A stretch of DNA of 64,000 bases, taken from assembly GCA_017478025.1 (NCBI GenBank), contig JAFVGZ010000006.1, forward strand, positions 49,416 to 113,415. Reading direction: 5' to 3'. Below the pieces are notes generated by a model. It was given only the letters and a program-made list of their open reading frames with translations, searched no databases and was not told where the DNA came from. Source of the DNA: Prevotella sp. (lineage in GTDB: Bacteria > Bacteroidota > Bacteroidia > Bacteroidales > Bacteroidaceae). A program made the position numbers and the translations under genes. Positions 1 to 64,000 of this stretch are shown piece after piece. How positions within the stretch are numbered: the stretch's first letter is position 1; every line of letters begins with the position of its first letter.

Positions 1-244
1 TTTTGTTCCGTCATCATCATGCTTTATTGTTAGTTCAACGCTGCAAATATACTCATTTTTATTGATTCAAAGGCTTGAAAAGAGGTTTTTTTGTGAAGGA
101 AGTTGCAAATTTCTAATCCTCATTTTGTGAAAGGGATATTTTTTCGGTAGTTTCGTAGGGTGTCCATTATGATGTATCGAGACATATTTATTTACCGGAC
201 ACCGATTCCACAAAAAAAAGAATGGTGGCAAAGTGACACATACG
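1..244. other. Left-edge noncoding stretch
   Basis: No gene is visible here. On the minus strand TATATTTG (44-51) fits the Bacteroidota -7 element TAnnTTTG and could drive a gene lying left of the window, but no -33 element sits at the usual spacing. Around 147-166 there is a single unit (GTAG...TAGGGTGTCC) that resembles the units of the 22-bp repeat array at 21074-21161. Confidence 0.3.
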
Positions 245-276
245 AAAAACGGTGCACCTCATGCGAGGTGCACCGT
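245..276 (-). terminator. Intrinsic terminator of the susCD pair
   Basis: A perfect 12-bp stem (249-260 with 265-276, four-base loop) is followed on the minus strand by five T (positions 249-245). It lies about 40 bp beyond the susD stop and so closes the susC-susD transcript. Confidence 0.85.
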
Positions 277-314
277 TGATTGTATTGATTAATGGATGAT
301 AATCTAACTGTAAA

Positions 315-2441
315 TTAGTATCCTGGGTTCTGCCACATACCGTCTGCTGTAGCGCTATATTGGAGAACGCCGTTAGCATCCTGTGTTGCTGGGCAGCTGA
401 TGACGTTGGTACATGCATCGAGCTGACTCAGAGGGATAGGACGATAGTAGTGGATGGCCTTGATGTTGCCTGATGCCTCTGCATTGCGAGCCTTGACGTA
501 GTCAATCAGCTTGTGAGTGCGCTTCAGGTCAAACCAGCGTGTGTATTCGCCACACAGCTCGATGGCGCGCTCCTGAAGGATTACGTCGATGTCAACGCTG
601 TTCTGTCCGAAGACTGCTGCCAGTGAGTTGTCCTTGCCCTCGATGGCACGTGCCTGACGAAGGGTGTTGATGGTCTTGAGAGCATCGCCGCCGGTCTTGA
701 GCTGGCACTCTGCCACGATGAGGTACATCTCTGCGAGACGGAAGACAACGCCGTCGCGATAGGAGAGGTCAAGGCAGAGATAGGTTGCGTCGTAAGGAGA
801 GTCAAGGAACTTCTTGATGCCTGGGTAAGAGTTCTTACCGCCAATCTTCTTGTTGTTGTAGCGGTCATCGCCATAGACGTCAGAAACAGCTTTTGCAGCT
901 GAGGTAGGCAGAGCTGTTGCATAGTCGCCAGAGGTGTAAACGGGGATGTCGCCACCATAAGCGAACTGGATGCGATAGCGGTCCTTTGCCCATGCCTGGA
1001 GTGCCTTGCCTTCTGCAGAGTTACCGTCAAGTTCGCTGTAGTAGATGGCTGTATCGCCGGCATTGAAGTAGTTGCCGTCACGTGCCAGAGCTGCTTCAGG
1101 TGTGTTGGCTGCGTCATAGATGAACTGACCCATCTTTGGATACTTGTCATGCTTGTTCTCCTCGAGGCCGGCTACGATGTTGTAGTGGGTGACGAGTGAG
1201 CCATCAAAGCGCTGGTCGGTGTTGCGGCCCTTTGCCAGAGTCTCCCACAGATAGAGAGAAGGCAGGTAGCGCGTGAAGCCGCGGCTGTAAGGAGAGTAGT
1301 ATGGAGCAACGAAGATGTCTTCGCCAGTCTTCTTACTCTTGATGTAAGATGAGGCCGTGTTGGTAGGACGGTTGAAGAGACAGTCGTTCTTGGCACCGTT
1401 ACCGAGGTCTGCCGTGTTACCGTTGTTCCAGGTAGGAACGAACATCAGATGATGTGCAGAACCGCCACGGGTGTAGCCGGTACGGGTGATGAGTGAGTTG
1501 AAGGTCAGGTTGTTACCGTTGGCATCTGTCTTATAACGGTAAGGGATGCAGTTTCCGACACCTTCGTCGTATGCATAGTAAACACCCCAGATGGCCTCAT
1601 TGTTCTTACCAACCTCGTTGTTGTCCATAGACCAAGTGTCGTTGTAACGGCTATAGAAGCTGGCACCGGCGTTGTCGATAACGTCCTGAGCACACTGCTG
1701 AGCTACGCCATACAGGGCGTTGTCGCCGAGCCATGATGCGCCGAAGAGAGCTACGCGTGCCTTGAGGGCCTCTGCAGCATACTTGGTAGGCAGCCAGTGG
1801 CTGTTAACGAGCTTCTTAGCATTGTTGGAGGGCAAGAGTTCAATAGCCAAATCCAGATCGTCAAGGATGTGATCCACTACCTCAGACTCAGGTACGCGGA
1901 CTGGGTTGGTCTTTGTAGCTGTCACACGCTCATCGTTGTAAGGGATAGGTCCCCACATCTGTACCATGTTGAAATAGTAGAGGGCACGGCAGAAACGCAC
2001 CTCACCCTCGTACTGGGTGGCTTGAGCATCTGTAATGACACCGTCTTTCAGACCCTTTTCGATGTAGTACAGGGCGTTGTTACATACATCGACAGCGTCG
2101 TAGTACATCTCCCAATACTGGTCGAAGCAAGGGTTGTTGTTTACTTCGTTATCAAGAGCTGCTGATGTGAACGTATAGGTGTTCAGCAGCATCTGCTTGT
2201 TGTCGGTACCAGTGTACCAAAGGTCAGATCCGGCATCGGCCAGACCAAGGGAAGGCTCCTTGCCCCACCAAGCTCTGGTGTAGGCATAACATGAATTGAC
2301 GAGGCCTGCCAATCCAGACTCTGAGCCGTAAATCAGGTCAGCGGTGTTACCGGTCTTGTTTTCCTCTTCCAGAAAGTCTGAACAAGAGGTGGCACCAGCC
2401 AGCACCGTTGCTGCCATTAAAAATCCATATATCTTTTTCAT
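315..2441 (-). CDS. SusD/RagB-family nutrient-binding outer-membrane lipoprotein
   Basis: Surface glycan- or nutrient-binding partner of the adjacent SusC-like transporter. The 708-residue protein starts with a lipoprotein signal whose lipobox ends at Cys20 (GATSC), followed by acidic SDFLEEE, the usual start of mature SusD proteins. The C-terminal part has the family pattern LAEMYLIVAEC, INTLRQAR and ILQERAIELCGEYTRWFDLKR. It is longer than Bacteroides SusD (about 550 residues), the extra length lying in the substrate-binding middle part. It follows susC by about 30 bp and ends at a strong hairpin terminator. No glycosidase, SusE/F or sensor gene adjoins the pair, so the substrate cannot be read from context. 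Family assignment is firm; ligand unknown. Confidence 0.95.
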   Translation of the reverse strand: MKKIYGFLMAATVLAGATSCSDFLEEENKTGNTADLIYGSESGLAGLVNSCYAYTRAWWGKEPSLGLADAGSDLWYTGTDNKQMLLNTYTFTSAALDNEVNNNPCFDQYWEMYYDAVDVCNNALYYIEKGLKDGVITDAQATQYEGEVRFCRALYYFNMVQMWGPIPYNDERVTATKTNPVRVPESEVVDHILDDLDLAIELLPSNNAKKLVNSHWLPTKYAAEALKARVALFGASWLGDNALYGVAQQCAQDVIDNAGASFYSRYNDTWSMDNNEVGKNNEAIWGVYYAYDEGVGNCIPYRYKTDANGNNLTFNSLITRTGYTRGGSAHHLMFVPTWNNGNTADLGNGAKNDCLFNRPTNTASSYIKSKKTGEDIFVAPYYSPYSRGFTRYLPSLYLWETLAKGRNTDQRFDGSLVTHYNIVAGLEENKHDKYPKMGQFIYDAANTPEAALARDGNYFNAGDTAIYYSELDGNSAEGKALQAWAKDRYRIQFAYGGDIPVYTSGDYATALPTSAAKAVSDVYGDDRYNNKKIGGKNSYPGIKKFLDSPYDATYLCLDLSYRDGVVFRLAEMYLIVAECQLKTGGDALKTINTLRQARAIEGKDNSLAAVFGQNSVDIDVILQERAIELCGEYTRWFDLKRTHKLIDYVKARNAEASGNIKAIHYYRPIPLSQLDACTNVISCPATQDANGVLQYSATADGMWQNPGY

Positions 2442-2474
2442 ACTTATTCTAATGTTAAATTGATCGTTTGTTGA

Positions 2475-5400
2475 TTAGAATTCGAGATTGAGACCGATTA
2501 CGACCTGTTTCTGCAGCGGGAAGGTGATGGCACCACCACGCTCTGGGTCATAAGAGTCGTTCAGACGGTTGAACGTGATAAAGTTCTTCAGAGAGCAGTA
2601 AACCTTTGCGTGGTTGATGTAAGCCTTCTTCAGCAGGGTCTGAGGCAGGTTATAGGTCAGCGTGATGTCCTTGATCTTGAAGAAGTCAGCCTTCTCATAG
2701 AGCAGGGATGTAGCATAGGCGCTATAGATAGCCTTCAGGTTTGCATGAGCATAGGTAGGAGCAGGAATGCGTGCACCCATGTTGTTGAGGGTCCAGTAAG
2801 GTACGTCTGCCCAGTTAGCATAGTTATCGTTCAGACCCAGGGCGTTGTTTGCCTCGTATGCGATGTAGCCGCCAAGACGTGCCATGCACTGGATAGAGAG
2901 CGAGAAGTCCTTGTAGGTGAACGTGTTGTTGAAACCGAGGATGTGCTTTGGTGAGCGGTTATAGACGCGACGGTCGTTGTCGGCATCAATCTTGCCATCA
3001 CCATTCTGGTCAACAATCTTCATTGTACCAGGTGTGCCGTAGCCTGCGATAGGTGCTTCGACTGTGATGCCCTTTGCCTCCATTTCGGCTACATAAGCCT
3101 CATACTCGCCTGGCATCCAGCAGCCGTTGCTCTCGTAGTCGTAGAAGATAGAAACGGGCTGGCCTACTATCAGGGCATTGTCGTATCTTACGATGTTCTT
3201 TTCAAGTCCGTCAGCCAGATATTTCACCTCATCTGTAGAGTGTGTGTATGACACGTTCAGATCCCAGTTGAAGCTCTTGGTGCGTACAGGAACTGCGTTG
3301 ATGGCAACCTCAATACCGCTACCCTTTGACTCACCGATGTTGGAAAGAACAGATGTGAAGACTTCTGATGCAGGAGAGCTCTTGTAGTAGAGCAGGTCCT
3401 TTGTCTTGGTTGTATAGAAGTCGATGGTACCGTTGATGCGACCACCCAGGAATCCGAAGTCAAGACCGATGTTGAGGGCTGAGGTCTTCTCCCAAGAGAG
3501 GTCAGGATTAGCCATGTTCATAGGGATGAAGTCGGTAGCGCTGTTAGGTGTTGTGGCGCTTACGAGTGCAGCGGTCTGGTAGGCATTGACGGCAGCATTA
3601 CCGGAGATACCCCAACCGATGCGCAGCTTCAGGTTGTCTAACCATGATTTAGATCCCTGCATGAACTTCTCCTCTGTGATACGCCAGCCTGCAGAAACAG
3701 AAGGGAATGCAGCCCACTTCTTGCCTGGAGCAAGCTGAGAGGCACCGTCGTAACGGACTGTAGCCTGGAAGAGGTAGCGGTCCATGAATGAGTAGTTAGC
3801 ACGGCCAAAGAAAGACACGAGAGAAGTCTTGGTGTAGCTTGAGCTTGGGTCTTGGTTAGCCTGAATCTTTGTTACGTCATAGAAGGCGTTGTTGTAGTAG
3901 TGCTCCTGTCCGGCTGTACCGGCATAACCGAGGCCTTCAGAAACGGTCTTCTGCAACTCATGACCCACGAGGATGCCAAGGTCGTGCAACTTGTTGAATG
4001 TGGTGTTGTAGTTGACCGTGTTCTGCCAAACGAGCTTGTTGGTGAAAGCCTGGTCGTTAGAGATATAGGTCGTGGTAGGTGACTGGAAGCGTCCTACAGA
4101 CATGTAGTCCTGATAGACACCTGTACGCGAGTTGTTGCGGTCGAAAGAGAAGAGAGACTTAGCTACGAGACCGGTGATCGGGGTGAGCTGGATGTAGCCG
4201 CTGCCGAGGAAACGGGTGGTCTGTATGTTTCTCTTGTAGTTGTCGCCCTCGTCCTGCAGTGGGTTGACGTGTGAGTCATACCAAGGGTTAGGCTTGATGT
4301 TCACGGTACCGTCGTTCAGATAGGCGTGAGTGATGGTGGTCATCTTACGGGCTGCGTTGAACACACCTGTTCTGGTGTTGTGGTCCTTATAGGTGAAGGC
4401 CATGCTGGCACCTACCTTTACCACCTTATTTATAATATGATCCACATTCAGACGTCCGTTGTAGCGGTCCATGGCGTCGCTCTTCTGCAGACCCTTGTCA
4501 AACATGGCTGCGAATGAGAGAGAGACGTTGGTCTTATCGTTACCGCCGCTGACGCTGGCCTCATAGTTCTGTGTTGTAGAGTTCTGGAGAATGAGGTCAT
4601 ACCAGTTAACGAAGCTACCGTTCTTGATAATGTCGGTCTGCAGAGTTCCGTCTGCGATGGCTGTATTACCAAAGACATCTTCGTAGTTATGGGTGCCCCA
4701 TGTGCCGTTAGTGATGTAATCATCATAGTTGGCGCGATCAACATAGAGGTTCACCTCGTCCATGCCCGTCTTGTTGCGAACGTCGCTGGTAGGGCTGTTG
4801 AAAGACAGGTAGCCATTGAAGTTGATTCTCGTCTTACCAGCCTTACCGCGCTTGGTGGTGATGATGATGACACCGTTGGCACCCTTCGTACCATAGATGG
4901 CGGTAGAAGACGCATCCTTCAGGACATCCATTGACTCGATGTCGTTGGCAGGGATATCGAGGGTAGAGCCATACTCCACTCCGTCCACGATAATCAGAGG
5001 TGCGTTGCTGGCAGAGATAGAACGATTACCACGAAGGGTGATGTTTACGCCGGCACCGGCCTGACCGCTGCTCTGTGTGAGGTCAAGTCCTGGAACCTTT
5101 GCCTGCATGGCCTGCATGGCATTGGCTGCTGCTACATTGGCTATGTCCTCAGCCTTGATTGAAGATACGGCACCTGTCAGGTCCTTCTTCTTCATCGTAC
5201 CGTAACCGACAACTACGACTTCGTCAAGACCCATAGCATCTTCTTCCAAGGTTACATTGAAACTGCTCTTACCGGCAACAGGAATCTTCTGATCCTTGAA
5301 GCCTACGTAAGAGATCTTCAGAACACCATTCTCGGGAACTTTCTGAATGGTGAATTTACCATCGATGTCGGTTACAGTACCACTTGTGGTTCCGTCAACG

Positions 5401-5534
5401 AGGATATTAACACCAATCATGGGCTCACCTGTAGCATCCACCACAGTACCTGTGACTGTCTTCTGAGCATAGCTGACGAAGCAGAACACAGACAAAAGCA
5501 TAGCCATAAAGGCTCTTTTGATTTGATGATTCAT
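2475..5534 (-). CDS. SusC/RagA-family TonB-dependent outer-membrane transporter
   Basis: Imports an oligosaccharide or similar nutrient across the outer membrane using TonB energy, with the SusD lipoprotein as lid. The 1019-residue protein has a signal peptide (cut near residue 23), a carboxypeptidase-regulatory-like domain (about 25-100, VTGTVVDATGEPMIGVNILV), the SusC signature LDEVVVVGYGTMKKKDLTG near residue 105, a plug domain (DASSTAIYGTKGANGVIIITTK) and a beta-barrel ending in the aromatic residue of GLNLEF. Length is normal for the family. A TAACTTTG promoter element lies about 60 bp upstream. A carbohydrate is the default guess; peptide uptake as in RagAB is possible. Confidence 0.96.
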   Translation of the reverse strand: MNHQIKRAFMAMLLSVFCFVSYAQKTVTGTVVDATGEPMIGVNILVDGTTSGTVTDIDGKFTIQKVPENGVLKISYVGFKDQKIPVAGKSSFNVTLEEDAMGLDEVVVVGYGTMKKKDLTGAVSSIKAEDIANVAAANAMQAMQAKVPGLDLTQSSGQAGAGVNITLRGNRSISASNAPLIIVDGVEYGSTLDIPANDIESMDVLKDASSTAIYGTKGANGVIIITTKRGKAGKTRINFNGYLSFNSPTSDVRNKTGMDEVNLYVDRANYDDYITNGTWGTHNYEDVFGNTAIADGTLQTDIIKNGSFVNWYDLILQNSTTQNYEASVSGGNDKTNVSLSFAAMFDKGLQKSDAMDRYNGRLNVDHIINKVVKVGASMAFTYKDHNTRTGVFNAARKMTTITHAYLNDGTVNIKPNPWYDSHVNPLQDEGDNYKRNIQTTRFLGSGYIQLTPITGLVAKSLFSFDRNNSRTGVYQDYMSVGRFQSPTTTYISNDQAFTNKLVWQNTVNYNTTFNKLHDLGILVGHELQKTVSEGLGYAGTAGQEHYYNNAFYDVTKIQANQDPSSSYTKTSLVSFFGRANYSFMDRYLFQATVRYDGASQLAPGKKWAAFPSVSAGWRITEEKFMQGSKSWLDNLKLRIGWGISGNAAVNAYQTAALVSATTPNSATDFIPMNMANPDLSWEKTSALNIGLDFGFLGGRINGTIDFYTTKTKDLLYYKSSPASEVFTSVLSNIGESKGSGIEVAINAVPVRTKSFNWDLNVSYTHSTDEVKYLADGLEKNIVRYDNALIVGQPVSIFYDYESNGCWMPGEYEAYVAEMEAKGITVEAPIAGYGTPGTMKIVDQNGDGKIDADNDRRVYNRSPKHILGFNNTFTYKDFSLSIQCMARLGGYIAYEANNALGLNDNYANWADVPYWTLNNMGARIPAPTYAHANLKAIYSAYATSLLYEKADFFKIKDITLTYNLPQTLLKKAYINHAKVYCSLKNFITFNRLNDSYDPERGGAITFPLQKQVVIGLNLEF

Positions 5535-5596
5535 ACACGTTTGTTTTAGTTAAACATTGTTGGTTAGTTAGAGAATAAAAAAATCTAAATCGGGCA

Positions 5597-5604
5597 CAAA
5601 GTTA
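5597..5604 (-). promoter_or_regulatory. Promoter -7 element for susC
   Basis: TAACTTTG on the minus strand (CAAAGTTA on plus) matches TAnnTTTG. It would place the transcription start near 5590, with about 55 nt of leader before the susC ATG at 5534. The -33 element is not well conserved (TGG near 5627 rather than TTG). Confidence 0.65.
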
Positions 5605-6498
5605 CATATTTATTTGCAAATAAAAACCATTTTTGGTTCTTTTTTTTGAAAAATATGCAAAATAAACGAAAGGGAGCGACAGGATTCTTTTGTCTGAGCC
5701 TAGAAAAACATGATTTCAGTCGCCGATGAGGATAAGGATATTAATGTGGCGACTCTGACATCTATTTTCAAGTGTCTTAGGTCTCGTATGTTGGTTGTTT
5801 ATGTTATTGGGCCCTTTTACGTTTTTTTCTTCTTTCTCCTCTCCTTTTTCGGTAATGGGCGGGGTGTGGGAATGTTGTATAAGTCCTATGCATGATTTTG
5901 CAAAAACTTCCTATGAAAAAACCTCTAATAAATCGGGAAAACTGCTTCTGGAAAGCCAATATGACCTTCCGTCGTGTCGCCGAGTAACTTTTACACCCTT
6001 AAAGTTACTCTAGAACACCCTTAAAGTTACTCGGCGACACCCCTAAAGTTACTCGCGGACATGCTTAAAACTTACCCATCTTGCGGCTTTGTTGTTCTAT
6101 ATTTACCCTTCGGAAAACTGTATTTTAACACTTCAAAAAGCAAAATCCACTATGTCAGCGAGTTACGGGAATTGTTCATTTTAACGTTTATACACGAGCT
6201 GCAGATTTTTCGTGGAAAATATGCGCCTGTAGAGCACGAATAATTATGCAAAATCTGCATAAATGTCATTTTTGTCCTATTGCCCGCAGGCTGCAGGTGC
6301 ATCAAGGTGAATATCTTAATCTGCATCCGAATCTTTATGCGGGTTCTATCAATTCCCGTCCCGATACATTTCTTCTGTGGGGATTTTCTTCGCACAGCAC
6401 TCTATGACGCTTGCATGCAAGAACTCCTCCCAAAACCTTATTTTTTATCAAATGTAAAAAAAATAGGGAAAAGCCTACCGTATGTTAGGGATTTTCTT
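5605..6498. other. Large noncoding region upstream of susC
   Basis: No convincing gene: the open frames here are short and of low-complexity composition. It contains the 22-bp array (5993-6080), a short inverted repeat AGTCGCC...GGCGACT (about 5717-5754), and at about 6385-6428 one copy of a dispersed motif GACGCTTGC...GCAAGAACT that recurs near 40975, 42010, 46480 and 61990. Confidence 0.5.
5993..6080. repeat. Four-copy 22-bp tandem array (ACACCCTTAAAGTTACTC)
   Basis: Units start at 5993, 6015, 6037 and 6059, an exact 22-bp period. The first 18 bases are nearly identical in three copies and decayed in the fourth. An inverted half-unit (GAGTAACTTTTA) lies directly left of the first copy. The reverse complement GAGTAACTTTAAGGGTGT shares AGTAACTT with a second array near 40209. 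Twenty-two bp is about two helical turns, as expected for side-by-side protein sites; the function is unknown. Confidence 0.8.
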
Positions 6499-6530
6499 TA
6501 ATTTTGCAAATGAAATAGTGATTATCTTTG
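6499..6530 (+). promoter_or_regulatory. Two candidate -7 elements before the Tyr/Trp/Gly-rich protein
   Basis: TAATTTTG at 6499-6506 and TATCTTTG at 6523-6530 both fit TAnnTTTG. The second would start RNA near 6537, making a start codon at 6540 almost leaderless, so the ATG at 6552 or 6558 is the better translation start. Confidence 0.5.
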
Positions 6531-6551
6531 CAACGAGAAATGATAAAAAGT

Positions 6552-7571
6552 ATGAATATGAGAAAGTTTTTCGTAGCCTTTTTGAGCGTTTTTGCCCTAA
6601 ACGTGGCAGCGCAGGACGATGACATGTATGTGGATGTTACAGCCAAGCCACAGCCTGCTCCCGTGTATAGCGTGCAACGCCCGCAGACTGTCTATAGGCC
6701 TGCGGTGGTGGTGGAGGAAACGTTTTCTCCTGATGATTATTGTGGCTCTACGCGCAGCGTGGATGAGTATAACAGACGGGGTGCTTATCGCCGTTCCTAT
6801 CAGCAGTCGGCAACGGACAGTACGAAGGTGGGCACAGGTTCGGACATCGTGATGCTGGACTCTATGAAGGGCGGCTCTGCGATGTATCGTGACTCTCTGC
6901 AACGTGCCGACCGCCATAGCGAGACGAAGGATTATGACTGCTATGACCGCATGCGCAGGTTTGACGGCTATAGGAACTATACCGTAGTGGTGCTGGATGA
7001 TCCTTGGTATTATCGTCCATACTATAATTCATGGTATTCGTGGTATGACCCCTGGTATGACCCTTGGTACTGGTCTTGGTATGACCCATGGTGGTATGGC
7101 GGCTGGTATTCTGGCTGGTATGGCTACTGGGGCCCAAGCTGGCGAGTTGGCTGGGGCAGCTGGTATGCAGGTGGCGGCTGGTACGGCCCGTATCGTTATG
7201 GTCCATACAGATATGGCGGCTATGTGGCACACAGAGGCTATTATGGCGGCGCACGTATGAGAGGCAGAGACGGTTCGGTGGCAGGCAGATATCGCGGCAC
7301 GTTCCATCGTAATCGCATGAGCGATACGTATTCGCGCGGCTCGCGTGGCACCTATGGCTCACGTAGCTCTCAGGGCCGATCTACTGGCAGCTATTCACCG
7401 AGCCGTAGCGGTAACATAAATTACGGCAATATGTCGCGTGGCAGCAGTATGGGTACTCGCAGCAGCGGCAGCATGGGCAGCGGTATGTCACGCGGCAGCA
7501 TGGGTGGCGGTATGTCACGAGGCGGCATGGGTGGCGGTATGTCACGAGGCGGTGGAATGGGAAGACATTAA
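6552..7571 (+). CDS. Secreted Tyr/Trp/Gly/Met-rich low-complexity protein
   Basis: Function not recognised. The start is ATG 6552 or ATG 6558; both give a signal peptide (MRKFFVAFLSVFALNVAAQ). The mature part has three zones: a Pro/Tyr/Arg N-terminal third; a block around residues 145-230 very rich in Trp, Tyr, Pro and Gly, with repeats such as WYDPWYDPWYWSWYDPWW; and a Ser/Arg/Gly/Met C-terminus ending in GGMGGGMSR repeats coded by a 27-bp tandem repeat (about 7496-7560). The composition suggests a disordered surface, adhesive or matrix-associated protein. It precedes the OmpP1/FadL-type gene in the same direction, with a 230-bp repeat-filled gap. The tandem repeat makes length variation between strains likely. 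Confidence 0.8.
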   Translation: MNMRKFFVAFLSVFALNVAAQDDDMYVDVTAKPQPAPVYSVQRPQTVYRPAVVVEETFSPDDYCGSTRSVDEYNRRGAYRRSYQQSATDSTKVGTGSDIVMLDSMKGGSAMYRDSLQRADRHSETKDYDCYDRMRRFDGYRNYTVVVLDDPWYYRPYYNSWYSWYDPWYDPWYWSWYDPWWYGGWYSGWYGYWGPSWRVGWGSWYAGGGWYGPYRYGPYRYGGYVAHRGYYGGARMRGRDGSVAGRYRGTFHRNRMSDTYSRGSRGTYGSRSSQGRSTGSYSPSRSGNINYGNMSRGSSMGTRSSGSMGSGMSRGSMGGGMSRGGMGGGMSRGGGMGRH

Positions 7572-7623
7572 ATTAAAAATTAATAATTAATAATTCAAAA
7601 TTCATAATTGTGCCCATTCCTTC

Positions 7624-7780
7624 AGCTCCCTTCTTATAGGGGGAGGGAAGCCCCCCACCGGTTCCACTTTTCGGGGGAGGGACGTGAACATTCGATATGC
7701 CAATATGACGAGGGTGGCGATATGTTGATATAACAAAGGGACAATATGTCGATATGTCGGTATGTCGCGATAGAAAAATA
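7624..7780. repeat. G/C-rich palindromic repeat plus GATATGTCG repeats
   Basis: At 7624-7688 lies a copy of a dispersed element built from GGGGGAGGG and CCCCCCACC arms ending in GGGACGTGAA. It is followed (about 7692-7780) by irregular repeats of CGATATGTCGATAT type. The same pair of elements, in the same order, follows the next gene at 9390-9575. Confidence 0.7.
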
Positions 7781-7803
7781 ATAAATCATTAAATACATAG
7801 ATC

Positions 7804-9387
7804 ATGAAACGTATCTTTATTTTCGCAGCAATGATGATGTCTCTTAACGCAATGGCTCAGGAGACATATGAGAGTGCACAGTTAGCCACGGAGGACCTCA
7901 ACGGTACGTCGCGCTACATAGGTATGGGTGGCGCGATGGAGGCTCTGGGAGCTGATATCTCGACTATGCATACCAATCCCGCAGGTGTCGGCATGTTGCG
8001 TAAATCGTGGATTGGAATTACGGCTGGCGCTACCATTCAGCAGGGTAATGGCAATGTGAATGGGATATTTAACAAGACAGGCGTGACGAATGCAGACCTG
8101 GACCAGGTGGGCTTTGTCTATTCCACTACTACGAGGAAGGGTAATACCCTGAACCTGGGCTTTAACTTTAAGAAGAACCGTAACTTTAACGAGGTACTTA
8201 CCGCAACGAACCGTCTGTATGAGGCTTCGGCAAGCACCAAGTCGGCTATAGGCAAGATTGTGGGACGGTATAACTATTCTGACTACTTGGTGAACGAGGT
8301 GTTCAATGCGCAAATCAGCGATGGTGAGACTGCAGGTTATGCTGTGGCAGACTCATACGCGTTCTCGTCTATCAACGACGGTTACATAGGAGAGTATGCG
8401 TTTAACATTAGCGGCAGTATAGGTAATCGTGTTTATCTTGGTCTGGGTGTGGGCGTTAAGTCTGTTCACTATCAGGCGGATTCTGAGTATGCTGAAACTC
8501 TGCTGGATGCCTTTGATGATTATCGCGGCGACCTGAGCATATCTGATTGGCGAAAGATTACAGGTACGGGTGTTGACGTGAAGTTTGGGGCCATTTTCCG
8601 CCCAATAGAGGCTTCGCCATTCCGCTTAGGTCTGTATATTAATACTCCGACGTGGTATAGGCTGACATGCCGGACGGAGCAGAGCGCGTCGTTCTTTGTG
8701 GACCCAAATAACAACGTGGATGTGCAGACGGGTAAGGTGCTCGTGGATGATACCTACGGCAACTCTACGAAGTGGGACTATAACGTGAATACCCCTTGGA
8801 AGTTTGGCGTCTCTTTGGGCCACACGATAGCAAATATGTTTGCCATCGGTCTGACATACCAGTATTCGGACTATAGCGCCATAGACAACCGTCGCGCTTC
8901 TATAGACACTTATGACTATGTTGACGGTTGGGGCTGGGGCTACACGGAGTCTTACAGGACGTCGTATAGCGATAATGTGATGAACCGCAACACGGAGAGA
9001 TCCCTGAAGGGTGTGAGCCTTCTGAAGCTGGGCTTTGAGGCAAAGCCTGTGCCAGAGGTGGCTATAAGGTTGGGATATAACTATCAGAGTGCTATCTATG
9101 ATAAGAACGGTACCAAGGAGACAACGCTCGACACGGACGGTAGCTATCTCGCTTCAAATTCTTTCACCAATTGGGGTGACACGCACAGGATTACGTTTGG
9201 CTTAGGCTTTAAGCTGGGTCCAAGCCTGAACCTTGATATGGCTTATCAGTATGCCACAACGAAGGGTGACTACTATCCTTTTGAGAAGATGACCGAGACG
9301 AGCAGTACTGTAGGTAATATCCCTGTATCTACGGAGGTCAAGGACAACCGTCACCAGCTGAGCGCTACGCTGGGGTATAGATTCTAA
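7804..9387 (+). CDS. OmpP1/FadL-family outer-membrane protein
   Basis: A 527-residue beta-barrel protein with a clean signal peptide (cut after MAQ, near residue 19). The N-terminus RYIGMGGAMEALGADISTM followed by NPAG is the hallmark of the OmpP1/FadL/PorV-like group, where the N-terminal segment plugs the barrel. The rest is alternating amphipathic strands with many aromatic residues, ending in a typical barrel terminus (LGYRF). Bacteroidota relatives are often labelled hemin receptor or long-chain fatty-acid transporter without proof; hydrophobic substrate uptake is the family expectation. It ends at a bidirectional terminator facing thrS. Confidence 0.88.
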   Translation: MKRIFIFAAMMMSLNAMAQETYESAQLATEDLNGTSRYIGMGGAMEALGADISTMHTNPAGVGMLRKSWIGITAGATIQQGNGNVNGIFNKTGVTNADLDQVGFVYSTTTRKGNTLNLGFNFKKNRNFNEVLTATNRLYEASASTKSAIGKIVGRYNYSDYLVNEVFNAQISDGETAGYAVADSYAFSSINDGYIGEYAFNISGSIGNRVYLGLGVGVKSVHYQADSEYAETLLDAFDDYRGDLSISDWRKITGTGVDVKFGAIFRPIEASPFRLGLYINTPTWYRLTCRTEQSASFFVDPNNNVDVQTGKVLVDDTYGNSTKWDYNVNTPWKFGVSLGHTIANMFAIGLTYQYSDYSAIDNRRASIDTYDYVDGWGWGYTESYRTSYSDNVMNRNTERSLKGVSLLKLGFEAKPVPEVAIRLGYNYQSAIYDKNGTKETTLDTDGSYLASNSFTNWGDTHRITFGLGFKLGPSLNLDMAYQYATTKGDYYPFEKMTETSSTVGNIPVSTEVKDNRHQLSATLGYRF

Positions 9388-9600
9388 AAACCTCACCCCC
9401 CGGCCCCCTCTCCCAAGGCGAGGGGGAGAGCCCCCCACCAGCTCCCCCCAAGGGGGGAGGGACGTGAATTGAGAGGATGATGATAAGTCGATATGTCGAT
9501 ATAACAATATCACGATATCACGACATCACGATATGTTGATGTGACGATATCACGATATAACGAGATGTCGATGTGTGAGGTATCAAGGCATCAATAGTTA
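9388..9600. repeat. Second copy of the palindromic plus GATATGTCG repeat pair
   Basis: 9390-9468 holds the G/C-rich element (CCTCACCCCC...GGGGGAGGGACGTGAA) and 9478-9575 a run of CGATATCACGATAT-like units. The latter can fold back on itself many ways. No gene lies here. Confidence 0.7.
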
Positions 9601-9604
9601 ATAA

Positions 9605-9641
9605 AAAAGACAGCAGTCGAGGTTTTCGACTGCTGTCTTTT
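9605..9641. terminator. Bidirectional terminator between the porin gene and thrS
   Basis: A perfect 16-bp stem (9605-9620 with 9626-9641) and five-base loop, with A-tract and T-tract flanks, serves the plus-strand outer-membrane gene and the convergent minus-strand thrS. Confidence 0.92.
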
Positions 9642-9716
9642 TATGTGTGGGGCACTAATGTTATTGGAACATTCGTGCGTGTTGTCCTGTTGCGGAATGT
9701 CAGTTCCTTGGGTTGT

Positions 9717-11687
9717 TTATTCCTTTGGACGTATGTTCATGGCCTGGAGCATTTCTGCTACTTCGGCAAGGATGCGTGCTCCGAAGTCTTGCATGGTGAG
9801 AGTGGCCTGTTCGCCACCTCCCTGCTGACGCATGGCAACGGTTCCGTCTGCCTCTTCCTTCTCGCCTACGATGACCATGTAAGGGATGCGCTTGATCTCG
9901 TTGTCGCGCACCTTGCGGCCTATCTTCTCGTTGCGGTTATCCACAACGGCACGTACTCCAACGGTAGCGAGATAGTCCTGAACACGCTCTGCGTAGTCGT
10001 TGTATTTCTCTGAGATAGGGAGGATGGCTACCTGCTCAGGTGTGAGCCAGAGTGGGAAGTGTCCTGCGGTATGCTCGATGAGCACGGCTGTGAAGCGCTC
10101 CATAGAGCCGAATGGCGCGCGATGTATCATGACAGGGCGCTGCTTGGTGTTGTCGGCTGCGGTATATTCCAACTCGAAGCGTTGTGGCAGGTTGTAATCC
10201 ACCTGTATGGTGCCCAGCTGCCAGCGACGTCCAATGGCATCCTTTACCATACAGTCGAGCTTAGGACCATAGAAGGCTGCCTCGCCGGTCTCCTTGCGGG
10301 CATTGAGTCCGCGCTCTGCACAAGCGTCGATGATAGCCTGCTCTGCGCTCTGCCACATCTCGTCGGTTCCGATATATTTCTCTTTGTCGTTAGGGTCACG
10401 AAGTGATATCTGGAACTCCACCTGATCGTCCTTGAAGCCGAAGATGGCAAAGACGGCCTGAATGATGTCGAGCACGCGCAGGAACTCTGTCTTCACCTGG
10501 TCAGGGCGGCAGAAGATGTGTGCATCGTCCTGGGTGAATGAGCGTACGCGGGTCAGTCCGTGCAGCTCACCAGACTGCTCATAACGGTAAACTGTACCGA
10601 ACTCAGCGCAACGGAACGGCAGCTCCCTGTAGGAACGTGGCTTGCTGGCGAAGATTTCGCAATGGTGAGGGCAGTTCATTGGCTTGAGCATGTACTCCTC
10701 ATCCTCCTCTGGTGTGTGGATAGGCTGGAATGAGTCCTTGCCGTAGTGAGCCCAGTGGCCTGAAGTGACGTAGAGGTTCTTTGAGCCGATGTGTGGAGTG
10801 ATCACCTCCTGGTAGCCGAAACGCTTCTGAATGGTGCGCAGCATCTCTTGCAGGCGCAGACGCAGGTCTGTACCTTTGGGGAGCCAGATGGGCAGACCCT
10901 TGCCGACACGGTCGGAGAACATGAAGAGCTCCATCTCCTTGCCAATCTTGCGATGGTCGCGCTTCTTGGCCTCCTCAAGCATTACGAGATACTCGTCGAG
11001 CATCTTCTTCTTAGGGAATGTGATGCCGTAGAGTCGCTGGAGCTGTGCCTTTGTAGCGTCTCCACGCCAGAAGGCTCCTGCGATGCTTGTGAGCTTGATG
11101 GCCTTGATGATGCCCGTTGAAACGATGTGCGGACCCTTACAGAGGTCTGTGAAGTTGCCCTGAGTATAGGTGGTGATGGTGCCGTCCTCAAGGTCCTGCT
11201 CGATGTGCTCTACCTTGTATTCCTGACCCTGAGCCTTGAATTGCTCTATGGCTTCAGCCTTAGCTACCTCTTTGCGTACTACGGGCTCGTCCTTGCGTGC
11301 CAGTTCGAGCATCTTGTCTTCTATCTGCTTGAAGTCGCCCTCCTTAATCATCTCTCCATTGGGGAGCTGCACGTCATAGAAGAAACCGTTTTCTGTGGCT
11401 GGTCCGAATCCGAACTGTATGCCGGGGTAGAGTTCCTGCAAAGCCTCGGCAAGGAGGTGTGCAGAGGTGTGCCAGAATGCGTGCTTACCCTCTTCGTCTT
11501 CAAAACGATGGAGAGAGATGGTTGCGTCGGTATTGATGGGGCGATTGAGTTCTGTCACCTCACCATTTACGCTACAAGCCACAACACTCCGCGCCAGAGC
11601 GGGGGAGATGCTCTCGGCTATTTGTTGTCCGGTAATGCCGTTCTCATATTCACGTTGAGAACCGTCAGGAAATGTTATTTGTATCAT
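9717..11687 (-). CDS. thrS: Threonine--tRNA ligase
   Basis: Charges tRNA-Thr. The 656-residue protein has the full class II layout: N-terminal TGS domain (1-64), editing domain with HTSAH (about residue 93), zinc-binding region with [10 protein letters not shown], motif 2 [20 protein letters not shown], motif 3 [13 protein letters not shown], and a C-terminal anticodon-binding domain. Length is normal. In many Bacteroidales infC-rpmI-rplT follow thrS; here the gene instead ends at the terminator at 9605-9641. It lies about 70 bp downstream of the short gene at 11761-11871 and may share its transcript. Confidence 0.98.
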
Positions 11688-11760
11688 TTTATGGTTGTTT
11701 TGTTATTAAGTGGGCTTATCATTTCCCACCTTAATTTTATTAGTTTAGTTGTTGAGATGG

Positions 11761-11871
11761 TTAGGATTTCTGCGGTTTGGGAGGAGTGTGGCTTTTCTTC
11801 TTTTTGGCAAGCCACAGAGCCTTGCGACGCTCGTATTCCTCCTGATGATATTCCAGAAAATTGTCTGCCAC
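11761..11871 (-). CDS. Small basic protein, 36 residues, between DUF4270 gene and thrS
   Basis: A GTG start begins two bases after the DUF4270 stop codon, and the frame runs 36 codons to TAA. The peptide begins MADNFLEYHQEEYERRKALW and ends in a Lys/Pro tail. The stop-start spacing suggests translational coupling, and the composition (acidic-aromatic helix, then KKKK) looks coding. I recall similar small Bacteroidota proteins with NFLE.H.E.YE..K.AW patterns but no function. Confidence 0.55.
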   Translation of the reverse strand: MADNFLEYHQEEYERRKALWLAKKKKSHTPPKPQKS

Positions 11872-11873
11872 GT

Positions 11874-13358
11874 TTATTCGCTGAATTTACTGTATATTAC
11901 TTTCAAAGTTATCTTGCCATTGTCTTCCGTTCCCCTTGCAAGCTTGGTACTTGTCAGCGACATATCGTAGGTCACCTTCGTGAGCTCGCTTGAACTGGAC
12001 AGGGTGGTGTAGGTCGTCTCTACAGGTATCAGCATAACCTTGTTCCAATTGGGATGCAGTTTTGCGTATTCCTCGTTGCTCAGTCCTGAGGCGTTACGCT
12101 TCCTATACATGGATGATACGAGGTAAGAGATGTTACCAAACGAATATCCATTATAAGTGGAAGAGTATGTGGAGAGATAGGAAGACCTATAGTCTGCCAA
12201 TTTCTGCTTGTTGAAGAAACTTTCAACACTATCCTTTTCTACCAGCAGGAGAGTCTTTGGAATAGGCAGGCTGTATTCTGACTGGTAAGTGTTATTGATG
12301 CGTTGCAGGAAGAGTCGTGCCGTGCTGAGTGTGTCATTCTCATGTTGCTTTGTGATGACCTCATCTACGGGAAGCGTAAGCTCTGTAAAGATGCCGGCAG
12401 GCGTTTTGAGGTATGTGCATGAGTTGTCGCTGACCAGCTCATCCATTTTGTCTGACTCAAGCGATATGTTGGTCTTTTGCAGCACCTCTTCCGTAGCGCC
12501 GAATATTGACACCGTGTGATATAGCGTATCATCTTCCAGTGTGGAGTAGAATACCATAAGTCCCGCTCCGTCAACTGTTGCCATGTTACCCAGTCCCCCG
12601 GATGTCTGGAAATAGAATCCCGGGCAGATGTTGTGGTTGAAAAGGTACTGTTGGTCGAAATTCTTAGATGTTGCGGGGTTGTAGTATTTGCGCATGATGT
12701 AGGTGCCATAGTTGTTGTACGTCACTCCATCACGATCCGTATATGGGTCATTCATGGTGATAATGACATTGTTGGCATAGTCGTCACCGAGTCTGTCTGA
12801 CAGGCTATACGCAAGATTGGCCAACGTGTATGATAGCTGTTGATGCACGGATCCTGGGTCTGTGCGCACATATCCCTCTTCAAGCGGGTCAAAGTCGGAA
12901 GGGTAGGAGACTCCCTCCTCATATGTCTCTGACATCTCGTGAAGGGTCACCTTCATCTGTGTCAGCGAATCTCCGTACCATTTAGGCAGGTATAGCATAA
13001 TGGCACAAGAGTCACACTCTACCTGTGACCATTTCGGCTGCGAGGGGTCATAGTCCTCCACATAGACATCTTCAAGCGGGTCGAACTGATTGTCCATAAG
13101 CGGTCGAAACTGTGTCATGTAGTTTCCTGCTATGTATAGTCCCGTCTCGGGATCTTTGATTTTGCCGAGATAGCCTGTTGTGGCTCGCGAAACGAGGTTG
13201 GTGGCTCTGACGGATTGCGATGTCACAGCATACTCAGCCGTCTCGATGTGCATAGTGTCATTGACATCGGTGAGGGATGAGCCCAGAGTGTCTGTTGTGT
13301 CATCGCAACTGATCAGGGCGATAATCAGGCAGGGAATGAATAATAGGAGTTTCTTCAT
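11874..13358 (-). CDS. DUF4270 family lipoprotein
   Basis: A 494-residue predicted outer-membrane lipoprotein; the lipobox ends at Cys18 (ALISC) followed by DDTTDTLGSSLTD, the conserved start of DUF4270. The remainder is a beta-rich secreted protein with no catalytic motif visible. The start ATG overlaps the TGA of the glucan-synthase gene (ATGA at 13355-13358), so the two are translationally coupled. The pairing of DUF4270 with the small GT5 synthase is a recurrent Bacteroidales arrangement; the role is unknown. Confidence 0.9.
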   Translation of the reverse strand: MKKLLLFIPCLIIALISCDDTTDTLGSSLTDVNDTMHIETAEYAVTSQSVRATNLVSRATTGYLGKIKDPETGLYIAGNYMTQFRPLMDNQFDPLEDVYVEDYDPSQPKWSQVECDSCAIMLYLPKWYGDSLTQMKVTLHEMSETYEEGVSYPSDFDPLEEGYVRTDPGSVHQQLSYTLANLAYSLSDRLGDDYANNVIITMNDPYTDRDGVTYNNYGTYIMRKYYNPATSKNFDQQYLFNHNICPGFYFQTSGGLGNMATVDGAGLMVFYSTLEDDTLYHTVSIFGATEEVLQKTNISLESDKMDELVSDNSCTYLKTPAGIFTELTLPVDEVITKQHENDTLSTARLFLQRINNTYQSEYSLPIPKTLLLVEKDSVESFFNKQKLADYRSSYLSTYSSTYNGYSFGNISYLVSSMYRKRNASGLSNEEYAKLHPNWNKVMLIPVETTYTTLSSSSELTKVTYDMSLTSTKLARGTEDNGKITLKVIYSKFSE

Positions 13359-14158
13359 TTGCTTAATGAATCATAGAACTTTAAGTATTTTGCGGCAAAG
13401 TCCTCATTCTGTATATTGGCAAACTTGATGTTGGCCGCTTGCGCATATTCAAGCAGCTTCTCATCGATGCCGTCTGTGGCCTGTATGATACCGTCAGAAT
13501 AGTCGATAGCAATCTTCTGCATTTCATTGATGTCCATGCTATCCTTGTACGGCTCCAGAGTCTTGTCGGTTATCTCGCCAAACTTGATGCACTCCTTGAA
13601 CCCCTTCTCCAGCTTTATCTTCTTGGATTCAGAAAAGAGAGAGGTAACAATTTTTGCATTAGCCACAGCTGGCTCATCGCTGTAAAGCGTTTTGATGAAT
13701 AGCGGGACGAGGGATGTCATCCATCCCTGACAATGAATCACGTCAGGAATCCATCTCAACTTCTTTATCGTCTCGATGACTCCACGGGCAAAGAATACGG
13801 CTCTCTCTCCGTTGTCCTTGTATGCTTTGCCATTGGCATCTGTTGTCTGTCCCTTACGTTGGAAGAACTCTTCATTGTCAATGAAATAGACCTGCACCTT
13901 AGTGCCGACAATGCTTGCCACCTTTATGATTAATGGGTGGTCAATCTCTTTTATGGCAATGTTAAGCCCCGACAGTCGTATCACCTCGTGCAGTTGTCCC
14001 CTGCGCTCGTTGATGTTACCCCATCGTGGCATGAATGTACGTATCTCGCACCCAGACTCCTGAATTGTCTTAGGTACCAATCTTCCCATTCGAGCCAGTT
14101 CTGTCTCTGCTACGTAGGGTATGATGTCGTGGTTTATAAAGAGTACTCTTTTCATCAA
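13355..14158 (-). CDS. Glycogen/starch synthase-like GT5 protein (catalytic N-domain only)
   Basis: A 267-residue protein matching the N-terminal half of glycogen synthases: it opens with VLFINHDIIPYVAETELARM in place of the classic S.E..P..K.GGL, and contains RTFMPRWGNI and PDVIHCQGWMTSLVPLFIKT. Glycogen synthases are about 480 residues; this lacks the C-terminal ADP-glucose-binding domain. Such short forms are common in Bacteroidota. Whether it makes polymer alone is doubtful; a partner or altered function is possible. Confidence 0.85.
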   Translation of the reverse strand: MMKRVLFINHDIIPYVAETELARMGRLVPKTIQESGCEIRTFMPRWGNINERRGQLHEVIRLSGLNIAIKEIDHPLIIKVASIVGTKVQVYFIDNEEFFQRKGQTTDANGKAYKDNGERAVFFARGVIETIKKLRWIPDVIHCQGWMTSLVPLFIKTLYSDEPAVANAKIVTSLFSESKKIKLEKGFKECIKFGEITDKTLEPYKDSMDINEMQKIAIDYSDGIIQATDGIDEKLLEYAQAANIKFANIQNEDFAAKYLKFYDSLSK

Positions 14159-14248
14159 AATCTGTTAAGGTGGTTTCTGTTGATTGACAGGATGTCAAAA
14201 AAACAAACCAAGTTAAACAATACGGAAGGAAATGATACTCCTCCGTCT

Positions 14249-15814
14249 TTACATTGGAATACAGCCGTGCTTCTTAAATGGTAACTGTTGCTTCTTAGTG
14301 GCGAGCTGTGCCAGGGCCTTGATGATGCGGAAGCGAGTGTTGCGTGGCTCTATCACATCATCGATATAACCGTATTTAGCTGCCTGGTATGGATTCTGGA
14401 ACAGATCTGTGTATTCCTTCTCCTTTTCTTCGATGAAGGCTGCCACATCTCCTCCTTCTTCCTTTACCTGCTTGATGCCCTTGGCCTGAAGTACTGCCAC
14501 AGCGCCTGAGGCACCCATAACGGCAATCTCTGCAGAAGGCCATGCGAAGTTGATGTCTGCGCGAAGCTGCTTGCAGCCCATCACGATATGAGAACCTCCG
14601 TAAGACTTGCGCAATGTCACAGTCACCTTAGGCACAGTAGCCTCTCCGTAAGCATAGAGCAGCTTTGCTCCGTGCAGGATTACCGCATTATACTCCTGGC
14701 CTGTTCCAGGCAGGAATCCTGGCACATCGACGAGGCTGACGATAGGAATGTTGAAAGCGTCGCAGAAGCGTACGAAGCGTGCACCCTTTCTTGACGCGTT
14801 CACATCCAGCACGCCGGCGTAGGCAGAAGGCTGGTTGGCCACGATACCTACTGACTGACCGTTGAAGCGCGCAAAGCCCACTATGATGTTCTTTGCAAAC
14901 TTAGGCTGTATCTCAAAGAACTCGCCGTTGTCCGTTATGGCAGATATTACCTGATACATATCGTATGCCTGGTTCGTATCCTCCGGTATGATTTCGTTGA
15001 GCGAATCGTCCAAACGATCGATTGGGTCTGTGCACTCCTTGCGTGGAGTCTGCTCCATGTTGTTTGAGGGGATATAGGAAATGAGGGTCTTGATCATCTC
15101 TATTCCTTCCTTCTCTGTCTTTGCTGTGAAGTGTGTCACACCCGACTTTGAGCTGTGAACACTTGCACCGCCCAGATGTTCTGCATCTACATCCTCGCCG
15201 GTCACGCTCTTTACTACTGCCGGGCCTGTGAGGAACATGTATGATGTTCCCTCCATCATCAGAGTGAAGTCTGTGAGGGCAGGGGAGTAAACGGCACCAC
15301 CTGCACATGGACCGTATATCATGGAAATCTGTGGCACTACGCCAGAGGCAAGGATGTTGCGCTCAAATATCTCGCCATATCCTGCCAGCGCATCGATACC
15401 CTCTTGGATACGTGCACCGCCTGAGTCGTTGATGCCTATCACAGGAGCGCCCATGGTCATAGCCATATCCATCACCTTGCAGATCTTCTCTGACATGGTC
15501 TTAGACAACGAACCACCGTTTACGGTAAAGTCCTGTGCAAAGATATATACCAAGCGACCATCAATAGTACCCGAACCTACTACCACGCCATCGCCGAGGT
15601 AGTGCTTCTTCTCCATTCCGAAGTTTGTACAACGATGCAGCTTAAACATATCGTATTCCTCAAACGAACCTTCGTCAAGGAGCATGTTGATACGCTCGCG
15701 AGCTGTAAATTTGCCACGTGCATGCTGCTTCTCGATAGCCTTCTCGCCACCGCCCAAGCGAGCCTTCTCACGATTTTCTATTAAGAGTTTTATCTTATCT
15801 GATTGTGTTGACAT
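14249..15814 (-). CDS. mmdA: Methylmalonyl-CoA decarboxylase alpha subunit / carboxyltransferase
   Basis: A 521-residue biotin-dependent carboxyltransferase of the propionyl-CoA carboxylase beta / MmdA type. Visible features are the N-terminal QHARGKFTARERINMLLDEG, the oxyanion-hole stretches GGARIQEGI and GPCAGGAVYSPAL, and the C-terminal YGGSHIVMGCKQLRADINFAWP. Together with the beta, gamma and OadG-like subunits and the epimerase encoded upstream on the same strand it forms the Na+-pumping methylmalonyl-CoA decarboxylase that converts methylmalonyl-CoA to propionyl-CoA in succinate-propionate fermentation. A separate propionyl-CoA carboxylase role is less likely given the context. Confidence 0.93.
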   Translation of the reverse strand: MSTQSDKIKLLIENREKARLGGGEKAIEKQHARGKFTARERINMLLDEGSFEEYDMFKLHRCTNFGMEKKHYLGDGVVVGSGTIDGRLVYIFAQDFTVNGGSLSKTMSEKICKVMDMAMTMGAPVIGINDSGGARIQEGIDALAGYGEIFERNILASGVVPQISMIYGPCAGGAVYSPALTDFTLMMEGTSYMFLTGPAVVKSVTGEDVDAEHLGGASVHSSKSGVTHFTAKTEKEGIEMIKTLISYIPSNNMEQTPRKECTDPIDRLDDSLNEIIPEDTNQAYDMYQVISAITDNGEFFEIQPKFAKNIIVGFARFNGQSVGIVANQPSAYAGVLDVNASRKGARFVRFCDAFNIPIVSLVDVPGFLPGTGQEYNAVILHGAKLLYAYGEATVPKVTVTLRKSYGGSHIVMGCKQLRADINFAWPSAEIAVMGASGAVAVLQAKGIKQVKEEGGDVAAFIEEKEKEYTDLFQNPYQAAKYGYIDDVIEPRNTRFRIIKALAQLATKKQQLPFKKHGCIPM

Positions 15815-15837
15815 GAGGGATTAAGTATTAATAGTTA

Positions 15838-15951
15838 GGAAATTCTGCATTCTGCATTAATTCTGCATTCTGCATTATTAATTATCCATTTAATTCTGCA
15901 TTATGCATTATTAATTATTCATTCAATTCTGCATTCTGCATTATTAATTAT
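15838..15951. repeat. Tandem ATTCTGCATT...TTAATTATT repeats
   Basis: Three tandem units of ATTCTGCATTCTGCATTATTAATTATT fill the gap between the epimerase gene and mmdA. The same family occurs at 18225-18258, 18790-18862, 25672-25705 (inverted), 40400-40440, 42000-42088 and 62624-62680, always between genes. Confidence 0.8.
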
Positions 15952-16361
15952 TACTTTTTTGGTTCGCAGAGTTCTGTCAGCACGCCTGCGGTAAACTTTG
16001 GGTGCAGGAAGCCAATCATCATGTTCTCTGCTCCTGGGCGTGGTGCCTTGTCGATGAGGCGTATCTCCTTACCCTCACACTCTACGAGTGCCTCGGCTAC
16101 TCCGTCCTCAATGGCAAATGCAACGTGGTGCACACCCTTGCCGCCTTTCTCAAGCCACTTGGCGATAGAACTCTCTGGAGATGTTGGCTCAAGGAGCTCC
16201 AGTTTCACCTCGCCGACCTTCAGGAAGGCTGTCTTAACCTTCTGGTCTGCTACCTCCTCTACGGCATAGCACTTCAGACCAAGTACGTTCTCAAAGAAAG
16301 GCAGGGCTGCCTCAATACTCTGTACACCTATTCCCAGGTGATCTATTCTTGAAATTTTCAT
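15951..16361 (-). CDS. mce: Methylmalonyl-CoA epimerase
   Basis: A 136-residue VOC-fold protein interconverting (R)- and (S)-methylmalonyl-CoA. Metal ligands of the family are visible: His8 in RIDHLGIG, the HH of GKGVHHVAFAIED and the Glu of LTELCEP. Full length for the family. It sits between the beta and alpha decarboxylase subunit genes, so that mutase product and decarboxylase substrate are linked in one operon. Confidence 0.93.
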   Translation of the reverse strand: MKISRIDHLGIGVQSIEAALPFFENVLGLKCYAVEEVADQKVKTAFLKVGEVKLELLEPTSPESSIAKWLEKGGKGVHHVAFAIEDGVAEALVECEGKEIRLIDKAPRPGAENMMIGFLHPKFTAGVLTELCEPKK

Positions 16362-16420
16362 ATTGTTGTTTTTTTGTTTGTTAGTTATTTCGTTTTATCC
16401 TTTTTTCGATATGCCGTTAC

Positions 16421-17575
16421 TTAGTTCACGAAGAATCCGAGCAGCGCGCCTGCTGCTACTGCTGAGCCTATGACGCCGCCCACGTTTGGACCCATTGCGT
16501 GCATCAGCAGGAAGTTGTGGCGGTCATACTCCAGACCGAGGTTGTTGGAGATACGTGCTGCCATTGGTACGGCACTAACGCCGGCATTACCGATGAGCGG
16601 ATTAATCTTGTTGTCCTTGCTCAGGAAGAGGTTCATTATCTTCACAAAGATTACACCTGATGCCGTAGCGATGATGAATGCCAACGCTCCGAGGAAGAAA
16701 ATCTTGATGGTGTCAAATGTGAGGAAATACTGAGCCTGCGTAGAGCAACCTACTGTGAGTCCGAGCAGTATCACAACGGCATTGTTCAGCGCTCCTGTAG
16801 CAGTCTTTGCCAGACGGTCTGTCTTGCCGCTTTCCTTCAGCAGGTTACCGAAGAAGAGCATGCCCAGCAGAGGCAGGCCTGACGGAACGATAAACGTGGT
16901 GAGGAGCAGTCCGATGATAGGGAACAGGATTCTCTCTGTCTGGCTCACCTTTCTGCCCGGCTTCATCTTTATGACGCGCTCTTTCTTTGTGGTGAGCAGA
17001 CGCATCACTACCGGCTGCAATACTGGTACGAGAGCCATATAGGAGTAAGCACATACGGCAATGGCACCAAGCAGTTCCGGTGACAGCTTGCTGGTCAGGA
17101 AGATGGCCGTAGGGCCGTCAGCGCCGCCGATGATGGCGATAGATGCTGCCACGTTAGGCGCAAAGCCCAGGGCCAATGCTATCATATAGGCACCGAAGAT
17201 GCCGAACTGGGCTGCTGCACCAATGAGTATCAGCTTTGGGTTAGAGATAAGCGCAGAGAAATCTGTCATAGCACCAATACCCAGGAAGACGAGTGGGGGA
17301 TACCAGCCGCCTCTTACTCCCTGATAGAAGATATTCAGCACAGAGTTCTCCTCATATATACCTATCTCCATTCCCTCCTTGAATGGGATATTACCTATTA
17401 TGATACCTAAGCCTATAGGCACGAGCAGCAAGGGCTCAAAATTCTTCTTTATGGCAAGCCAGATAAACAATGCGCCAATCGCTATCATCAACAGATTGGT
17501 GTACTCCGCGTTGGCAAAGCCTGTCATCTGAAGGAAATGATCAAAGTTGGATGTTATGAATTCACCTACTGACAT
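16421..17575 (-). CDS. mmdB: Na+-translocating decarboxylase beta subunit
   Basis: A 384-residue integral membrane protein of the OadB/GcdB/MmdB family that couples carboxybiotin decarboxylation to Na+ export. Family landmarks: GVRGGWYPPLVFLGIGAMTDF, the conserved IIGGADGPTAIFLTSKL segment with the Na+-linked Asp, GNAGVSAVPMAARI and the C-terminal HAMGPNVGGVIGSAVAAG. About ten membrane segments. It follows the biotin-carrier gene in the decarboxylase operon. Confidence 0.95.
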   Translation of the reverse strand: MSVGEFITSNFDHFLQMTGFANAEYTNLLMIAIGALFIWLAIKKNFEPLLLVPIGLGIIIGNIPFKEGMEIGIYEENSVLNIFYQGVRGGWYPPLVFLGIGAMTDFSALISNPKLILIGAAAQFGIFGAYMIALALGFAPNVAASIAIIGGADGPTAIFLTSKLSPELLGAIAVCAYSYMALVPVLQPVVMRLLTTKKERVIKMKPGRKVSQTERILFPIIGLLLTTFIVPSGLPLLGMLFFGNLLKESGKTDRLAKTATGALNNAVVILLGLTVGCSTQAQYFLTFDTIKIFFLGALAFIIATASGVIFVKIMNLFLSKDNKINPLIGNAGVSAVPMAARISNNLGLEYDRHNFLLMHAMGPNVGGVIGSAVAAGALLGFFVN

Positions 17576-17707
17576 TTTTGTCTTTCTTTATGAGTTTATA
17601 GGTCTGTGAATGTTTCAGCCCGTTTGTAATAGCGTGATAATACTACTGTCGCGGTAATACCATTATTATATATATGTATTACGATAGACTGAAACCTTGG
17701 AGACTCG

Positions 17708-18160
17708 TTATGCTATTGTAACGAGGACTGCACCCTCCATTACTGATTCACCTTCTTTTACGAGAATGCTCGTCACAGTTCCGGCATTCTCCGCTTCGAT
17801 GTTGTTCTGCATCTTCATGGCCTCAAGTACCACTACCGTGTCGCCTACGGCTACGGCGTCACCTACCTTTACGGCAATTGAAGTAATGGTGCCTGGGAGC
17901 GGAGAGCAAACCTTCTCGCCGTCTCCGGCATGTACCTCCTGCTTCGGAGCCTCCTGCTTTGGAGCCTCGCCAACGACCTTTGCTGCCGCTGGCTTAACGG
18001 CTGCCGGCTGAGCGTGTATCTGCTTGCCAACAGAGATAGGCTGTTTCAACTCTACTTCAAATGGGGTTCCATTCACCGTTACCTTGGCCAATGTACCTTC
18101 TACTTCAAGGATTTCTACCTCGTAGTCAACACCCTGAACAGTATATTCGTATTTTGTCAT
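17708..18160 (-). CDS. mmdC: Biotin carboxyl carrier subunit (gamma)
   Basis: A 150-residue mobile biotin carrier. The C-terminal biotinyl domain has VVLEAMKMQNNIEA with biotinylated Lys at about residue 116. It is joined by an Ala/Pro/Lys-rich flexible linker (about 50-78) to a short N-terminal beta domain. It shuttles CO2 from MmdA to the membrane beta subunit. Order of transcription here: OadG-like, carrier, beta subunit, epimerase, alpha subunit. Confidence 0.94.
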   Translation of the reverse strand: MTKYEYTVQGVDYEVEILEVEGTLAKVTVNGTPFEVELKQPISVGKQIHAQPAAVKPAAAKVVGEAPKQEAPKQEVHAGDGEKVCSPLPGTITSIAVKVGDAVAVGDTVVVLEAMKMQNNIEAENAGTVTSILVKEGESVMEGAVLVTIA

Positions 18161-18260
18161 GATTATATAATGTTGTTCTTTTTATAAGTTAAGCTTTAAG
18201 CTTTAAGTTTTGAGCTTTGAGCTTTAATTTTGCATTATGCATTATTAATTATTAATTGAT

Positions 18261-18740
18261 TTAATTTCCTTGCTCGTTGTTGAGCTGCAAGATGTTCCAA
18301 GCAGAAGCATGTGGCTTGATGGTCAGCACGCCTGACTCTACATCGTGCACGTCGTCAAGGTACTCCTTCATGGCCATTGCTATCACGGCAATGTAAATCT
18401 TCTTGTCGCGACCCTTGGTGTCAATACCATCCTGCAGGATGTTGCTTGTCACCTGGCGTACCTCATTGAGCATCTTACCTGTCTGAACGATAGGCTTAAC
18501 CGGCTGCATTTCTGCAAGTTCTTTCAGTTTCGCTTGTCTGTCAGCGAAGTATCCGAATACTTTGAAGAAGCCAAACAACAATGTGAGGCACAGGAACACA
18601 ACGCCCATACAGAGAATCGCAATACCGAATCCATATGGATCATCTTGGCGCAGATGCTCTACAGTGGATTCGTTTACCGCCATAATGGTGCCCGATGCGC
18701 CGAACATCATTGTGACAAGTATCAGTAAATAACGTTTCAT
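18261..18740 (-). CDS. OadG-family small membrane subunit
   Basis: A 159-residue protein with an N-terminal membrane segment, a second segment (YGFGIAILCMGVVFLCLTLLFGFF, about 36-60) and a cytosolic tail. It matches the OadG/delta subunit that assembles the decarboxylase. The tail ends in a conserved-looking IAVIAMAMKEYLDD...VLTIKPHASAWN segment seen in Bacteroidota versions. First gene of the decarboxylase set, separated from the upstream transporter gene by ATTCTGCATT-type repeats. Confidence 0.85.
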   Translation of the reverse strand: MKRYLLILVTMMFGASGTIMAVNESTVEHLRQDDPYGFGIAILCMGVVFLCLTLLFGFFKVFGYFADRQAKLKELAEMQPVKPIVQTGKMLNEVRQVTSNILQDGIDTKGRDKKIYIAVIAMAMKEYLDDVHDVESGVLTIKPHASAWNILQLNNEQGN

Positions 18741-18789
18741 GTATAATTTATTAGTTTATTAGTTTTCTGTCTTTATTTTAAAATATGAA

Positions 18790-18862
18790 TTCAGCATCAA
18801 TTCTGCATTCTGCATTCTTAATTTTTAATTCAATTCTGCATTCTGCATTATTAATTATTAAT
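18790..18862. repeat. ATTCTGCATT-family dispersed repeats
   Basis: Two copies between the transporter and OadG-like genes; a shorter copy follows the OadG gene at 18225-18258. These may separate or attenuate operon segments. Confidence 0.65.
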
Positions 18863-18864
18863 TT

Positions 18865-20553
18865 CTAAGAGCAGCATATCAGCACTATCAGCTGTGCCGT
18901 GAAGATACGCAGGAACATGCTCAGCGGATATACCGTAGAATAGCCTATTGACGGAGCGTCCTTTGAGCACGATGCGTTTGCAAATCCCAGAGCCGGTGGG
19001 TCGGTACATGCGCCGGCCAGCATACCCATGATGGTGAAATAGTTGAAACGGAACATCTTGCGTGCCACCGTACCGATAATCAGTATCGGCAGTACCGTAA
19101 TCAGGAAGCCCGTACCCACATAGAGCAGGCCGTCACCATCCACCACCGTGTTCCAGAAATTGGCACCGGCCTTGATGCCCACACTCGCAAGGAACAGCAC
19201 CAGTCCTATCTCGCGCAGCATCAGGTTTGCCGACGTTGTGGTGTATGTCACGAGTTTTATCTTGTAACCGTAGCGGCCAATGATGATAGCGACAATCAGC
19301 GGACCTCCTGCCAGACCGAGCTTCAGCGGCACCGGAATGCCAGGAATGGCAAACGGTATGCTGCCCAGAAGGAGTCCGAGTATTATTCCTACGAATATCG
19401 TTGCCAGATTAGGAGCATCGAGACGCTTCTCCATATTGCCCAGCACAGACGAGATGCGGTTTACGCTCACTCTGTCGCCCACCACCATCACCTTGTCTCC
19501 CACCTGAAGCGGCAGGTCGTTGCGGGCAAAGATATCCATTCCCTGTCTTGTCACGCGTGTCACGTTAACGCCATACACGCTTGAGAAATGCAGCTTGGCA
19601 GGCGTCTTGCCGTTTATCTCCGGCTTGGTGATGAGTATTCTGCGAGACACCATCTGCTTCGTCTTCTCTTGCTCTGCAAACTCAGGCACAACGGTCCTTG
19701 GGCCTATGAAAGCCTGTACCGCCTCCGCGTCAGCCTCTGAGCAGACCACGAAAAGCTTGTCGCCCAGCTCCAGCGTCGTGGAGCTCTTGGGGATTATCAA
19801 CTCCGTGCCGCGCAGGATGCGTGAGCAGACGAAATCGCGCTTCAGGAAGTCATGTATCTCAAGAATGGTGTGATTGGCCAGAAACTCATTCTGCACTATC
19901 AGGTGCATCAGGTGCGGCTTGGATGTAGTGCTCTCCTCATGGCTGTTCAGGTCCTCCTCCTCTTCCTGCAGCTTTATGCCGCAGATATATCGTATCGCAA
20001 TCGTTGCTCCGATAATGCCCACCACGCCGAGGGGATAGGCGCAGGCATAACCGTTGGCGATGGCTGGCGTCGCAGCTCCTCTGATGCTCGTCAGGGCTTC
20101 TGTAGCAGCACCAAGTCCCGGGGTATTTGTTACGGCACCATACAACGTACCAATCATCATCGGGAGATTGTTAGGGTCTGCTGTATTAAAGAAAGCAAAG
20201 TAGCACACAAACATCGCTACGATGTTAAGCAGTATAAGCCCTACCGCAAGCAGGTTGAGCCTCACGCCTCCCTCCTTAAAGCTGGAGAAGAAGCCCGGTC
20301 CCACCTGAAGACCTATCATAAAGACAAACAAGATAAGACCGAAGTCCTGCATGAAGTTCAGGGTGGACAGAGGTGCCGTAAACCCAAAATGGCCTGCCAC
20401 AATGCCGGCAAACAATACAAATGTCACGCCAAGAGAAACTCCTCCGAGCTTTATCTTGCCCAAATAAACACCCACAGCTATTACCATAGCATATAGCAAA
20501 GCTATGTGAGCCATACTGTCTTCTTTTGTGAAAAGGTCTATCAGCCAGTCCAT
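18865..20553 (-). CDS. AspT/YidE-family transporter with two TrkA-C domains
   Basis: A 562-residue membrane protein of the aspartate:alanine exchanger (AAEx) family. Two blocks of about five membrane segments flank a central cytosolic part (about 205-360) with two TrkA-C-like domains, seen as [20 protein letters not shown] and [15 protein letters not shown]. Conserved [20 protein letters not shown] and [17 protein letters not shown] mark the transport core. The start at ATG 20553 (MDWLIDLF) has AAGGAA just before it and fits the promoter at 20631-20662. Substrate not known; the neighbouring decarboxylase genes suggest a dicarboxylate or amino-acid role only weakly. Confidence 0.88.
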
Positions 20554-20630
20554 TTCCTTATATAGTAGATTATGCGCCGTTTTTTTTGTGCTCCTCGGCA
20601 AGAGCCGTTACGTAACGTGAAAATTCGGCG

Positions 20631-20662
20631 CAAAGTTACAAAAAAAAAATGATGTGAGCAAA
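20631..20662 (-). promoter_or_regulatory. Promoter for the AspT/YidE transporter gene
   Basis: On the minus strand TTTG (20662-20659) and TAACTTTG (20638-20631) are separated by exactly 20 bp, the canonical Bacteroidota arrangement. The RNA would start near 20625, giving a leader of about 70 nt. Confidence 0.85.
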
Positions 20663-21471
20663 AAAAACTCCTGCAAAAGCACTTTTTTCGCTTTGAATAA
20701 GGTAATTAACGTGCTTTAACCTCTATAGAAGGCAATCTTGCAGGTGGTAACGCTTCTATGCTATACTTCTTTCTATGTCCAATGCCGCTCCTGCCTACTG
20801 TCCAATTTACTCCACCATTTCCGCATGAACATTATGAAAATTATTTAGATTTCTTTCAAAATAATCTCTTGTTTTTTTTCAAGATTTGCCCCGATTTCTT
20901 TTACTGCCCGATTTTACAAATTGTCACTTTTTTAACAAAAAAATGAACAAATTGTCATTTTGACTTTTACCACTAAAAAATGAAATCTAGAGTGGCGGAA
21001 AGAGAAGAAAACCGAATTATCGAACAGAAAATTAACAATTCGGAGACCGAAAAACCATTTTTGGGGTATCGAAGTAGGTCAATTAGGGTGTCCAAGTTGG
21101 TCAGGAACACCCTTCTCGTAGGTCTATTAGGGGGTAATAGTAGGTCTTTTACCCTGTTTTTTGTGGCTGGTTTTTCGGTTTTGTTGTTCTGTTTTGACGG
21201 AGGAACCGTCAAACACTCTGTGATTCAGTGTGTTAGATATTCGTTCGATTTTTGGCGTTATTTGCGAGCGAGGGCAACCTCGGTCCAAAATATCGCGATT
21301 TTTTGAAGGTTGAAAAAACACATTTGTCACAAAAAACGGCAAAAAATGAGCAAATTGTCAAATTGGGCTTTTCGCTTTTTGTACCTCCATTTTGGTAAAG
21401 TTCGGGGGGACTTGGTTTGTGGGCAGACCGTTATTATACATGCTAAAGAAATGTTATTTTTTGTTGTAATG
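20663..21471. other. Noncoding region upstream of the moxR-bat operon
   Basis: No convincing gene. Open frames such as one over 20980-21306 have no recognisable start context or domain. The stretch is AT-rich, contains AACAAATTGTCATTTT at 20945 and an echo AGCAAATTGTCAAATT at 21349, and carries the 22-bp array at 21074-21161. Confidence 0.5.
21074..21161. repeat. Four-copy 22-bp tandem array (GTAGGTCAATTAGGGTGTCC)
   Basis: Units begin at 21074, 21096, 21118 and 21140, an exact 22-bp period. GTAGGTC or GTTGGTC opens each unit; the second half varies. The first unit's TTAGGGTGT echoes the AAGGGTGT part of the array near 5993. It lies about 310 bp upstream of the moxR promoter. Confidence 0.75.
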
Positions 21472-21502
21472 TTGCTCTATCAGAAAAAAATGTGTAACTT
21501 TG
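21472..21502 (+). promoter_or_regulatory. Promoter of the moxR-bat operon
   Basis: TTG (21472-21474) and TAACTTTG (21495-21502) are 20 bp apart. Transcription would start near 21509, about 25 nt before the moxR ATG. Confidence 0.88.
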
Positions 21503-21533
21503 CGCTCCGAAATTAGAAAATAAAGAATAGAAC

Positions 21534-22520
21534 ATGGTAGATATTAGAGAGCTCAATGCTCTGATAGAGCAGAACAGCAATTTCGTGACGAACCTTACGA
21601 CCGGAATGGATAAGGTTATCGTGGGTCAGAAACATCTGGTGGATTGCTTGCTGATTGGTTTGCTTAGTGATGGTCACATCTTGCTTGAAGGTGTGCCGGG
21701 CTTGGCAAAGACGTTGGCAATCAAGACGCTGTCAACGCTTATTTCGGGCAAGTTCAGCAGAATACAGTTCACTCCTGACCTGTTGCCTGCCGATGTGGTC
21801 GGCACGATGGTCTATTCACAGAAGGTCGGTACCTTCGAGGTGAAGAAAGGTCCTGTGTTCGCCAACTTCGTCTTGGCCGACGAGATTAACCGTGCTCCGG
21901 CAAAGGTACAGAGTGCATTGCTGGAAAGCATGCAGGAGCATCAGGTGACAATAGGCGAGAACACGTTCCCGTTGCCGGAGCCATTCCTCGTTATGGCAAC
22001 GCAGAACCCAATAGAGCAGGAGGGTACATACCCGCTCCCTGAGGCCCAGATGGACCGTTTCATGCTCAAGGTGATCATCGGCTATCCTACCCTGGAGGAG
22101 GAGAAGCGCATCGTGAGGGAGAACCTCTCCGAGAGCCTGCCACAGGTGATGGCGGTGAGCAGCGCAGAAGAAATCATCAAGGCAAGGAAGATCGTCAGAG
22201 AGGTGTATATCGACGAGAAGATAGAGCAGTACATAGCCGATATGGTGTTTGCTACCCGCTATCCTGACCGTTACGGCCTGAATGACCTGAAGGCGATGCT
22301 GACATTCGGCGCTTCGCCACGTGCTTCCATCAACCTTGCGAAGGCAAGCCGCGCTTATGCGTTCATCAAGCGCAGAGGCTATGTCATTCCTGAGGATGTG
22401 AGAGCCGTTGCACATGACGTGCTGCGCCACAGACTGGGACTGTCTTACGAGGCAGAGGCCAACAATGTGACAGCTGAGGAGATTGTTTCCAATATTATTA
22501 ATAAGGTGGAGGTACCATAA
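21534..22520 (+). CDS. moxR: MoxR-family AAA+ ATPase
   Basis: A 328-residue MoxR ATPase, thought to act as a chaperone for von Willebrand factor A proteins. Walker A is GVPGLAKT (about 57-64), Walker B VLADEINRAPAKVQSALLESMQE, sensor 1 MATQNPIEQEGTYPLPEAQMDRF; the C-terminal lid has SPRASINLAKASRAYA. First gene of the aerotolerance operon moxR-DUF58-BatD-like-batA-batB-batC-batD-batE, under a strong promoter. Confidence 0.95.
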   Translation: MVDIRELNALIEQNSNFVTNLTTGMDKVIVGQKHLVDCLLIGLLSDGHILLEGVPGLAKTLAIKTLSTLISGKFSRIQFTPDLLPADVVGTMVYSQKVGTFEVKKGPVFANFVLADEINRAPAKVQSALLESMQEHQVTIGENTFPLPEPFLVMATQNPIEQEGTYPLPEAQMDRFMLKVIIGYPTLEEEKRIVRENLSESLPQVMAVSSAEEIIKARKIVREVYIDEKIEQYIADMVFATRYPDRYGLNDLKAMLTFGASPRASINLAKASRAYAFIKRRGYVIPEDVRAVAHDVLRHRLGLSYEAEANNVTAEEIVSNIINKVEVP

Positions 22521-22564
22521 GGATGTACCATTTACCAAGTACAATGTACAATTAAGTTTGACAG

Positions 22565-23431
22565 TTGGAAACAGAAGAACTGATAAGACAAGTCCGTCGG
22601 ATAGAGATAAAGACGCGTGGTCTGAGCAATGATTTCTTTGCCGGACAGTATCACTCTGCCTTCAAGGGCAGGGGTATGTCGTTTGCCGAGGTGAGAGAAT
22701 ACACCTACGGCGACGATGTGCGTGATATTGACTGGAACGTCACGGCTCGCTGGAACCGCCCCTACGTGAAGGTCTTTGAAGAGGAGAGGGAACTGACCGT
22801 GATGCTCCTGATAGATGTGTCCGGCTCCCTGAACTTCGGTACAAGGCGTAACACCAAGCGCACGGTAGTGACTGAGATAGCCGCCACGCTGTCATTCTCA
22901 GCCATACAGAATAATGATAAGATAGGCGTAATCTTCTTTTCTGACAAGGTAGAGAAGTATATTCCGCCAAAGAAAGGCCGCAAGCACATCCTGTATATCA
23001 TCAGAGAGCTGCTTGGTTTCGAGCCGGAGTCGAAGAAGACGGACGTGTCGGCGGCGCTGGAGTTTCTAAGCAGGATGCAGAAGAGACGTTGTACCGCCTT
23101 CGTGCTCAGCGACTTCTATGACCGCAAGGACTTTGAGCGCCCGCTTCAGGTGTGCAGGATGAAGCACGATATTGTTGGCATACAGGTCTATGACCCCCTG
23201 CAGAAGGCTCTGCCCAACGTGGGCCTGTTGCGCATTCACGATGCCGAGACGGGGCATGAGCAGTATATAGACACATCGAGCAAAGCGTTGCGCGAGGCAC
23301 ATGGCCGCTACTGGCGGGAGCGAAGCGGGATGCTGAAGCAGACGTTTCAGAAGAACAGCGTTGACTACGTGAGCGTAGCGACAGACGGAGACTATGTCAA
23401 GGCTCTGCGACAATTGTTTGCGATGAGATGA
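22565..23431 (+). CDS. DUF58 domain protein of the bat operon
   Basis: A 288-residue DUF58 protein with a VWA-like fold. The start is TTG at 22565: an in-frame stop lies two codons upstream and the encoded METEELIRQVRRIEIKTRGL matches the usual family start. It has FKGRGMSFAEVREYTYGDDVRDIDWNVTAR, the DUF58 signature, and LLIDVSGSLNFG, a MIDAS-type DxSxS. Works with MoxR, probably on cell-envelope assembly. Ends overlapping the next gene by 4 bp (ATGA). Confidence 0.92.
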   Translation: METEELIRQVRRIEIKTRGLSNDFFAGQYHSAFKGRGMSFAEVREYTYGDDVRDIDWNVTARWNRPYVKVFEEERELTVMLLIDVSGSLNFGTRRNTKRTVVTEIAATLSFSAIQNNDKIGVIFFSDKVEKYIPPKKGRKHILYIIRELLGFEPESKKTDVSAALEFLSRMQKRRCTAFVLSDFYDRKDFERPLQVCRMKHDIVGIQVYDPLQKALPNVGLLRIHDAETGHEQYIDTSSKALREAHGRYWRERSGMLKQTFQKNSVDYVSVATDGDYVKALRQLFAMR

Positions 23432-24525
23432 AGAGAATACTCAATATAGTGATGCTATTGGTGGTGGCAGCCGTGTGCCGGGCACATGTGGAGGCTACCA
23501 TCGACTCTGTCCAGATGGTGGTCGGAGAGCAGACGTGCATCCATCTGTCTGCCTCTGTGAAGAACGGGCAGCACGTGATGTTCCCCCAGCTGAAGGCGGG
23601 ACAGATGCTCGGAGGCGTAGAGGTGGTCGATATACCGAAGGTTGATACCGTCGAAGCTTCGGACGGACTCCTTAAAGTGACCCAGCATATCAAGGTGACA
23701 GCCTGGGATGACAGCCTCTATTACATACCGGCAATAGCAGTTAAAGTAAATGGTAAGACTGAAAGCTCTAAGAGTTTGGCACTTAAAGTGTTAACGGTAG
23801 ATGTTGATACCATACATCCAAATCAGTTCTACGGTCCGCGTGACGTTCAGGACAACCCGTTCCGATGGAGCGAGTGGTCCGGTCTGTTGTGGCTCACATT
23901 TCTGCTGATGCTGCTCTACGTGCTCTGCTGGCTTGCCCTGCTGAGGCTGCGCAGCAAGAAGCCGATAGTGCTGAAGGTAAGGATAAGGAAAATTGTGCCG
24001 CCTCACCAGAAGGCACTCGACGGAATAGAGAAGCTGAAGAAGGAGGGAACGGCCCTCGTTAGCGGCTCTTACGCAGGCGGAGCGGAGGATGCCGAGGGCC
24101 TGAAGGCATACTATTCTGAGCTGACGGACATTCTGAGGGTCTATATGCAGGAACGCTTCGGATTTAATGCAATGGAGATGACCTCTGCGGAGATCATCGA
24201 GAGGATAGAGTCAACTGATGAAAAGGATGTGAAGATAGAGGAGCTGCGCAGCCTGCTTGAAACGTCTGACCTCGTGAAGTTTGCCAAATACACGGTCAAT
24301 ATGAGCGAGAGCGACCGTAACCTGATGACGGCAGTAAACTTTATCAACGAGACGAAACAGGAGAACGTCGCTACGGAAGAGCGCATAGAGCCAACCATCA
24401 CAGAGCAGCAACGGCAGACCCTTCGCATGCGCGTGTCCCTGAAATGGGCTGTGGCGCTGCTTGTCGTTGCCATCGTGGCACTCACGGCCTACCTGTGCTG
24501 GCAGGTGTTCGAATTGACAAATTAA
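23428..24525 (+). CDS. BatD-like membrane protein of the bat operon
   Basis: A 365-residue protein with signal peptide (MKRILNIVMLLVVAAVCRA), a periplasmic beta-rich domain (20-135), a membrane segment (SGLLWLTFLLMLLYVLCWLALL, about 150-172), a cytosolic helical part with YYSELTDILRVYMQERFGFNAMEMTSAEI, and a second membrane segment at the C-terminus (about 340-360). The cytosolic part resembles the tail of BatD (compare the FYDEV...KFGMKAEELT segment there). Start overlaps the DUF58 stop. Confidence 0.82.
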   Translation: MKRILNIVMLLVVAAVCRAHVEATIDSVQMVVGEQTCIHLSASVKNGQHVMFPQLKAGQMLGGVEVVDIPKVDTVEASDGLLKVTQHIKVTAWDDSLYYIPAIAVKVNGKTESSKSLALKVLTVDVDTIHPNQFYGPRDVQDNPFRWSEWSGLLWLTFLLMLLYVLCWLALLRLRSKKPIVLKVRIRKIVPPHQKALDGIEKLKKEGTALVSGSYAGGAEDAEGLKAYYSELTDILRVYMQERFGFNAMEMTSAEIIERIESTDEKDVKIEELRSLLETSDLVKFAKYTVNMSESDRNLMTAVNFINETKQENVATEERIEPTITEQQRQTLRMRVSLKWAVALLVVAIVALTAYLCWQVFELTN

Positions 24526-24660
24526 AAGCCCCACCCCAGCCCTCCCCTGGGGGAGGGAGTGAAATTAGTAATTCAGAATTAAAGCCCCTCTCCGGCTCCC
24601 CACTAAGTGGGAAGAGACGTGAGCGAATAAACGAAATAAAACGAAATAAAAACTATAGAA
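24526..24660. repeat. Dispersed palindromic repeat inside the bat operon
   Basis: A copy of the CCCCACCCC...GGGGGAGGG family with an AATTCAGAATT segment, then a second half-copy ending in GAAGAGACGTGAG. It separates the BatD-like gene from batA without a clear terminator T-run. Confidence 0.65.
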
Positions 24661-25668
24661 TTGGAGTTTACACAACCACTATATTTCCTATGCCTTCTGT
24701 TGCTTGTGCCATATATATTATGGTACGTGCTATGGCGGAACCGCGGCAAGCGCAAGATGGAGGCGAGCCTGACGGTAAGCGACTCGTTTGCCTATAAGGA
24801 TGCTCCCGTGAGTTGGCGCGTGAGGCTGATACATCTGCCGATGTTGTTGCGATGCCTCGCCTTTGCCGCTATCGTCTGCGCGCTGGCAAGACCGCAGACA
24901 CATAACGCATGGGATGAGAGGAGCGTGGAAGGCATCGACATCATGCTGGCAATAGACGTGTCAACGAGTATGCTGGCAGAGGACCTGCGCCCTAACCGAA
25001 TAGAAGCGGCGAAGCAGGTGGCAGGCGAGTTTATTAGTGACCGAGCCAACGACAACATTGGCCTGACGATATTTGCGGGTGAGGCATTCACGCAATGCCC
25101 TATGACCACAGATCACACCTCGCTGCTCAACATGCTCAAGGGCGTGCGTACCGACATAGCCGCACAGGGAGTCATCAGCGACGGTACGGCAATAGGAATG
25201 GGACTAGCTAATGCCGTCTCAAGACTGAAGGGGTCGAAGGCGAAGAGCAAGGTGGTGATACTGCTGACTGACGGCTCGAACAATATGGGTGATATATCGC
25301 CTATGACAGCGGCACAGATAGCCAAGAGCATGAATGTGAGAGTCTATACCATTGGCGTGGGTACCAACAAGGTTGCGCGTTACCCAATGCCCGTAGCGGG
25401 AGGCGTGCAATATGTGAATATCCCCGTGGAGATAGATACAAAGACGCTGAAGAGTATCGCGGCAATGTCGGAGGGTAACTACTACAGAGCAACCAACACG
25501 AAAGAGTTGCGACAGATATATCACGACATCGACAAACTGGAGAAGACCAAGATGAACGTGAAGAAATTCTCTAAGCGTTATGAGGTCTATCAACCCTTTG
25601 CAGCTCTGGCTGTGCTGCTCCTGCTCTTGGAGATGCTGTTGAGGCTCACGGTGCTGAGGAGGAACTAA
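24661..25668 (+). CDS. batA: BatA, VWA-domain membrane protein
   Basis: A 335-residue protein: N-terminal membrane segments (LYFLCLLLLVPYILWYVLW, and LLRCLAFAAIVCALARPQT), a von Willebrand A domain with MIDAS residues in LAIDVSTSMLAEDL, the Thr of CPMTTDHTS and LLTDGSNN, and a C-terminal membrane helix (about 305-330). The start is TTG 24661; the peptide MEFTQPLYFL fits the family start and no upstream ATG serves. In Bacteroides Bat proteins aid oxygen tolerance and envelope integrity. Confidence 0.92.
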   Translation: MEFTQPLYFLCLLLLVPYILWYVLWRNRGKRKMEASLTVSDSFAYKDAPVSWRVRLIHLPMLLRCLAFAAIVCALARPQTHNAWDERSVEGIDIMLAIDVSTSMLAEDLRPNRIEAAKQVAGEFISDRANDNIGLTIFAGEAFTQCPMTTDHTSLLNMLKGVRTDIAAQGVISDGTAIGMGLANAVSRLKGSKAKSKVVILLTDGSNNMGDISPMTAAQIAKSMNVRVYTIGVGTNKVARYPMPVAGGVQYVNIPVEIDTKTLKSIAAMSEGNYYRATNTKELRQIYHDIDKLEKTKMNVKKFSKRYEVYQPFAALAVLLLLLEMLLRLTVLRRN

Positions 25669-25671
25669 AGT

Positions 25672-25705
25672 AAATGCACAATGCATAATGCAGAATGCAG
25701 AATTA
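25672..25705. repeat. ATTCTGCATT-family repeat (inverted copy)
   Basis: AATGCACAATGCATAATGC AGAATGCAG lies between batA and batB, in the opposite orientation to the copies in the decarboxylase operon. Confidence 0.6.
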
Positions 25706-25748
25706 GAACTCCTCTTAACTTTTTAACTTCTGAAAACTCGAAAGAATA

Positions 25749-26786
25749 GTGCGATTTAATGATCCTATATACCTCTACCTGCTGGTAATCATCCCTGTGA
25801 TGTTTGCCCTTATGGCGTATGCCGAGTGGCGCAGACATCGTAGCATGCGTCGCTTCTGCGATGCCGAGATGCTTCCGTTGCTGATGCCCGATGCATCAAA
25901 GTTGCGCAGGTGGACAAAGTTTATTATCCTACAGCTGGCGTTGGCGCTGGTGATACTGGTGCTGGCACGCCCGCAGATGGGCACTAAGGTGAGCCACGAG
26001 AAGAGAAACGGCATTGAGGCCATCATCTGTCTTGACATCAGTAACTCCATGCTGGCTGAGGATGTGCAGCCCAGCCGTCTGAGAAAGAGCAAGATGCTGG
26101 TGGAGAACCTGGTAGATCACTTCTCGTCTGACAAGATCGGCTTGATAGTATTTGCCGGCGACGCCTTCGTGCAGCTGCCTATAACGACTGACTACGTGTC
26201 GGCCAAAATGTTCCTGCACCAGATAGAGCCCGACCTGATACGCTCGCAGGGTACGGATATCGCAGCGGCGCTGGACTTAGCATCCAATAGCTTCACCCAG
26301 CAGAAGAATATAGGCAAGGCCATCATCGTGATAACCGATGGCGAGGACCATGAGGGAGGGGCCCTGGAAGCGGCAGAGGCAGCAAAGTCCAAAGGCTATA
26401 AGGTCTTTATCCTCGGCATAGGTAATACCAGCGGAGCCCCAATACCGTTGGGAGACGGTGAGTATCTGAAGGACAACTCGGGAAATGTTGTGATGACAGC
26501 CCTCAACGAGCAGATGTGTCGTGATATAGCAAATGCCGGCAGCGGAACATATATCCATGTGGATAACACCTCGATGGCGCAGGAGCGGCTCAATGATGAG
26601 CTGGCGAAGATGCAGAAGGGTGATATGCAGTCCGTTGTTTATGAGGAATACGACGAGCAGTATCAGGCGTTTGGCATCCTGGCGCTGGTATTGCTGGCAA
26701 TAGAGGTACTCATCAGCGAGGCCGTTAATCCGTGGATGAGAAAAATAAAGCTGTTTAAGGACAGAAGAAATGAGATACATAGTTAA
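25749..26786 (+). CDS. batB: BatB, VWA-domain membrane protein
   Basis: A 345-residue paralogue of BatA with the same plan: two N-terminal membrane segments, VWA domain with CLDISNSMLAEDVQPSRL, TTDYVSAK and VITDGEDHEGG, and a C-terminal membrane helix (GILALVLLAIEVLIS). GTG start at 25749, giving MRFNDPIYLYLL as in relatives. The last 17 bp overlap batC. Confidence 0.93.
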   Translation: MRFNDPIYLYLLVIIPVMFALMAYAEWRRHRSMRRFCDAEMLPLLMPDASKLRRWTKFIILQLALALVILVLARPQMGTKVSHEKRNGIEAIICLDISNSMLAEDVQPSRLRKSKMLVENLVDHFSSDKIGLIVFAGDAFVQLPITTDYVSAKMFLHQIEPDLIRSQGTDIAAALDLASNSFTQQKNIGKAIIVITDGEDHEGGALEAAEAAKSKGYKVFILGIGNTSGAPIPLGDGEYLKDNSGNVVMTALNEQMCRDIANAGSGTYIHVDNTSMAQERLNDELAKMQKGDMQSVVYEEYDEQYQAFGILALVLLAIEVLISEAVNPWMRKIKLFKDRRNEIHS

Positions 26787-27477
26787 CATACTGATACTGT
26801 TGCTGATTGCCGTAGGAGCGAGCAGCCAGAACGACCGCAGCTATATCCGTTCGGGAAACCGAGATATGCGAGGCGGGGCAGAAGGCGCTGCAGGCAAGGC
26901 AGAGACAAAGTATCGCAAGGCTCTCACGGCCAATGGCGCTAATGCGCAGGCGATGTATAACCTGGGCTGCGCTTTGCTGGCACAGAACAAAGACTCTATG
27001 GCAATGGAGATGTTTGAGAAGTCGGTAAAGGCAGAGAAGAGCGCGCATCGTAAGGCTATGGCCTATCATAATATGGGTGTGATAATGCAACGCCAACAGC
27101 AGTACGGAGCTGCTATGGAGCAGTATAAGAATGCCCTTCGCCTCGCCCCGCATAGCGAGGACAGCCGTTACAACTACGTGTTGTGCAAGCGCCTGAAGAA
27201 GGAAGACGATAACAACAACGGCGGCGGAGGAGGTAATAACAATCAGCAGAACCAGGATAAGAACAAAGATAAGAACAAAGACAAGAATCAGAATCAAGAC
27301 AAGGATAAGCAGGATCAGAAGGACGAGCAACAGAAGCAGGATGAGCAGCAGCAGATGAGTAAGGAGAATGCTGACCAGCTGCTGAATGCTGCCGTTCAAA
27401 ACGAGAAAGCTACACGTGAACGCATGAGAAAGGCTGCAAGCCAACCAAGCAGAAGAAATCTGGAGAAGAATTGGTAA
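26770..27477 (+). CDS. batC: BatC, TPR protein with a Lys/Gln/Asp-rich tail
   Basis: A 235-residue secreted or periplasmic TPR protein. After a short hydrophobic signal, residues 30-130 hold two to three TPRs (AQAMYNLGCALLAQNKDSMA, AMAYHNMGVIMQRQQQYGAA). Residues 145-195 are a hydrophilic low-complexity run of N, Q, D and K with repeats of KDKN. It overlaps batB by 17 bp and its TAA overlaps the batD ATG, so the genes are tightly coupled. Confidence 0.9.
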   Translation: MRYIVNILILLLIAVGASSQNDRSYIRSGNRDMRGGAEGAAGKAETKYRKALTANGANAQAMYNLGCALLAQNKDSMAMEMFEKSVKAEKSAHRKAMAYHNMGVIMQRQQQYGAAMEQYKNALRLAPHSEDSRYNYVLCKRLKKEDDNNNGGGGGNNNQQNQDKNKDKNKDKNQNQDKDKQDQKDEQQKQDEQQQMSKENADQLLNAAVQNEKATRERMRKAASQPSRRNLEKNW

Positions 27478-29300
27478 TGGGTAATAAGTTTATCAGGTCA
27501 GTAAACATATTCATATTGCTTGTCATAGCTGTGGCGGGTTTTGCACAGAGGATTTCTGTGCAATGTCCTGCACAAGTGCAGAATGGCGAGCAATTCTATC
27601 TGCGTTATGTGGTGAACACCACAGACGTGAGAGATTTTAGGATAGGCAACGTCCCCGATGCCTTTGAGGTACTGATGGGACCGAGCACAAGCACACAGCA
27701 GAGTTTCTCCATTGTGGGCGGCAAGACCACACACTCTTCGTCCGTGACATACACTTATGTGCTCATGGCCACGAAGAACGGAAGCTTTGTGATACCTGCC
27801 GCACATGCTATGGTAGAAGGCAAAAGTGCGGCTTCGGCGGCTCATAAGATAAGCGTCTCTGGAACCGCTCCAAGCGGAGGAAACGCAAGAAGCGGCGGAG
27901 CACAGACCCAGCAGCAGCAACCGGCACATCGAGTAGATAGGGCCGGAACACGCATTACCGGCAACGACCTCTTCATACGTGTGTCGGCAAACAAGAAGAG
28001 AGTGCACGAGCAGGAGCCGATACTGTTGACGTATAAGGTCTATACCCAGGTAGAGCTGACACAGCTGGAGGGTAAGATGCCTGACCTGAACGGATTCCAC
28101 ACTCAGGAGATACCATTGCCCCAGCAGAAGCGTTTCCACACAGAGAAGGTTGACGGAAAAATATACAACTGCGTCACATGGAGCCAGTACGTGATGTATC
28201 CGCAGATGTCGGGAAAGCTGGAAATTCCGGCTCTGACGTTCAAGGGCATCGTGGTGCAGGAGAATCCGAATGTCGATCCGTTTGAGGCATTCTTCAACGG
28301 CGGCGCAGGATATATAGAGGTAAAGAAAGAGATAACCGCGCCAAAGGTAGAGATACAAGTCGATCCTCTGCCCGTAAAGCCCGCAAACTATAGCGGCGGA
28401 GTGGGACATTTCTCCATCCAGGCATCTGTTGATAAGACCGAGGTAAAGGCCGGCGACCCCGTTAACCTGCGCTTCGTGGTGAGTGGTACGGGAAACATGA
28501 AACTGCTGAAAGAGCCGGAACTGGTGCTGCCAAAGGACTTTGAGAAGTATGACGCGAAGGTGACAGACAAGACAAAGCTCAGCTCAGAGGGAATAAGCGG
28601 CAGCATGATATATGACATACTCATTGTTCCGAGAAACAAGGGTAAATATACCATTCCTGCCATAGAGTATGTCTATTACGACCTCAGCACACAGGCATAT
28701 AAGACACTCAAAACCCAGCCGATAGAACTGAATGTGGCTGAAGGCAACGGAGGAAAGGGCACCGTAGCCGACTATTCGCAGCGAAGCGATAATGATATCC
28801 ACGATTTCAGCAAGGGACTGACTTCTGCTAAGGAAGATGAAGAGAATGGCTTCTTCCAGAGTAAGATGTATTGGATAATAAACTCGTTAATCTTTTTGCT
28901 GTTCATTGTGCTTGCATGGGTATTCCGCAAGCGTGCCCTGGCATTATCTGATGTAGCGGCTATGCGTGCAGGTAAGGCTAACAAGGTGGCTACAAAGCGA
29001 CTGAAGAAGGCTGACAAACTGATGAAAGCAGGCAAGGACAATGAGTTCTATGATGAGGTGATGCGCACCCTGTGGGGCTTCATAGGCGACAAGTTTGGCA
29101 TGAAGGCAGAGGAGCTGACCCGTGACAATGTGACAGAGAAGCTGACTTCAAAGGGGGTGAGCGAAGAAGTGATAAAGGATTTGATAGCAGCTCTGGATGA
29201 ATGTGAGTTTGCGCGCTATGCTCCGGGAGACAAGACGGGCAACATGCAAGACACATACAACAAGGCGCTGTCTATATTAAATAAGGTTACGAGATTGTGA
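27477..29300 (+). CDS. batD: BatD, oxygen-tolerance membrane protein
   Basis: A 607-residue protein with signal peptide (IRSVNIFILLVIAVAGFAQ), a long periplasmic region of Ig-like beta domains (VQNGEQFYLRYVVNT, VDKTEVKAGDPVNLRFVVSGTGNMK), one membrane helix (YWIINSLIFLLFIVLAWVF, about 465-483) and a cytosolic tail. Start ATG 27477 overlaps the batC stop (TAATG); TTG 27471 is an alternative. Length normal for BatD. Confidence 0.93.
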   Translation: MGNKFIRSVNIFILLVIAVAGFAQRISVQCPAQVQNGEQFYLRYVVNTTDVRDFRIGNVPDAFEVLMGPSTSTQQSFSIVGGKTTHSSSVTYTYVLMATKNGSFVIPAAHAMVEGKSAASAAHKISVSGTAPSGGNARSGGAQTQQQQPAHRVDRAGTRITGNDLFIRVSANKKRVHEQEPILLTYKVYTQVELTQLEGKMPDLNGFHTQEIPLPQQKRFHTEKVDGKIYNCVTWSQYVMYPQMSGKLEIPALTFKGIVVQENPNVDPFEAFFNGGAGYIEVKKEITAPKVEIQVDPLPVKPANYSGGVGHFSIQASVDKTEVKAGDPVNLRFVVSGTGNMKLLKEPELVLPKDFEKYDAKVTDKTKLSSEGISGSMIYDILIVPRNKGKYTIPAIEYVYYDLSTQAYKTLKTQPIELNVAEGNGGKGTVADYSQRSDNDIHDFSKGLTSAKEDEENGFFQSKMYWIINSLIFLLFIVLAWVFRKRALALSDVAAMRAGKANKVATKRLKKADKLMKAGKDNEFYDEVMRTLWGFIGDKFGMKAEELTRDNVTEKLTSKGVSEEVIKDLIAALDECEFARYAPGDKTGNMQDTYNKALSILNKVTRL

Positions 29301-29304
29301 GGTC

Positions 29305-29997
29305 ATGAGGTATATACTTAACATATTGATACTGTTATTCACCTGCACGATGAGCATAGAGGCGGCAAAGTCGGCCCAGGACTACTTCTCTGCAGGAAAC
29401 GAGGCGTACAGACGTTGCGACTATCCACATGCGATGCTCAACTATGAGCGTGCCCTGAAGTTGGCACCCCTGAATGATGATGTGCGTCATAATATAGAGA
29501 TAACACGCGGAAAGACCATAGACCGAATGCCTGCTGAGGGTGAGGTCGTATTCGTAAGGTGGTATAAGGGGCTTGTGATGAGTCTCAACACGGACGTATG
29601 GGCATACACATCGCTGATATGCTTAGCGTTAGCATTGTTGCTGTATTTGTGCTATCTATTCGTAGATAATTTGTCAGTAAGAAAAGTTTCCTTCTACACA
29701 TCCTCGCTGCTGTCCATTATGTTTATATTCACAACAAGCATGGCCTGGCTGCGCAGCGAAGTTGTGACAAAATGCAACAAAGGCGTGATAATGGCTGAGA
29801 TGGTGACGGTAAAGTCTTCACCCACGATGAAATCTGCTGAGACATGCATCATACACGAGGGAACGGTTGTGAAAATCACAGACCGTGACCTTATGAAGGG
29901 AAAGCTGTCTGGTGGAAAAGCTCAGGGATGGGTTGGCATAGCCCTGTCTGATGGACGAGAAGGATGGATAGAAGCAAACACATTGGAGGAGATATAA
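29305..29997 (+). CDS. batE: BatE, TPR and SH3-domain membrane protein
   Basis: A 230-residue protein with signal sequence, a TPR pair (YFSAGNEAYRRCDYPHAMLNYERAL), two membrane segments (about 98-118 and 128-150) and a C-terminal bacterial SH3 domain (VTVKSSPTMKSAETCIIHEGT...WVGIALSDGREGWI). Last bat gene; starts 5 bp after batD. Confidence 0.9.
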   Translation: MRYILNILILLFTCTMSIEAAKSAQDYFSAGNEAYRRCDYPHAMLNYERALKLAPLNDDVRHNIEITRGKTIDRMPAEGEVVFVRWYKGLVMSLNTDVWAYTSLICLALALLLYLCYLFVDNLSVRKVSFYTSSLLSIMFIFTTSMAWLRSEVVTKCNKGVIMAEMVTVKSSPTMKSAETCIIHEGTVVKITDRDLMKGKLSGGKAQGWVGIALSDGREGWIEANTLEEI

Positions 29998-30025
29998 GCT
30001 AACATGTTAGAGGAGATATAAGCAG

Positions 30026-30709
30026 ATGAACATTATAGACAAGATAGGCGTTCTGTTATTAATGGGAAGCGATAGCGCTTTCCTGGACTACTTTGCACTA
30101 ACGGTAACCAATGCCCTGGTGTGGGTACCTCTGTTCCTGGCTATGGCCTACATGGTCATAAAGAACAATGACAACATGCAGCAGATCTGGATATTCTTCT
30201 GTTGCTTGGCCTTTATGATGCTGCTGTCTGCGGGGGTATGCAATATCATCGTCAAACCACTTGTAGAGAGAGTGAGACCCTGTAACACCCCGGAACTTAA
30301 GTATCTTGTGCAGATAGCCGGAGATTATCATGCAAAAGACTTCAGTTTCTTCTCTTCACATTCTGCCAACACTATGGCTGTGACAGCATTTATGTCAATG
30401 GTCGTAAGAAGTCGCAGGCTGTTTATGGCTTTGTTCACCTGGTATCTCATAAATATATGGAGCCGACTCTATCTGGGACAGCATTTCCTGACAGATATTG
30501 CTGTCGGAACCATGTGGGGCATCGTGTCGGCTATCGCGGGCTACTATATATATAATAAGGTGTATGGCCCCATAACATCGAAAAAGGCATTCATATCTGA
30601 ACAATATACTGTAACGGGCTTTGCCATATCTGATGTAAACATCGTCGTGACGGTATTTCTGCTGATCGTAATGGCGGCAATGGTGTTCGGAATAGTGAAT
30701 ATTCTATAG
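30026..30709 (+). CDS. PAP2-family membrane phosphatase
   Basis: A 227-residue, roughly six-span membrane phosphatase. The three PAP2 motifs are KPLVERVRPC (K-x6-RP), SSHSAN (SxxSGH variant with Ala for Gly and Asn for His) and SRLYLGQHFLTDIAVG. The second motif normally reads PSGH; here it is SSHSANTMA, where the first His is the catalytic acid position, as in LpxE-like Bacteroidota members. Lipid A or undecaprenyl-pyrophosphate dephosphorylation is plausible; not distinguishable here. It follows batE by about 28 bp. Confidence 0.87.
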   Translation: MNIIDKIGVLLLMGSDSAFLDYFALTVTNALVWVPLFLAMAYMVIKNNDNMQQIWIFFCCLAFMMLLSAGVCNIIVKPLVERVRPCNTPELKYLVQIAGDYHAKDFSFFSSHSANTMAVTAFMSMVVRSRRLFMALFTWYLINIWSRLYLGQHFLTDIAVGTMWGIVSAIAGYYIYNKVYGPITSKKAFISEQYTVTGFAISDVNIVVTVFLLIVMAAMVFGIVNIL

Positions 30710-30722
30710 GAGGAATCATATC

Positions 30723-31976
30723 GTGTCAGTTACAGATATAAAGATAAAGGACTATACTTACTCATTGCCTGATTCCAGGATAGCGAAATATCCCCTGGAA
30801 CATCGTGATGAGAGCAAGCTGCTGGTATATGACCAGGGAAACATCGGTCAGGATGTATTCAAGAACGTGTCGCAATATATACCGGAGCGTAGCCTGTTGG
30901 TGTATAACAATACGAAAGTCATCTATGCCCGTTTGCATTTCCGCAAGGAAAACAACGATGCCACCGGTCAGCCCGGGGCGTTGATAGAGGTCTTTCTCCT
31001 TGAGCCGGAAATGCCGCGTGACTATGAGCAGATGTTTCAGAGCAAGGGACGTTGCTCATGGGTCTGCATGATAGGCAATCTGAAGAAATGGCGTGAAGGC
31101 ATCACGCTCAGTCGGACCGTAAGGGTAGGGGAGCGTGACATCGTCATCAAGGCAGAGCGAGGTGAAGAGAAGGCTACGGGATGGGTCGTCTCGTTTACCT
31201 TTGCCGATGATGTGTCGTTTGCTGAGATACTTGAGGCAATGGGAGAACTTCCTATCCCCCCGTACCTGAACAGAAAGTCGGAGGAGAGTGATAAGACAAC
31301 ATACCAGACAGTATATTCAAAGATAAAGGGAAGCGTGGCAGCCCCTACTGCCGGTCTGCATTTTACCCCCGAGGTGCTGAGCGACATCGATGCACACAAC
31401 ATAGAGCGTCAGGAGGTGACGCTACATGTGGGAGCAGGTACTTTCCGCCCCGTGAAAAGCGAGGAGATAGGCGGACACGTGATGCATCAGGAGTATATCT
31501 GCGTCAGCAAGGCTGTAATAGAACGGCTGATAGCACACGAAGGCCATGCCATAGCTGTAGGAACAACATCCGTAAGGACACTTGAGAGTCTCTATTACAT
31601 CGGGTGCAAAATACTGAGCAATCCAAACATAGAGGAAGAAAAACTCATCGTTGAGCAATGGGAGCCATACAAGGACAAAGCAAGCGAAGAGGATATTTCA
31701 AGCGTGAAGGCTTTGGAGGCTATAGCAGACTGGCTTGACCGTAACGGGTTGACAGCCTTGCATACATCTACGAAGATAATCATCGTTCCCGGGTATCAAT
31801 ATCACATTGTGAGCCGACTGATAACAAATTTCCATCAGCCCCAGTCCACGCTTCTGTTGCTCGTTTCCGCCTTCATAGGCGAAGATTGGAGGAAGGTTTA
31901 CGAATATGCCCTGAACAACGACTTCCGGTTCCTGAGTTATGGTGACTCATCGATACTCATACCTAAAATGTCCTAA
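30723..31976 (+). CDS. queA: tRNA preQ1(34) S-adenosylmethionine ribosyltransferase-isomerase
   Basis: Transfers and isomerises the ribosyl part of SAM onto preQ1-tRNA in queuosine synthesis. Conserved QueA segments: YSLPDSRIAKYPLEHRDESKLLVYD, LLVYNNTKVIYARL, ELPIPPYLNR, GSVAAPTAGLHFTPEVL, LHVGAGTFRPV and TTSVRTLES, plus NFHQPQSTLLLLVSAF. At 417 residues it is longer than the E. coli enzyme (356), as usual in Bacteroidota. GTG start at 30723, preceded by AGGAGG-like GGAGGAA. Confidence 0.96.
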   Translation: MSVTDIKIKDYTYSLPDSRIAKYPLEHRDESKLLVYDQGNIGQDVFKNVSQYIPERSLLVYNNTKVIYARLHFRKENNDATGQPGALIEVFLLEPEMPRDYEQMFQSKGRCSWVCMIGNLKKWREGITLSRTVRVGERDIVIKAERGEEKATGWVVSFTFADDVSFAEILEAMGELPIPPYLNRKSEESDKTTYQTVYSKIKGSVAAPTAGLHFTPEVLSDIDAHNIERQEVTLHVGAGTFRPVKSEEIGGHVMHQEYICVSKAVIERLIAHEGHAIAVGTTSVRTLESLYYIGCKILSNPNIEEEKLIVEQWEPYKDKASEEDISSVKALEAIADWLDRNGLTALHTSTKIIIVPGYQYHIVSRLITNFHQPQSTLLLLVSAFIGEDWRKVYEYALNNDFRFLSYGDSSILIPKMS

Positions 31977-32039
31977 AGTGGGATTTAACAGAGCCAACCC
32001 TAAACAAAACAAGGTCTTATTCAAAATTCATTACCATAT

Positions 32040-34019
32040 ATGAACTACGGATACATAAAAGTTGCATCAGCCATTCCAAGCGTGAAGGTGGGTGACTGTC
32101 ATTATAACCTTCAGGAGATAGAACAGACAATCATCCGTGCAGAGGGACAGCATGTAGAGGTGATTGTCTTCCCCGAGTTGTCCATTACGGGCTACACCTG
32201 TCAGGATCTGTTCCGACAGCAGCTGTTGCTGGATGCCTCTGAACAGGCTATCGTGATGCTGCTCGACTTTACTCGTCAGCTTGACATCATCTCCATCGTC
32301 GGAGTACCCGTGCAGGTAGGTTCCATCCTGCTCAATTGTGCTGCGGTAATACAGAAGGGTGAGCTGATGGCTATTATCCCAAAGACATATCTGCCTAACT
32401 ATAATGAGTTCTATGAGAAGCGTTGGTTTGCCTCATCTCAGGACTTGCACGCCACAGAGATTATCTATGCAGGAAGTCGTGTGACTGTGTCACCACAGCC
32501 AACGATTTTCCATACCTATACAGGTGCGACCTTCGGAGTGGAGTTGTGTGAGGATGTGTGGGCACCCGAACCTCCATCCACAAAGCTGACCCTTGCAGGA
32601 GCTGACATCGTGTTCAACCTTTCGGCTTCAGACGAGTTGATAGGCAAGCACACATACCTCTGCCAGCTGCTCTCCCAGCAGAGTGCACGCACCATGAGCG
32701 GATACGTGTATTCCAGCTCCGGATTTGGAGAGAGTACGCAGGATGTGGTCTATGGAGGTAATGCCCTGATATACGAGAATGGACAATGTATTGCCGAGAG
32801 TGAGCGCTTCTCTTTCCAGCCACAGATGGTGGTGTCGCAGATAGACTATGAGAAGCTCAGGGCTGAGAGACGAAACAACACAACATTCGTCAATGCCCAG
32901 CGGACGGGATATAAAGAGGAGGAAATACGCCATATAAACTGTCATTCCATTGCGTTGGATTCTGATTTCCGGTTAATGCGTGAAGTTTCCCCGACGCCAT
33001 TCATTCCCCATAGCGATGACATGAAGTCATCATGCGAGGAGATATTCAATATCCAGGTGGCAGGACTTGCAAAGCGTCTGACTCATACCGGATGCGATAA
33101 GGTTGTCATAGGTATAAGCGGCGGCCTGGATTCCACGCTCGCTTTGCTCGTCTGCATCAGGACTTTTGATAAGCTCAACCTGTCGCGCAAAGGGATTCTG
33201 GGCGTCACTATGCCGGGCTTCGGAACCACAGACCGCACATACACCAACGCTATAAACCTGATGAAGTCCCTCGGTGTGACCATCAGGGAAATCAGCATCC
33301 GCAAGGCCTGCGTGCAGCATTTTGAAGATATAGGACATGATATAGCCATCCATGATGTGACGTATGAGAATGGTCAGGCGCGCGAACGCACGCAGATACT
33401 GATGGACCTCAGCAACCAGATCGGTGGACTGGTAATAGGTACGGGTGACCTTTCGGAGCTCGCTCTCGGGTGGGCTACTTACAACGGAGACCACATGTCG
33501 ATGTATGGAGTAAATGTATCTATTCCTAAGACGTTGATACGTTACCTCGTTCAGTACGTGGCAGAGTCTCCTTCAAAGGTGGGCGTTATGTCGGGCGAGC
33601 TTGACGAAATGGCGCGTACCACGTTGCTGGATGTTATAAACACTCCGATCTCGCCTGAACTGATACCTGCTGACTCAGAGGGAAACATAAGCCAGAAGAC
33701 CGAAGACCTCGTGGGGCCGTATGTGTTGCATGATTTCTTCCTCTACTATTTCCTGCGTTGCGGTTTCAAGCCTGCAAAGATTTTCATGCTGGCAAAACAG
33801 GCCTTTACCGCTCCTAATGCCGAATATCACTTCGAGGAGGAAACGATAGAAAAGTGGCTTCAGACATTCCTGCGACGCTTCTTCTCCCAGCAATTCAAGC
33901 GCTCATGTCTCCCTGACGGGCCCAAGGTGGGCTCTGTATCTCTGTCTCCCCGTGGAGATTGGAGAATGGCGTCAGATGCGTCATCGGCCCTTTGGCTTAA
34001 GGCTTGTTCTGTTAATTAA
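32040..34019 (+). CDS. nadE: Glutamine-dependent NAD+ synthase
   Basis: Amidates nicotinic acid adenine dinucleotide to NAD+ using glutamine-derived ammonia. The N-terminal nitrilase-like glutaminase (1-280) has Glu in FPELSITGYTC, Lys in IPKTYLPNY and catalytic Cys in GVELCEDVWAPEPPS. The C-terminal synthetase has the ATP loop GISGGLDSTLAL and GTGDLSELALGWATYNGDHMSMY. Full two-domain length, 659 residues. Followed closely by ispE. Confidence 0.97.
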   Translation: MNYGYIKVASAIPSVKVGDCHYNLQEIEQTIIRAEGQHVEVIVFPELSITGYTCQDLFRQQLLLDASEQAIVMLLDFTRQLDIISIVGVPVQVGSILLNCAAVIQKGELMAIIPKTYLPNYNEFYEKRWFASSQDLHATEIIYAGSRVTVSPQPTIFHTYTGATFGVELCEDVWAPEPPSTKLTLAGADIVFNLSASDELIGKHTYLCQLLSQQSARTMSGYVYSSSGFGESTQDVVYGGNALIYENGQCIAESERFSFQPQMVVSQIDYEKLRAERRNNTTFVNAQRTGYKEEEIRHINCHSIALDSDFRLMREVSPTPFIPHSDDMKSSCEEIFNIQVAGLAKRLTHTGCDKVVIGISGGLDSTLALLVCIRTFDKLNLSRKGILGVTMPGFGTTDRTYTNAINLMKSLGVTIREISIRKACVQHFEDIGHDIAIHDVTYENGQARERTQILMDLSNQIGGLVIGTGDLSELALGWATYNGDHMSMYGVNVSIPKTLIRYLVQYVAESPSKVGVMSGELDEMARTTLLDVINTPISPELIPADSEGNISQKTEDLVGPYVLHDFFLYYFLRCGFKPAKIFMLAKQAFTAPNAEYHFEEETIEKWLQTFLRRFFSQQFKRSCLPDGPKVGSVSLSPRGDWRMASDASSALWLKACSVN

Positions 34020-34061
34020 GGCGGGTTTTATTAATTGCCTTTGTTAGATAAACGTTACTCG

Positions 34062-34907
34062 ATGCTGTTATATCCTAAAGCTAAAATAAACCTCGGCCTT
34101 AACGTGGTGGAGCGCAGACCCGATGGGTATCATAACATAGAGACAGTATTTGTCCCTATCAATCTGACAGATACCCTTGAGGTCAACATCCTGCCAGATA
34201 AGGCTCCCGGGCAAATAGAAATAAAGGTAGAGGGCGTAAATGAATTGTGTCCGGTTCAGAATAATCTCGTTTATAAAGCCTATGCCCTCTTGAACCCAGA
34301 CTTCCCCTTGCCCGCTATGGAGGCGCGACTTGTGAAGAACATTCCTTCGCAGGCAGGACTTGGCGGCGGTTCCTCTGATGGCGCATACATGCTTCGCGCT
34401 ATAAATGAACTATGCTCCCTGAGGCTCTCCAATGCTCGCCTGCAGCAGTATGCGGCAAAGCTGGGAGCAGACTGTCCGTTGTTCATCACGGCAGAAACGA
34501 CCTATGCCACAGGGATAGGTGACATACTGACACCTCTGGAGATACCGGCCCTCATTCCAAGCGGCAGGTACAGTCTCGCTCTGATCAAACCGCCTGTGGC
34601 AGTATCAACAAAGGAAGCCTATTCAGGTATCACGCCACAAACTCCGCAGCAGAATTGCCGGGACATAGTGAAGCAGCCTATAGAAACGTGGAAAGACCTG
34701 CTGCATAATGACTTTGAAGATACCGTCTTTTCCAAACTCCCCATTCTTGCCGAGGTGAAGCAGGGCCTGTATGACTCGGGAGCCATTTATGCGGCTATGT
34801 CCGGCTCCGGCTCTACCGTCTTCGGCATATTTGACAACTCAACCCCTAATCTGCAATCTTTACTCAATAATACAACAGATGCCTACTCCAAGATCATCCC
34901 GCTCTAA
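34062..34907 (+). CDS. ispE: 4-diphosphocytidyl-2-C-methyl-D-erythritol kinase
   Basis: GHMP kinase of the non-mevalonate isoprenoid pathway. ATG 34062 gives MLLYPKAKINLGLNVVERRPDGYHNIE, the family start; the TTG at 34035 would add nine unmatched residues. The ATP-binding motif is IPSQAGLGGGSSDGA and the C-terminal motif MSGSGSTVFGIF. 281 residues, normal. Its last 29 bp overlap the dnaB start. Confidence 0.95.
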   Translation: MLLYPKAKINLGLNVVERRPDGYHNIETVFVPINLTDTLEVNILPDKAPGQIEIKVEGVNELCPVQNNLVYKAYALLNPDFPLPAMEARLVKNIPSQAGLGGGSSDGAYMLRAINELCSLRLSNARLQQYAAKLGADCPLFITAETTYATGIGDILTPLEIPALIPSGRYSLALIKPPVAVSTKEAYSGITPQTPQQNCRDIVKQPIETWKDLLHNDFEDTVFSKLPILAEVKQGLYDSGAIYAAMSGSGSTVFGIFDNSTPNLQSLLNNTTDAYSKIIPL

Positions 34908-36396
34908 AGAAGTTACCGTGGATACCACCATGGGGCGCGTACCGCCTCAGGATATAGAAATAGAAAAGGTCGTTCTCGGCGCACTTATGATAGATAGTGA
35001 CGCCTTTACCGTCGTTTCTGAAATCCTGCATCCCGAGACATTCTATGACCGTCGCCACCAGAAGATATTCCAGGCCATACAAACCCTCAACATGAAGGAG
35101 ATGCCTGCAGATATGCTGACCGTATGTGAGCAGTTGAAGCGTGACGGCACGTATGACGAAGTTGGGGCACCGACATATGTCATAGAGCTCACGAGCAACG
35201 TGATGTCGTCGGCCAATATAGAAACTCATGCCAGCATCTTGGCACAGAAGTATATGGCGCGACAACTCATCTCCTATTCTTCAAGGGTTCAGACGCGTGC
35301 CTTCGACGAGGGATTGCCTATCCTGGATGTCATGAATGATGCTGAGGGCGAGCTCTTTGAACTCTCGCAGCGCAACATGAAGCAGGACTATACGCAGATA
35401 GATCCTGTCATCATGGATGTTAAGGCTGCTATGGAGAAAGCCTCAAAGAGTAGCGGAGGTATCACGGGTGTCTCAACGGGATATACCGATCTTGATAAAT
35501 TTACTTCAGGATGGCAAGACTCAGACCTCATTATCATAGCAGGCCGCCCCGCGATGGGTAAGACATCATTTGCCCTCTCGCTGGCTAAGAATATCGCAAT
35601 AGACAATGGTGACCCCGTAGCTTTCTTCTCGCTTGAGATGAATAATCTTCAGTTGGTAAACAGACTCGTCTCCAACGTCTGCTCCATCCCCGGAACAAAA
35701 ATCCTGAATGGACAGCTGAATGATGATGAGTGGCAGCGATTTGACAATAAGATTGGCCATATGATAGGCAAACCGCTGTATGTGGATGATACTCCGGGCC
35801 TTTCTGTATTCGAATTGCGCACAAAGGCGCGACGCTTAGTAAGAGAGAAAGGCGTGAAACTGATTATGATTGACTATCTGCAGCTGATGAATGCAAGCGG
35901 AATGCGCTTCAACAGTCGTCAGGAGGAGGTGTCAACCATCTCGCGCTCACTCAAGGGATTGGCTAAAGAGCTCAATATCCCTATCATCGCTCTTTCGCAG
36001 TTGTCGCGTGATGTGGAGAAACGCCCCGGAGAAGACAGCCACCTGCCAAAGCTCTCAGACTTGCGTGAGTCTGGTGCGATAGAGCAGGATGCGGATATGG
36101 TGCTCTTTGTGCATCGCCCGGAATACTATCGCATTACCGAGATTGATGGAAAGGATGTGCGTGGCTTGGCCCAGATTGTCATAGCCAAGCATCGTAAGGG
36201 TGCAGTAGGTGATGTGTTCCTGAAGTTCGTCGGCGAATTCACACGTTTTGCCAACCAGGATGAAAAAGACCCTTACACTCCCCACAAAGGAGACGAAGGG
36301 CAGTATTTCAGCTCCGGCATCAACGACGTGCCCTATTCACAGGATGATGATTATAACGGTCCCGGAACTATCTCCAATAAAGACGTACCGTTCTAA
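34879..36396 (+). CDS. dnaB: Replicative DNA helicase DnaB
   Basis: Hexameric replication helicase, 505 residues. N-terminal domain from about residue 18 (PPQDIEIEKVVLGALMID); RecA-like domain with Walker A GRPAMGKTSFAL, VAFFSLEM, Walker B IMIDYLQLM and the DnaB motif SRSLKGLAKELNIPIIALSQLSRDVEKR plus SDLRESGAIEQDADMV. ATG 34879 lies inside the end of ispE; ATG 34930 is a shorter alternative. No intein. Ends before a long hairpin. Confidence 0.97.
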   Translation: MPTPRSSRSKEVTVDTTMGRVPPQDIEIEKVVLGALMIDSDAFTVVSEILHPETFYDRRHQKIFQAIQTLNMKEMPADMLTVCEQLKRDGTYDEVGAPTYVIELTSNVMSSANIETHASILAQKYMARQLISYSSRVQTRAFDEGLPILDVMNDAEGELFELSQRNMKQDYTQIDPVIMDVKAAMEKASKSSGGITGVSTGYTDLDKFTSGWQDSDLIIIAGRPAMGKTSFALSLAKNIAIDNGDPVAFFSLEMNNLQLVNRLVSNVCSIPGTKILNGQLNDDEWQRFDNKIGHMIGKPLYVDDTPGLSVFELRTKARRLVREKGVKLIMIDYLQLMNASGMRFNSRQEEVSTISRSLKGLAKELNIPIIALSQLSRDVEKRPGEDSHLPKLSDLRESGAIEQDADMVLFVHRPEYYRITEIDGKDVRGLAQIVIAKHRKGAVGDVFLKFVGEFTRFANQDEKDPYTPHKGDEGQYFSSGINDVPYSQDDDYNGPGTISNKDVPF

Positions 36397-36428
36397 AGGT
36401 TTCCCAACATAACCAAAGATTTACAAAG

Positions 36429-36487
36429 AAATTTCGCATGAACCCAACTTCTTGAGATTTCAAGAGTTATGGATTCATGCGAAATTT
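36429..36487. terminator. Long hairpin after dnaB
   Basis: A perfect 14-bp stem (36429-36442 with 36474-36487) encloses a second pairing (CTTGA with TCAAG). It lies between dnaB and the convergent metallopeptidase gene. A strict T-run is lacking, so it may terminate weakly or be a processed 3' structure. Confidence 0.65.
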
Positions 36488-36494
36488 ATTAGGA

Positions 36495-36590
36495 GGCGAC
36501 TCCCCGTTTACGTCTCTTCCTCCTTGGGGGAAGTTGGTAGGGGGCTTTCTCTTCCTCCTTGGGGGAAGTTGGTAGGGGGCTTAAAGTTCG
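36495..36590. repeat. Two direct copies of CCTCCTTGGGGGAAGTTGG repeat
   Basis: Two adjacent copies of CTTCCTCCTTGGGGGAAGTT followed by GGTAGGGGGCTT, members of the dispersed G/C-rich palindromic family. The second runs into the end of the metallopeptidase gene. Confidence 0.75.
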
Positions 36591-37456
36591 CTATCAGACA
36601 ACGCAAAGGTATTTCCCTTGCTCATATCTCCGGTAGTGAGGCCCAGTTTCAGCCACTTCATGCGTTGCTTTGATGTGCCGTGAGTGAACGACTCAGGCTG
36701 TGAGTAGCCGCGTGCTTTCTCCTGCAGATAGTTATCGCCAATCACCTGTGCGCAGTTTATGGCTTCCTCGATGTCTCCGTCCTCAAGGCTGCTGAACTTC
36801 TCGTTGTCATGATAAGCCCACACGCCGGCATAGAAATCAGCTAACAGCTCCAGCCTTACGCTAATCCTGTTAGCATCCTTTTGTGACATTCTGTTCATCT
36901 GGCTATGTGCTTTCTCCAGCGTTCCCAGCAGATACTCCACGTGGTGACCCACCTCGTGGGCTATGACGTATGCGTATGCAAAGTCTCCGTCGGCACCAAG
37001 CTGCTGCTTCATCGAAGTAAAGAAGCTGAGGTCTATATACAGACATTGGTCTGCCGAGCAGTAGAACGGTCCCATCGCAGCCTGGCCGCCACCGCAACCG
37101 GTCTGCACGCTTCCTGTATAGAGCACCATGCGGGGAGGCTCGTATGTGCGTCCCATGCTTTCAAAGACTTCTGTCCATACATCCTCTGTGCCGGCAAGGA
37201 TCTGGCGTGAGAATTTCGCCAATTCCTCTTCCTCTTCCGTAAACTCCTGCCCATCGGCTGTCTGTGTCGTGACATTTGCCATTTGGCTTTGCGTTACCAT
37301 CTGAAGCGCGTCAAGTGGGTTGCCGCCCATCATCCATGTTATCAACGCAACGACAATCACGCCGCCAATACCCATTGACCCCATACCTGCTGCTGACAGG
37401 CCGCTACGGCGACGATCATCAACATTACTACTTTCTCTGCGTCCGCTCAGTTTCAT
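36581..37456 (-). CDS. Neutral zinc metallopeptidase (YpfJ/KPN_02809 family)
   Basis: A 291-residue membrane-anchored metallopeptidase. It starts MKLSGRRESSNVDDRR, has one membrane segment (GVIVVALITWMMGG, about 33-46) and zinc motif HEVGHHVE (about 170-177) with downstream Glu in RLELLADFYAG. YCSADQCLYIDLSFF and THGTSKQRMKWLKLGL are further family signatures. Substrate unknown. Confidence 0.92.
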   Translation of the reverse strand: MKLSGRRESSNVDDRRRSGLSAAGMGSMGIGGVIVVALITWMMGGNPLDALQMVTQSQMANVTTQTADGQEFTEEEEELAKFSRQILAGTEDVWTEVFESMGRTYEPPRMVLYTGSVQTGCGGGQAAMGPFYCSADQCLYIDLSFFTSMKQQLGADGDFAYAYVIAHEVGHHVEYLLGTLEKAHSQMNRMSQKDANRISVRLELLADFYAGVWAYHDNEKFSSLEDGDIEEAINCAQVIGDNYLQEKARGYSQPESFTHGTSKQRMKWLKLGLTTGDMSKGNTFALSDSEL

Positions 37457-37477
37457 GTGTTATTATTGTTTAGTGTG

Positions 37478-37519
37478 AAAAAAAATGAAGGGAAAACAAC
37501 TTAGTGTTATCCCTTCATC
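37478..37519 (-). terminator. Terminator of the winged-helix/H1-like gene
   Basis: Stem ATGAAGGG (37485-37492) with CCCTTCAT (37511-37518), extended by AAACAAC/GTGTT pairing, followed on the minus strand by eight T (37485-37478). Confidence 0.85.
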
Positions 37520-37551
37520 CTAATTATAAATATTTCTGTTTGTTCTATTAC

Positions 37552-37890
37552 TTATGCAAGAACAATCTTGTTGTCCTCTGTAGAAGTAACCTTACCCTCC
37601 TTGAGGAGCCAGCCGAGTCCGAGATATACGTCCTCTGCGGTTGTCTTTGCCTTCTTAGCGATCTCTGCTACAGTAAGAGCCTTCTCAGCAGCTGCAAGTG
37701 CGTTGTAAACATCACCAGCCTTGAAACCTGCGTTCTCTGCGTTTACATAAACTACTGCTGCTGCAGCCTTCTTTGCTGCTGTTGCTGTAGTCTTCTTCTC
37801 CTCTACCTTCTTTGCTGGAGCAGCCTTTGCTGTTGCCTCCTTCTTAGCAGCCTTTGTAGCAGCTGCCTTAGAAATTTTCTTTTCTGCCAT
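37552..37890 (-). CDS. Histone-H1-like Lys/Ala-rich tail fused to a DUF2582-type winged helix
   Basis: A 112-residue protein in two parts. Residues 1-45 are almost only Lys, Ala, Thr and Glu (KKISKAAATKAAKKEATAKA), like bacterial H1/Hc1 tails. Residues 48-112 (AGFKAGDVYNALAAAEKALT, then VAEIAKKAKTTAEDVYLGLG and WLLKEGKV) match the small winged helix-turn-helix DUF2582 of Bacteroidota. It is probably an abundant nucleoid protein: the tail binds DNA nonspecifically and the winged helix gives DNA or partner contact. It has its own promoter and terminator. Role inferred from composition and family. Confidence 0.8.
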   Translation of the reverse strand: MAEKKISKAAATKAAKKEATAKAAPAKKVEEKKTTATAAKKAAAAVVYVNAENAGFKAGDVYNALAAAEKALTVAEIAKKAKTTAEDVYLGLGWLLKEGKVTSTEDNKIVLA

Positions 37891-37975
37891 AACTTTTTTT
37901 ACTTTTGGGTTTTATTATCCTTTTGTTAGAATACTTTGTTGATTGAGATTTATAATCCAGTTGTTAATCGTGCTG

Positions 37976-37983
37976 CAAAGTTA
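37976..37983 (-). promoter_or_regulatory. Promoter -7 element for the H1-like gene
   Basis: TAACTTTG on the minus strand, start near 37969, leader about 80 nt. No clear -33 element at 20 bp. Confidence 0.6.
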
Positions 37984-38230
37984 CTGTAAATCAGTAAAAA
38001 AAAGATAAAAAAGCCCTATGAATTTACTAATAAATGTATATTATTTTGATAAAAGTCAAAGGTTTGTGTGCGTACACAGGTAGCATAACGGTTATTGAGC
38101 ACTCTACTTACTAAAACTTCAATCCATACAAAATGTCATGTCTCGCAACTATCTCCAGTCCCATTTTCCTTTATGTCCCAACCAAAGTAACGATAGGTGT
38201 CAGTCACCTGTCCCTGTGGCATTCCATGAG
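37984..38230. other. Noncoding stretch
   Basis: No gene recognised. On the minus strand a short frame reads MPQGQVTDTYRYFGWDIKEN before a stop, which could be a gene fragment, but nothing supports this further. Confidence 0.3.
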
Positions 38231-38287
38231 TGAAGAGTGAAGAGTGAAGAGTGATGAGTGAAGAGTAAAGAGTGAAGAGTGAAGAAT
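38228..38287. repeat. GAGTGAA microsatellite
   Basis: About eight imperfect 7-bp units (GAGTGAA, with GAGTGAT and GAGTAAA variants). Shorter inverted versions (CTCTTCA) occur at 39536-39558 and 40425-40450, so the sequence brackets the HU genes. Confidence 0.85.
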
Positions 38288-38339
38288 TAGCCTCACCCCC
38301 TCTCCCTCTCCAAAGGAGCGGGGAGGGAATGCGACTTTG

Positions 38340-38545
38340 AATTTTGAATTCTTAATTTTTAATTTTTAACTCCCCCTCGCTCCAATGAGGGAGCCGGAGC
38401 GAACTTTAATTTTGAATTTTGAATTCTTAATTTTTAATTCTCCCCCTCGCTCCAATGAGGGAGCCGGAGCGAACGTTAATTTTGAATTTTGAATTCTTAA
38501 TTTTTAATTCTCCCCCTCGCCCCTTGGAGAGGGGGGCGGGGGAGA
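38340..38545. repeat. 70-bp tandem repeat with palindromic G/C-rich core
   Basis: The unit contains TTTTGAATTCTTAATTTTTA and CTCCCCCTCGCTCC with AGGGAGCCGGAGCGAA. CTCCCCCTCGC recurs at 38370, 38440 and 38510, an exact 70-bp period. The third copy ends differently (CCCCTTGGAGAGG). Confidence 0.85.
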
Positions 38546-38550
38546 GGTGT

Positions 38551-38967
38551 TCATGCCTTCTTAAACTTCCCCTTCTGCACGGAGTTGTTGGCGAGCAGCG
38601 TCTTGGACGTGATGTCCTTGCCCTTGCAGCCTTCGGGACGGAAGCGGATATGCGCGCCCGTGACGTTCTCAGAGGCGACAAACTCCTCCTCGCTCTCGGC
38701 GCCGGTGGACGTGAGATTGATGCGGAACGTGCCGATGCCGTTGAGCTTCACCTGCTTAGAGTCCATCAGCATCTCGAGCATACAATCCTTCATCTTCATC
38801 AGCACAGGCCTTACGATGTCGATGCTCCAGATAGAGCCGTGATTAGCGATATGCGTGGCCATAGCCTCAAGGTCAAGCGTCTCGCCCATGTCAATCACCT
38901 TGCCATAGTACAGATGCGTACCAATGGTCTTTCTGTTGTCTTGATAAGTTTGAATAAATACTGGCAT
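38551..38967 (-). CDS. HU-related DNA-binding protein (HU1)
   Basis: A 138-residue protein of the Bacteroidota HU-related family. It opens MPVFIQTYQDNRKTIGTHLYYGKVID, has the HU-like stretch DIVRPVLMKMKDCMLEMLMDSKQVKLNGIGTFRI, then a basic tail (LLANNSVQKGKFKKA). A close paralogue lies at 39559-39972. Probably binds DNA in accessory replication or nucleoid functions; these genes often lie near mobile or primase-like genes. Confidence 0.9.
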   Translation of the reverse strand: MPVFIQTYQDNRKTIGTHLYYGKVIDMGETLDLEAMATHIANHGSIWSIDIVRPVLMKMKDCMLEMLMDSKQVKLNGIGTFRINLTSTGAESEEEFVASENVTGAHIRFRPEGCKGKDITSKTLLANNSVQKGKFKKA

Positions 38968-39006
38968 AACTAAAACTAAAATTAGGAAGTTAATAATAAA
39001 ATAATT

Positions 39007-39080
39007 GATTTTTTTTGAAAGAAATTCAGAGGGATTTTTTTTGAAAGAAATTCAGAGGGATTTTTTTTGAAAGAAATTAG
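39007..39080. repeat. 26-bp tandem repeat upstream of HU1
   Basis: GATTTTTTTTGAAAGAAATT followed by CAGAGG repeats with starts at 39007, 39033 and 39059 (exact 26-bp period, last unit partial). It sits 40-115 bp upstream of the HU1 start, where the promoter should be. Confidence 0.9.
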
Positions 39081-39558
39081 AATAATTAGAATAATTTTTT
39101 TCCTAACATGAATGCCCATGAATTTTCCATGAATTTTTTTCCTCATGCTTTAATTTATGGTCAATTTATGGTCAATTCGTGTAAAACCCCTTTCAGTCAG
39201 CAGGACTAATTTTCTGAATTATAATATGTTTTTTGTTACAGAACAGCCCAACTGCGCAAGCCTATTATTCCTATTATTCCAATTTCTTTCAATCCCTCCT
39301 CCGATTTCTGTCCTCTCCCTTCATCCGCAGGGCATTATTCTTATTCTTCGCTCATTTCTTTCTTTTCATAGGTGCTCAGGCGCTTCGCGGAGTCTTCCAA
39401 TTTCTTTCAATCCCTCCTCCGATTTCTTTCCTTTCCTTCATCCGCAGGGCTAATTCTTCACTCTTAAACTTCGTTTGACTTTCCTCACGCTCGGCCATTG
39501 ATGCGAGCATCATGGCTCTCGCTTAATCGGAAAGTTCACTTTTCACTCTTCACTCTCT
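39081..39558. other. Noncoding region between the HU genes
   Basis: No gene recognised. It contains AACATGAATGCCCATGAATT (39105-39124), a motif repeated at 63799 and 63830, and a direct duplication of about 54 bp (39279-39333 and 39397-39450, core TCAATCCCTCCTCCGATTTC) 118 bp apart, probably a recent segmental copy. Confidence 0.55.
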
Positions 39559-39972
39559 TTACGCCTGCACGAAGCCCGTGGTCTTCTGCAGCTTGATTTT
39601 GCTCAGCAGCGACTTGGAAGTCACGTCCTCGCCCTTTGCGCCCTCGGGCAGCATGCGGATGCGGATGCCCTTGATGTTCTCGGCGCAGGTGAACTCCTCC
39701 TCGCTCTCGGCGCCCGAAGACTTCACGTTCAGGTAGAACGTGCCGATGCCGTCAATCTTCACCTTGTTGCCGTTCAGCAGCTGCTCGATCATACACTTTC
39801 GGAACTTCTCCAGCACGCCATAGATCACATCCTGCGTGTAGGGCGCTCCATGCTCGGACATGTGCTGCGACAGCTCCTTCGTGTCCAGCGTGCCCATCAT
39901 CACCGTGCGGGCATACCACAGATGCGTACCCTTCTCCTTGCGATTGTCTTGATAAAGTCTGTAATTTACCAT
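39559..39972 (-). CDS. HU-related DNA-binding protein (HU2)
   Basis: A 137-residue paralogue of HU1: MVNYRLYQDNRKEKGTHLWYARTVMMG, then VLEKFRKCMIEQLLNGNKVKIDGIGTFYLNVKSSGAESEEEF and IRIRMLPEGAKGEDVTSKSLLS. The two share the whole fold but differ at many positions, so they are old paralogues rather than a fresh copy. A possible promoter with phased repeats lies at 40293-40360. Confidence 0.9.
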   Translation of the reverse strand: MVNYRLYQDNRKEKGTHLWYARTVMMGTLDTKELSQHMSEHGAPYTQDVIYGVLEKFRKCMIEQLLNGNKVKIDGIGTFYLNVKSSGAESEEEFTCAENIKGIRIRMLPEGAKGEDVTSKSLLSKIKLQKTTGFVQA

Positions 39973-39984
39973 AATGATTAAAAA

Positions 39985-40200
39985 TTTTAAGCCCCCTCCT
40001 TCAACTCCCCTCCAGTCCCCTCGTTTTCCGAGGGGCAGAAACCCCCTGGGGGGAGGAGTGATATATGGGGCGGTTGATTAATAAGTTAATTGAATACTTT
40101 GAATAGCTTTTTTTTGTTTATTTGAATAGTTGTTAGTAATTTCTCTCTCCTCCCAGGGGGAGAGATGCCCTTTGGGCAGAGAGGGGGCTTACTTCAGTAG
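39985..40200. repeat. Two palindromic G/C-rich dispersed repeats
   Basis: Copies at about 39990-40060 (CCCCTCCTTC...CCCCTGGGGGGAGG) and 40140-40190 (CTCCTCCCAGGGGGAGAGATG). A near-identical version of the second lies at 43660-43712. Confidence 0.75.
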
Positions 40201-40208
40201 CGCTCCTG

Positions 40209-40258
40209 AGTAACTTCCGTCCTGCGTGTAAGTAACTTAACCGTTAGCGAAGTAACCC
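40209..40258. repeat. AGTAACTT repeats with 22- and 20-bp spacing
   Basis: AGTAACTT at 40209 and 40231 (22 bp apart) and AGTAACCC at 40251 (20 bp on). The core matches the reverse complement of the array at 5993-6080. It lies in the presumed leader of HU2. Confidence 0.65.
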
Positions 40259-40292
40259 GCGGGGGCCGGTGAGCTGAAATCGTTTCATGCTG

Positions 40293-40360
40293 CAAAGTTA
40301 CTACATTCCTCATCGTCGGTCATGTGATGTCATGCTATGTCATGCGATGCCGTGCGATTT
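40293..40360 (-). promoter_or_regulatory. Possible HU2 promoter with 10-bp phased repeats
   Basis: TAACTTTG on the minus strand (40300-40293) with four imperfect 10-bp units of CATGCGATGT type directly upstream (40321-40360). The leader to HU2 would be about 310 nt. The -33 element is not recognisable. Confidence 0.5.
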
Positions 40361-40449
40361 TGTTTAATTCATAATTTCCCCGCTTCCCGCCCGAGCGGAT
40401 AATTCTGCATTCTGCATTTTGCATTCTTCACTCTTCACTCTTCACTCTT

Positions 40450-40674
40450 CTACGGTTCCCCCAACTGTTCCACGATGGCTTTGACCTGTCGTGGGGTGAG
40501 GGTCTTGCTGTTGATGGAATAGTCCATCTGTTGCAGCTGCTGCCACAGGCTTGTGCAGCGGCGTATCCATGCCATGAGGTGATTGACCGCCGTGCGTGGC
40601 GCGCTGTCAGGGAAATACATCAACGCCAGCTCCTTCTTGGAGTATGTGCGTATTGTGAATTTACAATTTTCCAT
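40450..40674 (-). CDS. DUF4248 family protein
   Basis: A 74-residue protein: FTIRTYSKKELALMYFPD, AVNHLMAWIRRCTSLWQQL and SKTLTPRQVKAIVEQLGEP match the DUF4248 pattern of small Bacteroidota proteins. Homologues usually sit beside HU-related proteins and primase/helicase-like genes, as here. Likely a small DNA-associated regulator; function unknown. Confidence 0.88.
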   Translation of the reverse strand: MENCKFTIRTYSKKELALMYFPDSAPRTAVNHLMAWIRRCTSLWQQLQQMDYSINSKTLTPRQVKAIVEQLGEP

Positions 40675-40729
40675 AGCTATTTACTATTTACAATTTACCA
40701 TGTACAATTATTATATAGTTAATTTGTTA

Positions 40730-40960
40730 ATTCATATTCCGCAAGTGCGCCCTGAAAGGGCAACCTGCTTATAGCCCAGGGCAACGCCCTGGGTTTTTAC
40801 GCGATTGGTAGGTGCGCCCTGTAAGGGCAAAAGAAGTTCATTCATGCCGTTCTGCTGCCCTTACAGGGCGTAATTTCTATCGGTCTTTATACCCAGGGCG
40901 CTGCCCTGGGCTATATGCTTTTGCCCTTTCAGGGCGTTTTCCTACTTGCGGAATATGAAT
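40730..40960. repeat. 231-bp palindromic element with perfect 17-bp ends
   Basis: ATTCATATTCCGCAAGT (40730-40746) is the exact inverse of 40944-40960. Inside are nested inverted pairs: GCCCTGAAAGGGC with GCCCTTTCAGGGC, TAGCCCAGGGC with GCCCTGGGCTA, and two internal palindromes (GCCCAGGGCAACGCCCTGGG). No open frame. A decayed second copy is at 52515-52733. It resembles a MITE-like or structured-RNA element. Confidence 0.85.
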
Positions 40961-41037
40961 TTGTCAATTCGTTCGCTCGGCCCTATGGGACGCTTGCGTA
41001 GTAGAGCGGAGCAAGAATTTGTTAATTCGTTAATTCG

Positions 41038-41964
41038 TTAATTTGTTAATTTGAAAAGCTCCGCGTAGTCCTTGCAGCCTGGGGGCAGGTGGTGGCGTAT
41101 GAGCGAGGGCAGCACCTCCTTGAGCTGCAGGAAGAGCCGTTCGCCCGGGACGTCGTTGTCGGGGTACATGTGATAGCTAATTGACAATTGAGAATTGAGA
41201 ATTGACAATTGTTCCCGGTCCTGACGGCTCAGGAGCGTCGCCGACGGTATGGCGATGGCCTTGTGTCCGGCCGAGAGCAAGGCCCAGCAGTCGCTGGCAC
41301 CCTCTGCGATGTATAGCTCGTCGCCCTCACGCAGCCTGTTGAGCACGGGGAGGTTGTAGATGCCGCACTTCGACCCTTGCGGAAATCGAAAGCGGGGTGT
41401 GGCCCCCTTTTCCCCCCTCTCCTTGGGAGAGGGGCCGGGGGTGAGGTTTCTGTTCTGCACGCCTATCAGCTTGCCCTCGCGGTCATAATACGGTATCTGC
41501 AGCCAGGGTGTGCCGTGTCGGTCAGTCCATGACGTGAGGCGGCACCAGCGCACCACACGCGGATCCAGCCGCCGCTCCGTGAAGAGAAACCTCCGCGCCT
41601 CATCGTTCAGCCACGGACGCTCAAAGAAGCGCTCATAGCGCGAGGCGTCGAACGGCTTCTGCACCTCATCGGTCGGGGCTGGCTTCCACTCATCAAGGAT
41701 GATGTTGTGCTCGTCAGCCAACCAGCGGCATGCCTCTTTGAAGTCCATGCGCAGATGTCGCATCACCAAGTCGATAGGGCCTATTGATTGCGTCATGCAC
41801 ACGAAACATCGACAGGTATTCTTACTCACCTTAAACGAAAGGCTTGGGTGGCTGTCCTCGTGGAACGGGCATAGGCTTTTATGCCGCGTCACCTGTAGTC
41901 CCAGTCGCTCTGCGACCCCCTCAATGGGCAGGTCGCGGAGCTTTTGAAGTTCTAATTTATCCAT
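41038..41964 (-). CDS. CHC2 zinc-finger/Toprim primase of mobile-element type
   Basis: A 308-residue DnaG-like primase. N-terminal CHC2 zinc finger: CPFHEDSHPSLSF then CRCFVC (about 32-57). The Toprim part has LYIAEGASDCWALLSAGHKAIAIPSA (catalytic Glu) and YHMYPDNDVPGE (DxD-like). Much shorter than chromosomal DnaG and lacking its helicase-binding domain. Two stretches are dispersed-repeat sequence read in frame: NLTPGPSPKERGEKGA (coded by about 41400-41452) and LSILNSQLSI (about 41175-41213). The 3' end runs into AATTTGTTAATTCG repeats. Possibly still functional since both insertions lie in surface-loop positions. Confidence 0.85.
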   Translation of the reverse strand: MDKLELQKLRDLPIEGVAERLGLQVTRHKSLCPFHEDSHPSLSFKVSKNTCRCFVCMTQSIGPIDLVMRHLRMDFKEACRWLADEHNIILDEWKPAPTDEVQKPFDASRYERFFERPWLNDEARRFLFTERRLDPRVVRWCRLTSWTDRHGTPWLQIPYYDREGKLIGVQNRNLTPGPSPKERGEKGATPRFRFPQGSKCGIYNLPVLNRLREGDELYIAEGASDCWALLSAGHKAIAIPSATLLSRQDREQLSILNSQLSISYHMYPDNDVPGERLFLQLKEVLPSLIRHHLPPGCKDYAELFKLTN

Positions 41965-41999
41965 ATTGGTTCTAACTGCGATTTTCTCGAATTACACAA

Positions 42000-42088
42000 A
42001 TTCTGCATTCTTGCTCCACTTTCGTTACGCAAGCGTCCCTGAAGGGCCGAGCGATTAATTCTGCATTCTGCATTATTAATTCTGCATT
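42000..42088. repeat. ATTCTGCATT repeats around a CGCTCGGC...GCTTGCG motif
   Basis: ATTCTGCATT copies at both ends enclose a copy (minus orientation, about 42010-42050) of the dispersed motif with ACGCAAGCGTC and GGCCGAGCG. The repeat ends at the stop of the DUF3987-like gene. Confidence 0.6.
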
Positions 42089-43386
42089 CTGCTGAGGTAC
42101 TCATCGGTCTTGGTGTACAATCCCGTCTGATTGGAGTAGGTGATGAAGCCGCGGAATTTCCATACGTTCAGAAGGTTCTTTGTGCCCTCTCTGCTTTTCC
42201 CAATACTTTCACGTAGCGCAATGAGTTGTGCTTCGTTAAAGGATTTGGGTAGGTCATTGAGTATATTCTTCGGTCCGCTCTTGGCTGCATTCGTGGTGCT
42301 TGTGTCTCCCTCCTTCAGCAGGTCGCCGGCTATACGCAGCTTGCTCCAAAGGTCATGATACACCAGCCACTCCACCAGGTCACCCATTGGCTTTGACCAT
42401 GTCTGATTATTGAGCATCCACAAAGTACATCCTGCCTTCCATGCGCTGACAAGGCTTCGCTTTGATATATCCCACAATACATCATCGTCTGTCAGATCGC
42501 CCAGCGATGCCATGTCGGCTGCCAGGCTGTCGATGAGCTTGTTTAGCGGACGTATGATGAAGCGCCCCTTCGTGATGTTGAGCCTCACGAGGTATTCGTC
42601 AATTTTGCGATAGAACTCGTCGGGGAACTTTCCCACTCGTGGTATCTTATCCTCACGTTTCAGACGTGGCTTATAACTGAATACCATGCGTCCGAAGGTT
42701 CCGTTGAAGAGATCACCCTTCCAGAACTTCCGTGTGGCAATGGGGGTGGATGAAACTGTTAGGCACGTGCGCAGCAGCGGGTTGCCTACCACGCCGTCAG
42801 CAGTAGCTCTCAGGGCTCCAGTCCTCTGTCGGTCGTAGATGTTGCGCAGCATCTGCGTCACCTGCTTGTGGCCGCCGCAGAGACTGTCGAGCATCTCCAC
42901 CTCGGGCAGATTCAGGTACTGTGTGCGCTCGCCCAACGACTCACAACCAACGGAGTTCTGTAGGAAGGCGGCACGTGTCATATCACTTGGCGGAAACCAG
43001 AAAGCCACCTCTGGACGGACTGGTTTCTCCTTGTTCGCCCCACGTGTTTTTACTTGTTTCTGCCACTCTACGAGCCTCCGCAGTTCCTCCTCGTCATGAT
43101 GACGGAAGTCGCGACACAGAGCCTCTACCAATAGTGACAATTGACCCTTGTTACACCCACTATCGGCAACGAGATTGGCCATTTGACCACAAAGTTCTTT
43201 CCATGTGAGGTCTGGGTACTGAAATTCTGTATTGCTGACGTGAGCGCCAAGTATGGGAAAAAGCATCGGAACAAGGGGCTCGTGCATATCTTTTGATACC
43301 TGTGAGAGCAGGATTTTTATACTTTCTGTCCCTCTGCCAAGGTTGGGCATCGCAGGGGCAGTCTTTTTGGAAATGTCGTATTTCAT
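42076..43386 (-). CDS. DUF3987-like primase-helicase-associated protein
   Basis: A 436-residue protein resembling Bacteroidota DUF3987 proteins of phage and plasmid replication modules. The N-terminal part has YPDLTWKELCGQMANLVADSGCNKGQLSLLVEALCRDFR, where the expected P-loop GxxGxGK[GS] is replaced by ADSGCNKGQ. Further conserved-looking segments are KTRGANKEKPVRPEVAFWFPPSDMT, TQYLNLPEVEMLDSLCGGHKQVTQMLRNIYD and TVSSTPIATRKFWKGDL. Located between the primase and an unknown 193-residue protein, all on one strand. ATPase activity is doubtful given the altered loop. Confidence 0.7.
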   Translation of the reverse strand: MKYDISKKTAPAMPNLGRGTESIKILLSQVSKDMHEPLVPMLFPILGAHVSNTEFQYPDLTWKELCGQMANLVADSGCNKGQLSLLVEALCRDFRHHDEEELRRLVEWQKQVKTRGANKEKPVRPEVAFWFPPSDMTRAAFLQNSVGCESLGERTQYLNLPEVEMLDSLCGGHKQVTQMLRNIYDRQRTGALRATADGVVGNPLLRTCLTVSSTPIATRKFWKGDLFNGTFGRMVFSYKPRLKREDKIPRVGKFPDEFYRKIDEYLVRLNITKGRFIIRPLNKLIDSLAADMASLGDLTDDDVLWDISKRSLVSAWKAGCTLWMLNNQTWSKPMGDLVEWLVYHDLWSKLRIAGDLLKEGDTSTTNAAKSGPKNILNDLPKSFNEAQLIALRESIGKSREGTKNLLNVWKFRGFITYSNQTGLYTKTDEYLSRMQN

Positions 43387-43424
43387 TGGTTTATAGCTTT
43401 TTAGATGAAACTTCTACGTGGCTG

Positions 43425-43574
43425 CAATTACAATTACAGTTATTACAGTTGTTTTTTTGAGGCATACATTTGCGCGCTTCTTTATATAACTTATTTATTA
43501 TTAATTAGTTATATATGTATATAGAGGAATGTAAGACATTCAATTCGCAACTGTAATAACTGTAATTGTAATTG
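43425..43574. promoter_or_regulatory. Perfect 27-bp inverted repeat around an AT-rich core
   Basis: 43425-43451 (CAATTACAATTACAG then TTATTACAGTTG) is the exact reverse complement of 43548-43574. The 96-bp spacer is AT-rich and holds a second inverted pair, TATATAAC (43483-43490) and GTTATATA (43508-43515). Each arm contains three ATTACA-type submotifs. It lies 39 bp upstream of the DUF3987-like start. It could be an operator pair or an origin-like site for the replication module. Confidence 0.75.
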
Positions 43575-43617
43575 TCAGGACATAGCTGGAGTAATAATTC
43601 TCAATTAGGTTAAGGTA

Positions 43618-43712
43618 ATTTTCCCTCTCCCCCCCAGGGGGGAGTTGGTGGGGGGCTCCTCTCTCCTCCCAGGGGGAGAGATGCCCTCTGGTCAGAGAGA
43701 GGGGGGCTTTAC
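43618..43712. repeat. G/C-rich palindromic dispersed repeat
   Basis: CCCTCTCCCCCCCAGGGGGG followed by AGTTGGTGGGGGGCTCC, then CTCCTCCCAGGGGGAGAGATG. The second part nearly duplicates 40140-40190. It ends inside the stop region of the 193-residue gene. Confidence 0.75.
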
Positions 43713-44290
43713 TTCTCTACAAGTCCTTCGAGTGCTGTGCACAACTCGTTATACACGCCCAGGGCATATCTCTCTATGGAGAACCCTGTGTCTGTGTCCA
43801 GGTGCTTGAAGTTAGGCCTCAAGGTGCCGTCGTCACATTGCGTGATGGTGATGTAGCGTCCTTCGAAGACACGCGGATTGCGCTTTACGGCGTTCTGCTG
43901 CGGGGTTTCGATGAAGGTGTAGTGGGGGTCGCGGCACAGGAACTCGTCCAACACCCCCTCGCGGTCGCGGCATATAACGCCACGATACCAGCGGCCTGTC
44001 TTCATGCGCTCGGCGGAGAAGAGGATGGTCTTCAGGTCCACGCCCATGTCTGTGTCGCAGCTCCACGGCTTCTTGCGGGCCTTGCCGTCATGCCCCGTTG
44101 TGCCGTTGCGGGGACTGTTGCTGCCGTTGCCGTTCTGCTGACCCTTCAGGGAAGCGACGAACTGCCGATAGCCGACAGCGAGAGGTGAATCACTCTGTGA
44201 GAGGAAATCGTCAAGGATTTCTGCGAAAAGGCGTGGGTCGTTATTCTTTCTTGAGCCAGCCTTGGTGTTGCGGTTTAATACCTTTTTCAT
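43709..44290 (-). CDS. Uncharacterised 193-residue protein of the replication-like module
   Basis: Not recognised. The N-terminal part is basic (MKKVLNRNTKAGSRKNNDPR) followed by LFAEILDDFLSQSDSPLAVGYRQF, then a Gly/Asn/Ser/Lys linker (about 50-75) and a folded C-terminal half with WSCDTDMGVDLKTILFSAERM, GRWYRGVICRDREGVLDEFLC and RYALGVYNELCTALEGL. Co-directional with the DUF3987-like and primase genes, so probably part of the same module. A promoter and leader hairpin precede it (44416-44455). Confidence 0.75.
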   Translation of the reverse strand: MKKVLNRNTKAGSRKNNDPRLFAEILDDFLSQSDSPLAVGYRQFVASLKGQQNGNGSNSPRNGTTGHDGKARKKPWSCDTDMGVDLKTILFSAERMKTGRWYRGVICRDREGVLDEFLCRDPHYTFIETPQQNAVKRNPRVFEGRYITITQCDDGTLRPNFKHLDTDTGFSIERYALGVYNELCTALEGLVEK

Positions 44291-44415
44291 ATCTTTTTAT
44301 AGCGGTATTAAAATGCCTTCTCGCACTTACGCGATGATATAGTAAGGCATACTTCATCTCGCGCCCGGAGCCGTGCTCAGTTTTTGACTGCCCGCAAACC
44401 CTATGGAAAAAGAAT

Positions 44416-44455
44416 GCAGCAGAAACTCCGATTAGAAATTTCTGCTGCAAAATTA
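44416..44455 (-). promoter_or_regulatory. Promoter with a 5'-end hairpin for the 193-residue protein
   Basis: TAATTTTG on the minus strand (44455-44448) fits TAnnTTTG. A perfect 10-bp stem (44439-44448 with 44416-44425) lies at the presumed 5' end of the RNA, about 130 nt before the start codon. Confidence 0.5.
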
Positions 44456-44666
44456 CAATCAAAAAACGAAAGAAAAGCAAAAATAACTGACTTGCTAAAA
44501 ATGACACATTTGACTGATATTCAGTACTTTCTGACTGCGTTTGTTCTCTGTTTTGTACTGTTTGATATGTCTTGAGAGTCAAATGCATTTCTGTTTTTGA
44601 CCGACCCAAAACTGGCCAAGACAAAAGTTGCCAAAATATTGACCAACCGGTACAAACTTCTTGGTC

Positions 44667-44700
44667 AAAAAAAAGGATTGACACCCCTTGGTGCCAATCC
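44667..44700 (-). terminator. Terminator of the 400-residue unknown gene
   Basis: Stem GGATTGACACC (44675-44685) with GGTGCCAATCC (44690-44700), one mismatch, followed on the minus strand by eight T (44674-44667). Confidence 0.9.
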
Positions 44701-44729
44701 TATGTTTGTTGCAATACTCCCGAAAAAGG

Positions 44730-45932
44730 TCAAAAGTTTGCTGCTAATTTTATGTTTTTATCATCTTTGTCTGTTGAAATCATGTATTTCTCTACAAGAT
44801 TATCCATTCTTTTATTGAAATCCTCTACCGTCTGTTTGGTTATTTTTTCGGTAGTAATCATGCTAAGACATCTTTTTACCGCACCTTTTTTCACAGGTGT
44901 CAGCTTGCCATCACTTTTTTTGTAGAAATCAGTAAAATACGTTAGCCAATACTCCATTCCATGATTTGGTTTAGTATTCGACCACTTGTATAGCATAGCA
45001 AGAAACTCTCCGCCGATGTGGTCCTTCTGCCCCTCTGGTTGCAGCTCGTCAATGTGCTGATAAACTATCCTGCACATCATCACCTGCTTCTTGTTATCTC
45101 CCCAGATGGCACGTTCCTGATTGGTGATACCATCCCTTCGGGCAGCCATCACTTCCTCGCTAATTACCCAGTCGTTATACTCGTTTTCGTCAAGCGTGTG
45201 GTATAGCATAGCACTAATCTCCTCAATGGATTTCTTCTCTTTCTTCCAATCCTCCACTTTGTCCATAAGCTCGTTTTCCATATCTACCCCCATGCTGATT
45301 AAACGCTTTATTACCGTGCGATTGTTCAGCAAGACCTTCTCGCGGTTCTTCTGGTGCTTATCATAAGCATCCTCAGGGTGAGTCTTTACATATTCCACGC
45401 TTTTCAAAACATTCAGGCACAAGTCTATGCACTCCATCAGATGCTTTTTATACATGCGAATTTCGTTATACAAAGTTATGACAGAATCTCCATAAAGTTC
45501 CAGCCCCCACGTAGATTTCGTATAGGCAGCTTTGCCTATCTTTGAGCTGCTCACCACGTTGTGTTTATTATGATGACTGCCTTTTCGCGAACGACCTTTC
45601 TCACACATGCGTCCCAACATATCCAGACCTCTGCTGACAGAACTTTTCATCTTGGACATCAGCATTTGGCATGTGCTATAGCTCTTATTATAATTTGTGG
45701 CAAATTTCTCGATAAACCCCTCATTAACAAGCTGTTTAAGTCGCGTATACTCCAGCTGTGTCAGGCCGTCGCTATTACGTACATAGTTAATAAACTTCTG
45801 AATATCCTGTTCATTGCAAATCTTTCCTGCCTTCAATCCGTCAATAAAACGGTTCACATCATCATTACTGTAAACCTCTCTCAGTTCACGAAGTGCTTCT
45901 TCGGTTTTATCAATATGTTTATCGTATATCAT
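44730..45932 (-). CDS. Uncharacterised 400-residue protein, stand-alone unit
   Basis: Not recognised. A soluble, helix-rich, Lys/Glu/Met-rich protein. N-terminal half: EALRELREVYSNDDVNRFIDGLKAG, then a basic segment MCEKGRSRKGSHHNKHNVV (about 110-128). C-terminal half: GEFLAMLYKWSNTKPNHGMEYWLTYFTDFYKK and VKKGAVKRCLSMITTEKITK. It has its own strong promoter and terminator. The AT-rich composition differs from core genes and it lies next to an IS remnant, consistent with acquisition. Accessory, possibly mobile-element derived. Confidence 0.8.
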   Translation of the reverse strand: MIYDKHIDKTEEALRELREVYSNDDVNRFIDGLKAGKICNEQDIQKFINYVRNSDGLTQLEYTRLKQLVNEGFIEKFATNYNKSYSTCQMLMSKMKSSVSRGLDMLGRMCEKGRSRKGSHHNKHNVVSSSKIGKAAYTKSTWGLELYGDSVITLYNEIRMYKKHLMECIDLCLNVLKSVEYVKTHPEDAYDKHQKNREKVLLNNRTVIKRLISMGVDMENELMDKVEDWKKEKKSIEEISAMLYHTLDENEYNDWVISEEVMAARRDGITNQERAIWGDNKKQVMMCRIVYQHIDELQPEGQKDHIGGEFLAMLYKWSNTKPNHGMEYWLTYFTDFYKKSDGKLTPVKKGAVKRCLSMITTEKITKQTVEDFNKRMDNLVEKYMISTDKDDKNIKLAANF

Positions 45933-45979
45933 TTTAGATTATTTCCTTAATAAATTTGATGTACTTATTAAATTGCACG

Positions 45980-46011
45980 CAAAGTTACTAAAGAATTTGC
46001 AAACCCGCAAA
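45980..46011 (-). promoter_or_regulatory. Promoter of the 400-residue unknown gene
   Basis: TTTG (46011-46008) and TAACTTTG (45987-45980), 20 bp apart on the minus strand; start near 45974, leader about 40 nt. Confidence 0.85.
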
Positions 46012-46163
46012 TAATTGCAGAAAAAAATATTTTGCGGAAAAATTGTGGGATTGTTAGCTATCGGAAGTTGCTTGTGACGGCGATGCTTATGCAAACCTGT
46101 AGATTTTCTCTGTATTTTTTTTTGTGAATTAGAATGTTTTTCTTAATTTTGCTTCGAAAACGA

Positions 46164-46402
46164 TTATGTTGATACAAGATGGGGCATCAGGTGGCTTGTC
46201 ACGTCTTCCACGCAGTCGCCGCCGCAGAAGTAGACGCTCGACAGCGAACCGACAATCTCGCTGTACTGATAGCTGTATGACGTACAACGAAGACCCAACA
46301 CTTTGTCGATAACGGAGCCGACGTAACGGAAAAAAACTCTCTCACATGAAATATTCCTCCAAAAGGAGTGGTTTTCTCAGATTTTATGCTTAACTTTGCC
46401 AC
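46164..46402 (-). pseudogene. Remnant of an IS1380-type transposase (5' part, frameshifted)
   Basis: Read from GTG 46402 the sequence gives MAKLSIKSEKTTPFGGIFHVREF, a typical IS1380-family transposase start. At a seven-T run (46329-46335 on the complement) the frame shifts, after which YVGSVIDKVLGLRC, YSYQYSEIVGSLSSVYFCGG and DCVEDVTSHLMPHL continue the family pattern. It stops at TAA (46164-46166), where intact transposases go on for over 300 residues. So the gene is both frameshifted and cut off. Confidence 0.8.
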
Positions 46403-46578
46403 GTCATTGATGATTTTGCTTGTTTTGATTTTGCAGCACTAAGATAAGTGAAAAATCTGACATGACAAAATCCTGAGCCGCTCGGCTCTGCCGCTTGACA
46501 CAGCAAGAACTTTTTGTTGCTCAGGAACTTATAAACAAAGTTAAACTAAAGTGCTGCGGAATTTAGGAAATACTAACG
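46403..46578. other. Short noncoding region with an inverted CAGCACT pair
   Basis: TTTTGCAGCACTAAG near 46427 and ACTAAAGTGCTGCGG near 46545 share an inverted 7-bp core and might be an old element end. Between them lies a copy of the CGCTCGGC...CAGCAAGAACT dispersed motif. No promoter of standard type is clear before the next gene. Confidence 0.4.
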
Positions 46579-48459
46579 ATGAAGAAATTTGTATTCTTTC
46601 TTTTCTGCCTCTTGTGCTGCCAGATAATAGCAGCACAGCGCGTATGCTATTCTGATGGCAGCATCACCATAGAGGGCGACCCGATGAAGTGGACACTTGC
46701 TACCGACGGAACGCAGTATCCGTGGGTCACCAGTCAGTACCAGTGGGGCAAGACCTACTATGAAGCCGACGGAGAAATTGCCGTCAATACAGAACGTCGG
46801 CAGGACGGCAGCGACATCGTCGAGACATATACCTTCACAAACACGTCGAAGCGCAAGATGTCGCTGAAGAACGTCGGCATCTACACGCCGTTTAACGACA
46901 ACTATCCCGATGCCAAGACCTGCATGACGCAACGCTGCAACGCACATATCAATGCCAACGGACGCGGTGCATGGGTAAACGCTTTGCGGATGAACGGTGT
47001 GGGCCCGCACCTTGGACTGATGGTCACCGAGGGCGAAATTACCGACTATGACGTATGGGAGCGCGGACAAAAGAAGGGTATGTCAAACTTCCGTGGCGTC
47101 CTTGCCCTTTGTCCGCCTGACATGATGCTGAAGCCCGGCCAGAGCTACCGCCTGACGTGGCGCATCTTTACCCATCAGGGCGGCGACTTCGACCAGCAAC
47201 TGCTCAGACGAGGCGGCACGGTGGTCAGGAGCGAGAAATATGTCTATGCCGTAGGCGAGACAGCCAAGGTCGATTTCGCCACCAGTAGAGGTACGAAGAC
47301 GGTCAGACGGAAGATAACGGCAACGGGCGACATAGATATTGAATACAAAGGTACTCACGCCCTTCTGTTAGGCATCAGTGACGAACAAAAGTTGATTGAG
47401 AAGCGCATTCGCTTCATCCTCGAACGACAGCAGATGCAGGACAAATCCGACTCTCGCTACGGAGCCTTTATGATTTTCGACAATGAGGGTGACTCGATAC
47501 TGACCAACGACCAGGGACGCAGCGACCTCAATGAAGGTCGTGAACGCTTGGGAATAGGTATAGCGCTTGCGGCATACGGCCTAATTGAAAAAGAAGAAAG
47601 TAGAAATGAGAATTTGCTATCTGCCTTGGAACGCTATGCTAAGTTCGTACGCGAGCGGCTGCAATATCCCGACTATCGGACAAAATCAAACGTCAATGGC
47701 GGCAAGAACCGAGGCTACAACTATGCCTGGGTAGCTGACTTCTATTTCCGCATGGCTATGCTGACTGGCGAGGCGCAGTATGCGCGTGACGGCTATGCTA
47801 CCTTGCAGTCGCTCTATCGTCAGTTCGGATATGGCTTCTATTGCATCGACTATCCCGTAACGACAGGTCTGCAGGCATTGCAACAGACGGGACTGACTTT
47901 CGAACGCGACATGCTTCTTCAGGACTTCAAAGCCACAGCGGATATTTTCGTAAAGAACGGTCTGAACTTCCCAAGCTTCGAGGTAAACTACGAGCAAAGT
48001 ATCATCGCTCCTGCTGTGCAGTTCCTATGCGAAGTATATTTAGCGACAAAAGAACAGAAATATCTCAAGGCAGCACAAGGTATGATGCCTGCACTTGAAG
48101 CACTCAGCGCACGGCAGCCCAACTACCATCAGCACGAGATAGCCATCCGTCACTGGGACGGATATTGGTTCGGCAAGCGTCAGACCTACGGCGATGTCTA
48201 TCCCCAATATTGGAGCTGTATCACCGCTGCCGCCTATCACTACTATGCCAAGGCTACGGGCATTCAGGACTATCAACAGCGTGCCGAGAATATTGTGCGT
48301 GGTAACCTCTCGCTCTTCCGTGAGGACGGTAGTGCCACCTGTGCTTTCGTCTTCCCTCGCCGTGTCAACGATGAGCCAGCCCATTATGCCGATGCATACG
48401 CCAACGACCAGGACTGGGCACTGCTTTATTACATGTTGGTAAATGAGAAAAATATATAA
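46579..48459 (+). CDS. Secreted six-hairpin-glycosidase-like protein
   Basis: A 626-residue exported protein (signal MKKFVFFLFCLLCCQIIAAQ). Residues 20-260 are beta-rich, as in the N-terminal sandwich of (alpha/alpha)6 glycosidases. From about 300 on it is helical, with repeated hairpin-like units (GIGIALAAYGLIEKEESRNE, YNYAWVADFYFRMAMLTGEAQYARDGYATLQSLYRQFG, YWSCITAAAYHYYAKATG). HWDGYWFGKRQTYGDVYPQYW may be active-site region. I recall Bacteroidota proteins annotated only as six-hairpin glycosidase-like. Catalytic residues and substrate not assigned. Confidence 0.7.
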   Translation: MKKFVFFLFCLLCCQIIAAQRVCYSDGSITIEGDPMKWTLATDGTQYPWVTSQYQWGKTYYEADGEIAVNTERRQDGSDIVETYTFTNTSKRKMSLKNVGIYTPFNDNYPDAKTCMTQRCNAHINANGRGAWVNALRMNGVGPHLGLMVTEGEITDYDVWERGQKKGMSNFRGVLALCPPDMMLKPGQSYRLTWRIFTHQGGDFDQQLLRRGGTVVRSEKYVYAVGETAKVDFATSRGTKTVRRKITATGDIDIEYKGTHALLLGISDEQKLIEKRIRFILERQQMQDKSDSRYGAFMIFDNEGDSILTNDQGRSDLNEGRERLGIGIALAAYGLIEKEESRNENLLSALERYAKFVRERLQYPDYRTKSNVNGGKNRGYNYAWVADFYFRMAMLTGEAQYARDGYATLQSLYRQFGYGFYCIDYPVTTGLQALQQTGLTFERDMLLQDFKATADIFVKNGLNFPSFEVNYEQSIIAPAVQFLCEVYLATKEQKYLKAAQGMMPALEALSARQPNYHQHEIAIRHWDGYWFGKRQTYGDVYPQYWSCITAAAYHYYAKATGIQDYQQRAENIVRGNLSLFREDGSATCAFVFPRRVNDEPAHYADAYANDQDWALLYYMLVNEKNI

Positions 48460-48604
48460 AGCCTAAAATCCGCAACTAATAGTCATGCGGACTACTATTG
48501 CTGTCTGGATACTCTGTTTGACGATTCTTTAGCTACCTCAGACGTGATAAGGTGTGACAGGGGACTTCACATCCCTTGTCACAAATGTATATTAAACGAT
48601 GTTT

Positions 48605-48841
48605 TCAAATCTCTCTCATCCACCATTCGCCAGCATGGATTTCTAAATACTCAGATTCTGAATACCACGTATAGTCATGCCAATTTGTGGAGTCACCATA
48701 TTGGTTCTTCTCTGACGAATACTCGAGCCAATGTGTGGACCGCAAGATACCACCAAGGTAATGGCAATACTGTTGTTCGTTATCTGGGTCGTTTCTCAAA
48801 TTCTGGAGCATCTGGTCCGTTGTAATCCATTTCTTTTCCAT
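48605..48841 (-). CDS. Small Trp/Tyr-rich hypothetical protein (78 residues)
   Basis: MEKKWITTDQMLQNLRNDPD starts the protein at ATG 48841; an upstream non-ATG extension to 48889 is less likely. The rest is rich in Trp, Tyr, His and Glu (STHWLEYSSEKNQ, NWHDYTWYSESEYLEIHAGEWW). Not recognised. It is divergent from the DpnD-like gene and shares the GATC-rich region between them, so it might be a locus-specific regulator or cargo. Confidence 0.55.
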   Translation of the reverse strand: MEKKWITTDQMLQNLRNDPDNEQQYCHYLGGILRSTHWLEYSSEKNQYGDSTNWHDYTWYSESEYLEIHAGEWWMREI

Positions 48842-48864
48842 GTCTTTTTTCGGCAAAGGTCGGA

Positions 48865-48926
48865 GATCCATTTGGGATAACAAAATCATTTTGATCTATT
48901 TTGATCTTTTTTGTTAAGTTTTGATC
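48865..48926. promoter_or_regulatory. Cluster of four GATC sites before the restriction-modification locus
   Basis: GATC at 48865, 48893, 48903 and 48923. The last three lie in TTTTGATCTA/T repeats with starts 10 and 20 bp apart, all on the same DNA face. GATC is the recognition site of the DpnII-type enzymes encoded downstream. The cluster is 30-90 bp upstream of the -7 element at 48955. Confidence 0.8.
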
Positions 48927-48954
48927 TATTCTTCATATCGTCGTTGTTTTTGAT

Positions 48955-48962
48955 TAATTTTG
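48955..48962 (+). promoter_or_regulatory. -7 element before the DpnD-like gene
   Basis: TAATTTTG fits TAnnTTTG, but it ends only 8 bp before the ATG at 48971, so the RNA would be nearly leaderless. No clear -33 element at 20 bp. Confidence 0.45.
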
Positions 48963-48970
48963 CACAGCGT

Positions 48971-49138
48971 ATGAAGAAGTACAAAATAGAAGTAAAGGAG
49001 TTGCTGAGCCGCATCGTTGAGACGGAAGCTGATAATGAAGAGGATGCCGTCGAGATGGTGAGGCAGATGTACCGAAATTGCGATATTGTTTTGGATGCTT
49101 CTGACTACATAGATACAGAAATCAGCGTGAAAAGGTGA
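48971..49138 (+). CDS. dpnD: DpnD/PcfM-like small protein
   Basis: A 55-residue protein, MKKYKIEVKELLSRIVETEA then DNEEDAVEMVRQMYRNCDIVLDASDYIDTEISV, matching the DpnD/PcfM family: the VkElLsR.ve.eA...A...v...Y....ivLd..D pattern. DpnD was named from the pneumococcal DpnI cassette; here it opens a DpnII-type locus. Function of the family is not established. Confidence 0.8.
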   Translation: MKKYKIEVKELLSRIVETEADNEEDAVEMVRQMYRNCDIVLDASDYIDTEISVKR

Positions 49139-49178
49139 AAAAGATGAAGTGGATTGCTATTTTGTCGAGATAATTTCT

Positions 49179-49186
49179 TAACTTTG
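49179..49186 (+). promoter_or_regulatory. Promoter -7 element of the structured RNA / dpnM
   Basis: TAACTTTG, a full match to TAnnTTTG. Transcription would start near 49193. The -33 element is uncertain (TTG at 49154-49156, 22 bp away). Confidence 0.7.
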
Positions 49187-49192
49187 CATCCG

Positions 49193-49400
49193 CTTATTGC
49201 TCATGACCTGAGCGCTGGCAAGACATTGTGGAATTAGATAGTAGTATCTAAGTTTCTAAGAGGCTTTAACGAAAACAGTCCACCAAACTAACAGTAGTTA
49301 CAGAGAGTCTCTGGGGATGAGGATACGCCTATGCTGTATAGGCGTACCCCTTCCTTTCACCTCTCTGTACGGGCATCTGTGGTGGACGGCCTTCGTTAAG
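49193..49400 (+). ncRNA. Candidate structured RNA, rod-shaped (6S-like or R-M leader)
   Basis: Between the DpnD-like gene and dpnM no protein frame fits, but base pairing is extensive. Hairpins: 49197-49200 with 49218-49221 plus GCTC/GAGC; 49234-49240 with 49245-49251. Main rod: TTAACGAA (49266-49273) with TTCGTTAA (49392-49399); GTCCACCA (49278-49285) with TGGTGGAC (49380-49387); a bubble of 14 and 11 nt; ACAGAGAG (49300-49307) with CTCTCTGT (49361-49368); apical TACGCCTA (49324-49331) with TAGGCGTA (49339-49346). All four helices are perfect 8-bp matches. A rod with a central bubble behind a promoter is what 6S RNA (Bacteroidales-1 type) looks like; a regulatory leader of the methylase operon is the main alternative. 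No terminator T-run is evident at the 3' end. Confidence 0.55.
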
Positions 49401-49457
49401 TGGTGAATTGGAGGAGGGTACGCTTTCTTTTGTCCACAGCCAAATGACAAAAGAGCA

Positions 49458-50354
49458 ATGAGCATAGAGGCTAAACCATTTTTGAAGTGGGCTGGCGGTA
49501 AGGGAAAATTACTGAGTCAACTGGCTGCATATCTGCCCCAACAGGTTAAGGTCGAACCATTTACGTACATTGAACCATTCGTTGGCGGTGGTGCAATGCT
49601 ATTCTATATGTTGCAGCATTTTGGCAACATACGCAAGGCAATAATCAACGATGTCAACGAAGACTTGATTTTGACTTACAGGACTATTCGTGATGATGTG
49701 GATGCTTTGGTAAATTGTCTTTTCAAAATGGAAAGTGAATACTTGGCTATTGAAAGCCAGGAGGGCCGAAGCTCGATGTTTTACGATGTTCGTGAGCTGT
49801 ATAACCAACACTCAGGTGACGGTATAAACAGAGCGGCACAACTGATTTTTCTAAACAAGACTTGTTTCAACGGTCTTTATCGGGTAAACGGTAAGGGATT
49901 GTTCAATGTTCCTTTCGGCAGATATGCTAATCCCACTATCTGTAATGCTTCGTTGTTGAGGGCTGACAGTCGTTTATTACAACAATCCAATATCGAGATA
50001 TGTAATGGTGACTATACAGAGACGATAGCGTATGTGGAAGGGTTGACTTTTGTGTATCTTGACCCTCCGTACCGCCCATTGGATGCCACATCGAGTTTCA
50101 CGGCATACGCCAAGGGTGATTTTAACGATGACGACCAACGGCAATTGGCCGCATTTTGTCATCAACTTAATAATGCCGGATGCTATTGGATGGAAAGCAA
50201 CGCAGATTGTTCTGCGAAGAATCCTGAAGACCGCTTTTTTGAAATACTCTACAAGGATTTCTGTATTGAGCGGGTCAATGCCGTCCGCTCCATTAATGCT
50301 AACGCCAGTAAACGTGGAAAACTAACCGAACTTTTGATTAAAAACTATGAATAA
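49458..50354 (+). CDS. dpnM: DpnM/Dam-like DNA adenine methyltransferase (GATC)
   Basis: A 298-residue alpha-class N6-adenine methyltransferase. SAM motif KPFLKWAGGKGKLL and YIEPFVGGGAMLFYML; catalytic motif FVYLDPPYRPL (about 197-207). Target: GATC, inferred from the DpnII-like endonuclease that follows with an 8-bp overlap. Protects host DNA from that enzyme. Normal length for M.DpnII/Dam. Confidence 0.95.
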   Translation: MSIEAKPFLKWAGGKGKLLSQLAAYLPQQVKVEPFTYIEPFVGGGAMLFYMLQHFGNIRKAIINDVNEDLILTYRTIRDDVDALVNCLFKMESEYLAIESQEGRSSMFYDVRELYNQHSGDGINRAAQLIFLNKTCFNGLYRVNGKGLFNVPFGRYANPTICNASLLRADSRLLQQSNIEICNGDYTETIAYVEGLTFVYLDPPYRPLDATSSFTAYAKGDFNDDDQRQLAAFCHQLNNAGCYWMESNADCSAKNPEDRFFEILYKDFCIERVNAVRSINANASKRGKLTELLIKNYE

Positions 50355-51177
50355 GGATTTCAATCTTTTCATGTCTCAACTCTATGAGACGAATGCAACT
50401 CTTGATTTCTATTGCGATTTTGAGAAGATACAACAGAATGTGGAGAGTATTGCCATAAGCCTAAATACGCTCAACTATCTCATTGGGAAAGAAAACATCC
50501 AAAATGCAGTTAAACAACTATGGGATAGGGATCCAAGAGTATTCCAAGTGCTTGATATTCTTATCGCAACACGTCGTAAGGATGATAAAATGTACTTGTT
50601 GCCAGACAAAACAGCCCGGCCGATCAAAGAGTTGTATAAGACAGCTGAAGGTGTAGTTCAATTTCTGAATGAAACAGGTTTGACAAAAGTATTTCAGAAT
50701 CGTGAAATTAAGAACCTTGTGGACTATGTGTTTGGCGTTGAGACTGGACTTGACACTAATGCCAGAAAGAATAGAAGTGGTCATGTGATGGAATACTGGG
50801 TTCACGATATATTCATCAAGAACGGAGTACCATGTGAGATAGAGGTACAATGTAAAAAACTGCCTGAGATTAAGGCGGTTCTTGGTAAGGATATCAAACG
50901 ATTTGACTTTGTGGTCAGGACGAAGAAGCAGACTTATTTGATAGAGGTGAATTTCTACTCTAAAGGTGGTGGGTCAAAACCAAGTGAGGTGGCACGAGCC
51001 TATACTGAGCTATCACCAAAGATTAACGGAATAGACGGTTATAAGTTTGTCTGGATTACCGACGGTAAAGGCTGGGATGGAGTAGGATCTTTCAAAGAAG
51101 CATACGAAGAAATACCTTTTGTGTATAATCTGACAAATATACAGGATTTTATAGACTTGTTACGCTCGGAATTGTGA
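50347..51177 (+). CDS. dpnB: DpnII-like type II restriction endonuclease (GATC)
   Basis: A 276-residue endonuclease matching R.DpnII over its length: LNTLNYLIGKENIQ, DTNARKNRSGHVME, then the nuclease core KRFDFVVRTKKQTYLIEVNFYSKGGGSKPSEVARAY, in which the PD-(D/E)xK-type residues are D of RFDF and ExN of IEVN, followed by FVWITDGKGW and the terminal IPFVYNLTNIQDF. Start overlaps dpnM by 8 bp and the stop overlaps the next methylase (TGATG). Confidence 0.95.
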   Translation: MNKDFNLFMSQLYETNATLDFYCDFEKIQQNVESIAISLNTLNYLIGKENIQNAVKQLWDRDPRVFQVLDILIATRRKDDKMYLLPDKTARPIKELYKTAEGVVQFLNETGLTKVFQNREIKNLVDYVFGVETGLDTNARKNRSGHVMEYWVHDIFIKNGVPCEIEVQCKKLPEIKAVLGKDIKRFDFVVRTKKQTYLIEVNFYSKGGGSKPSEVARAYTELSPKINGIDGYKFVWITDGKGWDGVGSFKEAYEEIPFVYNLTNIQDFIDLLRSEL

Positions 51178-52487
51178 TGAAGGCTTATTATAAATCATCC
51201 AACCACGATTTTAATCTGCTTCATGGCGACACGTTTGAATTGCTGCCGCAGTTTGAGTTTAAGTTCGACATGATATTTGCTGACCCTCCATATTTTCTGT
51301 CGAGTGGTGGCATTAGCGTGCAGAGCGGTAAGGTGGTTTGTGTGGATAAGGGTGATTGGGATAGGAGTATGTCGCCTGAGGAGATAAATGAGTTTAACCT
51401 GAAGTGGCTGTCGTTGTGTCGGGAGAAGCTGAAGGATAACGGTACGATATGGATTTCGGGCACATATCACAATATCTTTTCTGTGGCGAATTGCTTGACG
51501 CAGCTGGGGTATAAGATTCTGAATGTCATCACGTGGGCAAAGACCAATCCGCCGCCGAACATATCGTGCCGGTATTTCACTTACTCTACGGAGTTTGTCA
51601 TCTGGGCGAGGAAGAAGGAGAAGGTGGCTCACTACTATAACTATGAGCTGATGAAGCACATAAATGGCGACAAGCAAATGACTGATGTGTGGCGGCTGCC
51701 AGCTATAGCTCCTTGGGAGAAGTCATGCGGCAAGCACCCTACGCAGAAGCCTTTGGGATTGCTCTCACGTATCATCATGGCATCAACGAAGCCTGGCGCA
51801 TGGATTCTTGATCCTTTTGCCGGCAGCAGTACGACAGGCATAGCTGCAAACCTGTTGGGGCGCCGGTTCCTGGGCATAGAGCGCGAAAAGGACTTTGCCG
51901 TAATGAGCAAGGCCAGACGCGAGGAAATAGAGGATGGTAAGACGTTCTCTATGTATAAGAGGAAGATTTCTGATGTCGTCAAGGCTGAGGACACGCAAAC
52001 GGATTGCTTCCTGTGTGGCGATAGTTTAATAGAGCCGCTGCCGTTTTTGGGTGAGGAGACCAGCGATGATGATGCTGTAAGCCATGCATGTAAGGATATG
52101 GAGTCAGGAGGCAAACGGCCTTTACGTATAAGATTGAAAAAGATACCAAGGATTATGGAAAGAAATGAACTTGTACCAAATCCCGAGGACCGCATCATGT
52201 GCGTGAAAGTGGGAAAGGTAAGGAGGGAGAGTCTTTATGAGATGGCACGTAAGTATTGGAAAGTGGATATTCGTCGTGTCAGAAAGGCTACTCATGTGCT
52301 TGCCATCGTGAATGGAGTTGTGGAGGAAGTCTATACGCCGATGGAGTGGAAGCATACGGAAGAGCCCAAGTACATGGGACGTTGTGAGTTTCAAGGGGTA
52401 GTAGATGAGAATTCTGACTATATAGGAAGGTCGGTAGCCTCATATTATGGGAGAAGCCAGAATCCTGTGAAGTATATCAATATGTAG
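51177..52487 (+). CDS. dpnA: DpnA-like DNA adenine methyltransferase with C-terminal extension
   Basis: A 436-residue beta-class methyltransferase. Catalytic DPPY comes first (MIFADPPYFLSSGG, about residue 35) and the SAM motif later (ILDPFAGSSTTGIAA, about 203). It resembles M.DpnA, which methylates single-stranded as well as duplex GATC and helps the system enter new hosts. DpnA is about 268 residues; here an extra 170 follow: a Cys/acidic linker (CFLCGDSLIEPLPFL), then a Lys-rich segment and a small domain ending VYTPMEWKHTEEPKYMGRCE...SQNPVKYIN. The extension resembles a domain seen in other Bacteroidota DNA-processing proteins, but I cannot name it. ATG 51177; GTG 51174 is an alternative. 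Confidence 0.9.
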   Translation: MKAYYKSSNHDFNLLHGDTFELLPQFEFKFDMIFADPPYFLSSGGISVQSGKVVCVDKGDWDRSMSPEEINEFNLKWLSLCREKLKDNGTIWISGTYHNIFSVANCLTQLGYKILNVITWAKTNPPPNISCRYFTYSTEFVIWARKKEKVAHYYNYELMKHINGDKQMTDVWRLPAIAPWEKSCGKHPTQKPLGLLSRIIMASTKPGAWILDPFAGSSTTGIAANLLGRRFLGIEREKDFAVMSKARREEIEDGKTFSMYKRKISDVVKAEDTQTDCFLCGDSLIEPLPFLGEETSDDDAVSHACKDMESGGKRPLRIRLKKIPRIMERNELVPNPEDRIMCVKVGKVRRESLYEMARKYWKVDIRRVRKATHVLAIVNGVVEEVYTPMEWKHTEEPKYMGRCEFQGVVDENSDYIGRSVASYYGRSQNPVKYINM

Positions 52488-52514
52488 AAGGTGATATGGG
52501 ACAGTCCCTTGCCA

Positions 52515-52733
52515 CACAGTAGAAGAACGCCCTGGGTATAATGGCAAATAGAAATTGCGCCCTGGACTCCGAGCTTGCTCGTCTGAGCACCTATTGGAGC
52601 GCAAGAAGGGCAACAGAACAATAGGCAAAGGACTCTGCTGCCCCTACAGGGCGTGACTACACACCGCGTAAAAACCCAGGGCGCTGCCCTGGGCTATATG
52701 CTTTTGCCCTTGCAGGGCGCGCTTGCGAAAGTC
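52515..52733. repeat. Degenerate second copy of the palindromic GCCCTGGG element
   Basis: Shares AACGCCCTGGGTATA, AAAACCCAGGGCGCTGCCCTGG followed by GCTATATGCTTTTGCCC and CTGCTGCCC...ACAGGGCGT with 40730-40960, in the same order as the inner part, but the ends have diverged. It fills the gap between dpnA and pyrI. Confidence 0.75.
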
Positions 52734-52833
52734 GAGTCAATGAATTAGATCTAAAAAAATGGTCTCGGGTAAAATGCCGATTTTGAACACCCTACCCTTA
52801 GGGCCGAGTGCGGGGCTTGTATCAGCCTCTGCT

Positions 52834-53286
52834 TTATACCAGCTCCACTCTCTCCAGTTCCTGTTCTTTGTCGCAGTAGTGGCAGCGGACGATGCGGGTC
52901 TCGCGGTTGACGTGGAAGTAGGTGTCCATCGGCTCGTTGTTGGTGATGCACTTCGGGTTGTTGCATTTTATGATGCCGCGAAGCTCAGAAGGGGTTTCGA
53001 TGGTCTGCTTTTCCACCACCTCATAGTCCTTGATGGTGTTCAGGACTGCGCGTGGGGCGACGATGGAGACTTGGGAGATCTCGTTTGACGTGATGAAACG
53101 GTCAGATACTTTGATGATGCCCTTGAGCCCCTCGTGCTTTGACCTGTAGTTCAGTCCGATGGTCACGGGTGTGGAGAGCTGCTGGAGCTTGAGCAGGGAG
53201 GCCACCTGATAGGTCTTCTCTGCCGGTATGTGGTCTATAACGGTGCCGTTCTCTATAGCGGCGACGAGTCGTTCTTTCTTGTTCAT
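52834..53286 (-). CDS. pyrI: Aspartate carbamoyltransferase regulatory chain
   Basis: A 150-residue allosteric chain. N-terminal nucleotide-binding domain ([20 protein letters not shown]), then the zinc domain with four Cys: CNNPKCI and RCHYCDKE. Binds effector nucleotides and holds the catalytic trimers together. Start overlaps the pyrB stop (ATGA). Confidence 0.96.
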
Positions 53287-54230
53287 GAGATTATCGTCTT
53301 ATCGTTTTTGATGTCTTCGAGTGTGATGCCCAGGCAATGGCAGAAGATGGCCTCGCGTGCATAGAGTCCGTTCTGCGCCTGCTGGATGTAGTATGCGTGC
53401 GGGTCGTTGTCCACATCATAGGCTATCTCGTTGACGCGGGGCAGGGGATGGAGTATCTTCATGTTGTCCTTTGACTTGCCCAGCATGGCACGGTTGAGGA
53501 TATAGACGTTCTTCACGCGCTCATACTCCATGAGGTCGGAGAAGCGCTCCTTTTGCACGCGCGTCATATAAATAATGTCAGCATCGGCTATCACGTCTTC
53601 GTTGAAGTCCGTGTGCTCCTCATACCTGATGCTATGCTCGCGACAATAGAGCTTGTATTCCTGCGGCATACGTAGCTCTTGGGGTGCCACGAAATGGAAT
53701 GTGGGGTTGAAGTGACGCATCGCCGTGATGAGCGAGTGGACGGTACGGCCGTACTTCAGGTCGCCCACGAGGTAGATGTTCAGGTTCTCCAGCGTGCCTT
53801 GGGTCTTGTAGATGGAGTAGAGGTCGAGCAGGCATTGTGATGGATGCTCGTGTGCTCCGTCTCCGGCGTTGATGATTGGCACCGGTGCCACCTCTGCCGC
53901 ATAGACGGCAGCGCCCTCTATGTAGTGGCGCATGGCTATGATGTCGGCATAGTTAGACACCATGAGGAGCGTGTCCTTGAGCGTCTCGCCCTTGGTGGTG
54001 CTGGTCACTTTGGCATCAGAGAAGCCTATGACACGCGCTCCGAGACGGTTGGCAGCGGTTTCGAATGAGAGACGAGTGCGGGTGCTGGGCTCAAAAAACA
54101 ACGTGGCAACAACCTTGCCTTTGAGCAGCTCGCGGTTAGGATGTTTTTCAAATTCTTCGGCCATGGAGATGAGATACATTATCTCCTCTCGTGACAGGTC
54201 TGCGATGGTGATATAGTCTTGTTTCTTCAT
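53283..54230 (-). CDS. pyrB: Aspartate carbamoyltransferase catalytic chain
   Basis: First committed step of pyrimidine synthesis. 315 residues from ATG 54230 ([20 protein letters not shown]); longer non-ATG starts add a hydrophobic stretch absent from relatives. Carbamoyl-phosphate motif [27 protein letters not shown] and [10 protein letters not shown] are present. A TAACTTCG sequence (54247-54240, minus) may be the -7 element, one base off consensus, very near the start. Confidence 0.96.
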
Positions 54231-54291
54231 ATCAAGGTGCGAAGTTAAGAAAAAAAAATCAAAGAAAAGCATTTTTCTCAAAAAATTATTG

Positions 54292-54299
54292 TATTTTTG
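54292..54299 (+). promoter_or_regulatory. -7 element for the penicillin-binding protein gene
   Basis: TATTTTTG fits TAnnTTTG; start near 54306, leader about 55 nt to ATG 54360. Divergent from pyrB within a 130-bp region. Confidence 0.6.
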
Positions 54300-54359
54300 C
54301 ACTTGAAATACAAATTTCGGTCCACAGACCCTGAATTATCACATCATTATAATCTCAAA

Positions 54360-56651
54360 ATGAGAAAGAAATTTGTCCATTTTCTATGGTCCCTGATACT
54401 GTTCGGCACAGCCTTCTGTGTCTTTATGTTTATCCTGATATGGAATGGGTGGATAGGCTACATGCCCGACATGAAAGAGCTGCAGAACCCCATAGACCGA
54501 TATGCCACGCAGGTGTATAGCGCCGACGGCAAGGTGATCGGTACGTGGAACATGGATAAGCAGAACCGCATCCGCGTGGGATTCAACAAGATCAATCCCA
54601 ATGTGGTGCAGGCCCTGGTAGCCACGGAGGACGAGAGGTATTATGAGCATTCCGGCGTTGACTTTGTGGCGCTGGGGCGTGCCATCGTGAAGCGCGGCAT
54701 CATGGGACAGACAAATGCCGGAGGCGGCAGTACCATCACCCAGCAGCTGGCAAAGCAGCTGTACTCGGAGAAGGCCGGCAGCACGTTTGAGCGCCTGATG
54801 CAGAAGCCGATAGAGTGGGTGATAGCCATAAAGCTGGAGCGCAATTTCACGAAGGAAGAGATTGTGACGATGTATCTCAACCAGTTTGACTTCCTGCACA
54901 ACGCCGTAGGCATCAAGAATGCCGCCAACACGTATTTCAGCAAAGAGCCTGAGAGCCTGTCGCTGGAAGAGGCCGCGATGCTCATAGGCCTTTGCAAGAA
55001 TCCATCTTATTTCAATCCTGTGCGCCATGAGGAGCGTTGCCTGGAGCGCCGCAATGTGGTGTTGCAGCAGATGCTGAAGGCGGGATATATCACAGAATCG
55101 CAATACAACGAGGTGTCGGCAAAGCCCATAGAGCTGCATTTCCACCGTGCCGACCACAAGGAGGGCGTGGCACCCTACCTGCGAGAGTTCCTGCGCCAGT
55201 ACATGATGATGGAGCGGCCAGACATGAGGAACTATCCATCGTGGCAGCACGTGCAGTATGTCATAGACTCCATCAACTATGCCCAGGACCCTCTGTGCGG
55301 ATGGTGCAAGAAGAATTTCAAGAAAGACGGTACACCTTATAATATATATAAGGACGGTCTGAAGGTGTTTACCACCATAGACACGAGGATGCAAGAGTAT
55401 GCTGAGGAGGCGGTATATGCCCACGTGGCGCGCTACTTGCAGCCAAACTTCAACCGCCAGAACCGTTATAAGGTCAACGCCCCGTTCTCGGGTAACCTCA
55501 CGGCCGCGGAGGTGCAGCGCATTCTCAACCGTTCCATCACGCAGAGTGACCGTTACCGCACGATGAAGGCAGCGGGCTATTCGGATGAGGAGATCAGGGC
55601 GTCATTCCACAAAAAGACCGAGATGACCGTGTTCACATATCATGGAGACAAAGACACGATGATGACCCCGCTCGACTCGATACGCTACTACAAGTCATTC
55701 CTGCGCTCCGGCTTCTGCTCTATGGATGCCAAGACCGGAGCTGTGAAGGCGTATGTGGGAGGACTGAACTTTGCCAATTTCCAGTATGACATGGTGACAG
55801 GGGGCCGCAGACAGGTGGGCTCCACCATCAAGCCCTATCTCTATGCCCTCGCTATGGAGAACGGCATGACCCCGTGTGACGGTCTGCCCAACGCGTCAGC
55901 CTTCAGCGACTGGCACGTGAAAGGCGCCAGCGGAGCATATCGCTCACTCCGCTCTGCGCTGCAGCACTCGCTCAACGGCACATCGACGCAGCTGATGAAG
56001 CGCTTCTCGCCTGACGGCAGGGCATTCATGGACTTCCTCAACACCTTTGGCATCCATCTGCCCGACGTGTATCCCACAAAGACGCTGTGCCTGGGATCGT
56101 GTGACATCAACGTCATAGAAATGGTCAGCGCCTATACGGCCTTCGTCAACCACGGCATACGTTGCGCTCCGCTCTTCGTCACGCGCATAGAGGACAGCAA
56201 CGGTCAGGTGATAGCCAAGTTTGAGCCCCGCATGAACGAGGTGCTGAGCGAGGAGGCGTCATACAAGATGCTGGACCTGCTGAAGGGCGTCGTGGACGGA
56301 GGCACGGGTTCCAGGATGCGATTTAAGTATAATGTGGATGCCGAGATGGGTGCCAAGACCGGTACGACCAACAACAACTCAGACGGCTGGTTTATGGCTA
56401 TCACGCCCGAGCTGGCCAGCGGCTGCTGGGTGGGCGGCGAAGACCGTGACATCCATTTTGACAGCGAGGCATGGGGACAGGGCGCCACAATGGCGTTGCC
56501 GGTATATGCGTACTATATAAAAAAGGTATATGCCGACAGTAGCTTGCCATATAGGAGCGACGCGAAATTTGACGTGCCGGAGGACTTTAATCCCTGTCAG
56601 CGCGAGGACACAAGTGATGATTTCATGGACATAGAGGATGTGTATGAATAG
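54360..56651 (+). CDS. mrcA: Class A penicillin-binding protein (PBP1A type)
   Basis: A bifunctional peptidoglycan glycosyltransferase/transpeptidase, 763 residues. One N-terminal membrane segment; GT51 domain with VATEDERYYEHSGVDFVALGRA, GGSTITQQLAKQLYSE and VTMYLNQFDF; transpeptidase with STIKPYLYAL (SxxK), HSLNGTS (SxN) and AKTGTTNN (KTG). Start at ATG 54360; an upstream non-ATG start would overlap the promoter. Normal length. Confidence 0.96.
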   Translation: MRKKFVHFLWSLILFGTAFCVFMFILIWNGWIGYMPDMKELQNPIDRYATQVYSADGKVIGTWNMDKQNRIRVGFNKINPNVVQALVATEDERYYEHSGVDFVALGRAIVKRGIMGQTNAGGGSTITQQLAKQLYSEKAGSTFERLMQKPIEWVIAIKLERNFTKEEIVTMYLNQFDFLHNAVGIKNAANTYFSKEPESLSLEEAAMLIGLCKNPSYFNPVRHEERCLERRNVVLQQMLKAGYITESQYNEVSAKPIELHFHRADHKEGVAPYLREFLRQYMMMERPDMRNYPSWQHVQYVIDSINYAQDPLCGWCKKNFKKDGTPYNIYKDGLKVFTTIDTRMQEYAEEAVYAHVARYLQPNFNRQNRYKVNAPFSGNLTAAEVQRILNRSITQSDRYRTMKAAGYSDEEIRASFHKKTEMTVFTYHGDKDTMMTPLDSIRYYKSFLRSGFCSMDAKTGAVKAYVGGLNFANFQYDMVTGGRRQVGSTIKPYLYALAMENGMTPCDGLPNASAFSDWHVKGASGAYRSLRSALQHSLNGTSTQLMKRFSPDGRAFMDFLNTFGIHLPDVYPTKTLCLGSCDINVIEMVSAYTAFVNHGIRCAPLFVTRIEDSNGQVIAKFEPRMNEVLSEEASYKMLDLLKGVVDGGTGSRMRFKYNVDAEMGAKTGTTNNNSDGWFMAITPELASGCWVGGEDRDIHFDSEAWGQGATMALPVYAYYIKKVYADSSLPYRSDAKFDVPEDFNPCQREDTSDDFMDIEDVYE

Positions 56652-56726
56652 GGCCGGTAATAATATCTCGTATCTAAAATAAGTTAAAAAAAACACCAAA
56701 CCTCGGGGAGTACAGAAATTTATTTG

Positions 56727-56734
56727 TAACTTTG
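56727..56734 (+). promoter_or_regulatory. -7 element for uxaC
   Basis: TAACTTTG; start near 56741, leader about 127 nt. No clear -33. Confidence 0.65.
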
Positions 56735-56867
56735 CAGATGTGTGTGTTTGCAACCCGCATGGATAGAGTCCCCCCTGCGTGTTCAATGACTTGTCAACGT
56801 AACGATTTGTCAACATAGAAGGTTTAATATTCAAAAGCTTAATAACTTATAAACTCACAAAACTAAC

Positions 56868-58283
56868 ATGAAACAGTTTAATGACAAAGACTTCCTGCTC
56901 GAGACCAAGACAGCGCAGGATTTGTACCACAACCATGCGGCCAAGATGCCTATCATAGACTATCATTGCCACCTCATTCCACAGATGGTAGCAGAGAACA
57001 AGCGCTTTGAGTCTATAGCCCAGATTTGGCTTATGGGCGACCACTACAAGTGGCGCGCTATGCGTTCAAACGGTGTTGACGAGCGCTTCTGTACCGGTAA
57101 GGACACCACAGACTGGGAGAAGTTTGAGAAGTGGGCTGAGACCGTGCCTTACACCTTCCGTAACCCATTGTACCACTGGACACACCTGGAGCTCAAGACC
57201 GCATTCGGCATAGAGGAGACCCTTAACCCAACCAACGCGAAGGCTATCTATGATAAGTGTAACGACATGATCAAGAATGATCCTAAGTTCACACCTCGCG
57301 GCCTGATGGCTCACTATAATGTGGAGACAGTCTGCACCACAGATGATCCTGTTGACTCTCTGGAGTGGCATGATATGGTGGCTGCCGACCCAACAGCCAA
57401 GACACGCATGATTCCTGCATGGCGTCCTGATGCAGCTATGAACATTGAGGCTGCTACGTTCAAGGGATATGTTGAGAAGCTGGAGCAGGTAAGCGGAGTA
57501 GAAATCAAGAAGTTTGCTGATATGATTGACGCCCTGCAGAAGCGCCACGACTTCTTCGCTTCAAAGGGATGTAAGCTCTCTGACCACGGCATAGAGGAGT
57601 TCTATGACGACCCATATACCGATGCTGAGATTGACGCAATCCTGCAGAAGGCATTGTCAGGTCAGACACCTACCGTAGCAGAGCAGCGCCAGTATAAGCA
57701 CGCCTTCCTCAAGGAGATGGCCATCATGGACTGCAACGCAGGATGGACACAGCAGTTCCACTATGGCGCTATCCGTAACAACAACACGAAGATGTTCCAG
57801 CAGCTGGGCGCTGACACCGGCTTCGACTCTATCGGCGAGTTCACAACCGCCAAGGCATGCTCTCACTTCCTCGATGAGCTGAACATGGCAGGCAAGCTGA
57901 CAAAGACAATCCTCTATAACCTCAACCCATGTGCCAACGAGGTACTGGCAACCATGCTGGGTAACTTCCAGGACGGCTCTTGCCCAGGCAAGATACAATG
58001 GGGTTCAGGCTGGTGGTTCCTTGACCAGAAGGACGGCATGGAGAAGCAGATGAATGCCCTCTCTCTGCTCGGACTGCTCTCACGCTTCGTGGGAATGCTC
58101 ACCGACTCACGCTCATTCCTCTCTTACCCACGTCATGAGTACTTCCGTCGCACCATGTGTAACCTCCTGGGCAACGACATCGAGAAGGGTCTCATTCCGT
58201 TCACCGGCTATGAGGAGCAGCGTGTGCGCCAGATGGTTGAGGATATTTGCTACAACAACGCAAAGAACTATTTCCAGTTCTAA
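56868..58283 (+). CDS. uxaC: Glucuronate (uronate) isomerase
   Basis: Isomerises D-glucuronate/D-galacturonate to fructuronate/tagaturonate. 471 residues. MKQFNDKDFLLETKTAQDLYHNHAAKMPIIDYHCHLIPQ contains the metal-binding HxH; further landmarks are VCTTDDPVDSLEWH and GNFQDGSCPGKIQWGSGWWFLDQKDGM. No other uronate genes are near, so regulation is by its own promoter. Ends before a strong terminator. Confidence 0.96.
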   Translation: MKQFNDKDFLLETKTAQDLYHNHAAKMPIIDYHCHLIPQMVAENKRFESIAQIWLMGDHYKWRAMRSNGVDERFCTGKDTTDWEKFEKWAETVPYTFRNPLYHWTHLELKTAFGIEETLNPTNAKAIYDKCNDMIKNDPKFTPRGLMAHYNVETVCTTDDPVDSLEWHDMVAADPTAKTRMIPAWRPDAAMNIEAATFKGYVEKLEQVSGVEIKKFADMIDALQKRHDFFASKGCKLSDHGIEEFYDDPYTDAEIDAILQKALSGQTPTVAEQRQYKHAFLKEMAIMDCNAGWTQQFHYGAIRNNNTKMFQQLGADTGFDSIGEFTTAKACSHFLDELNMAGKLTKTILYNLNPCANEVLATMLGNFQDGSCPGKIQWGSGWWFLDQKDGMEKQMNALSLLGLLSRFVGMLTDSRSFLSYPRHEYFRRTMCNLLGNDIEKGLIPFTGYEEQRVRQMVEDICYNNAKNYFQF

Positions 58284-58315
58284 ACACCTGATACCTCACC
58301 CTAAACATACTGAAA

Positions 58316-58362
58316 ATGAGAAGCTGAAAGTACCTCTTTCGGCTTCTCATTTGTTTTTTTGT
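58316..58362 (+). terminator. Terminator after uxaC
   Basis: Stem ATGAGAAGC-TGAAAG with CTTTC-GGCTTCTCAT (58316-58350), one G-T pair, followed by TTTGTTTTTTT. Confidence 0.92.
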
Positions 58363-58371
58363 TTACTATTT

Positions 58372-58403
58372 TTTGCGTATCTCAAAACTTATTCGTAACT
58401 TTG
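58372..58403 (+). promoter_or_regulatory. Promoter of alaS
   Basis: TTTG (58372-58375) and TAACTTTG (58396-58403), 20 bp apart. Start near 58410, leader about 125 nt. Confidence 0.85.
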
Positions 58404-58432
58404 TGCCCGATTTGTCAACTATGGCATAGGAA

Positions 58433-58520
58433 TATAGGTGGGTCAGATAAATTGACACAACGTCAAAGGCCCATAAAACAATAAATATCACATGGTGGGA
58501 ATGAACAGACCCCACCTATA
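58433..58520 (+). promoter_or_regulatory. Leader hairpin of alaS
   Basis: TATAGGTGGG (58433-58442) pairs perfectly with CCCACCTATA (58511-58520), closing a 68-nt loop. The structure ends 15 nt before the alaS ATG, where it could affect ribosome entry. It may be an autoregulatory leader. Confidence 0.55.
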
Positions 58521-58535
58521 GAAATCAAGCGGATA

Positions 58536-61154
58536 ATGACAGCAAAAGAAATACGCGAGTCTTTCAAGAAATTCTTTGAAAGCAAGGAGCATCTCATCGT
58601 TCCAAGCGCCCCAATGGTGGTGAAGGATGACCCTACATTGATGTTTACCAATGCGGGCATGAATCAGTTTAAGGATATCATCCTCGGTAATGCCGTACCC
58701 AAGTCACGTCGTCAGGCAGACACGCAGAAGTGTCTCCGCGTGTCGGGAAAGCATAACGACCTTGAGGAGGTGGGACACGATACCTACCACCACACCATGT
58801 TTGAGATGCTTGGCAACTGGTCCTTTGGCGACTATTTCAAGAAGGAAGCCATCTCCTGGGCATGGGAGTACATCGTCGATGTGCTCAAGATAGACCCTGC
58901 AGACCTCTACGCCACAGTCTTTGAGGGCTCACCGGAGGAAGGCCTGGAGCGTGACAACGAGGCTGCTGCCATCTGGGAACAGTTCCTGCCAAAAGATCAT
59001 ATCATCAACGGCAACAAGCATGACAACTTCTGGGAGATGGGTGACACAGGTCCCTGCGGCCCTTGCTCAGAGCTGCACGTCGATTCACGCTCTGCAGAAG
59101 AGAAGGCCAAGGTGCCCGGACGCGAGCTGGTGAACAAGGACGATCCGCAGGTGATAGAGATATGGAACCTTGTCTTCATGCAGTATAATCGCAAGGCTGA
59201 CGGCTCCCTGGAGTCTCTGCCGGCAAAGGTGATAGATACCGGTATGGGCTTTGAGCGCCTCGTGCGCACCCTGCAGGGCAAGACGTCCAACTATGATACC
59301 GACATCTTCCAGCCACTCATTCAGGCTATGGCCGGTATGGCAGGCTGCAAATACGGCGACGACGAGAAGAAAGACATCGCTCTGCGTGTCATCGTAGATC
59401 ATGTGCGTGCTATTGCCTTCGCAATCGCAGACGGTCAGCTGCCGTCAAATGCAAAGGCCGGCTACGTGATACGCCGCATTCTGCGCCGTGCCGTGCGTTA
59501 CGGATACACATTCCTCGGACAGAAAGAGGCATTCATCTATAAGCTTGTGCCAACTCTCGTAGAAGAGATGGGCGATGCCTTCCCAGAGCTGCCTGCACAG
59601 CAGAAGCTCATCATGAAGGTGATGCAGGAGGAGGAGAGTTCATTCCTGCGTACCCTTGACAAGGGTATCATGCTCCTGCAGAACGTCATAGACGAGACAA
59701 AGGCAGCAGGGCAGACAGAGATAGCAGGCGACAAGGCCTTCACTCTGTTCGATACATACGGATTCCCGCTTGACCTCACCGAGCTCATCTGCCGCGAGCA
59801 GGGCATGACGCTCGACGAGGAGGGCTTCAACAAGTGCATGGAGCAGCAGAAGAACCGTGCCCGCAATGCCGCTGAGGTGCATCTGGGTGACTGGGTGCAG
59901 CTGTCGAATGAACAGACGTCCACCTTCGTGGGATATGACAACACAGAGTACCCCTGCCACGTTGTGAAGTATCGCGAGGTGAAGCAGAAGAAGGGCGTTG
60001 CATACGAGATGATACTCGACAATACCCCGTTCTACGGCGAGATGGGCGGCGAGGTAGGTGATACCGGAGTGCTCGTATCGGAGAATGAGGAGATAAAGGT
60101 GCTTGACACGAAAAAGGAGAACGGCGTGTCTATACACATCGTAGATAAGATACCGGAGAATGTGGAAGCAGAGTTCATGGCCTGTGTTGACACCGATCGT
60201 CGCCGTGCCATAGAGAGCAACCACAGTTGTACCCACCTCCTTGACCAGGCTTTGCGCGAGGTGCTCGGCTCACACGTTGAGCAGAAGGGCTCACTCGTTA
60301 CTGCTGAGGGCCTGCGCTTCGACTTCTCTCATTTTGAGAAGGTTACCCCTGAGCAGCTGCGCGAGGTGGAGCATATTGTTAATGAACGCATACGCATGAA
60401 TATACCGCTTGAGGAATTCCGTGACACCCCGATTGAGGAGGCTCGCGAGCTCGGCGCCATAGCTCTCTTCGGTGAGAAGTACGGCGACAAGGTCCGCGTG
60501 GTGAAGTTCGGTAAGAGCGTAGAGTTCTGTGGCGGCTGCCACGTGAAGGCAACCGGACAGATCGGTATGGTGCGCATCGTGTCAGAGAGCTCCATTGCTG
60601 CAGGTGTGCGCCGCATAGAGGCTGTCACAGGCAAGCAGGTAGAAGAGATGCTTGACCGCTTGCAGGACTTTATGGTTGACCTCAAGGGGCTCTTCAATAA
60701 TGCACCAAACCTGATGCAGACCATAGAGAAAGCAATCGCAGAGAACAAGGAGCTGCAGGAGCAGGTAAGCCAGTTTAAGGCTCAGAAGGCTATGCAGCTG
60801 AAGGACGAGATGGTGGCAAAGGCAAAGGACGTTAACGGCATCAAGGTCATCAGCGGCGTGCTGCCTGTAGATGCCCAGAGCGCTAAGGATATCGCCTTCT
60901 CTCTGCGTCAGGAGTTTACGGAGAATCTGCTTGTCGTAATAGGCAGCGCCGCAGAAGGCAAGCCGACACTTACCGTAGCGTTGTCTGATGACCTGACCAA
61001 GGAGGGCAAGAATGCCGGCGCGACAGTACGCGAGGCAGGCAAGCTCATACAGGGCGGCGGCGGCGGTCAGCCACATTTCGCTACTGCAGGCGGTAAGAAC
61101 GCAGATGGCCTCAGGGCTGCCGTAGATAAGGTGATAGAAGTGATAACAGCGTAA
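58536..61154 (+). CDS. alaS: Alanine--tRNA ligase
   Basis: Charges tRNA-Ala; 872 residues with all three domains. Aminoacylation part: [47 protein letters not shown]. Editing domain: [13 protein letters not shown] and [13 protein letters not shown] supply the zinc ligands. C-terminal C-Ala domain: [16 protein letters not shown]. Followed 35 bp later by the TPR protein gene. Confidence 0.98.
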
Positions 61155-61188
61155 TATCGGAATAACGGAATAAAAAAAAGAACATACA

Positions 61189-61884
61189 ATGGCACAGAAA
61201 ACAGTACAGCAGGCCGCTGCTCCAGAGCAGAGCCTCAACAAGCAAGAAGCTATTTTCATCAAGTATCGCAAGCAGATTATGATTGCAGTTGTTGCTGCTA
61301 TCGTTATCATCGCAGGCATTGTAATCTACAAGAACTTCATCAGCGCCCCTCGCGAGGACAAGGCAGCTACCGCGCTGGCTAAGGCTCAGGATGCTTTTGC
61401 ACAGGAGAACTACGCCGCAGCTCTCAATGGTGATAAGACCTTTGAAGGCTTTATCGCTATCACAGAGAACTATGGTGGCACCGATGCCGCAAACCTGGCA
61501 CGCGCATACGCAGGCATCTGCTATGCCAAGACAGGCAAGTGGGCTGAGGCTGTGAAGTATCTTGAGGACTTCTCTACTAAGGATGACGCCCTCATCAGCC
61601 CTGCCGTAACAGCAGCTCTCGGTAATGCTTACGCTAACACAGGCGATATCGACAAGGCTATCAAGACACTCCAGAAGGCAGCAGATATGGCAAACTCTGA
61701 GGCTCCTGACGGAATATCCAATAGCTTGGCTCCTGCTTTCCTTATTCAGGCAGCACGTCTCCTGGAGAGCCAGAACAAGAACGACGAGGCTCTGAATATC
61801 TATCAGACCATCAAGGAGAAGTATGTCAATAGCCCTGCATCTCAGGATATTGATAAGTACATAGAGCGTCTTGGCAATAAGTAA
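61189..61884 (+). CDS. Membrane-anchored tetratricopeptide-repeat protein
   Basis: A 231-residue protein: cytosolic N-terminus, one membrane helix (IMIAVVAAIVIIAGIVIYKNF, about 28-48) and a periplasmic TPR region (AYAGICYAKTGKWAEAVKYLEDF, ALGNAYANTGDIDKAIKTLQKAA). It resembles YfgM-like proteins of Bacteroidota that aid envelope protein handling. Probably cotranscribed with alaS. Confidence 0.85.
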   Translation: MAQKTVQQAAAPEQSLNKQEAIFIKYRKQIMIAVVAAIVIIAGIVIYKNFISAPREDKAATALAKAQDAFAQENYAAALNGDKTFEGFIAITENYGGTDAANLARAYAGICYAKTGKWAEAVKYLEDFSTKDDALISPAVTAALGNAYANTGDIDKAIKTLQKAADMANSEAPDGISNSLAPAFLIQAARLLESQNKNDEALNIYQTIKEKYVNSPASQDIDKYIERLGNK

Positions 61885-61986
61885 AGTTGCTTTCAGTAGT
61901 TAAGAAGTTAAGCAGTTAAGACCAAACTGAGGCCTCATAGGAGTCACATTATTATAGAGTGAAAATAACCTTGTAATGTCTTAACT

Positions 61987-62032
61987 CCTTCGCTCGGCAC
62001 TTTGTGACGCTTGCCCAGCAAGAACTCCTTAA
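61987..62032. repeat. CGCTCGGC...GACGCTTGC...GCAAGAACT dispersed motif
   Basis: Copy of the motif seen near 6385, 40975, 42010 and 46480. It sits inside TTAACTCCTT repeats between the TPR and DUF4738 genes. Confidence 0.55.
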
Positions 62033-62092
62033 CTCCTTAACTCCTGACAACTTGCATAATAAATATACCCCCCTAAAACCTTAAACAAGTAT

Positions 62093-62617
62093 ATGAGGTC
62101 ATTTCTCTTGATAGCTTGTGCCCTCATGGCCATAGTATCCTGTAAGCAGAAAAAACAGGATGAAAACATAATAGTCGATAAGGTTGTTACAAAAAAGATT
62201 GTAGTAACCCAAAGGATGGAAGATTCCGACCAAAACGGTACCTTCAAGTGGATTAAGGGTTCAGACTACCGTTACAACATTCTGCGTACGGCTTCTGACT
62301 CGTTGGCGCATGTCGTAAATCACGACATTCCATACAACGACAACTGCATCACGTTGTCCATCAAGCGTACTGACGGCTCGATATTCTTCACCAAGACCTT
62401 TACGAAGGAGAATTTTTCACCCGTCCTGCCAAAACAGTTCATGGATAGTGGCGTGCTCCTGAGCATGAACTTCAATAAGACCATTGACAACGAAGCCTAT
62501 TTCGTGGTCAGCGTAGGTTCTCCTGACGAGAACAACGAAGAGTTCTGCTATGCGCAGTTAGTAATCGACAATTTCGGTAACACCCGCGCCGAAACCTACA
62601 ACGAAGCGATGGAGTAG
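62093..62617 (+). CDS. DUF4738 family lipoprotein
   Basis: A 174-residue lipoprotein with lipobox ending at Cys17 (MAIVSC). The beta-rich mature part shows DNCITLSIKRTDGSIFFTKTFTKENF and VLLSMNFNKTIDNEAYFVVSVGSPDENNEE, the DUF4738 pattern of Bacteroidota. Function unknown; ends before a terminator. Confidence 0.82.
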   Translation: MRSFLLIACALMAIVSCKQKKQDENIIVDKVVTKKIVVTQRMEDSDQNGTFKWIKGSDYRYNILRTASDSLAHVVNHDIPYNDNCITLSIKRTDGSIFFTKTFTKENFSPVLPKQFMDSGVLLSMNFNKTIDNEAYFVVSVGSPDENNEEFCYAQLVIDNFGNTRAETYNEAME

Positions 62618-62701
62618 CGGTTAAATGAATAATGCAAAATTCAGAATTAAGAATGCAGGATTTATAATGCAAAATCCATAACTTAGTTATGTCTCTACAT
62701 A

Positions 62702-62745
62702 CAAATAGGCGAAGCCATTACGGTTTCGCCTATTTTATTTTTTGT
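62702..62745 (+). terminator. Terminator after the DUF4738 gene
   Basis: Stem AAATAGGCGAAGCC with GGTTTCGCCTATTT (62703-62735, one G-T pair), then a T-rich tail. It may serve both strands. Confidence 0.88.
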
Positions 62746-62921
62746 TATCAGACTGTTCAATACGATGTTATCGCGTTTACGCATATTACGAACATCCACG
62801 GGGGTTTCTGTCCCCCGGGAAACGGGGGAACCGAAGGGGGTTGAAGGCGTCTCGCCCGCGTAAAAAAAGGTTTGACCGCTTTTATAGTGTAATTCGTGGT
62901 TGAATTCAAGACTTATGCTGT
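62746..62921. other. Noncoding stretch before the rdgB end
   Basis: Holds a copy of the G/C-rich family (about 62798-62848, CCCCCGGGAAACGGGGG) and no gene. Confidence 0.5.
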
Positions 62922-63551
62922 TCAGTCGTTTTTCGTCAGGAAATCCACGAGTTTTGCTGTTGCCCTGCCTCGGTGCGATATGTGGTTCTTTTCTTCGGCT
63001 GACATCTCGGCGAAGGTGGAGGTGTGCTCGTCTGGCTGGAAGATCGGGTCGTAGCCGAAGCCCTCTGCTCCGTGACGCTCTGGTGTTATCTTGCCCTTCA
63101 CGATACCCTCAAAGAGATGCTCCTTACCGCCTTGTATCAGGACTATGACGGTGCGGAACTGCGCGCTGCGGTCTGCCTGGCCCTGCAAGGCGTCAAGTAG
63201 CTTGCGCATGTTGGCCTCCGAGTCGTGGTCATTCTGGGCGCCCCAGCGGTTTGTGCCGTCTGCAGCGACATCCTCTGGCAGCGAGGCATAGCGTGCCGAG
63301 GATACTCCGGGGGCACCTCCAAGGGCACTTACCTCCAAGCCCGTATCGTCGGCAAAGCAGTCATAATGGTAATGCTCATAGACATATCTCGCCTTCTCCA
63401 GGGCGTTGCCCTCCAAAGTGTCATGCGTTTCGGGCAGCTCTTCGTGGCAACCGATGTCGCTGAGTGACAAAATTTCGTATGAATCGCCAATAATCTGACG
63501 TACTTCGGTCAGTTTGTGGCTGTTGTTTGTTGCAAAAACCAGTTTCTTCAT
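62922..63551 (-). CDS. rdgB: XTP/dITP diphosphatase (RdgB/HAM1)
   Basis: House-cleaning nucleotide pyrophosphatase; removes ITP, XTP and deoxy forms. 209 residues. [63 protein letters not shown] and [20 protein letters not shown] with [10 protein letters not shown] are all family motifs. A middle segment ([23 protein letters not shown]) is slightly longer than in E. coli RdgB. Confidence 0.96.
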
Positions 63552-63641
63552 TCTATTTTCTGTTTTGTTCTTTTATCTTGTGTTCAGAAATGCTCTTCTC
63601 CCTTATGTTCTTTTATGAGGGAGCATAGGTTGAATAGCTCA

Positions 63642-63649
63642 CAAAGGTA
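63642..63649 (-). promoter_or_regulatory. -7 element for rdgB
   Basis: TACCTTTG on the minus strand; start near 63635, leader about 84 nt. -33 spacing is poor. Confidence 0.55.
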
Positions 63650-63900
63650 CAAATTCTATTGAAATAATGCCCCATCAAGCATGTGAAATCGCTTTGAGTA
63701 GGCTGTTTTTTATGGTTTTTTAGTGAAAAGTGCCGCATAATCTTACTCAACTTTCGCAGAATCCTTGTGCTTTTATTCGACTGGCGAGTAATATTCTTAA
63801 CATGAATGCCCAGTTCTAGTAGTTTTTATAACGTGAATGCCCATGAATTATTCATTAATTTTCCATCCTACCTTTGCAGTCGGAATCGAATAACAAAGAT
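63650..63900. other. Noncoding region at the right edge
   Basis: No gene. Contains AACATGAATGCCCA (63799) and AACGTGAATGCCCATGAATT (63830), spaced 31 bp; a third copy is upstream of HU1 at 39105. Confidence 0.5.
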
Positions 63901-63931
63901 TTGTATAAACAAAAGTTAATTTGTACCTTTG
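63901..63931 (+). promoter_or_regulatory. Promoter of a gene beyond the right edge
   Basis: TTG (63901-63903) and TACCTTTG (63924-63931), 20 bp apart. No start codon with a long frame follows before 64000, so the leader exceeds 60 nt. Confidence 0.75.
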
Positions 63932-64000
63932 TTGTAGAAAGGATGGATTAACCTCCAGAGGGTACTCTATAATTTCCGTAAGACCAGAGTCTACAATTCA

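Follow-up and report, generated by a model that had tools for sequence, protein, structure and literature searches.

A conserved 10-bp ladder of GATC sites at the promoter of DpnII-type loci and a structured leader RNA before dpnM in Prevotella and its relatives

A row of GATC sites in front of a GATC restriction-modification locus

Why does a restriction-modification locus directed at GATC carry a closely spaced row of GATC sites in front of its own first gene? The question is raised by a stretch of 64,000 nucleotides of Prevotella sp. DNA (referred to as the window), in which direct reading of the sequence placed GATC starts at positions 48865, 48893, 48903 and 48923. An earlier note on this DNA had described four GATC sites within 62 bp, three of them starting 10 and 20 bp apart; the positions agreed exactly and the spacing was borne out, the repeat unit being 10 bp. 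Judged from comparison of related loci, this row is very probably a real control switch, and it possibly senses DNA methylation.

Counted from the first GATC of the triplet, the three sites lie at offsets of 0, 10 and 30 bp, and a GTTAA occupies offset +20. The ladder spells TTTTGATCTA TTTTGATCTT TTTTGTTAAG TTTTGATCTA, the third unit having GTTAA instead of GATC. On the forward strand, unit 1 is the GATC at 48893..48896, unit 2 the GATC at 48903..48906, unit 3 the GTTAA at 48913..48917 (within the GATC-free unit TTTTGTTAAG, 48909-48918) and unit 4 the GATC at 48923..48926. The remaining site (48865..48868, forward strand) belongs to the divergent promoter region and lies 28 bp upstream of the triplet and out of phase with it, a distance that recurs in relatives.

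The yardstick of one GATC per 256 bp used in the earlier note proved unsuitable: GATC is depleted in the window (80 sites observed versus 285.65 expected from dinucleotide shuffles, sd 15.45), and its actual rate is one per 800 bp. In 20000 trials with 80 randomly placed sites, a cluster of four within 62 bp appeared 84 times and an exact triplet of the 10/20 or 20/10 kind 4 times. With 250 randomly placed sites, the corresponding numbers were 572 and 11 of 2000. Spacing is strong evidence here, and density alone is weak evidence at the rate assumed earlier. The triplet was found once in the window's own 2.93 Mb genome.

Pfam analysis gave the gene order dpnD, dpnM, dpnII and dpnA-type methylase, all on the forward strand. 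The first gene, dpnD (48971..49138), belongs to the DpnD-PcfM family (PF14207, 54.1 bits against a cut-off of 25) and has the -7 box TAATTTTG (48955..48962, forward strand, read from the sequence). It is followed by dpnM for a Dam-family adenine methyltransferase (49458..50354; PF02086, TIGR00571), dpnII for the endonuclease (50347..51177; PF04556, 306.8 bits) and the gene for a DpnA-type methyltransferase (51174..52487; PF01555) with ∼180 extra C-terminal residues. These extra residues are encoded at 51945-52487, and relatives have other extensions or none. With a Dam-family methylase, a DpnII endonuclease and a DpnA-type methylase in one operon, this is a DpnII-type locus. The claim that GATC methylases and a GATC endonuclease lie downstream of the row holds for gene content, but the first gene controlled would be dpnD rather than the methylases. 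A second -7-like box, TAACTTTG (49179..49186, forward strand), and a structured leader belong to dpnM itself, and a TAnnTTTG box precedes the leader in relatives too. The -7 box consensus is TAnnTTTG.

Conservation of the array at class I loci

To place the array in context, we oriented 121 loci, comprising the window, the best 80 of 577 related loci and 40 stretches with DpnII matches from 301 family genomes. Loci with dpnD upstream of dpnM were designated class I (31 of 121), and 2 of the 121 had no dpnM match. Among the 31 class I loci, which are counted as they stand with kinship ignored and are non-independent where related, the exact triplet was present in 29, and 28 had all three GATCs in register with the promoter. 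GATC occupied unit 1 in 28, unit 2 in 30 and unit 4 in all 31, and the TTAA unit was kept in every locus, none of which had GATC at unit 3. At L115 the AGATC triplet is displaced, with only units 3 and 4 in place. Across all arrays, unit 1 was found replaced by GTTC (L019, L200), GTTAA (L030) or CTTAA (L193, L195). The search for related loci without phased GATC, which the earlier note had named as a refuting test, was hereby run, and the array survived.

This conservation does not extend to DpnII loci in general. There were 88 dpnM loci without upstream dpnD, 82 of which had at least 569 bp of upstream sequence, and 81 of these 82 lacked the triplet. At L022 the triplet stands directly before dpnM with different bases between the units, so that only the skeleton is kept. 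The genome of L022 (G786) has no DpnD-family match, which weakens DpnD as a candidate reader of the array. Separately, a series of 19-bp repeats alternating AGATC and AGATTAA was noticed ∼100 bp before a dpnM without dpnD (L138:2681-2752), an array-like use of GATC and TTAA.

A divergent gene for a protein of 78 residues lies on the reverse strand of the window (48605..48841), with the -7-like element GACCTTTG (48854..48861, reverse strand, read from the sequence). No family was found for its product, and homologues adjoin some class I loci. In 13 of 31 class I loci, a further GATC lies 27 or 28 bp upstream of the triplet (for L115, measured from its displaced triplet), and a GCAAAGGTC-like (reverse -7) element accompanies it every time; at L030 the element is present but the extra GATC is not. 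The suggestion that the divergent gene shares the control is plausible at these 13 loci, where the extra GATC and the divergent element keep a fixed spacing. The divergent gene itself is exchanged among loci: the 78-aa family, a 119-aa protein (L004, L016) and a 197-aa protein (L002, L115) were observed.

Arrays outside class I

We also searched 399 family genomes with the pattern TGATC-N5-TGATC-N15-TGATC, in which unit 3 was left free. The search returned 14 arrays, all with TTA at unit 3 and all preceding dpnD or a dpnD::dpnA fusion, one of which is decayed. A backward control pattern also matched, in 2 of 399 genomes (eight matches in G166 and three in G308). Four of the 14 arrays were class I; the other 10 (class II/III) precede a DpnD-like part joined to a dpnA-type methylase. 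The DpnD-like part of L169 falls short of PF14207, and the fusion gene of L171 is the decayed one. Upstream of class II/III lies either a 240-aa protein or DpnI. The former, which we read as a helix-turn-helix plus nuclease protein, has relatives in L168, L172, L174 and L175, and scanning of its L167 representative gave no Pfam or PADLOC match. DpnI was identified by PF06044 at L169 and by similarity at L173 and L176. Fragments of dpnM were seen upstream of the 240-aa protein or DpnI (L172, L175, L176), as if cassettes had been swapped at one GATC locus.

A count based on PF14207, which is independent of the array, gave 25 places in 24 of 301 family genomes. Fifteen of them were linked to dpnM or fused to dpnA, and these carried 12 exact arrays and three with an altered unit 1 (L193, L195, L200); the array was present in none of the other 10 places, which hold other DpnD-type genes. 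Among the array-less places, dpnD adjoins a restriction gene at L196 and L197 (the 240-aa helix-turn-helix type) and at L201 (DpnI); no methylase was found within the stretches fetched for these three. The array therefore tracks the methylase rather than DpnD or the nuclease. The DpnA-type gene was the only gene common to all 45 tabulated array loci, including one decayed copy.

At wider range, a search of 393 genomes of the order at large found the array in the window's genome (G000) only; two further matches lay inside coding sequence and were read as chance rather than as real arrays. A single viral match (L166) lay inside an open reading frame, and the idea of the array being carried on phages was set aside as this match was also read as chance.

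One candidate for the reader is a methyltransferase of the DpnA or DpnM type, which would act as an autoregulator by binding the array of its own target sites. M.SsoII-like enzymes are reported to autoregulate through a separate domain. A DpnA-type gene at 31 of 31 class I loci, at L022 and at 13 of 13 class II/III loci (one decayed) agrees with such a role, as does the lack of an array where a methylase-less dpnD stands beside a restriction gene. However, loci without an array also encode these enzyme families, and unit 3 is no target of theirs. Nor does the array coincide with a particular C-terminal extension of DpnA; being variable or absent among array loci, the extension was rejected as the array reader. 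We consider a methyltransferase reader unlikely, although it would overlap with the preferred explanation given below, from which it differs in naming the reader.

A second alternative is an operator blind to methylation, in which a dedicated regulator would read a series of TGWTMA-like units (TGATCA, TGTTAA) at 10-bp steps and the presence of GATC would merely reflect the preference of the protein. A single loose motif covers the GATC units, unit 3 and the substituted forms of unit 1, and arrays persist at DpnI loci, where m6A at GATC is unlikely. The fact that all 14 pattern-found arrays lie at loci of GATC-type methylases, and that GATC is kept in the array despite its depletion across the window, argues against this alternative, which we regard as a serious but rather doubtful one.

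Constraint and distance to the promoter

The class II/III set comprises 13 arrays, 10 from the pattern that requires three GATCs, which biases their GATC counts, and three from the PF14207 search; unit 3 is the only free test in the pattern-found arrays, and the PF14207 count is unbiased. With this reservation, GATC was present at unit 1 in 10 of 13 and at units 2 and 4 in 13 of 13, and TTA at unit 3 in 13 of 13, with GATC there in none. Between class I and class II/III, mean identity was 0.93 in the GATC columns and 1.0 in the TTA columns; it fell to 0.43 for the remaining columns of the array and to 0.31 to 0.40 beyond it. A chance or inherited AT-rich repeat without function would be favored by the relatedness of the loci, as the counts ignore kinship. 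Nevertheless, flanks that agree at 31-40% between classes next to GATC columns at 93%, together with the preservation of nothing but the skeleton at L022, make such an origin extremely improbable.

The array is also tied to the promoter. Unit 4 begins 32 bp before the -7 box (TAnnTTTG or a relaxed form) in 40 of 45 arrays, as it does in the window, and the earlier proposal that the GATC layout is a control element is supported by this fixed distance. No consistent -33 motif was found; the best candidate, NTTG ending 22 bp before the box, occurred in 10 of 31 class I loci and 0 of 14 others, and class I promoters may have a weak -33 element of this kind. In 8 of 13 class II/III arrays an additional GATC is located at +27, directly before the -7 box. 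Cognate GATC sites thus stand in the promoter region of the system's own genes beyond class I as well, before dpnM at L022 and before dpnD::dpnA in class II/III.

The region just upstream of a promoter is where DNA bends and contacts with the alpha C-terminal domains of RNA polymerase act. A direct effect on the polymerase has to be considered, in which phased T- or A-tracts would bend DNA or bind these domains, with GATC methylation tuning the effect and no dedicated protein involved. Such an effect fits the 10-bp units, which closely precede a promoter lacking a consistent -33 element. The composition of the tracts, however, switches from T-rich in class I to A-rich in class II/III with GATC and TTA unchanged, and we find this explanation improbable.

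Proposed mechanism and comparison with known systems

We regard a protein-bound operator as the best account of the array, given that the ladder is conserved and sits at a rigid distance from a promoter in which no -33 motif is consistent. We propose, with a probability of about one half, that the array is a promoter-coupled operator of methylase-encoding GATC loci whose occupancy is set by methylation. Four 10-bp units (GATC, GATC, GTTAA, GATC) on roughly one face of the helix would form the operator of the dpnD promoter, and a multimeric protein would bind them side by side and act on RNA polymerase. Because the promoter has no consistent -33 motif, an activator seems likelier than a repressor. 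N6-adenine methylation would alter binding, since GATC, the sequence targeted by the system's own methylases, makes up three of the four units, and the association of the array with GATC methylase genes likewise suggests methylation sensing. Transcription of dpnD and of the fused or linked methylase would then vary with the methylation of the cell's DNA. At loci with the divergent gene, the fourth GATC beside its -7-like element would bring that gene under the same control.

Two observations speak against methylation sensing. Unit 3 is not GATC yet is equally conserved, and unit 1 is replaceable, which indicates that the presumed reader tolerates non-GATC units. In addition, at L169, L173 and L176 the array leads a dpnD::dpnA gene with an intact DPPY motif next to DpnI, which cuts Gm6ATC, and full N6 methylation should be harmful there.

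Control of restriction-modification by promoter methylation is established for CfrBI, AhdI and LlaDII, according to excerpts of two articles (PMC12707154; PMC3874152), and the excerpted part of a review calls such control logical and apparently rarely used (PMC12707154). The present locus resembles these systems in having the cognate site in the promoter region of its own genes, and the divergent promoters of CfrBI have a counterpart at 13 of 31 class I loci, where a -7-like element points in the divergent direction. It differs from them in that three GATCs form a 10-bp ladder with a fixed non-GATC unit, with one -7 box distance at many loci of one family and dpnD as first gene. C-protein systems similarly have a repeated operator adjoining the promoter of a small leading gene. 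In contrast to them, the operator here contains the target site, and Pfam and NCBIfam scans of DpnD and the divergent protein revealed no DNA-binding or helix-turn-helix controller family.

SeqA-bound GATC pairs and Dam-dependent pap-type switches involve multiple GATCs that lie ahead of a promoter on the same side of the helix. The array shares this alignment and differs in standing at restriction loci; SeqA (PF03925) had 0 matches in the window's genome, which is 84.68% complete. In Streptococcus mutans, DpnII methylation acts on the purC promoter, as stated in an excerpt of PMC12542736; the likeness is DpnII-type GATC methylation at a promoter, and the difference, as far as that excerpt goes, is a single site at an unrelated gene rather than at the system's own promoter. 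Literature searches, which covered articles in part, returned no description of a GATC array. The three-site ladder would be a new form of an already known type of promoter methylation control. Its conserved version would offer a natural and easily mutated model for a restriction system that would read its own methylation, and, if read in this way, the array could explain the safe start of such loci in a new cell.

A structured leader RNA before dpnM

The leader of dpnM (49187..49457, forward strand; model core 49258-49432) represents a second finding, possibly more novel than the array, and is identified by its fold, covariation and model match. The fold of 49187-49480 (294 nt, reaching into dpnM) had a z score of -4.91 against shuffles. 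Rfam gave no match over the leader at E up to 1, and none over the RNA in nine loci with relatives. A 5' segment (49192..49202, forward strand) is complementary to the dpnM start region (49453-49463). Pairing of at least 8 bp between the 5' segment and the start codon region, wobbles allowed, is possible in 25 of 31 class I leaders; those outside this count are L004, L024, L027 and L030, plus L002 and L026, which were mis-cut and hence undercounted. Shuffled 5' segments reached such pairing in 0 to 9 of 200 cases, and the two sides change together (GAGCAATGAGC, GATGAGTA and AAGATGAAC types).

A covariance model was built from 31 + 5 sequences. In 49 aligned rows, 36 of which are model-building sequences in an alignment fitted to the model, 96.0% of pair cells were standard and both sides changed in 26 of 36 pairs, a level reached by 0 of 500 shuffles. 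Sliding of the pairing partner reduced pairing to 30-47%. Outside the model, matching arm types (GAGAC/GTCTC, GGTTC/GAACC, TGAGGTC/GACCTCG) suggest that the leader RNA is probably pseudoknotted. When each row was compared with 300 shuffles of its own, 32 of 49 exceeded 95% of them and 17 fell short. Other arms were picked in L024, L126, L221 and L243. The existence of the leader RNA family is well supported.

Distribution of the leader RNA and linked genes

A DNA search of 301 family genomes revealed six weaker relatives of the leader outside class I. With the covariance model, at least 24 sense places were identified in at least 22 of 291 genomes, which are lower bounds because of strict filters (a third copy in the window's genome was missed); six further rows were antisense echoes. 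Five of the 24 RNA places precede dpnM. Family searches showed that elsewhere the RNA precedes genes for a Type ISP enzyme (L218), EptA-like transferases (L220, L235), an acyltransferase (L221), a lipid A acyltransferase (L234), BrxP (L239, L242, L246), a Type III methylase (L240), an HKD/Snf2 protein (L241) and SspB/DUF4007 (L244); no family was found for the gene behind the RNA at L222. By reading only, L219 resembles L218, L236 and L237 resemble L235, L238 resembles L246, L243 resembles DndC and L247 resembles L244. The RNA match at L245 is weak, and L223, a relative from the DNA search, precedes dndC (PADLOC). Defence genes (BREX, Ssp, Dnd, Type III, Type ISP and HKD/Snf2) and genes for lipid A modification are both represented behind the RNA. 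The window's own genome has three copies of the RNA, before dpnM, a DUF4007-like gene and a Type III methylase-like gene, the last two assigned by reading. Searches of plasmids, phages and viral contigs, including one with an exact 19-mer, did not find the leader RNA, and literature searches of titles and the openings of abstracts returned no such leader RNA.

A set of 46 loci, made up of class II/III array loci, L022 and DpnII loci without upstream dpnD, gave a single RNA match, at L006, a locus truncated by the contig end and class I by reading. The array and the RNA are therefore separable.

A broader picture may be drawn, tentatively and with less confidence than the operator itself, in which the locus would be gated twice: by a GATC ladder whose count of own-target methylation sets promoter activity, and by a leader RNA family through which phage-defence operons and lipid A or surface-modifying genes of Prevotella-type bacteria would share one gate on translation. 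We infer both the gating role of the RNA and the counting of methylation. A shared leader RNA, if truly a common gate, would provide one handle on many defence systems at once.

Two minor observations were also made. An Acido-Lenti-1-like RNA match lies at 52675-52719 of the window (33 bits against the curated 37). By reading, some RNA members (among L218-L223, L234-L247 and L254) carry a second copy of the P1 5' strand GTCCGACCA immediately ahead of the start codon, and such a repeated strand would allow an alternative pairing that masks the start.
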